Below are positions 1 through 64,000 of a DNA stretch of 64,000 nucleotides, in pieces (within the stretch, counting starts at the first letter, position 1; each line of letters opens with the position of its first letter). Origin of the DNA: Favolaschia claudopus (Eukaryota > Basidiomycota > Agaricomycetes > Agaricales > Mycenaceae); contig JAWWNJ010000005.1 in NCBI GenBank assembly GCA_037176885.1, positions 2,480,001-2,544,000 on the forward strand, read 5' to 3'. A program made the translations under genes and the position numbers. The notes under the pieces were generated by a model, which saw only the letters and a program-made list of their open reading frames with translations, was not told the origin of the DNA and did not search any database.

Positions 1-783
1 CGTATTCTACGTTCAGGAGATAATTTCCGACGTACCGAAGCACTGTTCAAAAGAGCTCTCGTAGGTGCTTTGTTGAGCGATTCGTCCTCGTTTGATCTCA
101 CATTTCAGCCCATCTTCCTGAGCTTTCTCTACTGAGACACCCTTCAAGCTAAGGCCATCGATTTTGTGTGATCATAGGAGTGTTGGTTGTGAACATCTTC
201 TTTCGCGTCCCCCTTGCTCAGCGACTCAAAGGATGCGTATTCCCATCACCATCTGCAATCGTTCGCCTTCAAGCATGAAGACGTCGAATATCTCAACAAT
301 ATTACGCTGTGCGGCTTATGGAACAGTGATTTATCTTTCCTTCCTGCCGCAGGTAGTGCATGCATTTCTGTTTACGAAGTCTTGCTCACTTGCACTTAGG
401 TTCTCATAATATGGGCCGTGGGAGTGCTTACAAGTTGACGGGCAGGAACTTGTTCCGGAGACTAATGCGGAAATTCTACCTCTCCGGAACAAGTTCCTGC
501 CCTTCCAAACAAACGATTTCTTCGAGCGATCAATGAACTATCTCAAGCTCTGCAGATCTGCAATTCGGTTACACGGTAAAGTAGAGCAGCTGCCTACATT
601 TTGGTTGGCTTGGCCTTCATTGACTTACTTTATCGAAGTGACAAAGCGTGCCGGACGCCTTCAAGGACGCGTCGTGTCCGCCGCAATCTTCAAGTCTGCG
701 GCGCCCCTGGTTCTTAAAATCGAGGGAAACCGACGGAATACTTACATTCCCCTCCTCATCTCGCCTGTTTCGAATTTACAAGC
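1..783. other. Upstream stretch without a recognised gene
   Basis: Only short open frames are present, and none resembles a known family or shows convincing splice structure. The one clear structure is the inverted repeat annotated separately at 440-502. The last 250 bases are probably the promoter and 5' untranslated region of the dehydrogenase that starts at 784. Confidence 0.5.
440..502. repeat. Perfect 22-bp inverted repeat (hairpin)
   Basis: Positions 440-461 and 481-502 are exact reverse complements, separated by a 19-base loop. Each arm also contains a smaller palindrome (GGAAC-TT-GTTCC). It lies about 280 bp upstream of the SDR start codon. It could be a binding site for a dimeric regulator, a cruciform, or the relic of a small insertion; the sequence does not decide between these. 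Confidence 0.8.
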
Positions 784-2076
784 ATGAAATGGTCATACTG
801 GGCCTTCTTCGCCCAACAGCGTAAACGCCAGCCGCCTGTCACCAAAGTCGACCTCACGGGAAAGACGGTAGTAATGATCGGAGCGAACGCTGGTCTCGGA
901 TTTGAAGCGTCGAAACACTTCGCCAGCATGAATCCTGGGAGACTTATCCTAGCATGCAGAAATGAAAGCAAGGGAAAGGCGGCCCTGGAAAGTTCGTATA
1001 GTCGTTGGTTAATTTTCATTCTTCGCCCGCTCACAGAAATTCAGAACTCAAAGCTGAGACCGGGTACTCCAAGGCAGAGCTGTGGCTCGTCGACCTTGCC
1101 GATTTTTTTTCCGTGAAACAGTTTGCGGATCGATATGAGCGCGATGGTGGTCGCCTGGATATCCTTGTCGAGAATGCGGCAGTGGCAACCTTCAACTACT
1201 CTACGACCAAGGATAATTGGGAATCATCGTTCGTTTCATGATTATTCTCTTCCTTTCACTCGTAATGAATGTCGCAGGCTCCAAGTCAATCACCTTTCTA
1301 CTGCCTTTTTGGCATTACTTCTTCTGCCTACGATGATCAAGACTGCTCAGGAGCACTCGACGGTCCCGAGAATCGTTATCGTCGATAGCGAATTGCATTA
1401 TATGGCAACACTCTCGAAGCCCCTGCTCAAAGATCCTCACCTTCTCAAGACGCTTTCGAGCGTCGAATATTGCAAGAGTTCCAAGTAATCTTCATTTATT
1501 GTCCTGCTTGACCAACTCTGACACGCCGCCAGGGTCATGCGTGACAGATACGCTCTCACAAAACGTATGCTCCAAGCCACAAGTTCATCTCTGTCTCTAA
1601 CCCGATGCTTTGCCGACAGTCCTCGTCGTCTTCTTTGTTCGAGCACTGAATGCTCGCCTCCCATCGTCCACACCAGTCGTGATAAATGCTGTGAATCCGG
1701 GCTACTGCTACTCGGAGCTTCGTCGCGAACTGACCGGCCCCACGGCTGCGTTCGACTGGCTTACTGAGAAAATGCTGGCGTATTCTTCGGAAGTCGGCAG
1801 CCGACCCCTCGTCTGGGCCGCCATCTCTCACCAAGACGATCCCGACGTCCTTCGCGGAGAGTACATCAACGACTACAAGGTGCAAGAGGTGAGCGATGTT
1901 GCTCTCACTCCTGCAGGTGTCCAGGTTCAAAATCGCTCATGGTATGAGATTTCCTGTGTTTTAGAGGTATAAGGCTGATTTTTCTTGCCTTCAGGGACGA
2001 GCTTATAAGAATATTGAGCGATGTAGACCCACGGGTTACTGATATCGTGGGCCAATACCTTTCATGCAGTATTTAG
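784..2076 (+). CDS. Short-chain dehydrogenase/reductase (retinol-dehydrogenase-like)
   Basis: A classical SDR that should transfer hydride between NAD(P)(H) and an alcohol or ketone; the substrate is unknown. The N-terminus starts MKWSYWAFFAQQ and is followed by the Rossmann glycine motif GANAGLG (about residues 32-38). The acidic-turn region reads LWLVDLADF, then comes DILVENAAVA (the NNAG position reads NAA). The catalytic pair is YALTK (YxxxK) near 1552, followed by NAVNPGY, which matches the usual N/PG segment. Coding is split by at least five introns, for example about 990-1035, 1235-1275 and 1485-1533. The last exon ends DIVGQYLSCSI and stops at 2074-2076. Length is about 330 residues, usual for the family. 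It faces the same way as the lipase downstream. The family call is sure; the specific reaction is not. Confidence 0.87.
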
Positions 2077-2220
2077 TCTGTATGAATGCATAGCATACAT
2101 GTTATTGGGAATCTTTCAATTCCAGATCTAATTATCGATACGAATGGGGCACTGAAACCTCTGGACAGCAAAATGCTTGATGAGTAAAATTTAAGGCTGA
2201 GCCCAGTAACATATGAGGCC

Positions 2221-3782
2221 ATGCCAAGAATGGAGATAGGCGCGTTTGCCAACGTGACCGCGAACTTTCTCTCACGCCCCCCTTGTTCTCTTCAAGTTAG
2301 GCTGCCAGTGTGGCGCTTGCGCCTGCTGGCTTGTTTCCTCCTCATCGCCGGCTTCGACATGGACCAGATAATAATGTCTGCAGACGATGGAGGCGCCCCG
2401 ACGCCTATCTCACCCGGTAGCTCTTTCCTCTCTATGAGCGCGGACCTGCATTGAATTTCGGGTTTGCCATTCAAAAGACACTTATGAAGAGCTTACGCAT
2501 TACTTCAAGTACGCCTCGTCTGCGTATAGCCCCGTATGTTTGAGGCCGAATGGGAATACTCTTGTTCTGCAGGTTTGAGCGGGTTTTCTGTTACTTAAAT
2601 CCTACTTTTATTTTGATTTCGGTGCTTCCTGTAGTTCGGGAGTCAGGTAACCGATATTCAGGGCTTCATTGCCCGCGATGATCATCGTAAGGAGCTCATT
2701 GTAGCGCTTCGTGGAAGGTGCTGCTGGATTTTCTCTCTCGGCCACTTCCCTTCACGGATCTGCGATTTTGTGATTCAGTGCTTCAGTCGCCGACGCCTTA
2801 CTTGATGCCAGTGTTGTCCTGGTCCCTTTTTTGACTCCCGGTGTCAAACTTCCGCGTCAGTATCTTGCTCTCCTTCGCAGATATCTCCTTGTATTACTGA
2901 ACTGAAGCTTGTTCGCAGCGAAAGCGCGTGTTCACGCCGGTTTTCTTGCTGCGTACATTCACTTTCCTCTCTTCACCGTCCGCTCGATTCTGATGCATAT
3001 CCAGATGGGACAGTGTTGCCGTGCAGATTACTACTGCTCTCGCCGCTCAGCGGCAACTTCATCCTGGGCACCGTCTCGTTACTGTTGGGCATTCACTTGG
3101 AGGGGCACTAGCAACTCTGGCTGCTGTGTCGCTCCTTCAGATCTTTCCGGTCTCGCCAGTGATGGATCAGACACGGACTTACTCGTACGGCGCTCCGCGA
3201 GCTGGTGTGCGTATGCTGTTTATTGCCACCGCTTTCTTATTCCTGATTGTAGCGATGCTACAAAGAACCAGGTGTTCGCCGAGTATGTGAATGCTGAGTT
3301 TGGAGCCCGCGCATTTCGAGGTATGCTTCTCTGCGTATTTGGCATAAATGTTTCGCCTAACCGTCTTCTATCTAGTCGTGCATACCAACGATGGGTGTGT
3401 CAAATGGAATTTCGAGTCGCTGTCGGTTTCTTATCGCTCGCAGCGTCCCAACAATTATCCCGACATCGCTAGGTTATCATCACCACGGTCCGTCATCGCT
3501 CTCTTTGCTTGCATTTCTTGACGTGGCCGGCCGTTTGCTGAGACAGGCGTCGAGTATTGGCAACACCTCGATCCACCCTCTCCCTCGACGACGGTGCGAT
3601 GCGCAGCGGGAGGCGAGGACCCATTCTGTTCCGCCAGCATTCCATCTCGCGGTGTCAACCCAGCGCATGCTACGGTCGGTGTATTTTCCACGATGATTTG
3701 TCGCTGTAGGCTGACTTCCATTCTTGATTACTATTGTTACTAGTATCTCGGTATCACTGTGCCGGCGCCATTTTGTTTGTAG
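2221..3782 (+). CDS. Secreted class-3 lipase / esterase
   Basis: An alpha/beta-hydrolase of the fungal class-3 lipase family (Rhizomucor lipase / feruloyl esterase A type), expected to cleave ester bonds outside the cell. Exons join cleanly to give TPISPDTYEELTHYFKYASS, a strand ending LIVALRGS, then VHAGFLAAY. The nucleophile elbow is GHSLGG (near 3090). The acid residue lies in VVHTNDGVPTIIP, joined across the intron that begins near 3390, and the catalytic histidine lies in HHHGVEYWQH. The Cys-containing tail DPFCSAS resembles secreted homologues. The end reads YLGITVPAPFCL, stop at 3780-3782. The start at 2221 is tentative: it gives a hydrophobic stretch LLACFLLIAGF preceded by an unusually long N-terminus, so a downstream or differently spliced start is possible. 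About eight introns. The complete catalytic triad suggests an active enzyme. Confidence 0.88.
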
Positions 3783-4004
3783 CCCTATGTCACTATGGTG
3801 TATTTCCTACCATTGTATCTTCGTCTTTTCTATGTTTCTTTCCAGATCATTTTCGTCTCCGTGGAGAGCTGGTGAGCGTTGCGAATTGTCAGTTCTACCA
3901 ATCAAGCGTTTTGCTCGAGATGCACAACTCAAATATACAGTAGAAAGCGACGATCGCAAGCCAACGTGTTCATAGTTTCACGGACTGGATATAAAACAAG
4001 TGGT

Positions 4005-6335
4005 TCACAATTTGTACGCTGTTTTAACAAGCTCTGCGGCGCGTTCTCCCACCACATAAACCGGGACCTGCAAGGGAGTGACAAAGTGAGATGAATACTT
4101 GAATAAATTCTTGCCTGCGTGTGTGCGGAAGGTACAATAGGCTATATCGAATCGAAGAATGAGCCGTAGTCCCAAACCTCGAAAAATTTCAACTCACCAA
4201 TATCGATGCATCCACAACGCGTAGTCCGGAAATGCCTTTGACGACGAGGTCTGGATCGACCACGCCGAATGCAGCGCCTCTGGGAGACATGCTCGCAGTT
4301 CCCACCGGATGGAAAACAGTAACAGAATTATTTTTGATGTACTGCTTGAGTTTGATCTCGTCCGTAGCAGCAGCCAGAGTGTCAAATTCGCGTATAACGT
4401 ATCCTTTCCAGGCATTGGCACTCAAGAATTTTCGTGCGGCGCCGACCGCCTCGGCCATAACAAATAGATCGAAGTCTGTACCAAGTAAGTTCGGGTTGAT
4501 ATTGGGTTGGTCGAAGGGATTTGATGTTTGAAGTGTCAGTTCACCGACTGAAATATATGGTAAGTGGGAAGAATCGTAACGGAGTTGAAGGAAACACTGG
4601 ATCACCGGATGTAGGCGCCGTAACAGCTGTCGCTACAGCCATGAAGTTGCCCGTCGGTGGGATAGGTGCGAAATTTGCCCAGCCATTCTGCAATGTGCAT
4701 AACGGTGAGTTCAACAGGTAACTAGACAGACGGAATAGAATGTACTGCCAGGAGAAGCTCAAAATGTGCAGTATTTGGCCCAGCAGCAGGATCCGGGATC
4801 GAAAACAAATTGTCGGGTAGTCTAGACCAGATGAGATGGGCGAGCGGCGAATCTACCAAAGGTCCCCTCTGAGTTTGTTGCCATTCCGCAACCTCTTCTG
4901 CCGCAAGCGTAGCATTTCTAGCTATGCCGTCAAACGTCGCCGTCGAGTTCACAAACCATTGGTTAACGAGCAGGCTGTGGTCTGTGAAATTACGTCCAAC
5001 AGAAGGGTTGTCAAGAACGGTCTTGATTCCAAGTGCGGATAGGTCTTTCTTGTCGCCGATACCTGACAGGAGCAGAATATGAGGTGTCCCAATTGAGCCT
5101 GCGGACAGTATCACTTCTTTCGTAGCGGTCACAACAGTTCGCGTGCCTGTGTGTTGATTCAAGCGGCGTTTACAAGCCCAAGAAATCGGCTTCACACACT
5201 CGTTTGATTCTGGGTAAATTCAGCGGAGCGAAAGGCAGGTTTGCCCTTATCCGTCCCCGTCTGGATGAGCCGTGTTACACGCGAGTTGACGAGAACATGC
5301 AGATTAGGTCTCGACATGAAGCTCGGGCCCAAATAGGATGTAGCAGCGCTGCTTCGCTGACCGCCTTTGATCGTCGATTGCAGCCATCCTGGAGAGCGTT
5401 GAGTTTATTTTAGAGAGCCCAGTCAAGGTGGGGTCATCAAGTAAGAATTACCAAGACCAAGAGGGCGGCCAGAATTCATGTCCAAATTGAAAGGGAAATC
5501 GGCCGGATTTTCTCGAGTTGTAGCGATGACACGAGGTTCAAATAGATGAGGAAAACCAGGGAGACTGACTGGGTTTATTCCTGTCAGACTGTGGATGAGT
5601 GGGTTGAATTGTCCTGCCGTGTTGTGATGGTCTGCTGGTGGGGTCCATTTTTTGTTCTAACAGGCTTTACAATCTCGGGCGAAGGAGGATTAGAGTGAAA
5701 CTCACCATTCTGATATACTTTTGGATGCTATTCCAAGACCAGCCCTCGTCACCGCTGCGTCGGGCGTACCGATCCCATTCTTCTGAGCTGCCTCGTGTAT
5801 AGGCCATGTAATCTGTTCCGGATCCATAATTATTACACCGTTACTCTAGACGCAAACATGAACTGCACTCACTGACGGAAGTAGAACCGCCCAGCAGGTG
5901 ACCTCTTGGATAGTTGATACTCCTGCCATTGAGCCCTATCTGCGGCGTGGTGGTATAATTCCAGTCGAAAGGCGTATTTGGATTTAGCTGTGCCGGGAAC
6001 ATTGGGATTTCGCTGGCAATGACTCCGATATTCCTGCAACAAGATTTTGACATGGGAACGCCACAGTCAAACGTGGACGTACGATGGACCCGCCTCCAAG
6101 AGCAAAACGGAAACATTGGGATTCTCCGTAAGACGATTGGCCAGGACACAGCCTGCGGCTCCAGCTGCAAATAAGAAGTCTTTTTGTTAGCGTTACTTGT
6201 GGACTACATCTGTGACAGACCTCCAACAATCACAAAGTCGAAGGTCGAGGCTTGTATGGTTTCGAAGGCATCGTAGAGTGCTGCGCGGCAGGCAAGAGGT
6301 AAAACCAAGTACTGGAGGTAGCGAGATGAGAGCAT
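4005..6335 (-). CDS. GMC oxidoreductase, aryl-alcohol-oxidase-like
   Basis: An FAD-dependent glucose-methanol-choline family oxidoreductase that should oxidise an alcohol (aryl alcohol or similar) and make H2O2, probably outside the cell. The start at 6335 gives an N-terminal hydrophobic leader (LQYLVLPLACRAAL) and then FDFVIVGGGTAGCVLANRL, the FAD dinucleotide motif. Next are VLLLEAGPS, the signature RGHLLGGSTSV, the block SSEEWDRYA, and the second GMC signature SAGSIGTPHILLLSGIG. The C-terminal active-site region has FHPVGTASM and, after splicing, SAHTQ, so both catalytic-base histidine positions are kept. It ends GERAAELVKTAYKL with the stop at 4005-4007. The final intron appears to use a GC donor (CAG|GCAAGA). 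About 590 residues in ten or more exons. The substrate cannot be told from sequence. Confidence 0.9.
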
Positions 6336-8935
6336 GGCTGGCGTCCGGTGAATGTCGTGTTTCTTCTGGTTAGCTCTTTATACAGCTCATTTGACTGTTA
6401 TCGACCGAATAGGGACGCGGGTAAGGTCCGCTCTTCTCGGTTGCGGGAGACAGAAGGCATGATAAGTTAGCTCGCCCTGAGGCGACAAAGAGTTGCACGA
6501 ACGCGGGCCGCCAGAATACTTAGATTTAGAGCGTGATTAGAATGCAGGAACCCACCAGCGCCTTTCGTCCGTGTGGGGGAGCCAATAGGAGAATGACCTG
6601 AATGTTCTATGACTTCTATAGATCTATTCAGCACCACTCACCGCTGTGGAAAGGCGCCCAGGGACCAGAGAGCCCTTCAAGAGGTCGCGGAATGACAGAT
6701 AGCTGGGAAGACGGGAGTATTTGCTAGTCATATTTTGGCTCATAATCTGCGAATTCGGGGACCGTAATTATAAAGCCCACAGTAACGCCACTGAAGCAGT
6801 GAAAGACGGTCTGAATGCTAGAGAGACTCTCACAATTTTTCTTGAATTTTTCCCATTCGTCGGCGGACTCCGTAGAAACTTCAGCAGTGAATTAAGTAGA
6901 TCCATGTGCAATCACACTTTTAACCCGAACATGGTAGGTATATGTGGAGAAGGGAAGATCGGGATCCGACGATTAAGACATTCATATTTGATACTGGACT
7001 GTTGCTCGGAGCCTCCGTGATGGACCCGTTTCTCTCTGTTCTACAAGTCCACACCACCATCATCTCCTAACGTGAATGCGCCATGGCCCACACATGCCAG
7101 AGAGACGCGGCCATACAGAGCCCAAAGTCTTCAGAGCTAGCTGGACATGAGCCTTTCTATGTATTGATCATGAGGGCAAATATATGGACTTGAAAATTCA
7201 TGAAATTTTAAAAAATCATCTTCGAGGCCATTCGACGCGCTACTGTTTGCCTCCGAATGACTCGCCTACACCCCAAAGCCAACCTAGAGGACAAGTCGAG
7301 GAGCTGTGGTCTTGATTTCCTTGCTCTCGACGTGCAAGCAGCCGCGAGCCCAATTTTCACGGACCATCGACATCCGGAGTCTTCCTCACGCATCCAGCTC
7401 ATTTCCCGGTCTTATGGTGCGAAATTTGTCCACAGTAACCTTCCAGGACACCGCTGTCCATTGGTGCATGTCCTCTCGCTCGCCATCGTCCTGGACATCG
7501 ACCAGAGGCTGTCTCGCGCTGGCCCGCCCTTGGCTGCACAGCTGCTGACTCATCCAGCACTGCAATTCTGATCGATGTCCTTTCGGCGATACTCAGTCTC
7601 TTTGCGGTCTCCAGCTCTTGAGCGAGGTACTCGGGTGGTTCGTCTAGCCCAGCCTATCGCCTGAACGATGGGTTTGGCGCTTAAGCCGACTATTTTACAA
7701 ACGGCATACGGGCTGCTGAAAGCTCTCGACAACTGTACCGCTCCGTCAAGCCAGCTGCTACTCATTCAAGTGATAGGCTATGCGGCAGTTGAGTTGGGCT
7801 ACAATCTAATATTTCTTTATCTCTTGTTCCACAATTTCAAGGCACGCAAACACTATTGTCGACCTCTTGAAACCGCAAATGCTGAGGAATTTAAGCGAGC
7901 TAAAATTAACGGAAACGGCTCTACTGCAGCTGTACTGTATCGTGCGCCCCATTGAACCTCTTCCTTACGGTTTGCCTGTCGCATAGATGTGCGCACTTCA
8001 CGGAGATTGGATTAAATCCTTGTAAGGTCCACTGTTTCTGCTCAAGTTCCTTTCTCGTGATTCAGACGTGCTTCCCGTCTCGTTCGTGGCCCACGGTACA
8101 AATCTTTGCATCAACACCGTGCAAACTACCACTCCAGAGACTCGAGACTGCGATCATTCTGTTTTTTGGAGAGTTCTGAAACATTGACCTTTCTAGTGAA
8201 CAATTCTTGAACTCCTCACAGCGACGACTCGCCCCTTTGAAATACACTCTGCCGGCCAAAGATATTCCATCATCGGAATACGAGTCCAACATGCGATTAA
8301 AGCCCCAGTATCATTCTATTTTCAAAGGTATTGAGCCTCTCTTTGTTGAGTCCTCGAACTGCTTACTTGTCGAGGTACCAATTCTTCCGTGTTTCTGCTT
8401 CTCTTGATTTCCTTCAGTTCTACAGCGATGCATCGGCGGGTGTTATCGTGAGCTCGGCTGCGGGGGTTTTGAGAAGTCCAGGGACCGAACAGTACAGCAG
8501 TGCCTCTGTATTGTCAGTTACTCCCTGGGCCCGGCGTTCCTGAGCGGGACCGTGCCGTGTAACCTACCTACCTACCTACCTACCTGAGCTGAGAATTGGC
8601 TGAGAAGACGAAAGAGATTCTGATCAAGTTCCCACATGCCGCTATGTGACCGTAGTCATGTGCCGTCTGTGACAGACGCGACAAAACGCGTCTCCCGACG
8701 ACGCGACTCCTCAAACACCATCCAGAGTATAGTCAAGCGAAGCAATAGAATGTAAGATATCATCCTCTGTTTTGTCCTGCAGAATCACGCATCTCCACTT
8801 TCGCTGTTTCGCAACATGCTTGTCAGTTGCGAGGAACTGATAATCCTCGGAAAGTCTCGAGATGCTCAAGGTAATAATATATTGGGGAGGCCAGCTGAAG
8901 GTTCAAGACATGGGACCAATCATTGCCTATATCCC
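6336..8935. other. 2.6-kb gap with no recognised gene
   Basis: Bases 6336-6720 are the 5' flank of the GMC gene. The longest open frames (6721-7020, 7257-7571, 7668-7955, 8207-8407, all +) do not resemble any family I know, and I could not join them with splice sites into one convincing protein. They may be remnants of an old gene. A (ACCT)6 tract lies at 8562-8585. Confidence 0.5.
8562..8585. repeat. (ACCT)6 microsatellite
   Basis: Six perfect tandem copies of ACCT, directly readable in the sequence. Confidence 0.95.
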
Positions 8936-10252
8936 TCATATCGGTGCATGTTTCTTGAGGAACTCCAGCTGAGCGGTAATCGATTCGGTATGGTGCGACA
9001 TCCCGTAGTACGGGTCAAAATGTCCACCTACGAGTGACGGTTCAAAGATTTGTCGTGTCAATCCTCGTAATGGATGAACAGCAGGAATTCTCACATGGGA
9101 TTTCAACCAACTCGCATTTCTCGGTTCCTTTGGATATTTGATGCACCCCTTCGGGCAGACACAAATTATCCTTGGTACACAGCACGATCAGGAGAGGGCA
9201 GGTGACGGATGCGGCTTTCAAACGCGGTTGGTAGGAGGCAGCTTGCAGAAGTGCCGACGCTGCGATCTGGCAGGGAATGTGTCAGAGTTGAACAACAAAA
9301 GGAAATAATGCGGTTGATTACCTCGTTTCTATATTCGCTGATCGAGGAGTTAATGACGAAATATATTGCATCTGGACAAGAGCACTAACGAACTATCAGG
9401 CTTGCAAATTGCCAACATCCCAGACTGAGTGCCTTCCGAGGTAAGTGCGCCAACTTGATTTGGCTCGGCGACGATGGGAATGTACACAGGAGCGAGCCCG
9501 AGAGCTTGTTTGATTACATCGAGAAGCATAGAGCTAACAATCTTGCAGGAGGTGAAGTTGAAAGGCAACGAGGGGACTGTTCCAGTAAATGGACACTGCG
9601 CCATGGCCGCTACAGCGTTGATCGTTGGCTATTTGAAGGTAAGCAGTGACGCGTAAAAACGATCATTGCTCACGTCTGCACTCAAAGTGATACTATGCCC
9701 TCCTATAGACAAAATCAATGACCTCGTGCGTAGACCAAATAACAATCGACGAACCGGAGAAGCTCGAACCCCACAAGACCAGACGCTGCGAATCAAATTC
9801 AGGCTGCTGGCGGACATATTTGATAACGGTTCGATAATCCTCCAATTGGTCTTCGACGACTAAAACTTGTCTCGGCGTACCGTCTATCCAGGAAAATACA
9901 GATAGCTTATCAGGCGCACACTCGACTGAATCTTGGGGGAGAAGACTGACCGGATGCACCCCAGCGGCGATAGTCGAAGACAAAACAGGCGTACCCAGCA
10001 GCAGCGAAGACCTCAGCATAATGAGCGAGTCCCATTCTCTTGTTCGCCCCAAAGCCATGAGCCCTACGCGTCAGACGTCCATTGAGCCACCGTGTCGCCG
10101 GTCCCAAGACGCAAAGTCGCTGGCGCTCACATTACGATGATTGGAAGTGGTTTCGTCCTCCCCTGCTCAGGGACCGGGAGATACTTCCAGGCGTCGAGCA
10201 TCCATTCAGACCGAGCGGATTGGATCTTCACTTCGGTCTTTTCGAAAAGCAT
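8936..10252 (-). CDS. Alpha/beta hydrolase (dienelactone-hydrolase / X-Pro peptidase-like fold)
   Basis: A serine hydrolase of uncertain substrate. From the start at 10252 the protein begins MLFEKTEVKIQSARSEWMLD. Splicing then gives PIIVMAHGFGANKRMGL, where HGFG is the oxyanion-type motif. FVFDYRRWGASDGTPRQ continues into LEDYRTVIKYVRQQPEFD and the nucleophile elbow WGSSFSGGHSITL, made by joining exons across the intron at about 9703-9739. A middle lid-like region carries AQCPFTGTVPSLPF and TSEGTQSGMLAICKPD. The acid-bearing strand is LLIVLCTKDNLCLPEG and the catalytic histidine is in CGHFDPYYG. The end is FLKKHAPI, stop at 8936-8938. All three triad positions are present. Likely cytosolic, since no signal peptide is seen. 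Family membership is firm; the reaction is not. Confidence 0.85.
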
Positions 10253-11017
10253 GGTGGTGGCAAGAAGGTGGAGGATGCGGAGGAGAGGCACCTGATTTTT
10301 GCCAACCTAATTGAATAAATGAGCTTACGAAATGATGCGTGCCAGTCCGTGTTGAATAGACGAAATTCGAAAGAAAATTTGAGAAAAATGGTTCGATTGC
10401 GTAAACGATTATCGAGTAGCTCTGAAAAGGGCTGAAACTAGGCTTCGTAATTGCCGGGCTTTTTTTTTCATTTCACCTAGCCTCGGCCTTGAACGTAGAA
10501 TCCAAGTATGTGGTTTATGGGACCAATGTCTCAAATCCCTACGGCGCACGGCGCGCAGTGCCACAAAGAGTATTCAATTCAGCTAGTAGATGGAATATAT
10601 TGAGCATTCAGGTACAGACAAGATACTGCTACAAATCTGGTAAGTGTACACATTGAGCTACGCCATGTAGTGTACACGGTCGAGCCAAACGTTGTTGTCG
10701 CACAAAGGGAGAGCAAAGAGAGATCATGACTTTGAGATTAAGCGACGAGGTGTATACAGAGCACAACGGGGTGTATGGATGGACTGAGAAACGAAGAGCC
10801 CACCAAGCTACAGTACAACGACAACTGCCGTAAGTGAGAGAGAGAGAGAGAAACAGAACATAGAGCCAGAGAAAAGGGAAAGAGATAAAACCGCCTCGCA
10901 GTTCTATCGAAGGGCATGTTGATACAAGCCCATTTTTATGGGGGGACTCTAGATGAAAACATTGAATATCCCCGTGAAACTAATCAAGGAAGAAGAAGAG
11001 CGCACCTTCAACTTAAT
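10253..11017. other. Intergenic stretch, purine-rich
   Basis: No gene is recognised. There is a GA-rich tract near 10838-10880. The stretch lies between the start of the hydrolase gene and the 3' end of the forkhead gene, so it probably holds the promoter of the former and the 3' untranslated region of the latter. Confidence 0.5.
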
Positions 11018-12397
11018 TCACCGACGCCCCGCATGCCTCCGGCTCTTCGCATACGCCTCGTCAGTCGGCGACATCTGGCGGCCACCCCCGGAAGAAGAAG
11101 AAGAAGCAACCGGCATCGACGCATGCGCGCGCAACGGCTGCACCGCACGCGGCGGCTTGACATCGACAAACTCGTCCGGATCTCCCATCGGATAGAAGCT
11201 GCTGAATTGACCCTCACCGGGCATCGCATCGTACCGGCCATAAGGCTGACTGTGATGATGATGCGTGGGGCGGGGATTCTGGGGCGGGGGAAGACCGAGC
11301 ATAGGCGTAGACTGGGTGCGGCTCGGCGTGCGGGAGGGAGGCATCTTCATGCGGCCGGAGCTGCGGGAGCTTGCGGTACTGGCACTGTTGGGAGCGCTAC
11401 CGTATTCTGAATCGCTCAGAAGCTCGTCGTCCTCGTCGTCTTCCGTGCTCAGGACCGGTGGGTTCCCCTTGTACATGCGTTTTCTGACTCGCTTGTCGCC
11501 TTCGCCCTGAGTAATGTCGAGCTGCCAATAAACGCCTTTGCCAGGGTCTGTCACAGGCCGGTTGACCTTGACGAAGACAGCTTTCAGGGAAAGAAGGTGG
11601 CGGATGGACCTCTGAGCAGTGATGATTTGCGTTAGGGAAGTACATACGGGAATAAATAAAGCGACTTACAGTCCATGGACCTCCAGGACTCTCGCGGAAA
11701 TATCGAAACCGATACATGAGCGCGTCGTAGATCCCTTGCAATGGCAAACAGCGCTTCGGGCTGCCATAGATGGCGACCTTCACGAGGTTGATGAGCGAAA
11801 CAGTAGGTTTCTCGCCGGTTGGTGGGTCCGCAAAGCACCGCAAGTCGACGGGAGTGCCGGGAGCGAGGTTCAACTGTTCGCGCAAATAGGGCCCAGCGTC
11901 GGGTATCTGACCACTCGAGTCACGGCTGCCCAACGGCTGATGAAAGGCGCTAGGCGGCAAGGCGGTGGGAAAGGCTGTTGGAGGGGGAGGAGCATACGGC
12001 GGCAAGGACGGCAGGGACGGGACTGCGTTCGGCCACTGTCGTTGAAAATTTATCGTAAATAAATAAAGAAACGTTCAACGTGAGGTAAGTAAATGAGACG
12101 AACCTGGGGATGAGGGCTGCCGCGATGACCCATGATATCACCGGGAGAAACATACTGTTGGGGAGGAGGACCGCGAGCAGGGAGGTAGGGCGAATCATCA
12201 TGGCGAGGGAGCCGATGCCCAGCCGGGAACGGCTGCTGAGGCCCAGCACGTCCGGTTCCGCGGCCATGAGGAAAGTTCCCGCCCGGAGACCCGGGATGGG
12301 AATCGTCGCCGTGGTAGGAGCGAAAGCTCCCGTCATGCGTGGCATACGGATCGGAGATGTTGAGTGAGTTGAAGCCGCTATACCACTGATCCGACAT
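11018..12397 (-). CDS. Forkhead-type transcription factor with atypical recognition helix
   Basis: A DNA-binding regulator of the forkhead winged-helix class, expected in the nucleus; about 407 residues in three exons. Residues 1-150 are low-complexity, rich in Gly, Pro and His. The forkhead domain spans about residues 173-250: GEKPTVSLINLVKVAIYGSP, then LPLQGIYDALMYRFRYFRE, then after an intron RSIRHLLSLKAVFVKV and DPGKGVYWQLD, ending with the basic wing GDKRVRKR. The tail is acidic (TEDDEDDELLSD), then Ser-, Pro- and His-rich. In canonical forkheads the recognition helix reads WQNSIRHNLSL; here the spliced exons give WTRSIRHLLSL, changing the base-contacting Asn and the second Asn while keeping the His. 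Target specificity may differ or be lost. The start at 12397 (MSDQWYSGFN) is the only good one in frame. Confidence 0.85.
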
Positions 12398-14868
12398 ATC
12401 GTACTACTATAATTCGACATCATATGACACGACGAAGAGAGTAGGTGGAAGTAACGTCAGCAATCCAGTAGGACATAGTCCAAGAAAGGCAACATACATG
12501 TTGCACGAGCAAGACAACGTCAAAAGACGAGAAAAAGACGAGGGGAGCGAGAGGTAAGTTGGGACTCGAAAGTCGGAGACTGTGGTAGTCTCTGAGGAGG
12601 AAAACATCGCTTGTAGGGCAGCTTTTTATGGCGTTCAGAGCTCTGTGACGAGGAAAAGTAACGAAAACGAACACCTACTTGAGAAGGTAACTTTACTTTT
12701 TGGCACAGCCATCGCGCCCACAAATTTTTGTCCGGGATTGCCTCCGGCCGGGTGTGAACGCTGGGAAAGAATGGCGTGCTTGATCCCAGGTTTTTTAGGG
12801 GAGCGGGAATCTTCCGGCGTATACCGAGAGATTTCAAACTCAGCACGAATTCCTTGAAAGGGCAAGTGTTGCAGGAGCAGTTTTCATACAAGGCTCGTTG
12901 ACCGAAAAAGGATAAAAGCAGAGAAAAAGTTCGCGGAGGTACACTTTGCTTTGGAAATTTATTTGTTGAGTTAGTTTTCTCTTCCTCGGCCGTGTACGAT
13001 AGAGAGAAAACACTTGAAGACAGACTTTGAGCGCTCTGAGCACGAGTAAGCGGAAATTCAGGTTTTCCAGATACGAGTCGACAGAGGAGTGCATTAAACG
13101 CGTTGCAAGCTAAGCCAAGCATCCGAGAGCCCGCCGAGTTGAACATTCTGACCATTTGTAGAGACGTCGTCGTGGTTCGAAGAAAAGAGGAAAAAGCGGT
13201 GACGCGTCACATCAAGTCACGATAACCCAACAAGAGTCAACACAGGTCAACACTCGCATCAACCTTGCCACCAACGTCCTCGATTGTATGAGCCCTCCGC
13301 TTCTTCGAATATTTCCATATTTTACCGCAAGTCCTGCCTAGTGACCCACTGACCCCCACCAAGCCACCCCACGCGCACACACTGACACCCGTCCAACTCG
13401 GGACCCACTGTGCTGACTGCTGGCATCCCCACGTTGGCTCGATGGTGGGTGCAGTGAGCGATGATAGGTCCAGGTACATATATATCCATCCCTCCGGGAC
13501 CCCGGTCCCCTCCTCCGAATTTCACCAATGAAATCGTCCGTCATTGGTCAACGTGCGACTCGTGAGTCCTGTCCCTCGTTACTCGATCCGAGTCGAGATA
13601 TTCCCAACGAGTGACTTGCGATTAACGATGAGCTAGCTCACTAGAAGTCTACGTTCTATTGCATTGGCAAAGTTCTCAGGCTTAGTTTCAAATTTATTGT
13701 TGCGCGAGGAATTTCAAAGAAAAACGGGGTAACTCGAAACTGGGACGTTCACGATTCAACCAGGGCAAGTGCTGGGTTTTATATTATGATAGGTCGGTGC
13801 GAGGACAATAAGTGCTGCATGCGGTTTCTTTCTTCCCGTTCATTTCCGTAATGTTCGCCTCCAAGTTGCTCCCGACACCGTATGAGAAACCGGTCCCCGT
13901 TTCGGAGACGAAAGGCGCAACAAGGAGCTTTGTCGAGGAGTCAGTGGATCCCTGAAGCCCCCAAACAACATATGATATCCAACAGTCAATGATGTGCATG
14001 AAGGGTTTTGAATTTTCTTGCTTCCTTTTTCATGCTCATTGCCGCCTGGAGCGCGCGCCCCCAACATATTCATAGGTCGCAATCGTTAGGTTTTCTACTA
14101 GTACATAAGTAGTTATCATGAAATTCATGCGCATTACAGAGCTAGCACGGACCAAAAAAGAATGACCAACCATCTTGCAATTATCTTGTATTCGGATACG
14201 AGGAGTCGAACCTCAACTTCCTTCGATTTCATAGCGTTGATTGTAGCGGATGACGATTCCGAAGGGGTGTCCAACACCATATCCGATTCACACCTCAAGT
14301 AATTAATGTTAACTAACACTCAACTCAAGCACCTCGACGAACGGAGCCACGCCAGCGTACCCCAACTTATTAAATCCAACTCGAACCCAAATTTCCTCAC
14401 ACCAGACAAAGTATGAAACAGTCGAATTCAATCAAAGAAACGGAGGATACAGAATACAGCGATAGGTACATACGAGTTCGAGTTCAGTTGGGGTTCGTTC
14501 GGTGGATCATGGATGGATGCGGGGAGTTATATGTATATAGCGAGGGATGGTATGAAGCTTTATGGATATGAAATGGGATTCTTTGGCGATGGATAACTAG
14601 GAGACGGAGAGAGGATATATATACAGGACGATATAGGAGGAGGATGAGAGCGGGAGGGAAAAAGGCTGTAATTATATGATATCCAATCCGGAAAGAGGTA
14701 AGGACAGCAGGAGAGCGGGGAGAGACGAGGTGAAAGATGATCAGTTCACGAAGACCAGAAAAACAATTCTATGGCACGGTGGAGCAGTGGAACGCCCCGG
14801 AGAGGTGCACCCGATTCGAACTCGATTCGTGATGCACTCGTCGCGTGCAGGTGGAGCGCGCAGCCAGC
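12398..14868. other. Long gap between divergently spaced minus-strand genes
   Basis: The first 800 bases upstream of the forkhead start carry a long minus-strand open frame (12520-13155) with no family resemblance. It may be a long 5' untranslated leader with upstream frames, as is common for fungal regulators. From 13200 to 14868 no gene is recognised; several AT-rich TATATA-type tracts are seen near 13477, 14530 and 14617. Confidence 0.45.
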
Positions 14869-15713
14869 TCATGGGATGATGCCGTCAAACTCGCCCTCCT
14901 GGACGCGAATCTCGACGACCTCGACTTCGTAGTCGGTGAGGGCGGAGTTGGTCGAGGAGACGGAGGTGGAGATGAATCCCTTGGAGTTGGGTGGGGAGGT
15001 GGAGGCGACGTCTAGATGTGGGCAGAGCGATAAGCAAAGGTGGAGATATAAGATGGGAAGCAGAGGGTATAGAGGGTGAAAAGAAATAAGGATAGGATAA
15101 AGGAAAGATACTGACAACGGTCCTTGATGTACGGTGGGATGAATAGGTCCTGGGATCAGAAGACTCATTGAGCGCATGATACTGAAAGACATCGAATGAA
15201 GCGCACCTGGTTCCAGACGAATCCTTGACTGCGCTGGATCGTCAGAATGGGGCGGAGAGTGTACATCCGCTCCCGCTGCCCTTGCGGCTTCTTGCCACCA
15301 CGCTGCCGACGTTTCGGCGTCGGCGGGGGTACCGGGTCGACTGCGCGCTGCTTGCCTTTCGACTGCGCCGTAGGAACCACCTTGGGCGCTTCCTCGTCAT
15401 CATTGCCTTCAGCGGGAGTAGGGTCCGTATCCATATGGCCCTCAGCGTCGACATCCATCTCCATGTCGTGCGCCACGCCGTCGTCGACACCGGCGCCCTG
15501 CTGCTGCTGCTGTGCCTCAGGCTCACCGTCCTCCGAGTGCTCCACCCCTTCGTCACCGTCGTCCGACGCACTCTCGCTGAGAGAATCGTCATCGTCCTCC
15601 TGGTCGTCGTCGTCGTCGTCGTAGTCGTCGTGGATCTGCTCGTAGCAGGCCCACGTCGGAGGAGACGCCGCGCGGCCGATGGTGCGGCGGCGGAAGGTGA
15701 ATTGGGTGGACAT
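14869..15713 (-). CDS. Acidic protein of unknown function
   Basis: I do not recognise the family. The start at 15713 gives MSTQFTFRRRTIGRAASPPT, then a long acidic low-complexity region (runs of Asp/Glu, residues about 30-60 and 75-115). Then comes a basic segment PPPTPKRRQRGGKKPQGQR that could act as a nuclear localisation signal. Splicing gives WNQDLFIPPYIKDR and a C-terminal exon ending EVVEIRVQEGEFDGIIP, stop at 14869-14871. Three introns with good GT-AG ends separate conserved-looking ordered segments, which supports a real gene. The acid/base layout suggests a nuclear, chromatin- or RNA-associated protein, but that is inference from composition only. Confidence 0.6.
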
Positions 15714-16559
15714 TGTTGAGGATACTTAGGTCGGGGAGGCGAGCTAGTCGTGGCAGTGGTGGTGGAGAGAGCAAGGCGGCCCAGGCGAGGCAGCGCTGTA
15801 ATTGGAGTCACGATTACGCGATAGATCACTGATCGGCAATCACGGCCGATTAATCCGTCGTCCGAATCCACCCGCTCCTCGCTCCTTTTGAGTTTACCAC
15901 CATGCTCATTTTCTGACTCGGAGCCATACAACTCACCATTGAATCGAGAATTCACTGAAGGCAGATTGTTCGCTCTGATAGCCCCCAGATTCTAAGGAAC
16001 GGGAACGGGAAGCATTTCAATCCCGGATTCGGTCGTCGACTCGTCCACTGGCACCGAGTCCCTCAGCCAACCCTCAGCTCTTGGTTTCCTGGTATTTGTT
16101 TCTCGGTCCGTACCACCTTTTCAGATCAATAAATGAAACATATTCTCTTTCGAACCAGTTTATCAGGAAGAGTCCAGCATGGACGGACTTTGTCTTTGCC
16201 TCTTGCTCTCAACACTGTGGACTCACAACTGTTTACCTCGACAAGATGTCCTTTTGTGTCCAAACGTTTCGCTTTTTTTTATCTTCTCTTATGCTAGCTC
16301 TACCGTCCTACTCTTGAGAACTCGCCAAGTCGGCTCGCCATCGGCAGCTCGCTCGACAATGAACTCAAATATCTCATGGACCTCCACAGAAGCATGCACG
16401 GGAATCTTTTGAACAACTATTGGTTCGTCCGCATTTAATTATTCTCACTCCAATCTGTCTTCCTACTTAATATCCCCAAGCCACGAACTCGCCACGAGAG
16501 CGAACCCTGATCCAAAATTCAGCTGATGCATGCGTTCAGAACGTACGACGACGACAGAC

Positions 16560-16670
16560 TCGGATGTGGACGAGCCACCATGACCAGTGCGAGAAAACAG
16601 TCATTCGCAAGTACCACCCGTTCGACTCGGGAATCGGTCTTTATCTTCAGCGATTTGAGTTTTTTTTTTT
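16560..16670 (+). repeat. tRNA-like SINE-type repeat, copy 1
   Basis: The head reads CGGATGTGGACGAGCC. The T-arm-like hairpin CCCG-TTCGACT-CGGG is at 16617-16631, and a run of T follows about 30 bases later (16660-16670). This layout matches an internal pol III B box plus a pol III terminator. Confidence 0.7.
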
Positions 16671-16802
16671 GCACTCGCAGAGTCCAACACTGCTATCTCC
16701 GCAAGCAGTACTCATCTTGATTGTTTCTTAGACGCTTCTGACAAACAAGTCAACCAGCATTCGATTCATCCCTGGATGCAGGGAACTGGCAACGACCAAC
16801 AT

Positions 16803-16907
16803 CGGATGGTCTGCACCTACGCTTAACCATCCAGCCACAGTCTGCGCTATTATCCCCGTTCGATTCGGGGGCTGGTCCTGAGTCGATTTCGAAGAACTGG
16901 CTTTTTT
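16803..16907 (+). repeat. tRNA-like SINE-type repeat, copy 2
   Basis: The head GGATGGTCTGC is near 16803. The T-arm-like hairpin CCCCG-TTCGATT-CGGGG is at 16854-16870, and a T6 run is at 16902-16907. Same order and spacing as the other copies. Confidence 0.7.
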
Positions 16908-17284
16908 CAGATCTTTTGTCCCCAGGAATAAAGCTCTCGATTTCGTAAGTAGCCAGTTTCAATTTCTTCGACAATAACACTTACGCTGACTAGCACACTC
17001 TGGTTCTCAACTTCTAACGCATCGCAAAGTCGAACGGAAATCGATGCCCGCGCTCAATATTTCGACGAGGCCCTTTATTATGAATACACCTTGGTAAGGT
17101 TGACATCCGTCTTTGCTATCAATTACTCATTCCATTTTCCGACCCGCCCAATCCGTAAGCTCTGTTTCTCTTATCGCACTTCCATTATCAACGTCCAGCT
17201 CATCTCGACGACCCCGTTAGACTCGGAAAGCGCATCCAAAACTGCTCGTCAGCAAATTGATATAAGTATTGCGGCGTCCACTGG

Positions 17285-18060
17285 CAACGGGTTCTACAAG
17301 AATGTTGAATGGTAGACCACGAATTTCTGGGACCCTGAAATTTTCCCTGCCGATCCCGAGGGGAAAGGCGAAGTCACGAAGGAAAAGAATCTCATTGACG
17401 CGGCGAGAGAAGTCATTATCTGGAGGTAACGCTCTCATCCGATGTATCTTCTACTTAAGCTCAACTTGAATGATCGCAGCTCTCCTCCCAGCGCATCGCG
17501 CGACCCACATGGACAATATGTTCCTAACTTGAAACTTCCGAATTTAATCTCAATGAAAGCTGGAGCGATGTGCATCGATAGACAAAGTCACGATTCAAGG
17601 CCATCTCTAAGCATCCGGCGTCCCTTTCGCAGTCTCATTGACCGGCCACTTCCCCGAAAACCTGTACAAGTAAGAATTCACCAACCTCTGTCTGCGATTC
17701 TGATTTCGCTGGAGTCCGGCAGCTACGGTCTTCTAGAGAAGTCTGACATTGGGTTTCGCATTTGCATCCCATATTATGGGCCGAATGATATCCAAGAATA
17801 TACTTGAGTAGGACACGACTTGGGACAAGCGGCCGTAGCGCTCCTTTTCAACTATAAAGACGCAACTAAAGGCATCCTGGGCAAAAGCTACCCCCGTCGT
17901 TCCGCCATCGCCAATGGTAGGTCCCACTAATTCCACTTCCCGCCGTTTCATTCTCCTTTGTTATGCTAACCTGACCCTCGATTCTCGTGGAGGAATTCAC
18001 AAAGAAGTCAAGCTCGTGTCAACCGAAACTGCCGGGTATCAAGAATGCAATGGTTATTTG
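17285..18060 (+). pseudogene. Decayed tandem copy of the NmrA-like gene
   Basis: This stretch matches the intact gene at 18841-20243 block by block. TTNFWDPEIFPADPEGKGEV corresponds to the block after that gene's third exon junction. The block FRICIPYYGPNDIQEYT, followed by a stop codon and then VGHDLGQAAVALL, matches near 17745-17860. IHKEVKLVSTETAGYQE matches near 17995. The start region is missing, the middle is rearranged and stop codons interrupt the frame, so it cannot make the protein. The similarity runs into 3' flanking DNA: a segment near 18190-18225 matches 20450-20485 downstream of the intact gene. That points to a tandem segmental duplication followed by decay. Confidence 0.82.
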
Positions 18061-18840
18061 CTCAGTCTGTTTTATGTGGAATTGCACTTGAAGTCCACAT
18101 ACAGACACAGTTTTCCTATCGAGCTAGTTCTGTCAATTGCAATACAGTTTCCTACAGTTTTAATCCCAAAGTAACGCTTGAACGCCAAAGGTTTTGAACC
18201 GTGCGAAAGGTGACGTCAATGTTCAACTCTCAGTCTCCCCTTCACTAAGTATCGGGATCCATAAAACTAAAGCGTCCGACCTACCCTAAAAATTTTGAGT
18301 CTTTCAAGGCGCCCATCCGAGTCCCGTATCTGCCTACGACCATCGGTATCCTTGGCATGTCTTTCAATTCCGCTACCGATTACCGAGTACAGGCTGAGGA
18401 AACTCCAAGAGCCCAAGAGTCCACCGGATCGCCGCCGATTGGTAACGCTATTCAATTCCATCGTATAATTCACCTTACCACCCAGCCCTACAGATGCGGA
18501 TTTCCCTTCCAACTGCAGGCTCACTTGGCGCCAACAATCTGAAAATTGTCTAAATTAAGAACAAATTCTTGGGGGTTGTCGGCGTCGGATACGCATACTG
18601 CATGTTTCCAGCCTCTATTCGATCGAGAGGACTACAAGGATGGGGATGGGAGACCGGATTTGATTGATACAATACACTGACTCAGCCTTTTCTGTCGAAC
18701 GTGAATCAGCATTTGACCGAGAGTTCCGGGAGTCCTGAAGAGATGGAACGGAATGATCCGAAGCACAATACAGTATAAATTCCAGTCCATCTTCAACGAA
18801 CCCTCCAATCACCTCCTACCCGCAATTTCCTCAGCTCACA

Positions 18841-20243
18841 ATGCCTATCATCACAATTTTCGGAGCGACCGGAAACCAAGGTACGTACAAATTTAAAAGT
18901 CGCATCATTCTTCCCTCACAGAATTTTAACCGGTTGGTTTACTAGGATCCGCCGTCCTTCAAGCTGTCCTCGCCAACGGCACCTACACCCCAAGAGCCGT
19001 CTCGCGCAGCTTGGACACTCCCGCTAGCAAAGCGCTCATCGCCAAAGGCATCGAAGTCGTCGTCGGGAATCTCTGGGACAAGGAGTCCGTCAAGAAAGCC
19101 ATTCGGGGAAGCGACGTCGTTTTCGGGGTGAGCGGCTCGACATATGATCTCATATTTCTCGGAGTGTTTGAAGTTGATGGTTTTGCATTGCAGACTACTA
19201 ATTTCTGGGACCCTGAAGTTTTCCCTGCCGACCCTCAGGGAAAGGGGGAGATTACGCAAGGGAAGAACCTCGTGGACGCTGCTAAGGAGGAAGGCGTCAA
19301 GTTCTTCATCCATAGGTTAGTAATCTTTCGTCTTGCTGCTGCATTTCCCCTGTGCTGCTTGAACTGACATGAGCCTAGCTCTCTTCCCAATATTTCTGAA
19401 GATTCCAAAGGACAGTTTACGCACGTCTACCACTGTGATAGTACGTTCATATGAAATTTTGGGTGAAACGCGATCCTACTCAATATCGTTGCGTTTAACA
19501 GACAAGGCTGCAATTGAGAACCACCTCAAAGCCTCCGGCGTCCCTTTCGCCGTCTTGCTCACAGGATATTTCCCTGAAAACCTATACAAGTAAGTGCCCA
19601 TCCAATATCTCTTCCTATTATGCTTTGCTGCATTCTTACTTACTAATACTATGTCGTCGCATGCAGCTACGGACTCATGGAGAAAACCTCCACCGGCGGA
19701 TTCCGCATCCCCATCCCGAAATACGGACCAAATGATAATCAGGAATTCACCTGGGTCGGGCACGACCTCGGGCAAGCTGCCGTTGCGCTCCTGTCCAACT
19801 ACCAGGATTCCAAGAAAGGTGTTGACATTTTGGGTAAACGGTTCCCTGTCGTCTCGTTCAAAGCTACACACACCGAGCTGGCGGCGGCCATTTCCAAGGG
19901 CGAGTGTTTTTATTTTTCAACTTCGATCCTCCTTCAATGATCTGATATTTATTCTACTGTATCGCCGTGTAGGGATCAACAAAGAGGTCAAGTTCGAGCA
20001 AATCGAGACCGCGGGGCTTCAGGAGTTCGATGAGATGGTAAGTAACTTATCTGTTACTTATTAATATTATCTGAGATGACTGACTGATCTCACCACCCAT
20101 GAACAACACAGTATGAATACCAAGCTAAATCCGGAATGTACAGCGACACACCTGTGCCGAACCCTGATCTCCTGGCGCTTGGTGTCAAGTTTGGAACGTT
20201 GGAGGAGTTTGTGGAGAAGGAGATGGTCCCTAGGTTTCCTTGA
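18841..20243 (+). CDS. NmrA-like NAD(P)-binding protein
   Basis: An atypical short-chain dehydrogenase of the NmrA/HSCARG class. These bind NAD(P) and often act as redox-sensing regulators or reductases rather than as standard dehydrogenases. The start MPIITIFGATGNQ joins GSAVLQAVLANG to give the Rossmann motif GATGxxGxxV. GSDVVFG follows the second beta-alpha unit, then TTNFWDP, NLVDAAKEEGVKFFIHSSLP, KAAIENHLKASGVPFAVLLTGYF and FTWVGHDLGQAAVALL. The last exon ends FGTLEEFVEKEMVPRFP, stop at 20241-20243. About 300 residues, seven introns, and all splice joins are in frame. A broken duplicate lies 0.8 kb upstream in the same orientation. Likely cytosolic. Whether it is an enzyme or a regulator cannot be settled here. 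Confidence 0.85.
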
Positions 20244-20884
20244 AGCGGATATTTAAGCACAGTTACAAAGATAAATGGACGGCTGTACAGCTGTGATAAA
20301 TCGATCGCGAGGATGTAGAAAATGCATGGTCAGATCTGTCAGATCCTAAGATGCTACTAACTGGTGGCAAAAACCGCGGAAAGATTTTGGATCGCAACAT
20401 ATAGGCACGTCAGCGTCCTGGACGAAAGCTCAACGTGCAGTCACAGAATTTTGAACCGTGGGAAATCTGACGTCCAAGTTCAACCGGATCCAAAATATTG
20501 TTTATGTGCGAGGTGGCCTTCACTTGGAGTCAACCCCCCTTGAAAATCCATTTTTCTCGTTGCAGTTACAGTAGAGCCCTATATCAGCTAAAGGAATCTA
20601 GATATTTACGCGTAGCTTTGTTGTCGTGAGTCAATCGTGTTCGAGCCTTTCGATGGTTCGACGCGCGAACTGCCATTCGGATCCTTCCTTTTTGGATAGG
20701 TGTTTGATGATATTTCATTGTCGTTAAAAGTGAACGTTGAAACGTTGAAGCTTGAAGTATCCTCGGCTTTGGTTTAAGTTATGCCGATCTGCGAGTGCGA
20801 GTTCAAAATCTTGATACTAAGTAAATGGCTGTACTCAAACGTTAACCTCAGCTCGACGTGAGTCCTGTATCGACGACCTGCATC

Positions 20885-20992
20885 AGTGAACTATCGCTTC
20901 GCTTCTCCTCCAACTGTGCTAATTCCTTGAGATCGGCCGTTCGGTTCGGCCACTGGTCACTATCGCTGAAGGACTCGGATTTGAGATTTTTT
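20885..20992 (+). repeat. tRNA-like SINE-type repeat, copy 3
   Basis: The T-arm-like hairpin GGCCG-TTCGGTT-CGGCC is at 20935-20951, with a T6 run at 20987-20992. The head is diverged. Confidence 0.55.
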
Positions 20993-21059
20993 CCTTCTCT
21001 TTCTCGTTTTTCATACCAACTTCAGCTTGCTCTCAAGTCTGAGGGACTGCAGCGGACTA

Positions 21060-21158
21060 GCGGTGAATGTTGATTGTCATGCAAGGTCAAACACTCGGTG
21101 GAAGCCTGTTCAATTCGGGCACAGGTCATTCATAAAAGTTCGAGTTGATTTTTTTTTT
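21060..21158 (+). repeat. tRNA-like SINE-type repeat, copy 4
   Basis: The T-arm-like hairpin GCCTG-TTCAATT-CGGGC is at 21104-21120, followed by a T10 run at 21149-21158. The head is poorly preserved. Confidence 0.5.
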
Positions 21159-21446
21159 AATCAATGACCCGTGGCGGTGGTTCGCTCCTGCTTTCCATCA
21201 GTGTCGTCCTCATCAGAGTGTTCGCAGGCACCCCCAGTGCGGGGATCTTTTGGTCCCAATCATAATAACGTTTCGGCTCAATTTATCTTCGAGGCAAAGA
21301 AACCGAATACGCTTAATTCGTCCTAAATTTCTGAATTACATCGGCCCAGAGTTAAAGAAAAAAAGGGTAGCTGCCAATATACTATTCAATTCAAGGACAA
21401 CACGGATATTTCTAATTATCGCAAAGTTCAAGAAAACCTAACAGCG

Positions 21447-23198
21447 TTACAACATTCTCTCGCCCTCAAGGATCGCACGAAAACGTTTGGGCCTATCTTC
21501 ATGATATGCCCCCGATTTAAAAACAAAACGCCCTTCCATCTTCGCTACCAATTTCGCAATGTTCTCAACCAATTTTGCGGACACCTCGCGTCTCCTCGTC
21601 GCATACCACCACAAATCGGATTGAAAATCTCGAGCTTGTGAAGTTCGTGACGCCAAAAGATCGAAATAGACGGGATCCGTGAAGCTGAGCGCACAGCGGA
21701 GGCTAAAGAACGCGAGATTGGGGACAAGGGGAGCGGAGTCAGGAGTAGTAGTAGTAGTAGCATCAAGCTGGAGTCCGCGCAGGAAAGTGTCGGTGACCGC
21801 TGACGGCGTGCAGTCTCGAATTAGCAGCTTTTCGAGCAGCGGCACGGCGCTGAGGCAGCGCAAAAGGTCGACGTCCTTGACCTGTACATGCAGCGCGAGA
21901 TATGTCAAGGAGGAATGGAACCCCGAACGGTCAGCTAAACCCAAGAAAGCGTCGGTTGACCAAAGCAGAGGAAATGAGCTCCCGTTGTTGGGGTGGATGT
22001 CGAGCACATTCAAGTGGGGGAGAGTGAGAGAATCCAGGAAATGACCGAGGATCGGGTCACTGCCTGTCGAGGTCATCAATTGGATGTATAGCTTCTGCGT
22101 CCGGGAGGTGGTGTGGATACCCCAAGACTCGTCATCGAGATCATAGCCTTGGAGATATAGATAGAGCCTACACGTCGTCAAGTTGGTCGCTGCGCGCAGC
22201 AGAGAGAGAGCTGAGTGCACTGGATCCCCAGCCCCAAGGGAGTCGTAACTGACAGTCTTTATTTGAGACCATGGTAAGCGAGGGAGACTCTCGAAGTCGC
22301 GCTTGAAGCTGAGCTCCGTCAAAACTGGCGCCTTTCGAAACGCCTTTACGCGCTGCTCCCATGCTACGTCAAGAGAAAGCGAGACGAGTCGATCCAGCTT
22401 CAAGTTCTTGATCCGGTGGAAAGTCGTATTCTGTCCACGGCTCGCCAAGAAATCAACCTCCCTCCATCTTTGGGCGTGCTGGGAAAGCAAAGCCAAGACC
22501 TGATCGCAGCGCATCGTATCGGAAATGGTCATCTCAATCGTCAAAGGGTGATCCTTTCCTCGGATGAGGAAGGACTCCAGCAACTTCATAAGGATCTCAG
22601 CATGGAAGAAGGAACGATCCCAGACGCCTGAATAGATTATTATCATAGACCACAGTTGCGGAGTCCCAATTGCAACGCAGTACCAGCGGAAGCAGACCTT
22701 TCAAATCGATCCGTGATCAGTACCAGAAAGAAAACGCGCAGAAAGAATCATAAACATCCTACATACCTGAGCCAGCTCTTGGAGGTCACGCCGAGCAAGG
22801 AGATTCATCTGGTCTTCTAGTCTGCTGGTACTAGCCCCGGGGTTTATCTTTTTGCGCAAGCAGAGATCGAAGATCTCCCCCAGCAGCTCGTTAGGAAGCT
22901 TCTGCGCAGGAGATAGTACGCTTCGACAAAAGGCAGCATATGACGCGAGTGTCTCGCGTTCCAGAGTAAGGCGCCGGCTTAGTTTCCGTTGTAGATTCCG
23001 TTCTGCAACCTTCAAGTTCTCGATCTCCGCATCGTAGCGCTCAAGGTCGGCCGGAGCACCAGAAATGACGGCGCGAATTCGGGCAGGGTCGACAGGTAAG
23101 CTTCCAGAACGAGCGAGCTGCTGAATGTCTACCAGCTCGGCTGGAGTTGGAGCGAAGGTAGAGGAGAAACTACGAGCAGGCAGACTGTCGCTGGCCAT
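21447..23198 (-). CDS. F-box-like / leucine-rich-repeat protein
   Basis: The start at 23198 gives MASDSLPARSFSSTFAPTPA. A predicted coiled coil follows (about residues 50-80, DLERYDAEIENLKVAERNLQ), then the F-box-like core LPNELLGEIFDLCL, then LAQVCFRWYCVAIGTPQLWS across the single intron (about 22706-22768). This arrangement is the standard one in the very large F-box family of mushroom-forming fungi. The 400-residue remainder has irregular leucine-rich units such as LDRLVSLSLDV, TNLTTCRLYLYL and LPHLNVLDIHP. F-box proteins normally link a substrate to an SCF ubiquitin ligase through Skp1; the substrate here is unknown. The end is AILEGERML, stop at 21447-21449. The gene appears intact. Confidence 0.82.
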
Positions 23199-24586
23199 GA
23201 GAAAGAAAGGATGTCAGTAAGAGTGGAGGAGTCGGGACGCAGGAGAGCAAGAGGGAAAGCGTGGGAACCGTGTGTTTGTCTCCGGTCCGTACGTAGCCGA
23301 AGTGCCGGTCCCGCTTTTTCTCTGTCTCGACTCTCATCGAATTGCTGACTTGGTTACAAATTTCTCCGGTGCACTCCGACATGCTCTGTTTGAGCCTAGT
23401 TGTCTCTTCTGTGTCCGTCGTCCAATCGGACTCGAGTTTCTGAACCGATTAAAAACACAAAAATCAAGTCAAACGAGGTCAAACGCCAATTATCAACAAA
23501 TCACCAGCAAGTCTCGTCCCTGGAAATCTCAAGAGGTAGAGAAGAGAAATATGTCAACACGAACAAATAGCCTTATTGGGCTGGAAAAGGAAATTCGAGC
23601 GAGGTCGCTCAAAGTCAGTCAAAGACGCAGTACTTAGAGTGAAAAATGCCGCCTTAGACGCCGCCTTAGCTAGCCAGTTTAGCCAGATCGGAGTCCTCGT
23701 CGAAAGAGATCAAAGGCGTCATCGGAAATAAACCAGTGCGACACCTGAGCGAGAACTCGCAAAACAGGTTTGTTGGGTGCCTCACGAAAAAAGGAGAAGA
23801 CGATGATCGGTCGCAGGCGTAGTTGACCCCACCATCCCGCAACGAGCCGCGCACGTCAAGAGCGAGAAAGAGACAAGTCTCTTCCCTGGAAAGACAGTGC
23901 TAAGCGAATGGGCTTTATACTTACCGTACCTGAACACGAATGCGTGCGTATACTGACTGAGTCAGAATAAGTCCTACAACAGATAAAAGTAGTTCCGAGT
24001 TGGTGACTCGGAGGAGATGAACGTATGTCAATGGGAGGAGAGGGCCGAGAACGAAGAACGAGATCATTGAGATATCGAGTCGATCAGACGGATTGCACAG
24101 GTTAACAGCAGGTACCGAGGAATAGCGCGAAGCAATGGATATCCTTAGTTGAAAGCAGAAGCTCTAAGTCTTGAGCCTTCGTATCCGTCCTTCATGCGCA
24201 GCAAAGGGAAACTTGAAACTTTATCGACGAATTTTTTTACTGCTCGTGGTGACTTGAATACAAGTCCCGAAACCTCAGAGTTGGCTCAGAATGTAGAGTC
24301 GTAGATCAGTTCTAGAATATAGCGGCGTTGGGTATGGAGGACGTCGACGAGCAAGCCTGGGACAAGGAGGAGAGCTGAGGGAAAGCGTGGGAACCGTTTA
24401 TTTGTCCTGTACTTGAAAACAGGCCTGACGTGCTTTCAGCAGGCCACCCCGGGCTTAATGTGGGACTCGGCTCGGTAATATCATTCAGATTGGATAATCT
24501 TTTGGTCTCCTTGAGCTTTTCTCCAAATTCTTGTCACATCACTGCGAGTGCGGATCTACTCACCTTTCTATTCATTTGGTTGGAGA

Positions 24587-24723
24587 CCGGATGCGGAGGC
24601 TCCGCACCTGCCATTCATCATGTTTTCTCTGATCGATTCTGGGATGCAGGTCGCCCGTTCAACTCGGGATCCGGTCGTGCGTGCTTGGTCTACTTCAATA
24701 TTTTATTCATCTAAGATTTTTTT
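24587..24723 (+). repeat. tRNA-like SINE-type repeat, copy 5 (best forward copy)
   Basis: The head reads ACCGGATGCGGAGGCTCCGC. The hairpin CCCG-TTCAACT-CGGG is at 24654-24668 and a T7 run is at 24717-24723. The stretch from head to hairpin aligns along its whole length with the minus-strand copy at 40940-41062, including the internal block CACCTGCCATTC versus CGCCTGCCATTC. This shows that the repeat is a family and not a chance motif. Confidence 0.75.
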
Positions 24724-24861
24724 GTCTCAATGATAAAATCCAAGTGTCAGTTTCCTCGGGAGTTCAGCTGAATCATACATTTGATCAATCTATGTTGCCA
24801 TTTCACTCATAAATCCGAATTTTTGTTCGTATTGAAAACTGACCTCTACCCAGGCTTATGA

Positions 24862-25060
24862 ACTATGAATTACGTCCTGAACCGAGCTTTACATTACATC
24901 GAAAGTACAGACAAAAGGAGGGGGATCTGCATCTTTTGCTCAGCTCACGAGTCCGACTCGGAATTCTCTGAGCCAATCTCTCACACTCTCTTTTCGCAAT
25001 TGCATCCAAGGACTGATTCGGCTGAGTCCGAATTTCTTCCCACGGTTGAAGTTCATTGTT
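24862..25060 (+). repeat. Second dispersed repeat, partial copies also near 40.2 and 40.9 kb
   Basis: The block TCCTGAACCGAGCTTTACAT at about 24874 recurs with few changes near 40233. GAGCCAATCTC follows about 85 bases later here and about 65 bases later there. A hairpin block next to TTCCCACGGTTGAA at about 25017-25055 recurs inverted near 40871-40908. The family ends are not defined. Confidence 0.5.
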
Positions 25061-25559
25061 CGAAAGTGTGATCACCCAAAATTTCCACCAGATGATACCC
25101 TTGTATTATACCGTTTCCTCGATGGTTTCAGCCCAATTTTTTCAGTGTTGCAGAGAGCCGGTGGCATAAGGTGTACTCCTGTTTTTGTGTAATCAAGGCT
25201 TCACGGTGCGGGATGGCGCATCAGCATAACGTAACATTGGAGACGGCGATCATGCTCTGTCAACGACCTCTTCCGAGGCCACCATGTCGGACGCTGTGCG
25301 TTGTCAAGTCTCCTTCGTTTTTGTCGTCCGGTCTCGTCCGGTGTGTAACTGACAGCATCACGAACAGCTCCCTGCGATCTTTCGTAATCCTCCAACTTGA
25401 AGCTCCCCTGCCAGTGGATCCAAGAAAAAATTCGCTTATCTAAATTACTCAATTGCTGTCGCAGATCTCGCCCTCGCACCTCCCCGTTGCACTCTTGACG
25501 TTCGTGACAACTCATTCCCAAACTTCGCAACTACTTCGACCGGCTTTGAACTACCATCC

Positions 25560-25641
25560 ACTTCAGCGGAATGTATTCATGCAGAAGAACTCTCGTTCGA
25601 TTCGGGAATCGGTCCTATAAAATGTCCTTGCAATTTTTTTT
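25560..25641 (+). repeat. tRNA-like SINE-type repeat, copy 6
   Basis: The T-arm-like block CTCG-TTCGATT-CGGG is near 25592-25606, followed by AATCGGTCC and a T8 run at 25634-25641, as in copy 1. Confidence 0.6.
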
Positions 25642-26534
25642 GTTGTTCCTTACACTTACTATTGGCAAGTGCTCTCTCATATTTATTCTATGGCATTGGC
25701 CTCCTGGGACAGGAAATCCAAACTCCGACGACTGGAACGAAAGTGCTGTTCGGATCGTACGTCTCGTTAAGGGACCGTGCCTTCTTGCGAACTACATGAA
25801 CATCGACACAGACCGGCTGCGCCGCCGCTGCGGACTATCGCGTCCCGGCATCCGGTCCACGAGGTTCAATAAATTCAAGAAGATCCCGATGGATTCAAGT
25901 GTCGGTCTAAAAAAGGTGCCCGTCATGCGTGTCCTTTTTCAGCTTCTCATCTCTACGATATTAGAACCCGTACGACTACTACTACTACTATTGCTCCTTT
26001 CGTGAAGCTTCGAATTTGGTCTGTGTAGGTGTTTTTTATTATAACCCATGCGACTTTCAGAATCTGGGCTGCGATGATCATGATCATCCCACAAGGATAT
26101 TCCTAAACCCTCGAACTTTTTCATGCCGTGGAGCGACTTTCCTGAAGAAATTCATTGGAGTATTATGCGGCGTGCGCAATAACGGCTATATATTCCCTAA
26201 TCATCTCTACGGGCACAGAGCGGGCGGCTTAAATTTCAGGGCTTGCCATTAATCCTGTTCAGAAAGAGCGGAAGTTGAACCAAATTCAGGCAGGAACTTT
26301 TGAATTCTCGTTCGACTCGGGATTAAATCGGACCTACATATATGGCAACTTCAAGGAGTCCTTCCATACCATCTGAGCACAACGCTACAAGCTGTGGTTC
26401 GTGTCATTCCTGAAATCAAATTCTGGTTTACTTTGTCACGACTCGAGCGGATCTTGACCTGGAAACAATCTCCTGCTCCATCATAACCAAGCCTCGCGGG
26501 ACTGCACCGTGTATTAACCTGCACGAATCTGTTT

Positions 26535-26593
26535 CCCGGCAGGACGCCTGTTCGATGCAGGCTCAGGTCATGATTGGACTTCAACTGGTTTTT
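26535..26593 (+). repeat. tRNA-like SINE-type repeat, degraded copy 7
   Basis: The hairpin CCTG-TTCGATG-CAGG is near 26547-26561, with GGCTCAGGTC and a T5 run after it. A further arm-only match (TCTCGTTCGACTCGGG) lies near 26306. Confidence 0.4.
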
Positions 26594-26836
26594 GTTGTCC
26601 TGTTGTTCTTTTTTAGGTTCTTATATTCGCTTGCATCATAGCACTACCAACGAAGTTCGAAAACGGCTATGACTTTGTGTGGGTATATAAAATCAAAGCA
26701 CGGTATATGTCGTTCGCCACATCACATCACATCCTCATCCTCCCGTCTCCCGTCTCCAAACCAAATCAAAACCAATCCTCGACGGGCTCCGCCAACTACA
26801 AAACGAAGCCTGGTGAAAGCCGAGAATAAGAATAGA

Positions 26837-26920
26837 ATGCGCTTCGAAAGCCGAGAAAAGAAGAATGCGCTTTGAAACTCAAAGCTTAGAGGATGCGCTT
26901 CGAAGCTCAAAGCTTAGAGG
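26837..26920. repeat. Three near-tandem 27-bp units spanning a stop codon
   Basis: Three units begin ATGCGCTT(C/T)GAA near 26838, 26866 and 26893. The last two carry AAGCTTAGAGGATGC. On the minus strand this is the end of the secreted-protein gene: the last codons and stop were duplicated into its 3' untranslated region. Confidence 0.75.
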
Positions 26921-27765
26921 ATGCTGCCGAGGAGCTGGACGACGGGGCCGAGGCCGACGCCGTTGAGGGTGTTGACGACGGGGCCGACGAGGGGGGCGAG
27001 GGCGACGAAGAGGCCGTTGACGACGGGGGCGACGGTGGTGAGGACGGGGTCGAGGGCGCCGCTGGGTAGGAGAGGCGTAAGTAAATACGGTACAGCAAAG
27101 GAAGAGGAGAGACGGGACACTCACAGGGCACCGTTGAGCAGGGGAACGAGGTCGGCAGCGAGGGGGCCGCTCTCGACGAGGGAGAGGACCTGCTGGGTGG
27201 CGCCGTAGACGGTCTGCAACGGAACGTTTGAGTTCATGGAAACGAATGAGACAACGCGAACAAACGCACGGTGAAAACGGGAGCCAAGAGCTGAGCAGCG
27301 CCGGTAGCATCGATGACACCGTCAGCGGTGGCGAGGACCTCGGCGAGGGGCTTGCCGGCAAGGTCGGAAAGCTGGGAGACGGCGGAGGTGAGGACGGCAG
27401 TGAGCTCCTCGGTGAGGGGCTGGATGACGGCCTGGGTGGCGTTGGCCTCAACAATGGAGGCTAAAATAAATATATCGCGCAAATTGAGTAAAGTGGAAAA
27501 AATAAATAAGACAGCAAATAAACGCACAGAGAGCGGCGGTGACGGGACCGAGGTCGCTCATGACCTGGTTGATGATGGTGGGGAGAGGGACGACGCCATT
27601 GACAGTGGCGACGGTGTTGACGACGGTGCCCTCGATGGTGCCAACAGCGGCGTTGACGACGCCGCCGACCGTGCCGAGGAGACCGCCGAGGAGGTCACGG
27701 GAGACGGCGGCGGGAGCGGCGAAGGCAGCGGTGGCGAGGGTGACGGCAACGGCGAAAGAGCGCAT
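26914..27765 (-). CDS. Small secreted hydrophobic protein, paralogue A
   Basis: I do not recognise a named family. The start at 27765 gives a signal peptide (MRSFAVAVTLATAAFAAP). A Gly/Val-rich stretch of about 22 residues is absent from its paralogue. Then come VPLPTIINQVMSDLGPVTAAL, ANATQAVIQPLTEEL, LAEVLATADGVIDATG, LLAPVFTTVYGATQQVLSLV and a C-terminal block VNTLNGVGLGPVVQLLGSIL, stop at 26914-26916. About 222 residues in four exons, with no cysteine-rich pattern, so it is not a hydrophobin. It is mostly amphipathic helix by composition and may be a wall or surface protein. The paralogue at 38580 is about 70% alike and has introns at the same places. A TATA box lies about 100 bp upstream. 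Confidence 0.75.
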
Positions 27766-27866
27766 GTTGTAAGTTGGTTTAAAGGATAGTGGGGTAGTTG
27801 GGAGTGAGTTGTGGGGTAGGTAGACTTCGTGGGCGAGTCGGTGAAGACACGAGAGACGGGGATGGG

Positions 27867-27874
27867 TTTATATA
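27867..27874 (-). promoter_or_regulatory. TATA box of secreted protein A
   Basis: TATATAAA on the minus strand, about 100 bp before the start codon at 27765. It is matched by a similarly placed TATAAAAAA before the paralogue at 38580. Confidence 0.6.
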
Positions 27875-28623
27875 AGTCAATTCGTTCGCCGATGAAACGA
27901 TTATGAGCGCGTTGACCGGAGGCATTAGAATTATGGTTGTCAAGACGATGAAGAGAACGAGCTCCACTTGGTATCACGGAATCAGAAAAGAAGCTGTTCG
28001 AAACATATTTTGTGGAGTCGCGTATTTGCCGGGAAACAACGCCGGCGCTTCCGTGGGTTGGCTACTGTTGGCTAGCGGCGTTTTCCGTTGAACTTTTTGG
28101 GAAGAGCGTAGACTCGGAGGATCGTTCCAGGTTCACGAATGAAAGGATCTAGTGAAACGCTGAGAGTGACGATAAAAATGAAAACATCGAACTTGTAGAG
28201 TTAGAAACGGAATTCGGCAGAATCCGCTTAAGGCCGAGGAAGGGAAAATTGACTCTGATCCGTTTCCCCGACATTTCGGATTCCCATGACGCGACTTCCT
28301 TTCCTTTCCCTCGTTCCTTCTCCCGAAAAACTTTTCACTCGCGCTCTACCAGGCTACCACGCTGCGCAAACTAAGCAGATATTTGACCGAGTTCAGCGCA
28401 CAACCCACACTCTCCCACACCACGCGTCAACCCACCAAGAATGCATGTTCAGGTGGCGGTAATCTCCGAGTCTAAGCGAATCTTTTCACTGACGATCTCT
28501 TGCCTTGCTGGCATGTTGCGGGAATGGTCCGGCAACAACGCCCACACCCATGGCAGCCAATCGCAATTAGCGCTGTGGAGTCGAACGACATAAAAGAAGC
28601 AAATTGCGAGACGCCGCCCGCAC
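27875..28623. other. Gap between secreted-protein promoter and transposon
   Basis: No gene or repeat is recognised. It ends at the left target-site duplication of the 5.9-kb transposon. Confidence 0.5.
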
Positions 28624-28632
28624 GTTAGAAAA
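28624..28632. repeat. Left 9-bp target-site duplication
   Basis: GTTAGAAAA immediately outside the left end of the transposon, identical to 34494-34502. Confidence 0.92.
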
Positions 28633-28818
28633 CAGGCTCCTACACAGCCGCGGTTTCGAGGCTCACAATAATTCGGGGAGGGATTACAATGTGAATTCTG
28701 AATAGATTTATGTAGTCAGAATAATCGTGAGAATAAGTGTGACATATGTGACCGAAAGTTGAGGGTGAGCCTCTCCACGGCGGCTGCCCGATAACATATA
28801 CAAATAACATAGCCACAG
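28633..28818. repeat. Left terminal inverted repeat
   Basis: The outer 35 bases match the right end with one change. A diverged centre of about 75 bases follows, then an inner block of about 90 bases that matches nearly perfectly and ends AACATAGCCACAG. The outer block contains the palindrome CCGCGG. The conserved outer and inner blocks suggest separate functions, cleavage site and transposase binding or promoter. Confidence 0.92.
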
Positions 28819-28911
28819 CGTGGACCCCGAGCGACCTTGGCACCACGCTAGATTTGCTCGACGCGTCGTGCTCCTCCAAACGCGACTACTCCTATGGTAC
28901 TCCCGCAGTAA

Positions 28912-31622
28912 ATGCCTAATGTTCATTCAAAATCAGTCTCGGCCTCCTCTAGCGCCGGCTCCCCACACTCCTTTGAAAAAATCCGCGCTGCAGCCATCAA
29001 GCACCTCGGATACACACCATGTCTGTGGCAGATTAAAGTCGTCGAAGCCGTCCTCCAGCATGACGGAGATGTCGTCTGTATATCAGCTACTGGGTCTGGG
29101 AAAACTCTCACCTTCTGGCTCCCTCTTCTCTTCAAAACCGACGGCATCCAATTGATTATCAGTCCTCTCAATATTCTCGGCGACCAGAACGTTGCTCAAT
29201 TGGCTGGGATGGGTATCAAGGGCATTTCAATCACGGCGGAAACAGCTACGTATCAAAACTTCCAGGTGTGTAAACTGTCGGCTCTGTATCGGCAGCAGCA
29301 ATTGACGCGACATGGTCCAGGATATTGAGGATGGGAAATACCGTGTTGTCGTGACCAACGTTGAGACGTTGATGCAGGCGGGTGGTGGCTTCGAGAAGCT
29401 GTGGAAGAGGCCACAGTTTACGTCGCGGCTGATCAGTCTCATCTGGGATGAGGGCCATTGCATCAGTAAATGGGCTGGCTTCCGTCCGGAGTACAAGGAG
29501 GTCGGCCGCCTTAGGTTTCTCATCCCACGCTCCATTCCCTTCGTTGTCGTGTCTGCGACACTCCCACCCGCTGTTCTCTCTGATGTAATGCAAACACTTC
29601 AAATTCATTCCGACAAAGTAACTATAATTCGGCGGTCAAATGACCGGCCCAACATTCACCTCACCGTTCGGGAGATGAAGTACCCAATGTGCAGCTTCAA
29701 GGACTTGGCTTTCCTCATCCCGGAGGACTGGAAACCCGGGGACCCACTCCCCGTCAAGTTTCTGATCTTCTTCGACAGCATCGCTGATTCTATCGAGGCT
29801 GCGAGATACCTCCGCAACCGCCTACCTCCCGAGCATAGACATAAAATAAAGTGGTTTAATTCGGAAATGTCATCTGAGTTCAAAGAAATTGAGGCGGAGG
29901 CCCTCCGGCTGGGGAAGATCTGGGGGCTTTTCTGCACAGACTCATTTGGAATGGTAAGTGCTCAATCGATGTTACGTCTTCTTTTGGTAACCGCGGCCCA
30001 GGGTCTTGACTTGGCCGACATACTTCTCGTTATTCAGTGGCGTTCAACCTGCGACATGTGTACTCTGTGGCAGCGACTCGGTCGCGCTGCCCGTGCCTTT
30101 CATCTCACAGCAAAAGGTTTATTTCTCGTGGAGCCGAAACGGTTCGATGCAAACATCGCGAAGGCCGAAGCTCGGGCGGCAAAGCGGGCAGCTGCTGTGA
30201 AGAAGAGGAAGCAGTGTTCTGACCCCACTGACCAGCCGCCAGCAAAGCGCGCCGCAGCCGCTTCTCCTGATGCCCCGAATGTCCCCATTCCTGTCCCCAT
30301 CTCTGCTCCAGTCACCACAGCCGTCGACGATCCGTCTCTCGACGTCTCCGATGAACTTGACGACACTGACGACATCCCCAACGATCCCCTCCAACCCCAC
30401 TCTCTTGCCAGTGCGGACAAAACTTCCCGCGCTGAATATCGTGCCGAGCGACGAGCTGCATATGCTGCAGTTGTTACGCATGAGCCCGGGTGGAAGAAAC
30501 AGCTGAAAAAGAGAGGTGCAGATCGCCTCGAGCCGGCGCTCGATGATTTTATCAATGCACCTACACGGCAGCCTGGCAATCCTTGTTACCGCGAGCCTAT
30601 TATGATTTTTTTTGGGAATGATAAGACGGGTGAGTGCATCAATTAAATATTAGACTCCTCACATACCTTTCTCTAGTCTCGACTCATATGCAGTGTCGGT
30701 CAGACCTGCGTGAAGGATGTCCGCGCTGTGTTGTCACAGACTCGGAGATCTGCTGTGAGCTGTGCTCCCCAGATGAGTTCTCCGAGTTTGCGCGCGTTGA
30801 TATACTCAAAGCGAAGGCTCAAGCTCCCCGCTCCCGTATCCCCAAATATGTAGCTGACCCATCCGACATGGCCTTGCGTACGGCCCTCCATTCTTTCCGG
30901 AAATCACGGGCTGGCGAAGTCCTCGGTCCTCTACATTATCGCAAACATGGCGCCGGCTCGATCATGTCAAGCGAGGTGCTCGATCGCATTGCGGATTGCG
31001 CACACTTCTACAAGATACAAAGCACAGCAGACCTGGCAAGAGAAACTGACTGGCATCGCATCGCTGAGGACGGAACCAAAGTCCTTGCCGTTATCATGCA
31101 GCATCGGCCGCCTCCAGGCCCCGCACCCTCTGTCCCGGCTCCCCTCCATTCCTCGAATACAAACTTACCTCTCGTTTCCACTCCCAAAAATCGTAAATGC
31201 GGCAAGTGCGGTCAATCTGGGCATATCGGTATGTCATATAACAATTTTTCACGCATTGCAATTGCTCAACAAACGTAGCTTCTAACCAAAAATGTCCAAA
31301 GTATAGTGCGCGTGGATCCGGTAGGCGTGTATCCACAATTGAGAACACACCGTGCACACCCACGAACCCAAACACATCTCGATCCACCCCTCCACTCAGC
31401 CCATCTTCTTTCGCTGTTACTCCACACCTGCAGTCTTGTCTTCCGTTCCGCCAAATTACGAATGCAATCCCATATAATCAATCTCCCATATCCTCCTATA
31501 GCAATAATTCACCCGCATCTCCATTCCGATTTACTTATAATTCCCAAATCAATTCTACGGTATCATCTTCGAGCACCTCTCCCTACATGTATCCACCACC
31601 ATCGCGTTATAATACAGAATAA
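28912..31622 (+). CDS. RecQ-type ATP-dependent DNA helicase with C-terminal zinc knuckle
   Basis: A superfamily-2 helicase carried by the transposon. After MPNVHSKSVS it has the RecQ-like lead YTPCLWQIKVVEAVL and Walker A ATGSGKT. TNVETL and the DEGH box follow in WDEGHCISKW, then SATLPP. The second RecA-like lobe has KFLIFFDSI, CTDSFGMGLDLADILLVIQW across an intron, and the arginine-finger motif QRLGRAARA. Further on is a Cys-rich zinc-binding segment, CPRCVVTDSEICCELC. The last exons give CGKCGQSGHIASNQKCPKY, a C-x2-C-x4-H-x6-C knuckle like that of TAF1, then a Ser/Pro-rich tail, stop at 31620-31622. Four introns, about 840 residues. It may unwind transposon DNA or help repair excision sites. 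The start at 28912 lies 94 bp inside the left repeat. Confidence 0.9.
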
Positions 31623-31661
31623 TTCATGCAGATTCACAGTGATTGTACAGCGTGAAGCAGA

Positions 31662-34268
31662 CTAGTCAACTAGAAGATCCTCTGCCTCTATTGTGCTATC
31701 TCCCGGCTCCTCCCCTTCGTCGTCTGGATGTTCTTGCCCAAATTTAGTCGACAGCATCTTGCCCTGACCTTGATCAATGATGTCCGGTATACTGTAGCTG
31801 GTTGTTCTACCGGCGCGCCGCTCGTTTGCTCCGTGTTCCTCCATATATCGAGTACATTTCTGGAGGGTTTTAGTCATGTCCGGTGGGCCATGGAGTGCAG
31901 TCAGCGAAGTAAGGATAAAATTTCGTGTGATGTTTTCGGCGCATTGGCTGTATATATGAATTAGCGGCGATTCTTCTAACACTCGTTGCTTTGTGTAGTT
32001 TGAACCACGTCCACCGTAGGTATCCTATTTCTGAGTAAATATCTGTCAGAAGTTCTGCAGTCAAAATTGGAAGACGCACTTTGGTTGGTAGATTGATCAT
32101 CTGCTCAACCACCCAGTCTACACCACGCGACTTTCCTTCTTGTCCTGTTGGGTTTGGGAGAATATTATATCGAACTGCATGGCGGAGGGGAGGTGGATAT
32201 TCAAAGTGTACATCATTCATGAATTTGAGCATATGTGCCGCATATTTGTGTTTTCCGACAGCCTTGAAGATATAGATCCACGTTGGAAATAGAGTTTCGA
32301 TCCGACCAATGTCACCGAAATTCATCGCAGATGAGAGTTCTTCGTACAGGCTGAAATACTGATGCATCTGAAGAATATTCTCCTTTTGTTGGTCCCGTTC
32401 GGCTGAGTGCTTTTGACGAAGCTCAAAAATGTTCAGGTCTTCAGCGCCAGCCACATAGTGTGAGGCCAGGTATTCAGATATCTCCTTGACAAGTTCAAAC
32501 GATGGTTTTGAGTCTGCGAATGCTTGAAGAGAGGTCCACTCTGAATTCCGGCGCAACACTTCTATGCGCCAGGCATCCAAGCGAAGAGCAGCTCCAACAT
32601 GGGCTATCACTTCATGCATTCGGCGAAATCCTGGATCGGAACTGATCTTCCCTGTTTCCTTCGGGCGTATGACTGCGCTGAAATGCATCAAGCTGGTGGT
32701 ATCGTCCCGTGCGGTTTTGGGCTCAATGAAGATCCGCCAAATTGCATCCGCTGCTGCCATCTTGAGGTGAAAAAGGCCCATAATGAAGATGACATACTGA
32801 TAACGACGCCATGGTGTTTCTTCGATTGAGCGCCGCTCCAGTATTGAAGCTATACGCTCCCCAGTTCCAAGATCACCATGAAATAAAACCACATAGGGAA
32901 CCATTGACTTGACATTGCGTTCCCAGATACCTTCGAACTTCTCCGAAGGATCACCGACTCCACCCTGCTCCAGAAATTCAGGAATGGCTTGCAGGTTTCC
33001 AGCCACGGTTGATTGCTTGATATCAAGCGAGCGCGCTGGTGCCCATCGCATCTTCACGACTGGTATTTGCTCTACCATCTCAGGTTTTCCCTGTTTGGTC
33101 GCAAAAGCGGAGAAAAATTCCGGCCCATATTTGATTAGATCCATGCGAAAGAGCCAAGCATTAAATCGTTCACGGCATGTCAAGTTGGATGGATGAAGGA
33201 TTTCGGGATGCAGGCTTTCAAAATGCTGCTCCAGATCAAGTATTGTACGGGTTGGATGCAAAGTTTTGGGGTCGGTGGTGGGATTGAGAGGATTTTTGAG
33301 CCACAGCTCCTGCGAGCAGCGGAGGTGTTCTGCTGTTACCCCATGCTCCAAGAGAATGAGGCCGCCCGATGTTAGATGGGTAAGGGTGTCAGTAGATTTT
33401 TCGCTGACTGGCACAAGACCCGGGAAGTTGATATCAAAATTGTCGTATGCGTATCCCGCAAGAAGTGTCTGTCCCATCGCTCGCAGTGTTTGATGGGTTT
33501 CCCGAGAAAGGGAGCGGACTGCGTTCTCGATCGCGTCTACAGAGATGGTGACGCCCATGTGCGCGAGAGTTTCGATGACTTTGTACGGGGTGTTTGAGGC
33601 ATGCAAAAAAATCCCAAACACACTCTCGAGTGCATTGCACTTGCTATTAGAGCTCTGCATTAAAATACTGATAATAACAACTCGTTTCTACCGTCTCATT
33701 CAATCTACGATGTAAATACTTGATAAGATTCAAAACTCACTATGATGAGGAGCGCTTCCCGCCGCGCCGCAAGTTTCTGAGCGCGCTCCGAAAGATTCTC
33801 CTCTGGCTCATCAAGATCCATCCCATCCTCAGCACCTTCAATGTCTGCGTCGCTCTGCTGACTAGCAGACAACAAGATTCCCACAAGATCCCACAGATCT
33901 GGCGCTAATCTCCTCATTTTGGCAGCCATATCTTCGATGCGGAAGTCCAGCAGCTGTTTGGCCGATGTATTGGACGCAGAAAAATGCCATCCATTTTCCT
34001 TGTCAGCCAGATCGCGAACATGTTGGGCATATTTCAGCTTTATTTTGCCGTTTGCCCATGCCAGAGTTGATTCGGAGGTGCGCGGATGGTCGAGAAATGC
34101 ATTGAAGACATCATTAGAATGATATATGAGATCCTCGACGGCGGAATGGCCGATAAACGATGGGTGACGGAGGATAGAGACGACGAATGATGGTATAGAC
34201 AGTCGCTGATCCTCCAATTTTGCCAATACTGCGCTAATTTGAGTGTGGGATGCCGTGGCAAGAGCCAT
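31662..34268 (-). CDS. DUF6589-like protein, proposed transposase
   Basis: About 832 residues in three exons (introns about 33665-33733 and 32031-32085). I recognise the pattern of the fungal family labelled DUF6589, whose function I do not know to be established. Exon 2 begins KRVVIISILMQSSNSKCNAL. Notable blocks are YAYDNFDINF (Asp about 258), VPYVVLFHGDLGTGE (Asp about 448), IFIMGLFHLKMAAADAIWR (His about 483), NILPNPTGQEG, and GGRGSNYTKQRVLEESPLI after the last splice. Two Asp residues at the ends of hydrophobic strands, then a xxH motif and late acidic residues, resemble the RNase H-like DDE fold of MULE and hAT transposases. The tail is acidic. It converges on the helicase gene and starts 41 bases inside the right repeat. 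The family label is fairly sure; the catalytic assignment is inference. Confidence 0.82.
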
Positions 34269-34308
34269 TCGCAGACAGAGTTGGTGAGCCTAATTGGGAA
34301 TCGGGGTC

Positions 34309-34493
34309 CTGTGGCTATGTTATTTGTATATGTTATCGGGCAGCCGCCGTGGAGAGGTTCACCCCTCAACTTTCGGTCACATATGTCACATTTATTCCCA
34401 CACCTCAAAGTGTATTTATTTCGACTCTGAATTAACAACTGAACACCGCTACAAGCACTGTGAACCTCGAAACCGCGGCTGTGTAGGAGCCTG
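34309..34493. repeat. Right terminal inverted repeat
   Basis: Reverse complement of the left repeat, with conserved outer (about 35 bp) and inner (about 90 bp) blocks. Confidence 0.92.
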
Positions 34494-34502
34494 GTTAGAA
34501 AA
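34494..34502. repeat. Right 9-bp target-site duplication
   Basis: GTTAGAAAA immediately outside the right end, identical to 28624-28632. Confidence 0.92.
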
Positions 34503-36414
34503 CCTATCTCCTATCCAGTTACGGCTTCTAGGTTACCAATAGCAAACGCCGAACGCATTTTGCCAAGCCTGTGTAATGTCCGCCAACATCTATGATCTAT
34601 TCTTGGGCGACTTTATCTCGCGGCGTTCCGCATGGTCCCAATTTCCGCACCGTCGAAGTCATATTGGTTGTGCCAGAGCAGGACCCGTTGAGGACCCGCC
34701 CAGTGGGACATGCGCGACGTCGTGGCCCCCGAGAAAAATCTTCTTTCCCTCACCTCTCGGCATGCTCTATTGCGATCGGTTCGTTGCATTTTATGTTTCT
34801 CAATCGCTGTCCTCGACGCTCGTGCTTCCGATTTCAATATACCTAGCTCCGCGCTCAAATCTCGTCTCCACTGGAATACTGACCCCCCCTCCTCGTGGCT
34901 CTATCTTTCTAGGTCTGTCTATCTGCGTGTCAGCATATTCTCCGCATCTTCCTCTGCGGACTCGGTATTTCTCTTTGGGCACTTCCGTTCGCACACATCG
35001 TTTTGATGGTACTACCTGATTTAGGGTGCTCTCACTCGCTCATGTCTCTCGGTGGCTTTCGTGTTGCTGTGAATCGTGTGCTACCCTCCTGCGAATCGGC
35101 TTTTCACGCGATGGGGTTCCAAGGTGTATCGAGGCCGATGCAGCTCAGCTGGAACTCTTCTTAAGACGAACCGTCGGTCTGTTGTTCATTACACAACCTC
35201 GACGATTCGCCGTTGCATCGAAATACGACAAGCTGCGATTCCAGAGCTTTTGATGGAAGAGCGCGACCGATTTGCGAGACCTTTGCAAGAGCAGAACTGT
35301 TTCCTGTTGAATTCCCTGAGGCTTGCTCACTTACTGCAGACGGCAGTTGTGAGTCATCGCCAACGGTCAATATATTTGCCACGCTTTGCTCAAACGCTTT
35401 ACCAATTCACTAACTTCAGCGCTGCATCATTCATGTGTCGGTAAACGCAACGAACGGTCTGTGGTCGACTTGTTGGTTTGGTGAAAGTTTCCTAACAATG
35501 ATGTACAGTGCAAAAAGCACGCTAAAATATCTTCGTCATCGATGACCCAAGCCTTCTTCCCGAATCGAACGGGCTTTCCGTATGTAAGGCCACCGAAGTT
35601 CTATGGCTTTCAAACTTATTGAGATGTTTGAACCATCGCGACGAGAGGGCTGTGGCTCGCTTCTGGAAGTGCATTTTGGAGCTTTGAGCTTCCCTATGGT
35701 TCCAATGACTTAGGCTTCCACTCGACCCATTCCGAAAAGGCATCAGGCAAAAAAAAATCAAAAAGTCTCTGCCGCCCGAATAAACTTCGGATCGAGCGTC
35801 ACAGTCGAGCAGACGACATTTACAGTTCCATATGAGTAGCTTTATTTGTACTAGCCAAGTAGCACCTAATTCCTACCGCTGTCCATGGTCAATGAGACAC
35901 GGATTGCGAAAGAAGACCTTCAACTTGTGATCACGAATTTAATTATGGGTAATGATGGATTTATGTACGCCGAGACAAAATGGTTTCGACTCCTGGCGCT
36001 ATTCATCATGATATGAATAGTAAAGCGCATTCTCTCGCTCTAATCTTTCTCCGCCCGCAGAACGACAAGCGATGACTTCATCAAGATTTCCAACGCACCT
36101 TCATAACTTACACCTTGGGAAGCCTTGAGTGAACGGGATGCCTTGCTTCCTAGTAGGTGAGAACTTCGAGGGGTTTTAATTGGTTGTAGAGCAATCTGCA
36201 TCCAAACTCTTGTAGCTGACCGCTTCTAAATACAGAAAGACAGTGTTTCGTTTGCCCCGCCCACGCGCTTTCCCACGGTTGAATGTGACGGTTGAACTTC
36301 GTGTCACGGTCACACTGGCACTGAATAAGTAGCTCTGCGGCATTGCTTGACTTCAGGGACAGTTGAACGGTAATACAGATCTGCCAATAATCTAATAAGC
36401 TTCAACTGCTCAGC

Positions 36415-36540
36415 AAAAAAAAAAAAAAAACACGGCCACATTCAGCATACGAAGATCAACCCGAATCGAACGGGCACCCAGCTGCAACATCATCCGGGCA
36501 GCCGGGCAGTGTATAAGCGCCAGCGCTGACCATCCACCAT
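36415..36540 (-). repeat. tRNA-like SINE-type repeat, copy 8
   Basis: On the minus strand: a head with GGTGGATGGTCAGCG near 36524-36538, the hairpin CCCG-TTCGATT-CGGG at 36460-36474, then a T16 run (36415-36430). Confidence 0.7.
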
Positions 36541-36773
36541 ATATCTTCATTCTTGTGAGAAGTTTCAGTGACTATACTCAAGGAAGTCTGACGAACTTGT
36601 AATTAGATGCGAGAATAAAACCGTCGAAAAAATCTTCAATGATCAATATGAGAGCAAGTAAGCGCGATCGAAGCACGCCGGAGATGGAATCGGAAGAGGG
36701 GCAGCGTTGCAGCAATTTTGTAAGTGAACACTCCGTGGATGGCCAAGAAAGAAACGACAGCATGAGGCAGCGA

Positions 36774-36900
36774 AAAGGTAAAAAGCAAGTCCTCGTCTTT
36801 GTCTGCTCAGCACCGCATCCCGAGTCGAACGGGCATGATTTGGAGACTGAAGATTCACGTCTCCGTATACGATATGCTGATCATCTGTTACGGTCGACAT
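36774..36900 (-). repeat. tRNA-like SINE-type repeat, copy 9
   Basis: The minus-strand hairpin CCCG-TTCGACT-CGGG is at about 36819-36833, followed by a T-rich stretch near 36774-36786. The head is diverged. A further degraded arm is at about 37000-37015. Confidence 0.5.
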
Positions 36901-37117
36901 TAACTTTTGAAAATATTGAGAAGAGGATAATCAAACCTGTGAATCGTTCGCAGAGTTGCAACGTTAAAAAGGCAATATCTGCTTGCACAAGTTCCTGCTG
37001 CGAGTCAAACGGGCGAGAAGCGCAGGGACACCTGTATGACTGTGCTGAATATTCTAGAGTGTTAGACTGCCATAAAATATGTGTGTCGGACAAGTACAAT
37101 TCCTTTTAAATATCTAT

Positions 37118-37466
37118 AAGGGGAAGTCAAACATGACTTTTCGAAACCGATTCAGAGGCGATTCAGCTATCGATTCAAGAACGATTCGGAAACTTGAATC
37201 GCCTTTAAATTGGATCCACCTTTGACCACCCCCCATTCGAGAACGATTCGACAAGCGATTTGATGCGTGATCTGGCACCTATTTAGGCGACATCAAACCG
37301 ACCCAGCGATTCAAATCGCGATTCAGATTCTGTTTCGCCTCTCGAGGCGCTTCAACGATTCACGCGATTCACGATTCAAGTGCATGAATCGCCTTCTGAA
37401 TCGCCTCTTGCATCGGTTTTTGCATCGCCTCTGAATCGTTGCCTGAAAACCATGTTTGACTTCCCC
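37118..37466. mobile_element. Tourist-like MITE, 349 bp
   Basis: Perfect 16-bp terminal inverted repeats (GGGGAAGTCAAACATG at 37118-37133 and its complement at 37451-37466) are flanked on both sides by TAA (37115-37117 and 37467-37469). A 3-bp TAA/TTA duplication with G-rich termini is the hallmark of PIF/Harbinger elements, whose short non-coding forms are Tourist MITEs. There is no coding capacity. The interior is packed with GATTCA/GAATCG words in both orientations. Confidence 0.88.
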
Positions 37467-37469
37467 TAA

Positions 37470-38467
37470 TCTTGAACTGCTGCTATTTGCTGGAACACGA
37501 CCGATTCCCTCGATTATTTGATGAGTTCTTCAGCCTTTAGATCGAGCGAGAAGACTCGCATTCGGGCACAGAGGAACCGCTGGAAATTTTATGGAATCAA
37601 TATTGAAATCTACGTAGTACGAGTACTGGCTGTGAAGTTTTGTCCTTGCAGAATGACGACCGGAGTATCGATTGCCGTTGTGTGATTCATTATCGCAAGC
37701 TGCATTTTGTCTGATTGAGGGCTGATCGTTTACGCGACACAAGGGTACACATATGAGGAATGCGCGTCCCGAAGCTTTTGTGATTCGCGTAGAGCGCTTT
37801 CAGTCTTACCCTTAGCGCTCTTCGTAGATTTTTTCAGGGTCACCGGAGCTTTGAGATTTGCGGTGTCAGTTGGGCAGTGTCAGCGACGCGACAATCATGA
37901 CGGAAGACTCGTATAAAATGATAATAAAATAAAATCTTGAGATGGCCTTATGTAAGGACTAGGACCCTGGACAGCTCGTACATTGGAATAATTGTGAGTC
38001 GCATCCTGGATCTAATCCTGGGAGCCATACGAAAGGCAGTTAGCGTTCGTCACGGAAAGCACTAGTACTGGCGACTGCAGAGTCGACGCTCAGGGTAAGA
38101 TGTGCTGAGGTGATGCGGATCAATCGGAGCTCGGTCCCGAGGATCGGCGCTTTCCCACTCTTTCCCAAACCCCCACCACGAACCGCCACTCTCTCTCTCG
38201 ACTTGGCTTCGAAGAGCAGCTCAGGTTCTAGCTTCCTGTCACTGCGCTGCGACAATACGAGCGCCAGAGGAAAATATCAACGCGGTCTCAATAGGCTATA
38301 GCTAATAATATCCCCGGCTATCTTTCTATGGGGCCGCCAATACGCGTACTCCACGAAAGCTCCACCTCAACATTTTCTGCGGTCGCTAAAGTTGGACCGT
38401 GGTTTCTCTGTGGAGTCTCAATCGTCCTGGAAACTGTCAACTAACATAATGTCCGCTTCCCGTGGCA
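37470..38467. other. Gap before secreted protein B
   Basis: No gene is recognised. The last part is the promoter of the secreted-protein gene. Confidence 0.5.
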
Positions 38468-38476
38468 TATAAAAAA
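38468..38476 (+). promoter_or_regulatory. TATA box of secreted protein B
   Basis: TATAAAAAA about 110 bp before the start codon at 38580, followed by a C-rich pyrimidine leader. Confidence 0.65.
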
Positions 38477-38579
38477 CCTCCCCAAACGCCTTCAATCCTC
38501 ACTCAGTCTTCGTTCTCCCCCACGAACTCAAGCACACCACACCAACTACCCACTCTCTTTCAACCCAACTTCACACACA

Positions 38580-39427
38580 ATGCGCTCTTTTGCTTTCGCC
38601 ACCCTCTCCCTCGCCGTCGCTGCCTTCGCCGCCCCCATCGTTAACGTCGATGCTGAGGTTGCCGCTGACCTCGTTCTCCGTGATGACCTCGTCCCTCTCC
38701 CTGCCATCATCGACCAGGTGATGAGCCAGCTCGCTCCCGTTACCGGCGCGCTTTGTATGTCTGTTTTCTTTTCTCGCTTTGACGCGTACTTACACGCGAA
38801 TCCGCTGGCAGCCTCCATCGTCGCGGCCAACGCCACCCAAGAGGTCATCCAGCCCCTCACCGACGAAATCACCTCCATCCTCACCGGCGCCGTCTCGCAA
38901 ATCTCCAACCTCGCCGGCCAGCCCGTGAGCGATATCCTCGCCACCGCTGACGGTGTCCTCGATGCCACTGGTGTGGCTCAGATCTTGGCTCCCGTTTTCA
39001 CGGTTCGTTTTTCTTGCCCTTTCACCTTTCGTTCTTGTTTCTCTTCGGCTTCGTTTCGTTTTGCCTTTCACATCTCTCCTCCTTCCCTTCCTACCGCGTA
39101 TGAATCCACGCTAACCTCATTCTGTCATCACAGACCGTCTCCGGTGCCGCCCAAAACGTCCTCAACCTCGTTGAGAACGGCCCCGTCGGCGACATCGTTG
39201 TCCCTCTGCTCAACGACGCCCTGTGAGTCTTCTCTCTTCATTTTTCCCCTATCCTACTCTTTGCTTACCTCCTCCCCAGCGCCGCCCTCGACCCCGTCCT
39301 CACCACCGTTGCCCCCCTCGTTAACGGCCTCCTCGCCGCCCTCGCACCCATCCTCGGCCCCGTAGTCAACACCCTCAACGGGCTCGGCCTCGGCCCCGTC
39401 GTGCAGCTCTTGGGCAGCATCCTGTGA
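38580..39427 (+). CDS. Small secreted hydrophobic protein, paralogue B
   Basis: Paralogue of the gene at 26914-27765. The signal peptide is MRSFAFATLSLAVAAFAAP, followed by VPLPAIIDQVMSQLAPVTGAL, ANATQEVIQPLTDEI, ILATADGVLDATG, LAPVFTTVSGAAQNVLNLV and the nearly invariant end VNTLNGLGLGPVVQLLGSIL, stop at 39425-39427. About 200 residues in four exons with the same intron positions as paralogue A. It lacks the 22-residue Gly/Val-rich insert near the N-terminus. No cysteines are obvious in the mature part. Codon use is strongly C-ending at third positions, which in fungi usually goes with high expression. Function unknown; surface or secreted structural role is a guess. Confidence 0.78.
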
Positions 39428-39789
39428 GCACGCGTGCTTCGGGACGATGTCGATTGTCGATTGTTGAGGAGGAGGAGGGAGGAGGATGTCAGATGATGAG
39501 GAGTAAGCTGGAAGGAAGGATGATTAGGAATAGGATGGATTAGGGGAGAGGAAGTTATACCGATACGAAGTCTATACCCGAATCAACAATCAACAAGCAT
39601 TGAAAAGCTTTTTTCTTCCGTTCTGTATCATATACTAGCAAGCATACAAGCTATGGAATCAAGTTGACCTTGAATCCATTCTCCCGCCTCGAGCCTTGTT
39701 ATTTCAACAGGTATTCTATTCGCTCTGGTGAATGAATTTACTGGAGACTATCATATTTGAGCTGACCGAATTGAATACAGCTCTCAGAC

Positions 39790-39918
39790 TACCTCAAAAC
39801 AAAAACTTTCATTCTCTAACTGTAATGCCCATTACCAGACCTCGATTCGAACGAGGTGCCTGCGAACCCTTCGGCGACGTGTGATTGAAAGCAGGAGCGG
39901 ACCACCGCCACGGGTCGT
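39790..39918 (-). repeat. tRNA-like SINE-type repeat, copy 10
   Basis: The minus-strand hairpin CCTCG-TTCGAAT-CGAGG is at 39840-39856, with the GGTGGTCCGCT head near 39897-39908 and a T-rich tail at 39793-39805. Confidence 0.65.
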
Positions 39919-40010
39919 TGATTCAGTGGGGGTCGAACTTGAATGTTATCAGTATATTTGTTCTGTGCGTGATGAATGCGTGTACTGTAAGCCAATAAAG
40001 CAGGAAAGGG

Positions 40011-40090
40011 AAAAAAATCGTAAGTGCCCAACTTGTTATGAATGACCCGGGCCCAAATTGAACAGGCTTCCACCGAGAATTATCTGATCT
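40011..40090 (-). repeat. tRNA-like SINE-type repeat, degraded copy 11
   Basis: A minus-strand CCTGTTCAATTTGGGCCC arm is near 40050-40068, with a T7 run at 40011-40017. Confidence 0.45.
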
Positions 40091-40662
40091 TGCTTGACAT
40101 TCACCGCTACAGTACGGTCGTTCAAATTGACGGCAAACTGAAGCGCTGAGATGTCCTTTTGGTTTGTGAACAACGAGAAAAAGAACTGACCTTTGCTTTG
40201 CATCGTGGTGAATGTAGTAGTATCGTAATTATATCCTGAACTGAGCTTTACCTTGCGTCGCAGGAATGCGCATCTTCAAGATTCCGATTCGGGATGTTGT
40301 TATTGAGCCAATCTCGCAACAACGAAAGGTAAGGAGAGTCAGCGACAGCGGGGAAGCTGTCCGACATGGTGGTTCGGAAGAGGAGTCCACGGCCGCTCAA
40401 CGGCGGGTCTGTCGATATTCCAATGAACCTGACTTGGTACTATTTGGCCTCTGATGCGGGCTCCGAGTCAGAATTGTTCAAGATCGAAGAAATAGCCTGA
40501 CTCACGAGATAGTAGGCTCCGAGTTGTGACCACTGACCGGCCGGACCAGCATGCTAGTTGCAATTTTTTGAGGATCGAAGAATTCGCAGTATGCAGGGTG
40601 ATGCCTTTCGGGCACTGCCAAAGAGCGGGGCCGGATTTTGAATTTCTGAGTGGTGCCGGAGG

Positions 40663-40760
40663 AAAAAAAACATTTTGTACAGCTTTGGACCCCTGATGCG
40701 AACTCGAATCGAACGAGTTACTGCAGACACACTTGGTCAATCGCACGAATCGTCACAAAC
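40663..40760 (-). repeat. tRNA-like SINE-type repeat, copy 12
   Basis: The minus-strand hairpin ACTCG-TTCGATT-CGAGT is at 40702-40718, with a T8 run at 40663-40670. Confidence 0.6.
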
Positions 40761-40939
40761 GTGGACCACCTCTACGCATCGCGTGAGTCAAGTTCTTGAT
40801 TGACGATGTGAGTTGTTTCAAATTTTGCATCCATGAGTATACAACGCTGTAAAGTCATCGCTTCGAACATAGAAATTCAACCGTGGGAAGGAATTCGGAG
40901 TAAGCCGAATCCAGTTCCGCGTGAGTATTTGGGACAAAG

Positions 40940-41062
40940 AAGATGAATCAAGACTTTGACATCGTCCGTATCTCGAGTTGAACGGGCAACTTGCAGTCCA
41001 GAATCCATCAAGCACAACATGAGGCCTGAGGAATGGCAGGCGCGGAACCTCCGCGTCCGGTC
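40940..41062 (-). repeat. tRNA-like SINE-type repeat, copy 13
   Basis: Minus strand: the head GACCGGACGCGGAGGTTCCG and the arm GCCCGTTCAACTCGAGA. It aligns over its full head with the copy at 24587-24723, so the two share more than the hairpin. Confidence 0.72.
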
Positions 41063-41224
41063 TTTGGTCAGCGGTTATGAATGAATAAAAGGATGAGTGG
41101 ATCCACGTCCGCAGTGCTGTTCGTAAGATAAACTTGATCGTTGACTGTGAATTTACCTCGAGTCGAGGGATTCCGCGGAATATCACAACAAGAAAAGGGA
41201 GTCGCAGAAGAAAGGGGGACCAAA

Positions 41225-41343
41225 AATTCTCGAGATACATCGCAGAGCCGAATCCCGAATCGAACGGTTCACCTGTTGTAAGCACGTGCGATCTGTTTTC
41301 AAGTAAGCAGTCAGCAGGGGCGGACCATCCGCTTCGGGTCTGG
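41225..41343 (-). repeat. tRNA-like SINE-type repeat, copy 14
   Basis: Minus strand: the head GAAGCGGATGGTCCGCCCC near 41318-41337 and the arm ACCGTTCGATTCGGGATTCG at about 41250-41268. Confidence 0.7.
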
Positions 41344-41998
41344 AAGAATTACAATTTATTTTCCTATTGAGTGGTGCCCAGTTGACTTGAGAAAGACTCG
41401 ATCTCATGTCAAACGGGTGAGTATTCCTGGATCTGTATATTTGGAGGTGAGGTGCCAATTCCAAAGGATGTCGTTTGAAGAAAACGGGAAGGAAAAATTA
41501 AAGAAACAACACTTATACTCGGAGGATACGAATATTAATTGACAGCCGAACCGAACTGACCGGACGGGTAGACTGCTTGTGAGGCGCTCGTCCAGTCTAG
41601 GTGATTGCAGAGCCAACCGCCCTCAGTCCGGTTATGAGGAACGACTCACAAGTCCGATCGTAAGCTTGAGAACTCAAATGTCAATTGGCAATTGTAGCTG
41701 GCCTATAGTGGTTATCAAAATGAGGAAACCCAACAAATAAGCATTGCCAGCAATTGTGCGAACTCTAGGATATGAGTTGGATGGAACCTCAGTACGTTCC
41801 GGCCTGTTGCTGCTCTTGGGTGTCGAGTCTGTGAGGAATCAGAGGATACAAACATTTGGATTCGAGATTCTGGTGGAAAAGGATCGAAGGAGGAGCACCC
41901 GTGTCCTTTCATTCATTCGATTCGTTGCGTCGTTTCTCTCATTTCCCCCGCTCGCCGCCCGACCGGTAACGGTCCAGGACACTGTAATTTCGCTGGGG

Positions 41999-42110
41999 AA
42001 AAAAACTTCCGCAGACATCAAGACTGAGTCCCGAGTCGAACGGGTCGCCTCCCTGCACGAAAGTGTTGGTCGAGACCCGAGATTACCAAGGGGAGGAGCA
42101 AGCCGTTTGC
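41999..42110 (-). repeat. tRNA-like SINE-type repeat, copy 15
   Basis: Minus strand: the hairpin CCCG-TTCGACT-CGGG is at 42030-42044, followed by ACTCAGTCTTGATG and a T7 run at 41999-42005. Confidence 0.68.
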
Positions 42111-42305
42111 TATCGGTCCATTTCTTGGGGTCATGTTGCAGTGGGTTTCCTGTGATTGATTGCGAGCTAATCAGTCTTGGGCGAGGAGGCGAAGTATGTG
42201 CTTTGGCCAGAGCGACTTTCCTTGCGAAGACGAAGACTGAACATGATCCTAGAACTGGCATCATAAAGTTCTGGTAAGAAAGATAAAATAGCGAAAATGA
42301 TATAT

Positions 42306-42412
42306 AAAAAACACCCTTCCAATCTATGAACATGAACGATTCGAACGGGAGCCCTCCTTCATACTTGTTTGCTATCCCGTGTCAGGGATGACGGGTGCGG
42401 ACCATCCGCTTT
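42306..42412 (-). repeat. tRNA-like SINE-type repeat, copy 16
   Basis: Minus strand: the head GAAAGCGGATGGTCCGCACC near 42395-42413, the arm CCCGTTCGAATCG near 42337-42350 and T6 at 42306-42311. Confidence 0.68.
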
Positions 42413-44341
42413 CGTTCTTGTGGGAGATACGTAGATTGACGTTGCTGGCTTTCGTCGGCCGGGTTGCAGGAACGTTTTGAGTTCAGAACCGAAGCCGCTG
42501 AAGCTCTGAAGTCTAGACAAGGCCGCAATGCAAAATTCGAGAAGTCAGAAACTGAAACGCCAAAACACTCATCTGGGTTCAAATCAAGACTGATTCCCGA
42601 ATCGAACGTGCCAGTGCGGGAGGCATTTCAGAGGCTGTGCGGCTTTGAGCCGCCTGGATACTGCCGGTGTACTGCCTGAGGAGGATGCATCGTATGATGA
42701 TACTCCAAGTTGAACCTTGGCCTGGAAAGACTCGAATTTCAGGAACCGCCGACTAGCGTTTTTGCTGAAGTTGACAAAGACTCGGAAGACAAGGCAGTTC
42801 AAGAATCAGAGGAGCAGCGAGGTTAAGCGTCGAGCAGAGCAGAGAGATACGTAGACGCCGTCATAGCATCAGCTCAACGTTGTGGTCGAGAGCAAGGAGC
42901 ATCCGGCAAATCGCGAGTGTTGATTGCCAGCATTGATCGCCGTGATGGATGCCTGCAAGCACCACCAAGCAAGGCATCAGCAATCCCTGGTTTTTGCCGG
43001 AGAAGCCGGTAGCAGCCATAGACGGCTGTAGCTCCGGGCCAACTTACGTAGCCATCTGTAGAATTCGCGGCTTCTCTGTAGTGCTCTGTAGAAATGGGTC
43101 GGCTGTGTAGTTCTCCGTAGAAGGAGCGGCACATTACCCTGGCGGCCGTCCTCGAGATGCTGCCCGAGACCGCGGCGAGTGGACGGCAGAAGCGGCGATG
43201 GGCTGTTGCGAATGCTGCCGAAGTAACCTTGCCCATCGAGGTCGTACTATTAACGATCTATGGCGAGTTCAATTGACTGTAAGTATGTCAATTTGTTCAA
43301 CATTGGTACTTATACAGACAATGGTGTTTGCATACATAAGATGTAAATTGTGGCTTACCTACCGGTCCACTACACAGTTGCCGCATACACCCTCTCGCCA
43401 CCTCCACCTCCATCTCTTCACCTTTGTACTACGCCGCTCTCCCAGCTCATCCGCATGCCATCTGTCGCTCCGACCCTTCTGCCCATCCGCCAACCTCACC
43501 GCCGATTATACTGTAATTGCCAAACCTTCGCTGTAGTACCGCGCCTGATTGTCGATGCCCGCAGTTCACGCCGTGCTCCCGATCGTCGAAATCGAGAACA
43601 TCGAGTTGGAATGTGCATGCCCATGCGACGAGCCGAAAAACGACGGTGAAGACGCAGATGCAGTAGTCCCCGCAAACAAGCTTGTTTGATAGCGTGTCGT
43701 GCTGGGGTGGCGAGCTGGGAGGTTCTGCCGTGAACAACGATATTCTGTTAGCTGCGTTTCTCTGAGAAAGTAGAATCACTCACCCTGTCGTTAGTGAACG
43801 AACTCCCCACACCCACTCCCTTGGCTGCGTCCTCTCTCCCCCCGCTCGCCGCCGCCGTTGTCGGACTCGTATTCGCACCCTCACCCTCGTCCACCGCCCT
43901 CGCCCTTGATGTCAAGTTTCATGGCCGTGTCCGCCCGGGCCACCGCGTGCTGTAACCCAAGTGCAACGGCGCAGTGGTTGGTTGGGGTGAAAGCGCTGGA
44001 CGGCGACCTCCATATCGTGGTCATAGCCGTTTTCGTATTCACTATTGGAGCTGGATTGGCGGTGGGGCTCTTGCGTGCGTGCACGATGTGGCAAATGAGA
44101 CCGAAAGATGGCGGCGCGGGGGAGGCAGAGGGGTAAGAGTAAGAAGAGGGGGAGGTGTCTGCGGGAGGCACGATGAAGCGGCAGGACTGTGCTCGATCCC
44201 TATGGCGTCGTAGTCGCGGGCTGACTCAGGCTGTGTGAGAAGGGGAGGCGTTGTAGACAATAATCACTAGTAGGTCAACGCGGAGGATGGGTCGGAAGGT
44301 CGATCAGAGACATAGCGGCGACGGGAGTGGCAGAATCGGTG

Positions 44342-44361
44342 GGAAGGAAGGAAGGAAGGAA
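44342..44361. repeat. (GGAA)5 microsatellite
   Basis: Five perfect GGAA units. Confidence 0.9.
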
Positions 44362-44566
44362 GATTACACGGCACGGTCCCCTGAGGAACGCCGGGGCCCA
44401 GGGAGTAACTGAGTGTACAGGCACTAATGTACACTACGGTCCCTGGACTTCTCCATCATCCCATAGCCGAGCTCACGGTCGCAGTACTCAACTCGCCGCG
44501 GTAGAACTAAAGAATAAATAGAGAAGTAAGTTTCGGAAAACAGGCGTTGAACAACTTCTAGAGAAA

Positions 44567-45022
44567 CTAAGGTCGTATTAACGGGACGGCGTAGAAAATT
44601 TCAAGGACATCAAATGCGAGTTTGGCCAGTAGCCCAATATTTGGTCGTGAGTAGAGAATTGCTTTGAAGAAATCTGTAGGAGATAATCTTCGTTGTAGAG
44701 TTTGCAGTTGAGGAGATCGTTGAAACAATACTTCAAAGAAAGTATCTCTAGTCCGAGTGAGTTCGACGGACGAAACACAAATCAAAAGAGCGTGCTCGGG
44801 AGATTCAACCTCAGTTCTGCAAAATCTGCAAGTTCGTTGCGACCGTTGGACAGGCTGATTCGCATGATTCGCGTAGCGCAAGACCTCGAGGGCGAGCTGG
44901 TGCGTAGAAAGTAATAGAGAAGTCAGTGCTTCCCGATGTTTCTGTGTCGTCACCATGGACAGATAATGCCGCAGTTGGAAAGTGGACTTGGTGAAAATTT
45001 GAAGCCCACAAATCAGTGACAA
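44567..45022 (-). mobile_element. 5'-truncated LINE: C-terminal zinc-finger part of a reverse-transcriptase protein
   Basis: A 151-codon open frame reads LRHYLSMVTTQKHREALTSL, then LSTHQLALEVLRYANH, then the finger CRFCRTEVESPEHALLIC (C-x2-C-x8-H-x4-C), and ends LEIFYAVPLIRP with the stop at 44567-44569. This is the zf-RVT-type carboxyl end of basidiomycete non-LTR retrotransposon polyproteins, which follows the reverse transcriptase. The reverse-transcriptase domain itself is absent: similarity stops near 45025. 5' truncation is the normal fate of LINE copies. No poly(A) tail or target duplication was found. The frame is intact, suggesting a fairly recent copy, but it cannot be active. Confidence 0.75.
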
Positions 45023-45452
45023 GTCACGACCACATGACTTCGTGACTTTGGTTGGAAACTAATATTTGTCCTCGCCTCTCTTCCTCTCCTTGGAGTCCTT
45101 CCACCATCCCCACTCTATGTCGTCGTTCTCGTCTTCCTCGCTGCTCACCATTCCCGCTGACATAGCTCCCATAGGTCCTCCTTTCTCTCTCTGTATGCTC
45201 TGTTCTCATCGTCCCATATCTCAATCCCATCCAGGTAACTACGCATTGGCAGCGAGCAAGATCTTGCGGGGAGTCGGAGTGCGTGGGTGCTCGGCTTTCG
45301 TTGCGAGCGGCTGATGCCGCTGCAGTCCACTGTTTGCAGGGAGGCAGACATTGTTTGTCGTCGTTGCCATCAACAGCCATCCAGGTGCGTCCGCTACGCC
45401 TTCTCTCTTTGGAGTTCGATGAATACTGACCTTCTTCTCCTTCACGCTGCAG

Positions 45453-45755
45453 AATTTCCTCCTTTCTGCATTTGGCCTCAACCCGCTAGCTCCTCCAACC
45501 AACGACGACTCCGATGTTCTCAACGACGTTCTGCTCATTAATCTCGCTCTATCCTATCTACTCTTCTCGACGCCCGTCACCCAATCACCCCTGCCGCCAC
45601 CTCACCTTCAAGTCTCTTACCCACAGCACTCACCTGCTTCTCCCTCGACAACACCGTCCGCAATGCCACCCAATACCTCTCCTGCCCACCTCCAACCCCG
45701 ACCCGCGGAACGACGCGCCAACATCGCCGATTCGTCAAGTAAAGTGGATAAGTGA
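45453..45755 (+). pseudogene. Possible captured host exon, function unknown
   Basis: After a good acceptor (CTGCAG at 45447-45452) an open exon of 100 codons begins NFLLSAFGLNPLAPPTNDDS. It continues DVLNDVLLINLALSYLLFST (a likely membrane segment), then a Pro/Ser-rich tail, stop at 45753-45755. I do not recognise it. Upstream exons could include the frame reading AADAAAVHCLQGGRHCLSSL. It lies inside the tentative 3.5-kb element. A roughly 190-bp segment just downstream is tandemly duplicated (about 45770-45917 and 45960-46119), including an intron-like acceptor CTCTAGATTCC. Confidence 0.35.
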
Positions 45756-46346
45756 CACTGCACCCCATCCTCGACACCTCTCAAATTGATCTCCCGCCGC
45801 CGCGCACCTCGACAACGCCGATTCGCCGAAACGCCCCCGCGTTTCCTTCAAGAGCTGGTAAGTTTTTCTTTTCAAATGAACGAAGATAAAAATCCAATTT
45901 ACCTTATTCTCTAGATTCCGCGTCGACGTCGCCCTCGCTAACTCGCCATTTCGCCCCGCCCTCGACACTTCTAAATCTCGACTCCCGCCTCTCTTTTCCA
46001 CACCCTGACTGCGCCGATTTCGCCGGAATGCGCGTGCGATGCTAACAAGTAGAAGTAAGTTCATCTTTCTGAATCGACGATGAATCCAAATTCACCTTAT
46101 TTTCCCTTCTCTAGATTCCATGTTCCTCTGCGTAGCTGAGTTTGGCGCGAGCAATTTATCACCCTACATATCGGTCGTTTTCTTTTCCCGCAGATCACCT
46201 AGTTTCATCGTTCTATACCATGTATATGTATTCCATAGCAATATATCTACTTTCCTGTCATTGCTTCTAGCCCCCCAATTAAGCTACAGATTTTTTTTTT
46301 GGTATGGCGGCCCAAAACTACGGGTATCTACAGTGTCCTACAGGAC

Positions 46347-46406
46347 TTCTACAGAGGCCTATGTAAATTTAGCCGTTTCTACAGAGGCCTACGTAAATTT
46401 AGCCGT
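46347..46406. repeat. Two tandem 30-bp units
   Basis: Two copies of a unit beginning TTCTACAGAGGCCTA, differing at one base, within the right-hand CTACAG array. Confidence 0.9.
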
Positions 46407-46513
46407 TTCTACACACGCCTATCAACACGGGGGCCTTTCTACAGTTGCTACGATGGCTACAGGTGCTACAGTGCACTACATAGGACTCCGTAGGGGGCCC
46501 AGGTATTGCTGAT

Positions 46514-48028
46514 GGCCCCAACGCCTCCCTCTCCGAGTCCGCACCGTCCAAGCACCGTCTTCCCCACCGCCGCTCGCCGTCTGCCATGGCGGCGCCATTT
46601 CACCGACTTTGCAATCTCTCCTCTCGGAGTCTTCTACCTCCACTTGTATCTGCATCTGGAGTCTGGACAGACTGGACTCTGCCTCAAACTCAAGCTTCTT
46701 TGCCATTTGTCCAACAACGATTCTCTCAAGCCGTGTGCTGTGTTTTGAGGCAGACATTGCATCCCCGGGCTATCTTGCCCACTGGTTTGTCATTCACTCT
46801 TTTGCACTTACGTACGCTTCTCACCTCTGCCCTGGCCCCCTGATCTCGTCGTCGCCCTCAGCATTCACCGACCTCCCCTCAAACTATCACTCGATCTCAG
46901 ATATGGCGCTGTCGAAGCGTAAGCCGATGACCAATACAGTGAATTTCTACAGACCAACATAAACAACGGGATGTGCTGGCCTCAGTTCACGCCCACACTC
47001 CTGCTTGACGTGTCGGCGTTTTAGATCCCATCCATCATATAGGATATCCAGTCTTCCACACCGGCTCCTCCGAGTACCTCCTTCCATACGGCCCCGGGGC
47101 CCCTTGTGAGCCGTGACTATGTCTGCCAATCGGCCACCGCTCCTAACCGCTCAACAAAATTATAAAACGGGTTCATATTACTATAGTTAAGCCTTGCCCG
47201 CAGACTTCGTCCGTATACATTACTAACTTTCAGTATAATCTAGCAGACACCTCTCGGACCTTTCACCCATATGTATAACGCCAAACCCTCAGATAAAACT
47301 CTGCGGAAAGAAACTGTTCGGGAACCAAGGCAAGCTGCCGGGGGCTCCTCACGCTTGGGAGGTTGGGTTGAGTATTTCGGAAAGTTGATGACCGGCTTGA
47401 AGGGTGAACCCAGTGCCAGTCGTGAGTTTTTGCGCGTTGAGAAAGCATCATGACGACTTACTCTCGTCTGTAACATAAATGTGCCAGTTGACGTTCAAGT
47501 TTTGGACCCGAGCCACGTCGAATCGAGGTCCGGCACCCATCCCACCGTTGCCCCCTCTACCACTTCCGCGTCCGCCAGATCCTCCGGTCCCGCCTGATGA
47601 GATGGGATTCAGGTAAAGCAGTTCTTGGCCCGAACTCGACACGCACCACGAATTGAGTCGATTCTCATTTGTTGTATAGTAGCGGAGCGTCCGAGTCCTC
47701 TGGTTTCCGACCTCACTTCAACATGGGAAACTGAGGTAGTACGCTCTCGAAACCTAAAGCTTCTGGGCTCAGATTCCGGCGGGCCTGAAACCACTTCATG
47801 ATCTCTTCCCGCTGACTTCGCGCAGCTCTGGTATCCTTTCAGCGCGGCCGACACAAGAAACGAAACATTTGAACGAACTTCGAGGTAAAGAAGCATCCTT
47901 TGAATCTGCTTCAGGTACAATCCGATTATTTGTTTTGCAGGCGGTGTTGGGCGGTCCCTGAATTGATCGATATTTTTCAAGACTCTTTTGAATCGACAAA
48001 CAGGTTAGGTTGCTCGGTGGACAGAAAA
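46514..48028. other. Gap without a recognised gene
   Basis: Open frames are short and not recognised. A minus-strand frame at 47609-47980 could belong to extra exons of the gene at 48029-48343, but no splice join is convincing. Confidence 0.4.
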
Positions 48029-48343
48029 TCACATCACTATCTCGTACGGGACAAGCTCCTCCGTCAGGAATTTCTTCGCTTCCGGCGTCAAAGGCAAAGT
48101 CTGCGCGGAGAGGGCTTGGAGAGTAGCTCTGAGCTCATGAACATCACGCTCCAGCCTTTGGAAGCCTGTTCCATTGGCGGAGACTTGGCTTGAGTTGAAT
48201 CTCTGAATGTAAGCAATGGGCGAGCGGCACAACGGGGTTGCTCAAGTATGAAAGTGACTGACCCCTATGTTTACGTTCGGTGTTGCTAACGATTTCTCGG
48301 TTACAGCAACTCGGACGACGTCTTCGATTTTCAACGTAGACAT
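48029..48343 (-). CDS. Small hypothetical protein
   Basis: I do not recognise it. The start at 48343 gives MSTLKIEDVVRVAVTEKSLA and reaches PNVNIG. One GT-AG intron of about 60 bases leads to RFNSSQVSANGTGFQRLERD. A helical stretch HELRATLQALSAQTLPLTPE and an end at ELVPYEIVM follow, stop at 48029-48031. The 84-residue product is soluble and amphipathic. In-frame splicing and ordered sequence favour a real gene, but further 3' exons may exist and an untranslated relic cannot be excluded. Confidence 0.4.
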
Positions 48344-48811
48344 TTTGACAAAGGTTGAAGAGGTCGAGATGCAATGCGTAAGTGAGTGCGCGAGGGGGTT
48401 CATGCCTTGCAGGAGCTACTCTTTAGAGGCTTAAATATAGTCTCGAATATGGACTATGAGCATCCACCATGCTAACACGTGGTGATATTTCCAACGAATC
48501 CCCCGGTACAGATCCCGACATCAGGTATCTCTATGCGGCGATCACACTATCAAACGGCACCAGCCTGTGAAAATAGATGGTGTTCCATCGACTCTTCGGA
48601 AGAAAAATACGAGTCTAGTCTCTAACTCAAACGAATCTCATACGAGTATTTCTAAGCAAGATGTGGGGAGAATTGTGATCTAAAACTGTAAACATTGTAG
48701 TTGACTCCAGATGACATGCCGTTGTGCATCAAAAACTGTATGAAATCACGACTTGCGCCGCTTTCATTTCAGCAGAAACCTTTCAAACGGGATGCCACGA
48801 CGATCCCCAGG

Positions 48812-49412
48812 CAGATTCGTATGATCGTAGGATTGGGATCGACGTGCCAAGTTCGTAGGATTTGATGGGAAAACGACAAGTTTCGTAGGATTACCTTGTA
48901 TTACAGCATTGGCCATATTGAGCACCCGTACCATCTCGTACCACATCATACATGCAACAAGATAGAATTGCCGGAGGCTGAAGTAATACACCATCACGAG
49001 TTCAAGGAAGTGCCGACACGGAGCAGAGAATGCCGAAGGCCAAAACAACCTCATGCCGAGGAGTTAGGGCAAGCGGAAACTCCGGCAATTCAGCAAAAGA
49101 ACCCCGCCCAGACGGGTTAGAGTTAGGGTGAAGACAGAGTGATCCGCGCGAACGTGGCTTTAGTGTGTCGACCTGAGCGGCCCCGGTTCGGGGGACCCCC
49201 CGAGCGCAGCGAGGGAGGGGAGGGGACGGGAATGGTCGGTCCCCTTCGCGCAAACTACGGCGGAGGGTACCGACAGTGCTGAATTCTTGCTGAGGAGTTC
49301 AATTTCATGTGCTTGGTATTCTAAATTAGTCTATCCTACGAAGTTTGCAAATTTCACATCAAATCCTATGAACTTGGCACATGAATCCCAATCATACGAT
49401 CATACGAATCTG
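48812..49412. mobile_element. 601-bp non-coding element with about 90-bp inverted repeats
   Basis: The first 90 bases (from CAGATTCGTATGATCGTAGG) match the reverse complement of the last 90 with about 80-85% identity, including GATTGGGAT, GTGCCAAGTTC and TAGGATTTGATG. No coding capacity and no clear target duplication is visible. The centre is GC-rich and contains GGGTTAGAGTTAGGG. It looks like a foldback or MITE-type element. Confidence 0.7.
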
Positions 49413-49761
49413 ACATATACTCAACTTTAAAATACACGCCTTGAGGTCATAGACTGCATCAGTGAGACAGGTTGGCTCATAGCTATGCTCGTGATCACCC
49501 TGCCTACAATTTGCAATGTTTTGAAGGTGGACGGAATGTCAAGCAATATAATATAATTCTGGTATGATCCATCGAGAGAGCCGTTAAATAAGTACATAGA
49601 TAGATTACAGAGGCAAGATCGGCCTTGCCTGCTAACGCTGTTCGCTGTCGTAACATACATGCCCGCCCAAGAACAAGACGATAGTATTCAACCCGCCAAT
49701 TTTCTATGCATAATTTGTCCTTTTTTTTGTCCCAACCTGGAATACTCACTGATGTACAGGA

Positions 49762-50592
49762 CAGTGTTGGCAATTAAGGGTTAAGACCCGACCCCAGGGA
49801 CCTCTAAGGGTTCATAAGCCTTAAGCCTTAATCTGGGGTTATGGGGTTATGAGCTTAATTGCCTTTTTGGGAAATATTTTCACACAGTCAAGAGGTCTTA
49901 ATATCGCCCAATTATTCCGCAAAATGCCTATGTACAGCCATGATAGTGTCAACAACCTCTAAAATTCGAGTGGAGGCCCTCAAACCAGTCCTCCTGGTAC
50001 GAACAGAGTCAGCGTTGTCGGCAACAAATGCAAGTTGTTCCCAAAATTGGGCTCGCACTGCCGCAGCATCCTCGAGTGCAGATTTTGAGGCGTATGGGCA
50101 TGCACATTCAACATTGCCACCACCAAGGATATGGTCCGTCCAGGAATATTGGGTGCCTTCTACGGACCCTGCTCTCATGCAAGCTAAATAAGATTCAACG
50201 TAAAATTCTCGGCAAGACTTGATGAGTACGCACCGTCACGAAACGACTGCCCATGCTGCCGCCAATCCACGCTGTCATAGATGCCGGCTTCTACCAACAA
50301 TTTCCTCTCATGTTCTACACATCCCTTACAATATGTAGGGAAAGGGCTGGCTGCAGTTTGGTTGGTAGTCTGAACTAGCTCAATGAAATGAGCCTGCATT
50401 GGACTGGACATGGCGGGAGAGAGCAAGATAAAAGCCAAGCCAAGCTTCCTCGGCGATCAATCAATCGATAGCCGGAGCAGCGGCCCGAGACCTTAAGACC
50501 TTATAAGCTCGGCGGCCGTTGCTCTAAGGGTTATGATAAGGCCTTAATAACCCTTAACGCAATTAAGGCCTTATCCCTTACGGCCAACACTG
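49762..50592. mobile_element. Non-autonomous hAT-like element, 831 bp
   Basis: Ends read CAGTGTTGGC inward on both sides, and GTACAGGA stands directly outside each end (49754-49761 and 50593-50600). A perfect 8-bp duplication with CAGTG-type termini is diagnostic of the hAT superfamily. Subterminal regions are full of CCTTAA/TTAAGG words in both orientations. The interior carries only a short zinc-finger-like gene, not the catalytic transposase, so the element must move in trans. Confidence 0.88.
49912..50438 (-). CDS. Zinc-finger-like fragment inside the hAT element
   Basis: Two exons. The first contains SSPMQAHFIELVQTTNQTAA and PTYCKGCVEHERKLLVEAG; splicing gives SFRDACMRAGSVEGTQYSWT, then DHILGGGNVECACPYASKSA. 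The end is DTIMAVHRHFAE, stop at 49912. The C-x2-C pair followed by His and Cys positions resembles the N-terminal DNA-binding (BED-like) part of basidiomycete hAT transposases, and no RNase H-like core follows. A protein with the finger but no catalytic domain could bind element ends and compete with full transposase; this is inference. The upstream methionine at 50411 is an alternative start. Confidence 0.55.
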
Positions 50593-51412
50593 GTACAGGA
50601 TAAGTACCTTAGAAAAGTGGAGCAACTATAAATGGCGCCCTTTTGATTGGAAGAGAATACATATTCTTGCTTGTGAGCAAAGATTACTCAGAAATGAGTG
50701 GTAGCAAGTGATACGAAATGAGTGCTCGAATTTACTGTACACTGACATTCAACTAGTTAATCACGCGTCACATCTCTGTCGAACCGAATTTTTGTCATAT
50801 CATATATATGTGGCGCCGTAAATAGGCGCCATTCGGTTCGCAAAATTCCTTCAAAATGCTATTATATTCTAAAAATCACCTTGCTAAGTGGAACAGGGCC
50901 TCTGTTATGGCTGCTCGGCTGCTTATGTTCACTTTCTTGTAGGGTTGCTGTCGAAATGTCGAATTGGTTTTCGCGCATCACCGTCACCCCCATGCCTATT
51001 TTTGATCAGAAGTATCCAGAAATTCCCGAGTCGTTTTGCACGTCATCTCCTCATTGACTTGTAATTTGGGTATCTCTGCCGTCGCAAGGCGAGATATAAT
51101 GACTTTCAACATGGAATCTGAACCGTGGAAATATCCTCGGAATTAGCCGAGGCAAACAGAAAACAGAAAAGAAATGCTACAGTAGTAGTTCAAGCTGAGG
51201 ATGCTCAACAATCATTCTGAACCGATCGAACATGAAGAATATTGTTTCCACCTGTCGTGGACTCAAGAACCCTTAAGGTGGCCGACTACCCAGTGAAAAA
51301 TAGTATAGTCTACCGATATTGAATTCGAACGGATTTGAACCAAAGCATTATTATCCATGTGTGCTTAGATAGTAAGAGCAAATTGACGAGGCAAGCCTTT
51401 GGCCGGGGAATG

Positions 51413-51528
51413 AAAAAAAAAGTAAGGTCAACATACATGACTGACTCCCGAGTCGAACGGGTAAGTATCATCCTGACTGTAGTGATCCTTGTAGCATATA
51501 GGTAGGAGGAGCGGCCATCCGCTGTCTG
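51413..51528 (-). repeat. tRNA-like SINE-type repeat, copy 17 (clean copy)
   Basis: Minus strand: the head CAGCGGATGGCCGCTCC near 51509-51526, the hairpin CCCG-TTCGACT-CGGG at 51447-51461, then GAGTCAGTC and a T9 run at 51413-51421. Confidence 0.72.
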
Positions 51529-51659
51529 TGTTATATAGATATTTTGTGAGCCTATTACTCACAGACGAAGAGGAGGATATAATTGAATGCGCCCTTTGAT
51601 AGTGACGGCTAAATTTAGCTGGAAAAGTGCATGGAAGAAAATGAAAGAGAGATATCGTA

Positions 51660-51760
51660 CACGGTCAACAACCGCATACCGAATTGAACAGGAAAGGTTG
51701 TTTTGTTCTCACGGCGAATGGAGTGCAAGCGCAGATTCCGGCCATCCACTGTTCGCGCCG
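51660..51760 (-). repeat. tRNA-like SINE-type repeat, copy 18
   Basis: Minus strand: the arm CCTGTTCAATTCGGTA near 51675-51692 and the head CAGTGGATGGCCGGAATC near 51734-51752. Confidence 0.55.
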
Positions 51761-52478
51761 CTTTCTTTTGCAGCTCTCCGGACCCATTAATAATATTTGG
51801 GACCCATAGCAACTTCAAGTCCATTTCAATACCGTTACTGGTGCTATCCGGCCGAGCTTCGTTTCTCGGGTCTGATTTTCCGTCCACATTGCTGCTCCTA
51901 CATGGTGTACTCCCCCCAAACACCAGTTTCTGCATTCTAGTCCAAGGAATTCCCAATGTTGTTCCCCTGTCAGCACTTGTGTCGCTCAATCCCGAGATAT
52001 TACGTCTGGATCAGTTTTTTTAATCTCCTCTACTTTCTTTCTCGTCTTCATTTCTCGCGCTTTGACCACAAGCGAAGTTGAACCGTGGGAACATCACGTG
52101 GTGGGTCTCCAAGCGGAGCAGAGGTCACTTATATGCAGCTCATATACGTCGTCTAAAGGATTGATTTCTAGTCTCGCCACTTGTCAAGGAATTGTACATC
52201 CTAGGCTCGTGACCAGCCTGCATACTATTTGCAGTTTTTTGAGGGTGGGCAGAATTGCAGTAATCACAGTATCCGGTGTTTACGGCGCGGTTGAACCGTG
52301 GGAAAAGAACTTTCTTTTTTCTGGGCGTTTGAATAACGTTTCTCAGTTCCGCAGATGCATTCTGAGTCGTCCGCATGATTTTCTGGCTGTTAACCAGATG
52401 TTGCCGGAGGAGTTGTCCAAGGAGGAACTGCCATTACGCACGGTAAGCACCAGTGTGGGACTCCAGCCTATATACTAC

Positions 52479-52769
52479 TCACTGGCCGATGCCAATTTTC
52501 ATCACAGATGGCTGTATACCCACTAAAACCCCCTTCGAGTAAGTCCAGTCATCCGGCAGGGACTCTTCATTTATCAAGAGGCCGCTCCATGTGCTCAATA
52601 TAAGCTGTTTGTCGAAAGAGGAGCAGCCATATCTTGTTCTATCTGTTAATGTCTTATTTCGATCCATTAACTTGTTTACAGACTTGAGCCATTGGTTTTG
52701 AACAGCCCACCGCAGAGGGTTCTCTTTCGAGACCCACCCCTTCCCCATAGCCGTCGTAGCGGCACCCAT
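52479..52769 (-). CDS. Unassigned small open frame
   Basis: A 96-residue frame reading MGAATTAMGKGWVSKENPLR and later LILSTWSGLLINEESLPDDW, ending IGIGQ. The second half has a protein-like, non-repetitive composition, but I cannot place it in a family. It could be a fragment of a larger, decayed gene. No splice partners were found. Confidence 0.3.
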   Translation of the reverse strand: MGAATTAMGKGWVSKENPLRWAVQNQWLKSVNKLMDRNKTLTDRTRYGCSSFDKQLILSTWSGLLINEESLPDDWTYSKGVLVGIQPSVMKIGIGQ

Positions 52770-54139
52770 GGGGCGTAAACCCTATTTAAATTATATATGC
52801 ATGGGCTTGACAGTCAGGAAGGGTCAGCAGGAATCAACTTAAGCCAGCATGTCATTTCAAACATGAAGACCGACAGAGGAGTTAGTTCTCTCCGGCCGCA
52901 TAAGGCTACTATTCCTTATACGCCATGACCCGCCACCCACCGACTCTAGGGCAGTTTCCCGTTGCTTCCCTGGAAAAGAACTTGAATAGCTCTGCCCCAA
53001 CTCCGCCTGTAACGTTGTCCACCGCATAACAAAGATTGTTGGGGCTGAGATAAGCCTCTGAATAGAAATACTAGAGGGACAGGAATTCATTGCTCAAGAT
53101 GCAGCTGAAGCAAACACGCCATCGCTTTGCGGTGATGAGATCATTGAAATTTCGCCGGACCACGAGTCAATCTCCGTCGCCTCACTTCAGGCGGAGACCT
53201 TGCACGTCACCGTCGCGTAAGAGACAACGAGCCTCAACCTACAAGCGCCGGCGGGATTTTCATCGGACCGCGTACCAACCGCATACTCTCGGAGTCGGTT
53301 GAAAGCTTAAGCACCCATGACGCCTCATTCCTGTAGCACGGTCCATCGTCGGTGACTGAGACATCGTGAGCACCTGCCTCCGCATATTAAAATGTCGTAG
53401 GTACCTCGCTTCAAGTCGCCACAAGCCGAAGCAGCCGACAAACCTAGTAGCCAATTTTGGAATGTTACAACTTTAAACGCCAATAGCCGCTGTGCAACTG
53501 GTGAATATTTTTAGATATGACCTATATTATAGACCTTGTGCTCACAGTCAAGTTATTCCCGCTACCTTTAGGTACGGGTTATTATAGTGGTCGCGATCAA
53601 ACCAGGTTTTGGCTGTGGATCACATTTTCGTCATTTCAATGAGCGTAATCCAATTCATTTCTGGCCTGCCGGCCGTTTGTGTGTCAAATCCACCTTGTCA
53701 TCCCCACTCCCAAAGCTTGGGGAACCGCTGACGTACTTTTTCACCTCTGTCTCTCTCGTCCACCATGCCGACTGTGTCGACTTTTCGCAATATACCTCTC
53801 TCGACTACTTACAATCAAGACTATGAGAGGTCCTTACTGTCTTTGGACTGGGTTTTGGACGCCGGGATTCCCTGTCAACGCTCTGTCGCTTCCGGCGTGC
53901 TTGCCATCCCCTGTATGGATTCTGCCGTCTTCAGTACACACATCGACATATCTGTTGCCTCGTCTCTGCCTTTTGATCTGGTGCTTGGTCGTGACTGGCT
54001 GCAATTCTGTCGTGATTCCGTTCAACATGCTTGCTTCATTTTGTCTTCTGGGCCTGTAGACTTGCGCCGCCCGTCGCTCTCAACTGGTACAACTCTCTAA
54101 CCTGTAATATATCTTACTCATAATCATCTACACTATGGG

Positions 54140-54410
54140 GAGGGAATCTACTCAGGCCAAGTAGGTAGACCCACTTGGCTTGAGTAGGTAACGCACTCGG
54201 TGTGAGTGGGTACCGCCTCAGACGGAGTAGGTGACCTACTTGCGAGGAGTGGGTTTCCCTACTCACCACGAGTAGATTTTGGCAATTTTTCAGTTCGGAC
54301 TGAGTGGGTCACCCACTCGGGCTGAGTGGGTTTACCTACTCAATGAGAGTGCGCTAACCTACTCAACCCGAGAGGATTTTCACTCGATTAAAGTAGGTTA
54401 AACAATTGTA
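54140..54410. repeat. Left subterminal GAGT(A/G)GGT array
   Basis: About fifteen copies of GAGTGGGT/GAGTAGGT or their complements in 270 bases; probable transposase-binding sites. Confidence 0.85.
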
Positions 54411-57400
54411 TTACTTCGGCTACACATCTACCTGTATATACCTCGCTTCTACGTTCATCTCCGCCCGTATCGCCGTCCTGTATTCCATTGTATTGAACTC
54501 CCAGTATATAGATATAGATCGAATCGCACTAACCTAGTATGCTGTGTGAAGTTCAGCCAGAAAAGCTTGGGGGTGCGTCAGAGTACGCCGATTCTTGTGA
54601 ATGACTGAGTCCCAAATCACACACCAAAGAAAAAGCCGCAACATACCAATTCAAGCATTTGCACAAACCAACGGAACTCGCACTGAGGACGAAATCACTG
54701 TCTGCGGAAGCGATCGAAGGAGGACAACACTTACATTGCCTGAAGAAGGGTCGCCGAAACAGCCGTCGGCGTGAAGAACAGCAATACGTCGTGGGGCTTG
54801 TATCTGGAATAAATGAAGCAAACAAATACCCGGGGCGGGATCAGACTTCAAACGTACCAAGATGCTTGCCAACGTGCTCGCGGATGGAAGCCGGTTGACG
54901 CCAATTTAAACTGAAATCGGTTAATTTTCAAAGGAAGATAGAGATACCAAAAGAAACATACCGCATTGTTGAATGCATTCCACTTCAACTGCAGGTCACT
55001 GTAGATCGAGAACCAGTCTGTATTCTGCGTTCAAAATTCACTCTCACCTGAACTGCGATGCGCTGAACTCGATGTCGAACTGAGACTAGGAAACACTATG
55101 AGTGACAGAAGAAGGGATAATCTCGGGTTGCCGTACGATGAAACATCTGGCTCAGAGCTGAGGCCTGATGAGGTTGGAAAAGACTGGATTCATTCTGAAG
55201 AAAACTCGTCAGTGATTTGAAGTGAAGTAGATACGATCAAAGGAAGGAAAGTAAATAAGGAAAACATATGTGATTGTATCGGAGCAGATTGAGAAACGAG
55301 GGGCGAGCGTAGAGCGGGGCGCCAGTCTGTACGTTGCCGCGTCAATCTAAGAAAATTCAGCCTTGGATCTAAACTGATGAGTCTGAATTGAGAGGAACGA
55401 ACCCGGCGATTGCGACCCATTCCAATCATCAATTCAACTATGGGTATGACAAGACCGATGAAAGTCGACTAAAATGAGCAGATTGTTAGTTGAGTTGGTA
55501 TGCGACAGAAAAACATCACTCACAAAAAACTATCAATTCAGAGACGACGGAACGCCAAGACGCTTTCGCGCTATGCGTCGGAATGATGTGAGTCAAGCTG
55601 ATTGGAAGCGAAAAGAAACTACACACCACGTAATTTCGTTCCACCAGAGTCCGAGAAGATGGTGTTAGCAACGGTGAAAATGAAGAGAAATGAAACACCC
55701 ACCCTGCTATCACCAACGATATTCAGCTGATTAAACTAAACGAGGGGGGAGAGAAAGAACGATCGTGAGAAGCTGGCATAAACTCGAACACAGTTAGTCG
55801 AAGAACACACCATTGACCCTTCAGACTCGCACTCTCGAGATTGAACCAAACGCGACCGCAAATTGATCATGGTAGTGAACCCAGAGGTCGCGTACGCGTA
55901 GAATGACGGTAGAAGGAGTAGTAAGATGTGCTGTGCAAAGAACAGAAGGAGCAAATTAGTGTTGGTTCCCAGAGAAAACAAGAAGATAAAAAATGCTCAA
56001 TTAGAGAAAAGAAATGCGGAAAGATACCGAGGACAAGCGCATAGGGCCTATGGCAAGGCCGAGCGCACTCCATCCCCGACTTTCAACGAAATAGGACGTT
56101 CGTCAGCGCGGCCACCAGCAAGGCGGAGTGAAGCACGTTCCTCGCCGGCGCGGATAGGGTCAGGGGTGGGGAAAGGAGAGCGTACTGTGGCTTGTGATCG
56201 AAGCCAAACCGCGGGCCGCAGGCGGAGAGCTGGTGGGAGCAACCCGGTGGAGAGTTGGCGCTGAGAACGGGTAATTAACCACACGTCAGGTTGAATTGGG
56301 GACGTTGTCGGTGGCGCTGGGACAGCGGGCCGGGGGTGCGGGTTGCTGAGTTGGCGGTGCAAGGGAAGAGAGGGTGGCGGAGGGCTGAGGGCGAGGTAAT
56401 TGCGTTAGCGGGGTAACCAACAGAGAAAGCAGAACCCCACGCACATTCGTAGCCATCTGAGCTCGTCGCCGATGCATGGGGGAATGGTGGTGGGGAGGTC
56501 GAGGAGATTGCAAGTGCGCAGGTTGAGATTGACTAGAAAAGAGGTGGGAAGATGGGAGACGTCTTGTCAGCGCTGAGCCTATGGCAAACAGATGGCGCTG
56601 GAGGGACGTGATTGAGAGAGATGGGAGGGAGGGAGAGACAAAACACGCACCTTCAGTTGGATATGAGGTTCGTCTGAAGTGCAAAGCACGCCAAAATCAT
56701 CTCTTTGAACAAATTCGCGTCAGTCATCGACGTCCTTCGTGCAAAGTTCTGAGGAAGGTACTCATGTCCCTCATGCAAGGCAAAGAGCAGCGGGAGGGAA
56801 TAGCTGACAAGCTCGAGAGGGATTGAAGAGGCCTCATAGTCGTCAGAGCACCCGCAGAAGACGATGAGACGCGTCGAACGCGTGCAATGCGGCGATGTTG
56901 GTGGGAGACGTAATCAGCCTCAGAGACCGATATTTGGGCATGATCCAGGCTATGGGGCGGCGTAAGACGTGTCAATAGCCCTTGGTAGTCGTCCTATATC
57001 GTATTTAGGCGCATAGAGGCACGAGACGGCGCGGGGCGAGCCAGAAGATGAAGGATAAGGAAAAGGAGCGATGTGTTACATGTCACGCAGTAACACATCA
57101 CCTGACTGACGCGTCGCGTTTTCGCTAAGTCCGAAAGTCGCGTTTCAAACGACTCGGCCGAAAATTCTCAAAAATTCAGATAAATTCCGAAATAAAATTC
57201 AGATAAATTCCGAAATTATTTGTCCGCTTCTGTCTCGCAACTCGGTCTTGACTTCGTCAAATTTCAGGTTTCAACAAATCGAAACGGTGCCCAAAGCTAA
57301 GCAAGTGGCAAACCAATACGCTCACAGTGTGAGCTGGGCCTGGTAGCTCTGATCATTCACTGAGTTCATACATGAGCAAATTATTCAGTCCGAAGGGAAG

Positions 57401-57714
57401 CTTCAACGAGTAAGCTGCGAGTTGAACCTCCGAGTCGATTGCCGATACGGCACGAAGGTACTCCGACACATGCTTCGTCACTTATAATTGAAGTATAAAC
57501 AGTGGGCGGCGTACGCTGACTCGGATAGAATCTAATCAAGGTGTGTAGCTCATACGATCATCAACTTCGAATCCACAATATTGATAACTTGCCATACTGT
57601 ACATGTGCCCGAACCGGCACACCATCGCCACATCACATCTGATCACTTGAATAGTGCCGAATACGCGAGCATCAGTTCGGAGGCCATGCCGGTTGATTTT
57701 CGGAAATCCACTCA

Positions 57715-57850
57715 TGGTGAGTAGATTTGTGCCGAGTAGGTTCGGCATACTCAGGTTGAGTAGGCCAAAACCTACTCGGACGCGGACCCACTCATTCCGA
57801 GTAGGGAATTCTCGGACTGAGTGGGTCCCTACTCAGACCAAGTGGGTTTT
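57715..57850. repeat. Right subterminal GAGT(A/G)GGT array
   Basis: Eight to ten copies of the same words, mixed orientation, ending 13 bases before the right terminus. Confidence 0.85.
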
Positions 57851-59318
57851 CTTCCCACAGTGTCTAGCTCCTCCTCCACCTGATTTGCGAGGCGTCTCCC
57901 GCTCGGCGGAAACTTTCGCCAATGACGACCTCACGAGCACCGAAAACTGTATGTGTTCCTAAGTACTACGCTCTTTTTTTTGTCTCTTACGCTCCTCCAT
58001 TCTAGATCACGCTTCCTCTGGCGTCTCTTCTGATACTCCCCATGCATATACTGCATCTACATCCCACCTCCCAATGAATAATATACCCGTACATCCTTCT
58101 GAAATAATCCATGATATTTTCCTCGGTCATCATTCCACACGAGCCCGAACCTCAGTCTTTCATGCCGACCTTGCTGCCATTCAGCATTCTCTTACTCTCC
58201 ATGGTATCCCTCATCAAGATATGACTCTGATTCAATGTCGACGCACTCTAATTCATCATATTATCACGGGTACATGTTTCGATAACCCGCTTAATCATGA
58301 GTGTTCCTCCTCCCCCCGACCCGAGATTTCTACATGCCGAGCAGTGTCTCGCGGCTTTCAGTCCGCCGCTGACATTTCTCAAGCTATATTGAATCTTCTT
58401 CTGAATGCTGACCATAAACTACTGTCAACGGAAAACCTGTCTCATGTGGCTTCTGCCATGAATATCTCTGTTTCCGGAACACGAAACCTCCGATTCAAAC
58501 TCCGTGCGGCAATTCGTACCCAACTCAACTCGTTTTCAGCTGCCGAGCCGGAAAGCCTCTGCACTTCGTCATCCGTTGCCGATTTCTTTGGTTCTTTTGA
58601 AAGTCACCGCAAACCCGCGCTCATAGCAATTGCTGCTTTTCACCGGATAATTCTACCCGCCAAAAGCAATGTTGAACAGATACGGTCAAAAATCACTGAG
58701 CATATTGTGTCCGGTCACTGTTTGCAATTTTCAAACCAGCATCCAACTACTTCTGCGCCGCCAGAGACTTCAATTCCTGACTGTAAAGATGTCTGCAACG
58801 AATGGCAGTCAAATAATATCCATCCTGACCTCCAAATCCATATATTGACTGCGCTGAACGGTACCAATCTTACTTTAGTCCCTCTTCGTCGGCTTCTGGC
58901 AACTTTAAATATCGAATATAGCTCCTCCGACTCTCTTCGCGAGTTGAGAAAAAAACTGAAAACCCACATCGGTATACTGCGGAAAGGCAATCAAGCTGAG
59001 TATAAAGCGGATCGGCGTGAAACACTCAACGACCTGCGTAAGGCCGAGGCTCGTGCTCGGTACAACGAAAAAATACAGCATGTCGTTGATTCCTGGCCAC
59101 AACTCGTTCCGCGTTCCCTGAAAGACCGAGTGTTCAATATCTTCCGAGACCAGACATCATCAGAAGCCCTGTCTACATTCACCTGTGCTGCGTGTGGGGT
59201 ATCCGCGCCTCTGCGCTCTCACTGCACACTCAATATCAACGGCTTCGACAAATCTCTGCTTCTGCGCCATTGCACTTGCGAGAAAGAACATGGGGCGTCT
59301 CGTAAAATAATTCATTGA

Positions 59319-60195
59319 AATTCGTAGTGTAAGTATGTTACGGCTAATAACAGCTCATAGAGTAAATTTGACAAACCCGACACTCGAATTGAGCTCACCT
59401 CCAAAATTTCTCCAGGTAGCGGGCTTTGCCGCTTGTCGGCCTTACCGGGATTATTCGAGGCTACTGACAGGGATAGAACTGGAGTCCGCGCGGGAGGCCG
59501 AGAGAACCGAGCACTTCCCATATTCTATCTGTCAGGGCTGGTTTAACTTTGAGGTTGCCATATTGAGCTATCTTTGCTGTAGAGCTTTGCGAGGGCCGAT
59601 GCTTCACTGGAGTATCACAATGAGTCAATGATTAGCTGGACAATACGGCGATGATGAACGAACAAAATAACAACCGACCAGTAGGCGTTTGACCGAGTTG
59701 TCCCAAACCACCATTGGTCGGAGCCTTCGGTTGCGTCAAGAGATAGAAGAGCGTACTTCCAAGCTCTTGGACCTTGGTGCAGCACGGGGTAGCGCCGGAA
59801 TCCATCCGTGTCTCAAGCGGCGGACTTAGGCTGCTTCGTCTTTGGACTACTTACCAGGTTCAAACCTAATGGGAGCTTGATAGCAGTTTCTGTTGCATTT
59901 CAGTGATGTTCTAAGGCACTCGGCTGAAAATACGAACCAATTTGTAGAGGAATTCTTGTCAATCTCAACTGCTATCATTATATTGTACTGTAGAGTCTTC
60001 TCATTAGGCCAGAAAAAATCAGCATAATATCACCCGTTGTTCGGCCGAGAAACGTGCATACTGCGGTCCGAGTCGGAATATCGAGGAAGAGGAGTTCAAA
60101 AAGAACAGAAGTTTGATCCGGATCATACGGCTCGAGCGGACTTCGAAACAGAGCACGAGACTGTTACGGCATCTTCTTTGTTGCCTCCCTCCGTC
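59319..60195. other. Gap between Helitron remnant and HIT gene
   Basis: No gene is recognised apart from the probable promoter of the HIT-family gene. Confidence 0.5.
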
Positions 60196-60853
60196 ATGAA
60201 GCCATGTCCTTTTTGTGAGGTTTCCACGAAAGCTGGCTTCCAAATTGTGTACGAGGTATGTCAGGAACAATTCAATTGAATATGTACCCGCTCAGCCACT
60301 GTCAGGACGAAGTTTTTGTCGCATTTCTAGATAGAAAACCGGCAGCAGAGCACCACATCCAGGTAATTCCCAAGCGGCACATCGGTATGTTGAGCGGCCC
60401 TTTCAATGGTCTCGTGAATAATATATCAACAGCAAGCGTTAAATCTTTACGAAAAGAAGACGCCACCCTTGGTTTGTGAAATTCGCGTATCGTGATAAGT
60501 GGATGCGCGATTAAAAACCGACAGTCAGATCCATGAAAACCGTCGGTGACACTGTTTTGGATGGGTTAGATGTGCCTCCAACCATGCGAGTGTAATTGGT
60601 TTCAATTTCTTGTCTCCATCGGGATGTATTCATTTCTCTTTTTAGAATGGGATTCCACATCCCTCCGTTCAATTCAATAAACCATCTTCACCTCCATGTG
60701 CAAGCTTTACCTTACAAGCCCATGCGACACGCAAAATATCCTGTATCTGCTGGATTCGGCCCGTTCCAGAAGGGATTCGGATGGTTCATTCAAGTGGAAC
60801 AAGCAATTCGTTCGATCGAAAATGGACGTACCATTCGGATATTTCCATGTTAA
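60196..60853 (+). CDS. HIT-family nucleotide hydrolase (HINT3-like)
   Basis: A histidine-triad protein, expected to hydrolyse nucleoside phosphoramidates or related adenylyl compounds. The start at 60196 gives MKPCPFCEVSTKAGFQIVYE. Splicing gives DEVFVAFLDRKPAAEHHIQVIPKRHIG, a typical HIT strand pair, then VKSLRKEDATL and MKTVGDTVLDGL. The final exon opens MGFHIPPFNSINHLHLHVQA with the triad HLHLH, and ends IRSIENGRTIRIFPC, stop at 60851-60853. The leading CPFC pair could bind zinc, as in related HINT proteins. About 165 residues, four exons. An in-frame ATG at 60037 would add 53 residues without family resemblance, so the later start is preferred. Likely cytosolic or nuclear. Confidence 0.85.
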
Positions 60854-61132
60854 CTCTGTTGTTGAGAAAACAAAGAAGCCCGCGTCGCTGGAACTTCATG
60901 CAATCAGAAGAACGATTCAAATCTGGATACTCCGAACCACGAACTATATCTGAAGTTCAAAAATAGGTCACCGATCCTCCGGGCTCCAAACGGTCTTGAA
61001 TCTACGTCTCGCATGACCTTTACCATGATGGTCTGCTTTCATCGATACCACGGGCTCCATGCTTTCCGTCTCCGATTCGTATAAAGAGGGGGCCAATTAA
61101 TTTCTACCTTGCATTCTGGGCTCTGACCGAAA

Positions 61133-63692
61133 ATGCGCTCTCCCACTTTCTGTCTGTATATCTGTTGCTTGGCAGCATTGGTTTCCGGTGCGCCTGCATC
61201 TTCAGCGCCTGCTGCAAGCAGTGTGCTGTCGTCCCCTGCAGCCTCATCCGCTCCCCGTGCATCTTCAACATCATCCGCCGCCGAAGCGACTGCCACGGTT
61301 CCTTATGCCAGCACGGACCCAAACTACCCAATGTGGGGCTCAGACGAGACGGACCCCGAACCAATTAGAGGGTCGTACGGAGCCCCGCTCATGGGTCCGT
61401 CCAACATACCTGTTGCTCAGCAAAATCCGGATCTCTTGGCGCCGCCGACGAGCGATCATGGTAGCGTGTAAGTTCGGATTGTTGACTCCGAGCGTTGCAC
61501 CTCTGTAACTAACTTTTCTTCAGCTCCAATGCAAAATGGCCATTTGCTTTGAGTCACAACCGGCTACAAACCGGTGGTTGGGCCCGTCAGCAAAACAGTG
61601 TGTTCAATTCGGTTACCGAAGTTATCATCTCACGCCGATTTCAGTTGGTGTCATGCCCATTGCTACTTGTAAGTCTCGAAGAACACGAACCTGCGGATAT
61701 GTCTCACCCGTTTTCTTCTCATAAGCTATGGCTTCGGTCAACATGCGGTGCGTGGAAGGAAGCGGTCCGAAAATGGTTCCAGCTGACTTTAATTTTGAAG
61801 ATTGGAGGCCGGTGCCATTCGGTATTTTACTTCTATTCCTCACGGGCTCGGAACGGAAAATTGACATCATGCCACAGAGAACTCCACTGGCACAAGACTT
61901 CGGAGGCGAGTTGAACCATCTTTCTCGCCTAAAGCGTCCGTGCTGATGGACCGTAATAGTGGGCGTACGTTCTAAGTGTGAATTTCTCTCATCTCCAGAA
62001 TTATAAGTGGTCCGAAATATTCATGATTCCCAGGGCTCGACGCAAATAACTGCAGTCGACGCCGACGGGAGGAACTTTTTGGCCACTGTGGTATGTATTA
62101 AATTGATACAATTCGACAGATTTCATTGAACACTTGCAAAGGGACCTGGCGACCTCTGGTTCTTCCCTCCGGGTATTCCCCACAGCCTTCAAGCTACAAA
62201 CGATAGCACCGAGGGCTCTGAATTCATTCTGGTGAGTGAATCTCTTGAAACATTTCTATTCGTGCTCCAATCAACATCTAGGTTTTCGACGATGGAGCTT
62301 TCAGCGAGGATTCCACCTTCTTGGTTGGTTGAACGTCGTCGCGAACAATGCAATGTTGATGATTCATCACTCAGTTGACTGACTGGCTCTCCCATGTTCC
62401 TGCCGAAGGTATATGATGTCGACTTTTGATTAAACCGATGTTTAACGATCAACGACTCAGTCATTCAGAAGAATTTCAAGGCTAGTGCGGACGCCTTTTC
62501 GCATATTCCAGCCCAGGAGCTCTATATTTTCCCGAGCAGTGCGTGTACCACACTCGGCTTCTCGAACATTCCTTGACCTAGTACAAAGCTCCGCCGCCAT
62601 CTGACGCTGTGGCACCAACGGACCCTCAAGGCACAGTGCCCGACCCCTACTCCTTTGCATTGTCTAAGGTCAACGCGACCAAGCTTTCGGGCGGAAGCGT
62701 GAAAATAGTAGACTCGACAACGTTCAAGGCAAGTCGATTCCTGACTAGTTCGCGCTGTGCTCTTATCAAGTCCTATGGCAGGTTTCCACCACTATTGCCG
62801 CTGCAGAAGTAACGGTGGATCCAGGTGCTATCAGGTACGGTGTCCTTGACGTTTTTCTGTCTCGCAAAGCTCAACGTAGAAATCAAGGGAACTCCACGTA
62901 AGCTCGATGGCTAGCTATATTTTCAGGTTACAGACTGCATCATACAGTGGCATCCCACCATGGATGAATGGAGTTTCTTCCTGTGCGATACTGTCATTCA
63001 TTTCTCTTGATTCGTCCTGACAATTTTGCAGCGAGGGACAGGGGCGTGTAACGGTGTTTGCTTCGCAGGGAAATGCGAGAACATTCAACTACCAGGTATG
63101 TTACATCGCTCGCCGGAATACCTCGAGTATTGACGAATCATCAGGCTGGGGATATCGGTAAGTCCACCATTTCTCACCACCAAATGCATCTAAAATCCAT
63201 TCAGGCTTCGTTCCGACGGCAATGGGTGAGTGGAATGTTGACATTTTGAACTATGATTCCTAAGTTTCAACGCCGAATGATAGGTCACTATGTCGAGAAT
63301 ACAGGAAACACGTATGCTGTTTCCTCGCCGGACGAGCGAATTAAATCTGATCATCGTTATCCCAGAACTCTCAAGTACCTCGAAATCTTCAACACAGGTA
63401 AGTTTCCAAGTTCCGAAAACAATAAGTTAACGTCTCTGACATTCTTCCAGACAGATTCCAGGATATCAGCCTGAACCAGGTAGGAGTGCATGCTGTGAAC
63501 GTACCCACTACCACGCTCATCCCATTGAAAGTGGCTGGCCCTTACTCCTCCGGACTTGGTGAAAGCCCACCTTGACTTGTCGGATGTGAGTTGCACTTTC
63601 GACAAGAATTACCGAATCTCAAACTTTTGTTTCATCAGGAAACACTCGCCAGCCTTTCAAAGACCAAACCCGTAGTGATGGGTGGAAACTAA
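61133..63692 (+). CDS. Oxalate decarboxylase (secreted bicupin), possibly damaged
   Basis: Bicupin enzyme that converts oxalate to formate and CO2 using Mn. The signal peptide MRSPTFCLYICCLAALVSG is followed by a Ser/Ala-rich linker, then SNIPVAQQNPDLLAPPTSDH and WPFALSHNRLQTGGWARQQN. Cupin 1 has MRLEAGAIRELHWHKTSE and later GPGDLWFFPPGIPHSLQ. Cupin 2 has VTVDPGAIR, then WHPTMDEWSFFL, GRVTVFASQGNARTFNYQ and VPTAMGHYVENTGN. The end is SLSKTKPVVMGGN, stop at 63690-63692. About 15 introns. Two oddities: the usual W-x-Y-V-L-K piece after cupin-1 HWHKT is not found. In cupin 2, seven extra bases (62941-62947) split the His-Trp-His metal motif and shift the frame. It may be a recent pseudogene or contain a sequence error. 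Confidence 0.85.
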
Positions 63693-63779
63693 CTAATCGA
63701 ACTAAGTATGCATATGACAATAATGACCGTTGTGTATGTACGCTCAACAATCAAACAAATGTATCTTTTTTCTCGCCTT

Positions 63780-64000
63780 TCAAAAGCTACGAGAAGACCC
63801 AATCCTTCCCTGCTGCGGGCTTGACAATTTTCGAGATAATGTCTTCAAAGAGTTGAGCTTCACCGGAGCCGGTGCAGGAACAACACGATCCGTCGTAGCC
63901 ACCTGTCTCCAGAACGACTTGGGTTTTGTCTCTTCCCGTACATGATCTTCCGCTCGACGCATGTTCGCCCGCAACGAACGCAGCTCGCGTTCTAATGCCT
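63780..64000 (-). CDS. 3' end of a gene running off the window
   Basis: Open from the window edge. It reads ALERELRSLRANMRRAEDHV, a charged heptad-like helix, then KPKSFWRQVATTDRVVPAPA and a basic tail ending GRIGSSRSF, stop at 63780. Only the C-terminal 73 residues are visible. The helical part suggests a coiled-coil protein; the family is unknown. It converges on the oxalate decarboxylase gene. Confidence 0.55.
   Translation of the reverse strand, partial: ALERELRSLRANMRRAEDHVREETKPKSFWRQVATTDRVVPAPAPVKLNSLKTLSRKLSSPQQGRIGSSRSF

Follow-up and report, generated by a model that had tools for sequence, protein, structure and literature searches.

AcademH is reportedly a lineage of the Academ superfamily of DNA transposons. 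In the passages of the literature that deal with these elements, AcademH encodes a helicase and generates target site duplications of 9 or 10 bp, AcademX generates duplications of 3 or 4 bp, and the difference in length is linked to the helicase and the nuclease of the two lineages (PMC10045372). AcademH members appear in a section of another paper as low-copy elements of Basidiomycota, Ascomycota, and Mucoromycota (PMC10799480), and a portion of a further paper mentions Marasmius oreades as having putative non-autonomous members of Academ (PMC8290104). Another helicase-bearing group is KolobokH, which, according to the text excerpted on it, occurs in fungi only and encodes a RecQ helicase. 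The same excerpt mentions one red-alga Kolobok element with a RecQ helicase on the complementary strand, and gives Kolobok duplications as 4-bp TTAA (PMC9587614). A C/DxxH signature is given, in parts of two of these sources, as common to the transposases of MuDR, hAT, P, Kolobok, and Dada (PMC9587614, PMC10045372).

In this study, we characterized an intact, two-gene element of 5861 bp in Favolaschia claudopus, which occupies positions 28633-34493 of a 64,000-nucleotide stretch of DNA (hereafter, the window). With a probability of roughly 0.9, we consider it a DNA transposon that is both intact and autonomous and that most likely belongs to the AcademH lineage, with a protein of the DUF6589 family as the inferred transposase. 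Because AcademH elements with a helicase and 9- or 10-bp duplications have already been described, our addition is probably the link to DUF6589. As the name DUF6589 was absent from the literature searched, the connection between this family and transposases may be unprinted. In the same literature, the family's Pfam accession, PF20231, retrieved unrelated papers only, as judged by title, and the combination of Favolaschia claudopus, transposable element, and genome retrieved nothing.

Structure of the element and its empty sites

The terminal inverted repeats, delimited by repeat comparison and end alignment, are about 185 bp long and lie at 28633..28818 on the forward strand, where the first letters are CAGGCTCCTACACAGCCGCGG, and at 34309..34493 on the reverse strand. 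Each is built of outer and inner blocks separated by a variable stretch. Three pairs of inverted arms were recovered, namely an outer block of 38 nt (28630-28667 and 34459-34496, 95% identity), an inner block of 39 nt (28727-28765 and 34363-34401, 95%), and a second inner block of 56 nt (28763-28818 and 34309-34364, 98%), in agreement with a preliminary description of this DNA that had reported mirrored ends of this length and layout. The same outer and inner blocks are conserved across 22 aligned ends from 11 copies. Within the conserved blocks of the left end, a 22-nt motif (28645..28666, forward strand) recurs in inverted orientation at 28765..28786 (reverse strand) with 82% identity, and in the right end an outer copy at 34460..34481 (forward strand) is paired with an inverted inner copy at 34341..34362 (reverse strand), again with 82% identity. 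The spacing of the pair is 97-98 nt within each end, and the same paired layout is present in both ends of a second family (family 2, see below). The paired motifs look like putative transposase binding sites.

Directly outside the inverted repeats stands GTTAGAAAA, at 28624..28632 on the left and 34494..34502 on the right, which bears out the perfect 9-bp duplication that had been claimed. When the joined flanks were searched against the 264.6-Mb assembly, two empty sites with a single GTTAGAAAA and identical junction bases were found, on contigs C175 and C48. As both loci are homologous to the window flanks (76-91% over the 3.4 kb fetched), they are true empty sites. The match tables also show one place that matches across the junction of the joined flanks of a second copy, L009 (93%, query 1-300), and three that do so for a third, L010 (90%, query 1-201). 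The three L010 matches, on C225, C110, and C51, cover the same 201 bases at 90%, and L010 therefore probably sits in repeated sequence.

The two genes of the element converge. The DUF6589 gene (31662..34268, reverse strand), supported by its Pfam match (PF20231, E=3.5e-91) and open frame, encodes the proposed transposase of 832 amino acids by count, in exons 34268-33741, 33687-32080, and 32024-31662, with the start of exon 2 taken from the annotated protein P0001. The RecQ-like SF2 helicase gene (28912..31622, forward strand), supported by its open frame, splice sites, and domain matches, encodes 836 amino acids in exons 28912-29265, 29321-29953, 30002-30629, 30677-31228, and 31279-31622, the introns being predicted from the open frame and from splice sites common to L009 and L010. 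With the helicase stop at 31622 and the DUF6589 stop at 31662, 39 bases remain between the genes. Neither gene has internal stops once the GT..AG introns are removed, and the earlier claim of two intact, converging multi-exon genes with this spacing is thus upheld. The public protein P0001 ends with exon 2 and omits exon 3 (31662-32024), which is conserved in relatives; other public DUF6589 proteins may also be short at the C-terminus. Elsewhere in the window, an open frame at 11400-12074 on the reverse strand encodes a partial Forkhead domain (PF00250, E=9.2e-7).

Besides the window copy, family 1 has three full-length members, L009 (5862 bp), L010 (5852 bp), and L011 (6418 bp), each flanked by its own perfect 9-bp duplication. 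L009 and L010 are 98.96% identical to each other over 5850 aligned bases, and the window copy is about 81% identical to both. Both genes are intact in L009 and L010, with the same splice sites as in the window copy, and both are broken in L011. The dN/dS ratios (NG86) of the window copy against L009 and L010 are 0.065 and 0.068 for DUF6589, leaving out 11 codons at the start of exon 2 (33687 to 33654), and 0.177 and 0.173 for the helicase, values which indicate that both proteins have been under selection for function. Further copies with 9-bp duplications, as well as empty sites, had been proposed as a check on the preliminary description, and both were found.

Copies, duplication length, and distribution

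A search of the genome with the family-1 terminus, allowing 0-1 mismatch, gave 45 matches (control, 0). Copies with a CAGG-type end on either side, no more than 10 kb apart, number 14 and account for 26 of these matches; in two of the 14 copies the second end is changed and falls outside the 45 matches. A perfect 9-bp duplication flanks every one of the 14, which comprise the window copy, L009-L011, seven copies of about 680 bp (L012-L018), L019 (307 bp), L037 (899 bp), and L038 (about 1.2 kb); for L018 the duplication measures 9 bp only if one terminus is taken to be one base shorter, and 8 otherwise. In family-1 target sites, the outer positions tend to be G or C, and the middle ones A or T. 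The small copies retain the ends, have no match to the DUF6589 or the helicase gene, and must be moved in trans. In L012-L018 the two ends of a copy are 95-98% alike, as against a mean of 92% between small copies, and the ends of these small copies may have been homogenised. The two ends of the full-length copies (window, L009-L011) are just 74-77% alike.

Nineteen terminus matches lie outside the scored copies, and 18 of them were examined, C156 being left out. Apart from L046, L048, and C84, these 18 had no partner end or repeated 9-mer within the roughly 6.5-10 kb inspected on the element side. In L046 and L048, which look alike, the CAGG end is faced, at a distance of about 4.8 kb, by an end of another type that differs in three letters. 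These facing ends of different types, at 4750-9562 in L046 and 4824-9640 in L048, have no matching direct repeat (flanks GAACTGCGG and AGTTTGGAT), and each locus is possibly two neighbouring elements from different families. On C84, CAGG ends stand 12.2 kb apart with no direct repeat, and their flanks, GGGGCCTCT and AGAGGCCCC, are reverse complements. That contig holds four single ends with the GGGGCCTCT flank (L039-L042), two per orientation, over about 125 kb, a pattern that probably represents a repeated larger segment. Places that match only the inner blocks of two ends (for example, on C195, C145, C38, and C40) were kept outside the scored set.

Family 2 is represented by L036 on C54 (3478-9571), whose inverted arms measure 35 nt (86% identity) and 124 nt (94%) and in which a DUF6589 gene, whose protein P0038 is about 51% identical to that of the window, converges with a helicase gene. 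The flanks of L036 show no matching 9 bp (AGCCGCCAT versus CCTCTTAGG), and the missing duplication counts against simple insertion at that place; recombination or later change could explain the mismatch. The ends of L036 resemble those of a numerous small element, for which at least 68 end matches were found, many of them paired about 505 bp apart. Twenty two-ended copies, a selection from the paired end matches, were fetched (19 of 439-507 bp and one of 3546 bp), and an exact 9-bp duplication, never one of 8 or 10 bp, was present in all 20, with 17 distinct sequences among them. At the start of these target sites a purine is favoured, and at the end a pyrimidine. Three copies on C67 (L053, L054, and L055) share the same duplication sequence and adjoining bases at different positions, and two on C114 and C74 (L060 and L062) have another duplication sequence and adjoining bases in common; such copies therefore probably spread within larger segments and not by separate insertion.

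A census of DUF6589 genes with a degenerate pattern matching either GLFHLKMA or GFFHLKMA (control, 0), which covers loci retaining this motif, gave seven loci, namely the window, L009, L010, L011, L036, L034, and L033; a DNA search found six. A helicase gene converges on the DUF6589 gene at six of the seven, and two ends with a 9-bp duplication are present at four. At L034, on C160, the two genes converge and a remnant of an inner end was recognized by eye, whereas outer ends were not found. At L033, on C8, an end-like sequence, CAGTCTCCTACCCAGCCGCGT, lies upstream of the DUF6589 gene at a distance of about 1.4 kb, an inverted inner copy of the motif stands directly before the gene (3681-3703), and no helicase match was found in the 9.9 kb fetched, which extend about 3.5 kb beyond the gene. 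The possibility that no other DUF6589 locus would have inverted repeats and a duplication is set aside by L009-L011, which have them. The multiplicity of loci also bears on whether DUF6589 could be a stable single-copy host gene, the flanking repeats being coincidental. There are seven loci in this genome, near-identical copies stand at different sites, and the empty sites refute such a reading for the window copy; nothing was found in its favour, and its probability is practically negligible.

In other organisms, all named-organism rows among the best 120 of 335 DUF6589 relatives, the matches listed, are fungal. The corresponding helicase search supplied the best 120 of 253 relatives, 118 of which entered into the comparison. 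When a shared contig is defined by the same species and an equal contig size in the two listings, at least 24 of the 96 named-genome DUF6589 rows, the window's included, share a contig with a helicase row. Three of the shared contigs are short (5872, 6440, and 10158 bases), and four further ones, noted by eye, measure 458247, 215705, 205353, and 415399 bases; sharing a contig of great length is by itself a weak link between the two genes. One of the four is from Cerrena zonata, where the DUF6589 and helicase genes bear the consecutive tags QCA50_014705 and QCA50_014706. In Bondarzewia, the tags are g2697 and g2695. The frequency of the layout, which the preliminary description had proposed to measure across genomes, was thus obtained for this genome, while for the other genomes the result extends to shared contigs only.

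The DUF6589 protein, its helicase partner, and a proposed mechanism

The proposed catalytic domain lies in the second DUF6589 exon (32080..33687, reverse strand), as placed by alignment and a predicted model. For two predicted DUF6589 models, the top structural matches are DDE transposases (P element and Hermes), with weak Foldseek E-values. Conserved D, D, and E residues occur at about the catalytic positions of DDE transposases, and the proposed triad is D82, D272, and E528 of exon 2, which correspond to D258, D448, and E704 of P0001. Among the sequences with a letter at the position, D258 is conserved in 63 of 65, D448 in 64 of 64, and E704 in 60 of 61. On the strength of the modelled fold and these residues, the DUF6589 protein is very probably a transposase, which is the role that had been suggested for the family from the DNA of the window. 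A 63-sequence DUF6589 profile run against the sequences of solved structures retrieved no transposase, its seven matches at E<=1 all being GabR with E>=0.53. A profile search for distant relatives, which covers proteins up to 1.75 times the query length, returned 93 proteins at E<=0.001, all with PF20231; two have an extra domain (PF26138, PF12937), and a helicase domain was found in none of these proteins within that length range. NCBIfam gave no match for P0001 and one weak bacterial match for P0040 (E 0.083), and an Rfam scan gave nothing at gathering scores.

Mutator-like elements have long terminal inverted repeats, as the present element does, and their duplication range includes 9 bp, from which a Mutator affinity had been hinted at earlier. 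The element might then be a Mutator-like element with an acquired helicase, and DUF6589 a diverged MULE transposase. However, the window DUF6589 protein matches PF20231 and one unrelated family below the cut-off in Pfam at E<=1, with no MULE family, and P0040 and P0241 have no MULE family at E<=0.1. At the position of the C/DxxH motif, 56 of 65 aligned DUF6589 sequences have GLFH and 8 have GFFH, the one left over being misaligned, and P element and Hermes outrank ISCth4 as structural matches to the models. That further transposase families are missing from the structural match lists carries no weight. The present element further differs from Mutator-like elements in its linked RecQ-like helicase. 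With a GxxH motif and no MULE domain, the Mutator assignment is rejected as improbable, and the hint does not stand.

The helicase matches the Pfam families DEAD (E=5e-21) and Helicase_C (E=2.4e-10), and its C-terminal zinc knuckle-like stretch gives a Pfam match under the cut-off. Compared with solved structures, its helicase domain is nearest to WRN (E=4.2e-27), RecQ5, and bacterial RecQ, and P0121, a close relative, matches TIGR00614 recQ_fam at 8.8e-38, under the curated cut-off of that family. As it accompanies DUF6589 at six of the seven loci, one may ask if the helicase itself moves the element, with DUF6589 as a passenger or regulator. However, terminal inverted repeats together with fixed-length duplications are the mark of DDE-type transposases, and it is DUF6589 for which a DDE-like fold is predicted. 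The helicase has no nuclease family above the Pfam cut-off except the helicase-core model ResIII, and dN/dS is lower in DUF6589 than in the helicase. We regard a helicase-driven element as very unlikely and retain DUF6589 as the probable transposase. The view of the helicase as an accessory factor, put forward in the preliminary description, is consistent with its convergence on DUF6589 at those six loci, and its role is the least certain part of our account.

Taken together, the following mechanism may be proposed, with cut-and-paste movement assumed. The DUF6589 protein would be a DDE enzyme whose RNase H-like core is interrupted by a mostly helical insertion, as in transposases of the hAT, P, RAG1, and Transib type. 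It would bind the two inverted motifs of each terminal repeat and cut beside the CAGG ends. The ends would be joined to the target at positions staggered by 9 bp, and gap repair of the stagger would give the 9-bp duplication. The same transposase would move the small gene-less copies in trans. The RecQ-like helicase may open the DNA, either where the element ends or in the target, or it may aid repair. This proposal offers a function, with three candidate catalytic residues, for a Pfam family of hundreds of fungal members. From a broader point of view, the intact and the small gene-less copies, together with precisely placed ends and empty sites, are material for asking whether a DDE transposon needs a helicase of its own, and why.

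Comparison with known transposon systems

Among solved folds, those of the hAT (Hermes) and P element transposases come nearest to the DUF6589 models. However, hAT and P elements generate duplications of 8 bp, in contrast to the 9 bp of the present element.

KolobokH, as portrayed in the passages cited above, is likewise a group of fungal DNA transposons with a RecQ helicase, and the red-alga Kolobok element has its helicase on the complementary strand, as is the case here (PMC9587614). The present element could accordingly be thought a KolobokH element or a near relative. Nevertheless, the 4-bp TTAA duplications described for Kolobok differ from those found here, which are 9 bp long and of varied sequence in the 34 copies scored, and DUF6589 sequences have GxxH in place of the C/DxxH motif ascribed to Kolobok. 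KolobokH is thus rejected on duplication length, and membership in it is highly improbable.

It is also conceivable, albeit doubtful, that elements with DUF6589 and a RecQ-like helicase form a superfamily of their own and not a branch of Academ. Such a group would combine a GxxH DDE transposase, a fold nearest to the P element and Hermes, a usual helicase partner, and 9-bp duplications. The assignment that we favour remains AcademH. Within the 9 or 10 bp that the cited passages report for that lineage, the duplications of the present element are always 9 bp (all 14 family-1 copies and all 20 small copies fetched for family 2, with none at L036). As to the DDD/E type of transposase expected of AcademH, the predicted fold and the conserved D, D, and E may point to it, the Foldseek E-values being weak. 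The present element also encodes a RecQ-like helicase, in keeping with the helicase reported for AcademH, and on duplication length and helicase it is most likely a member of that lineage.
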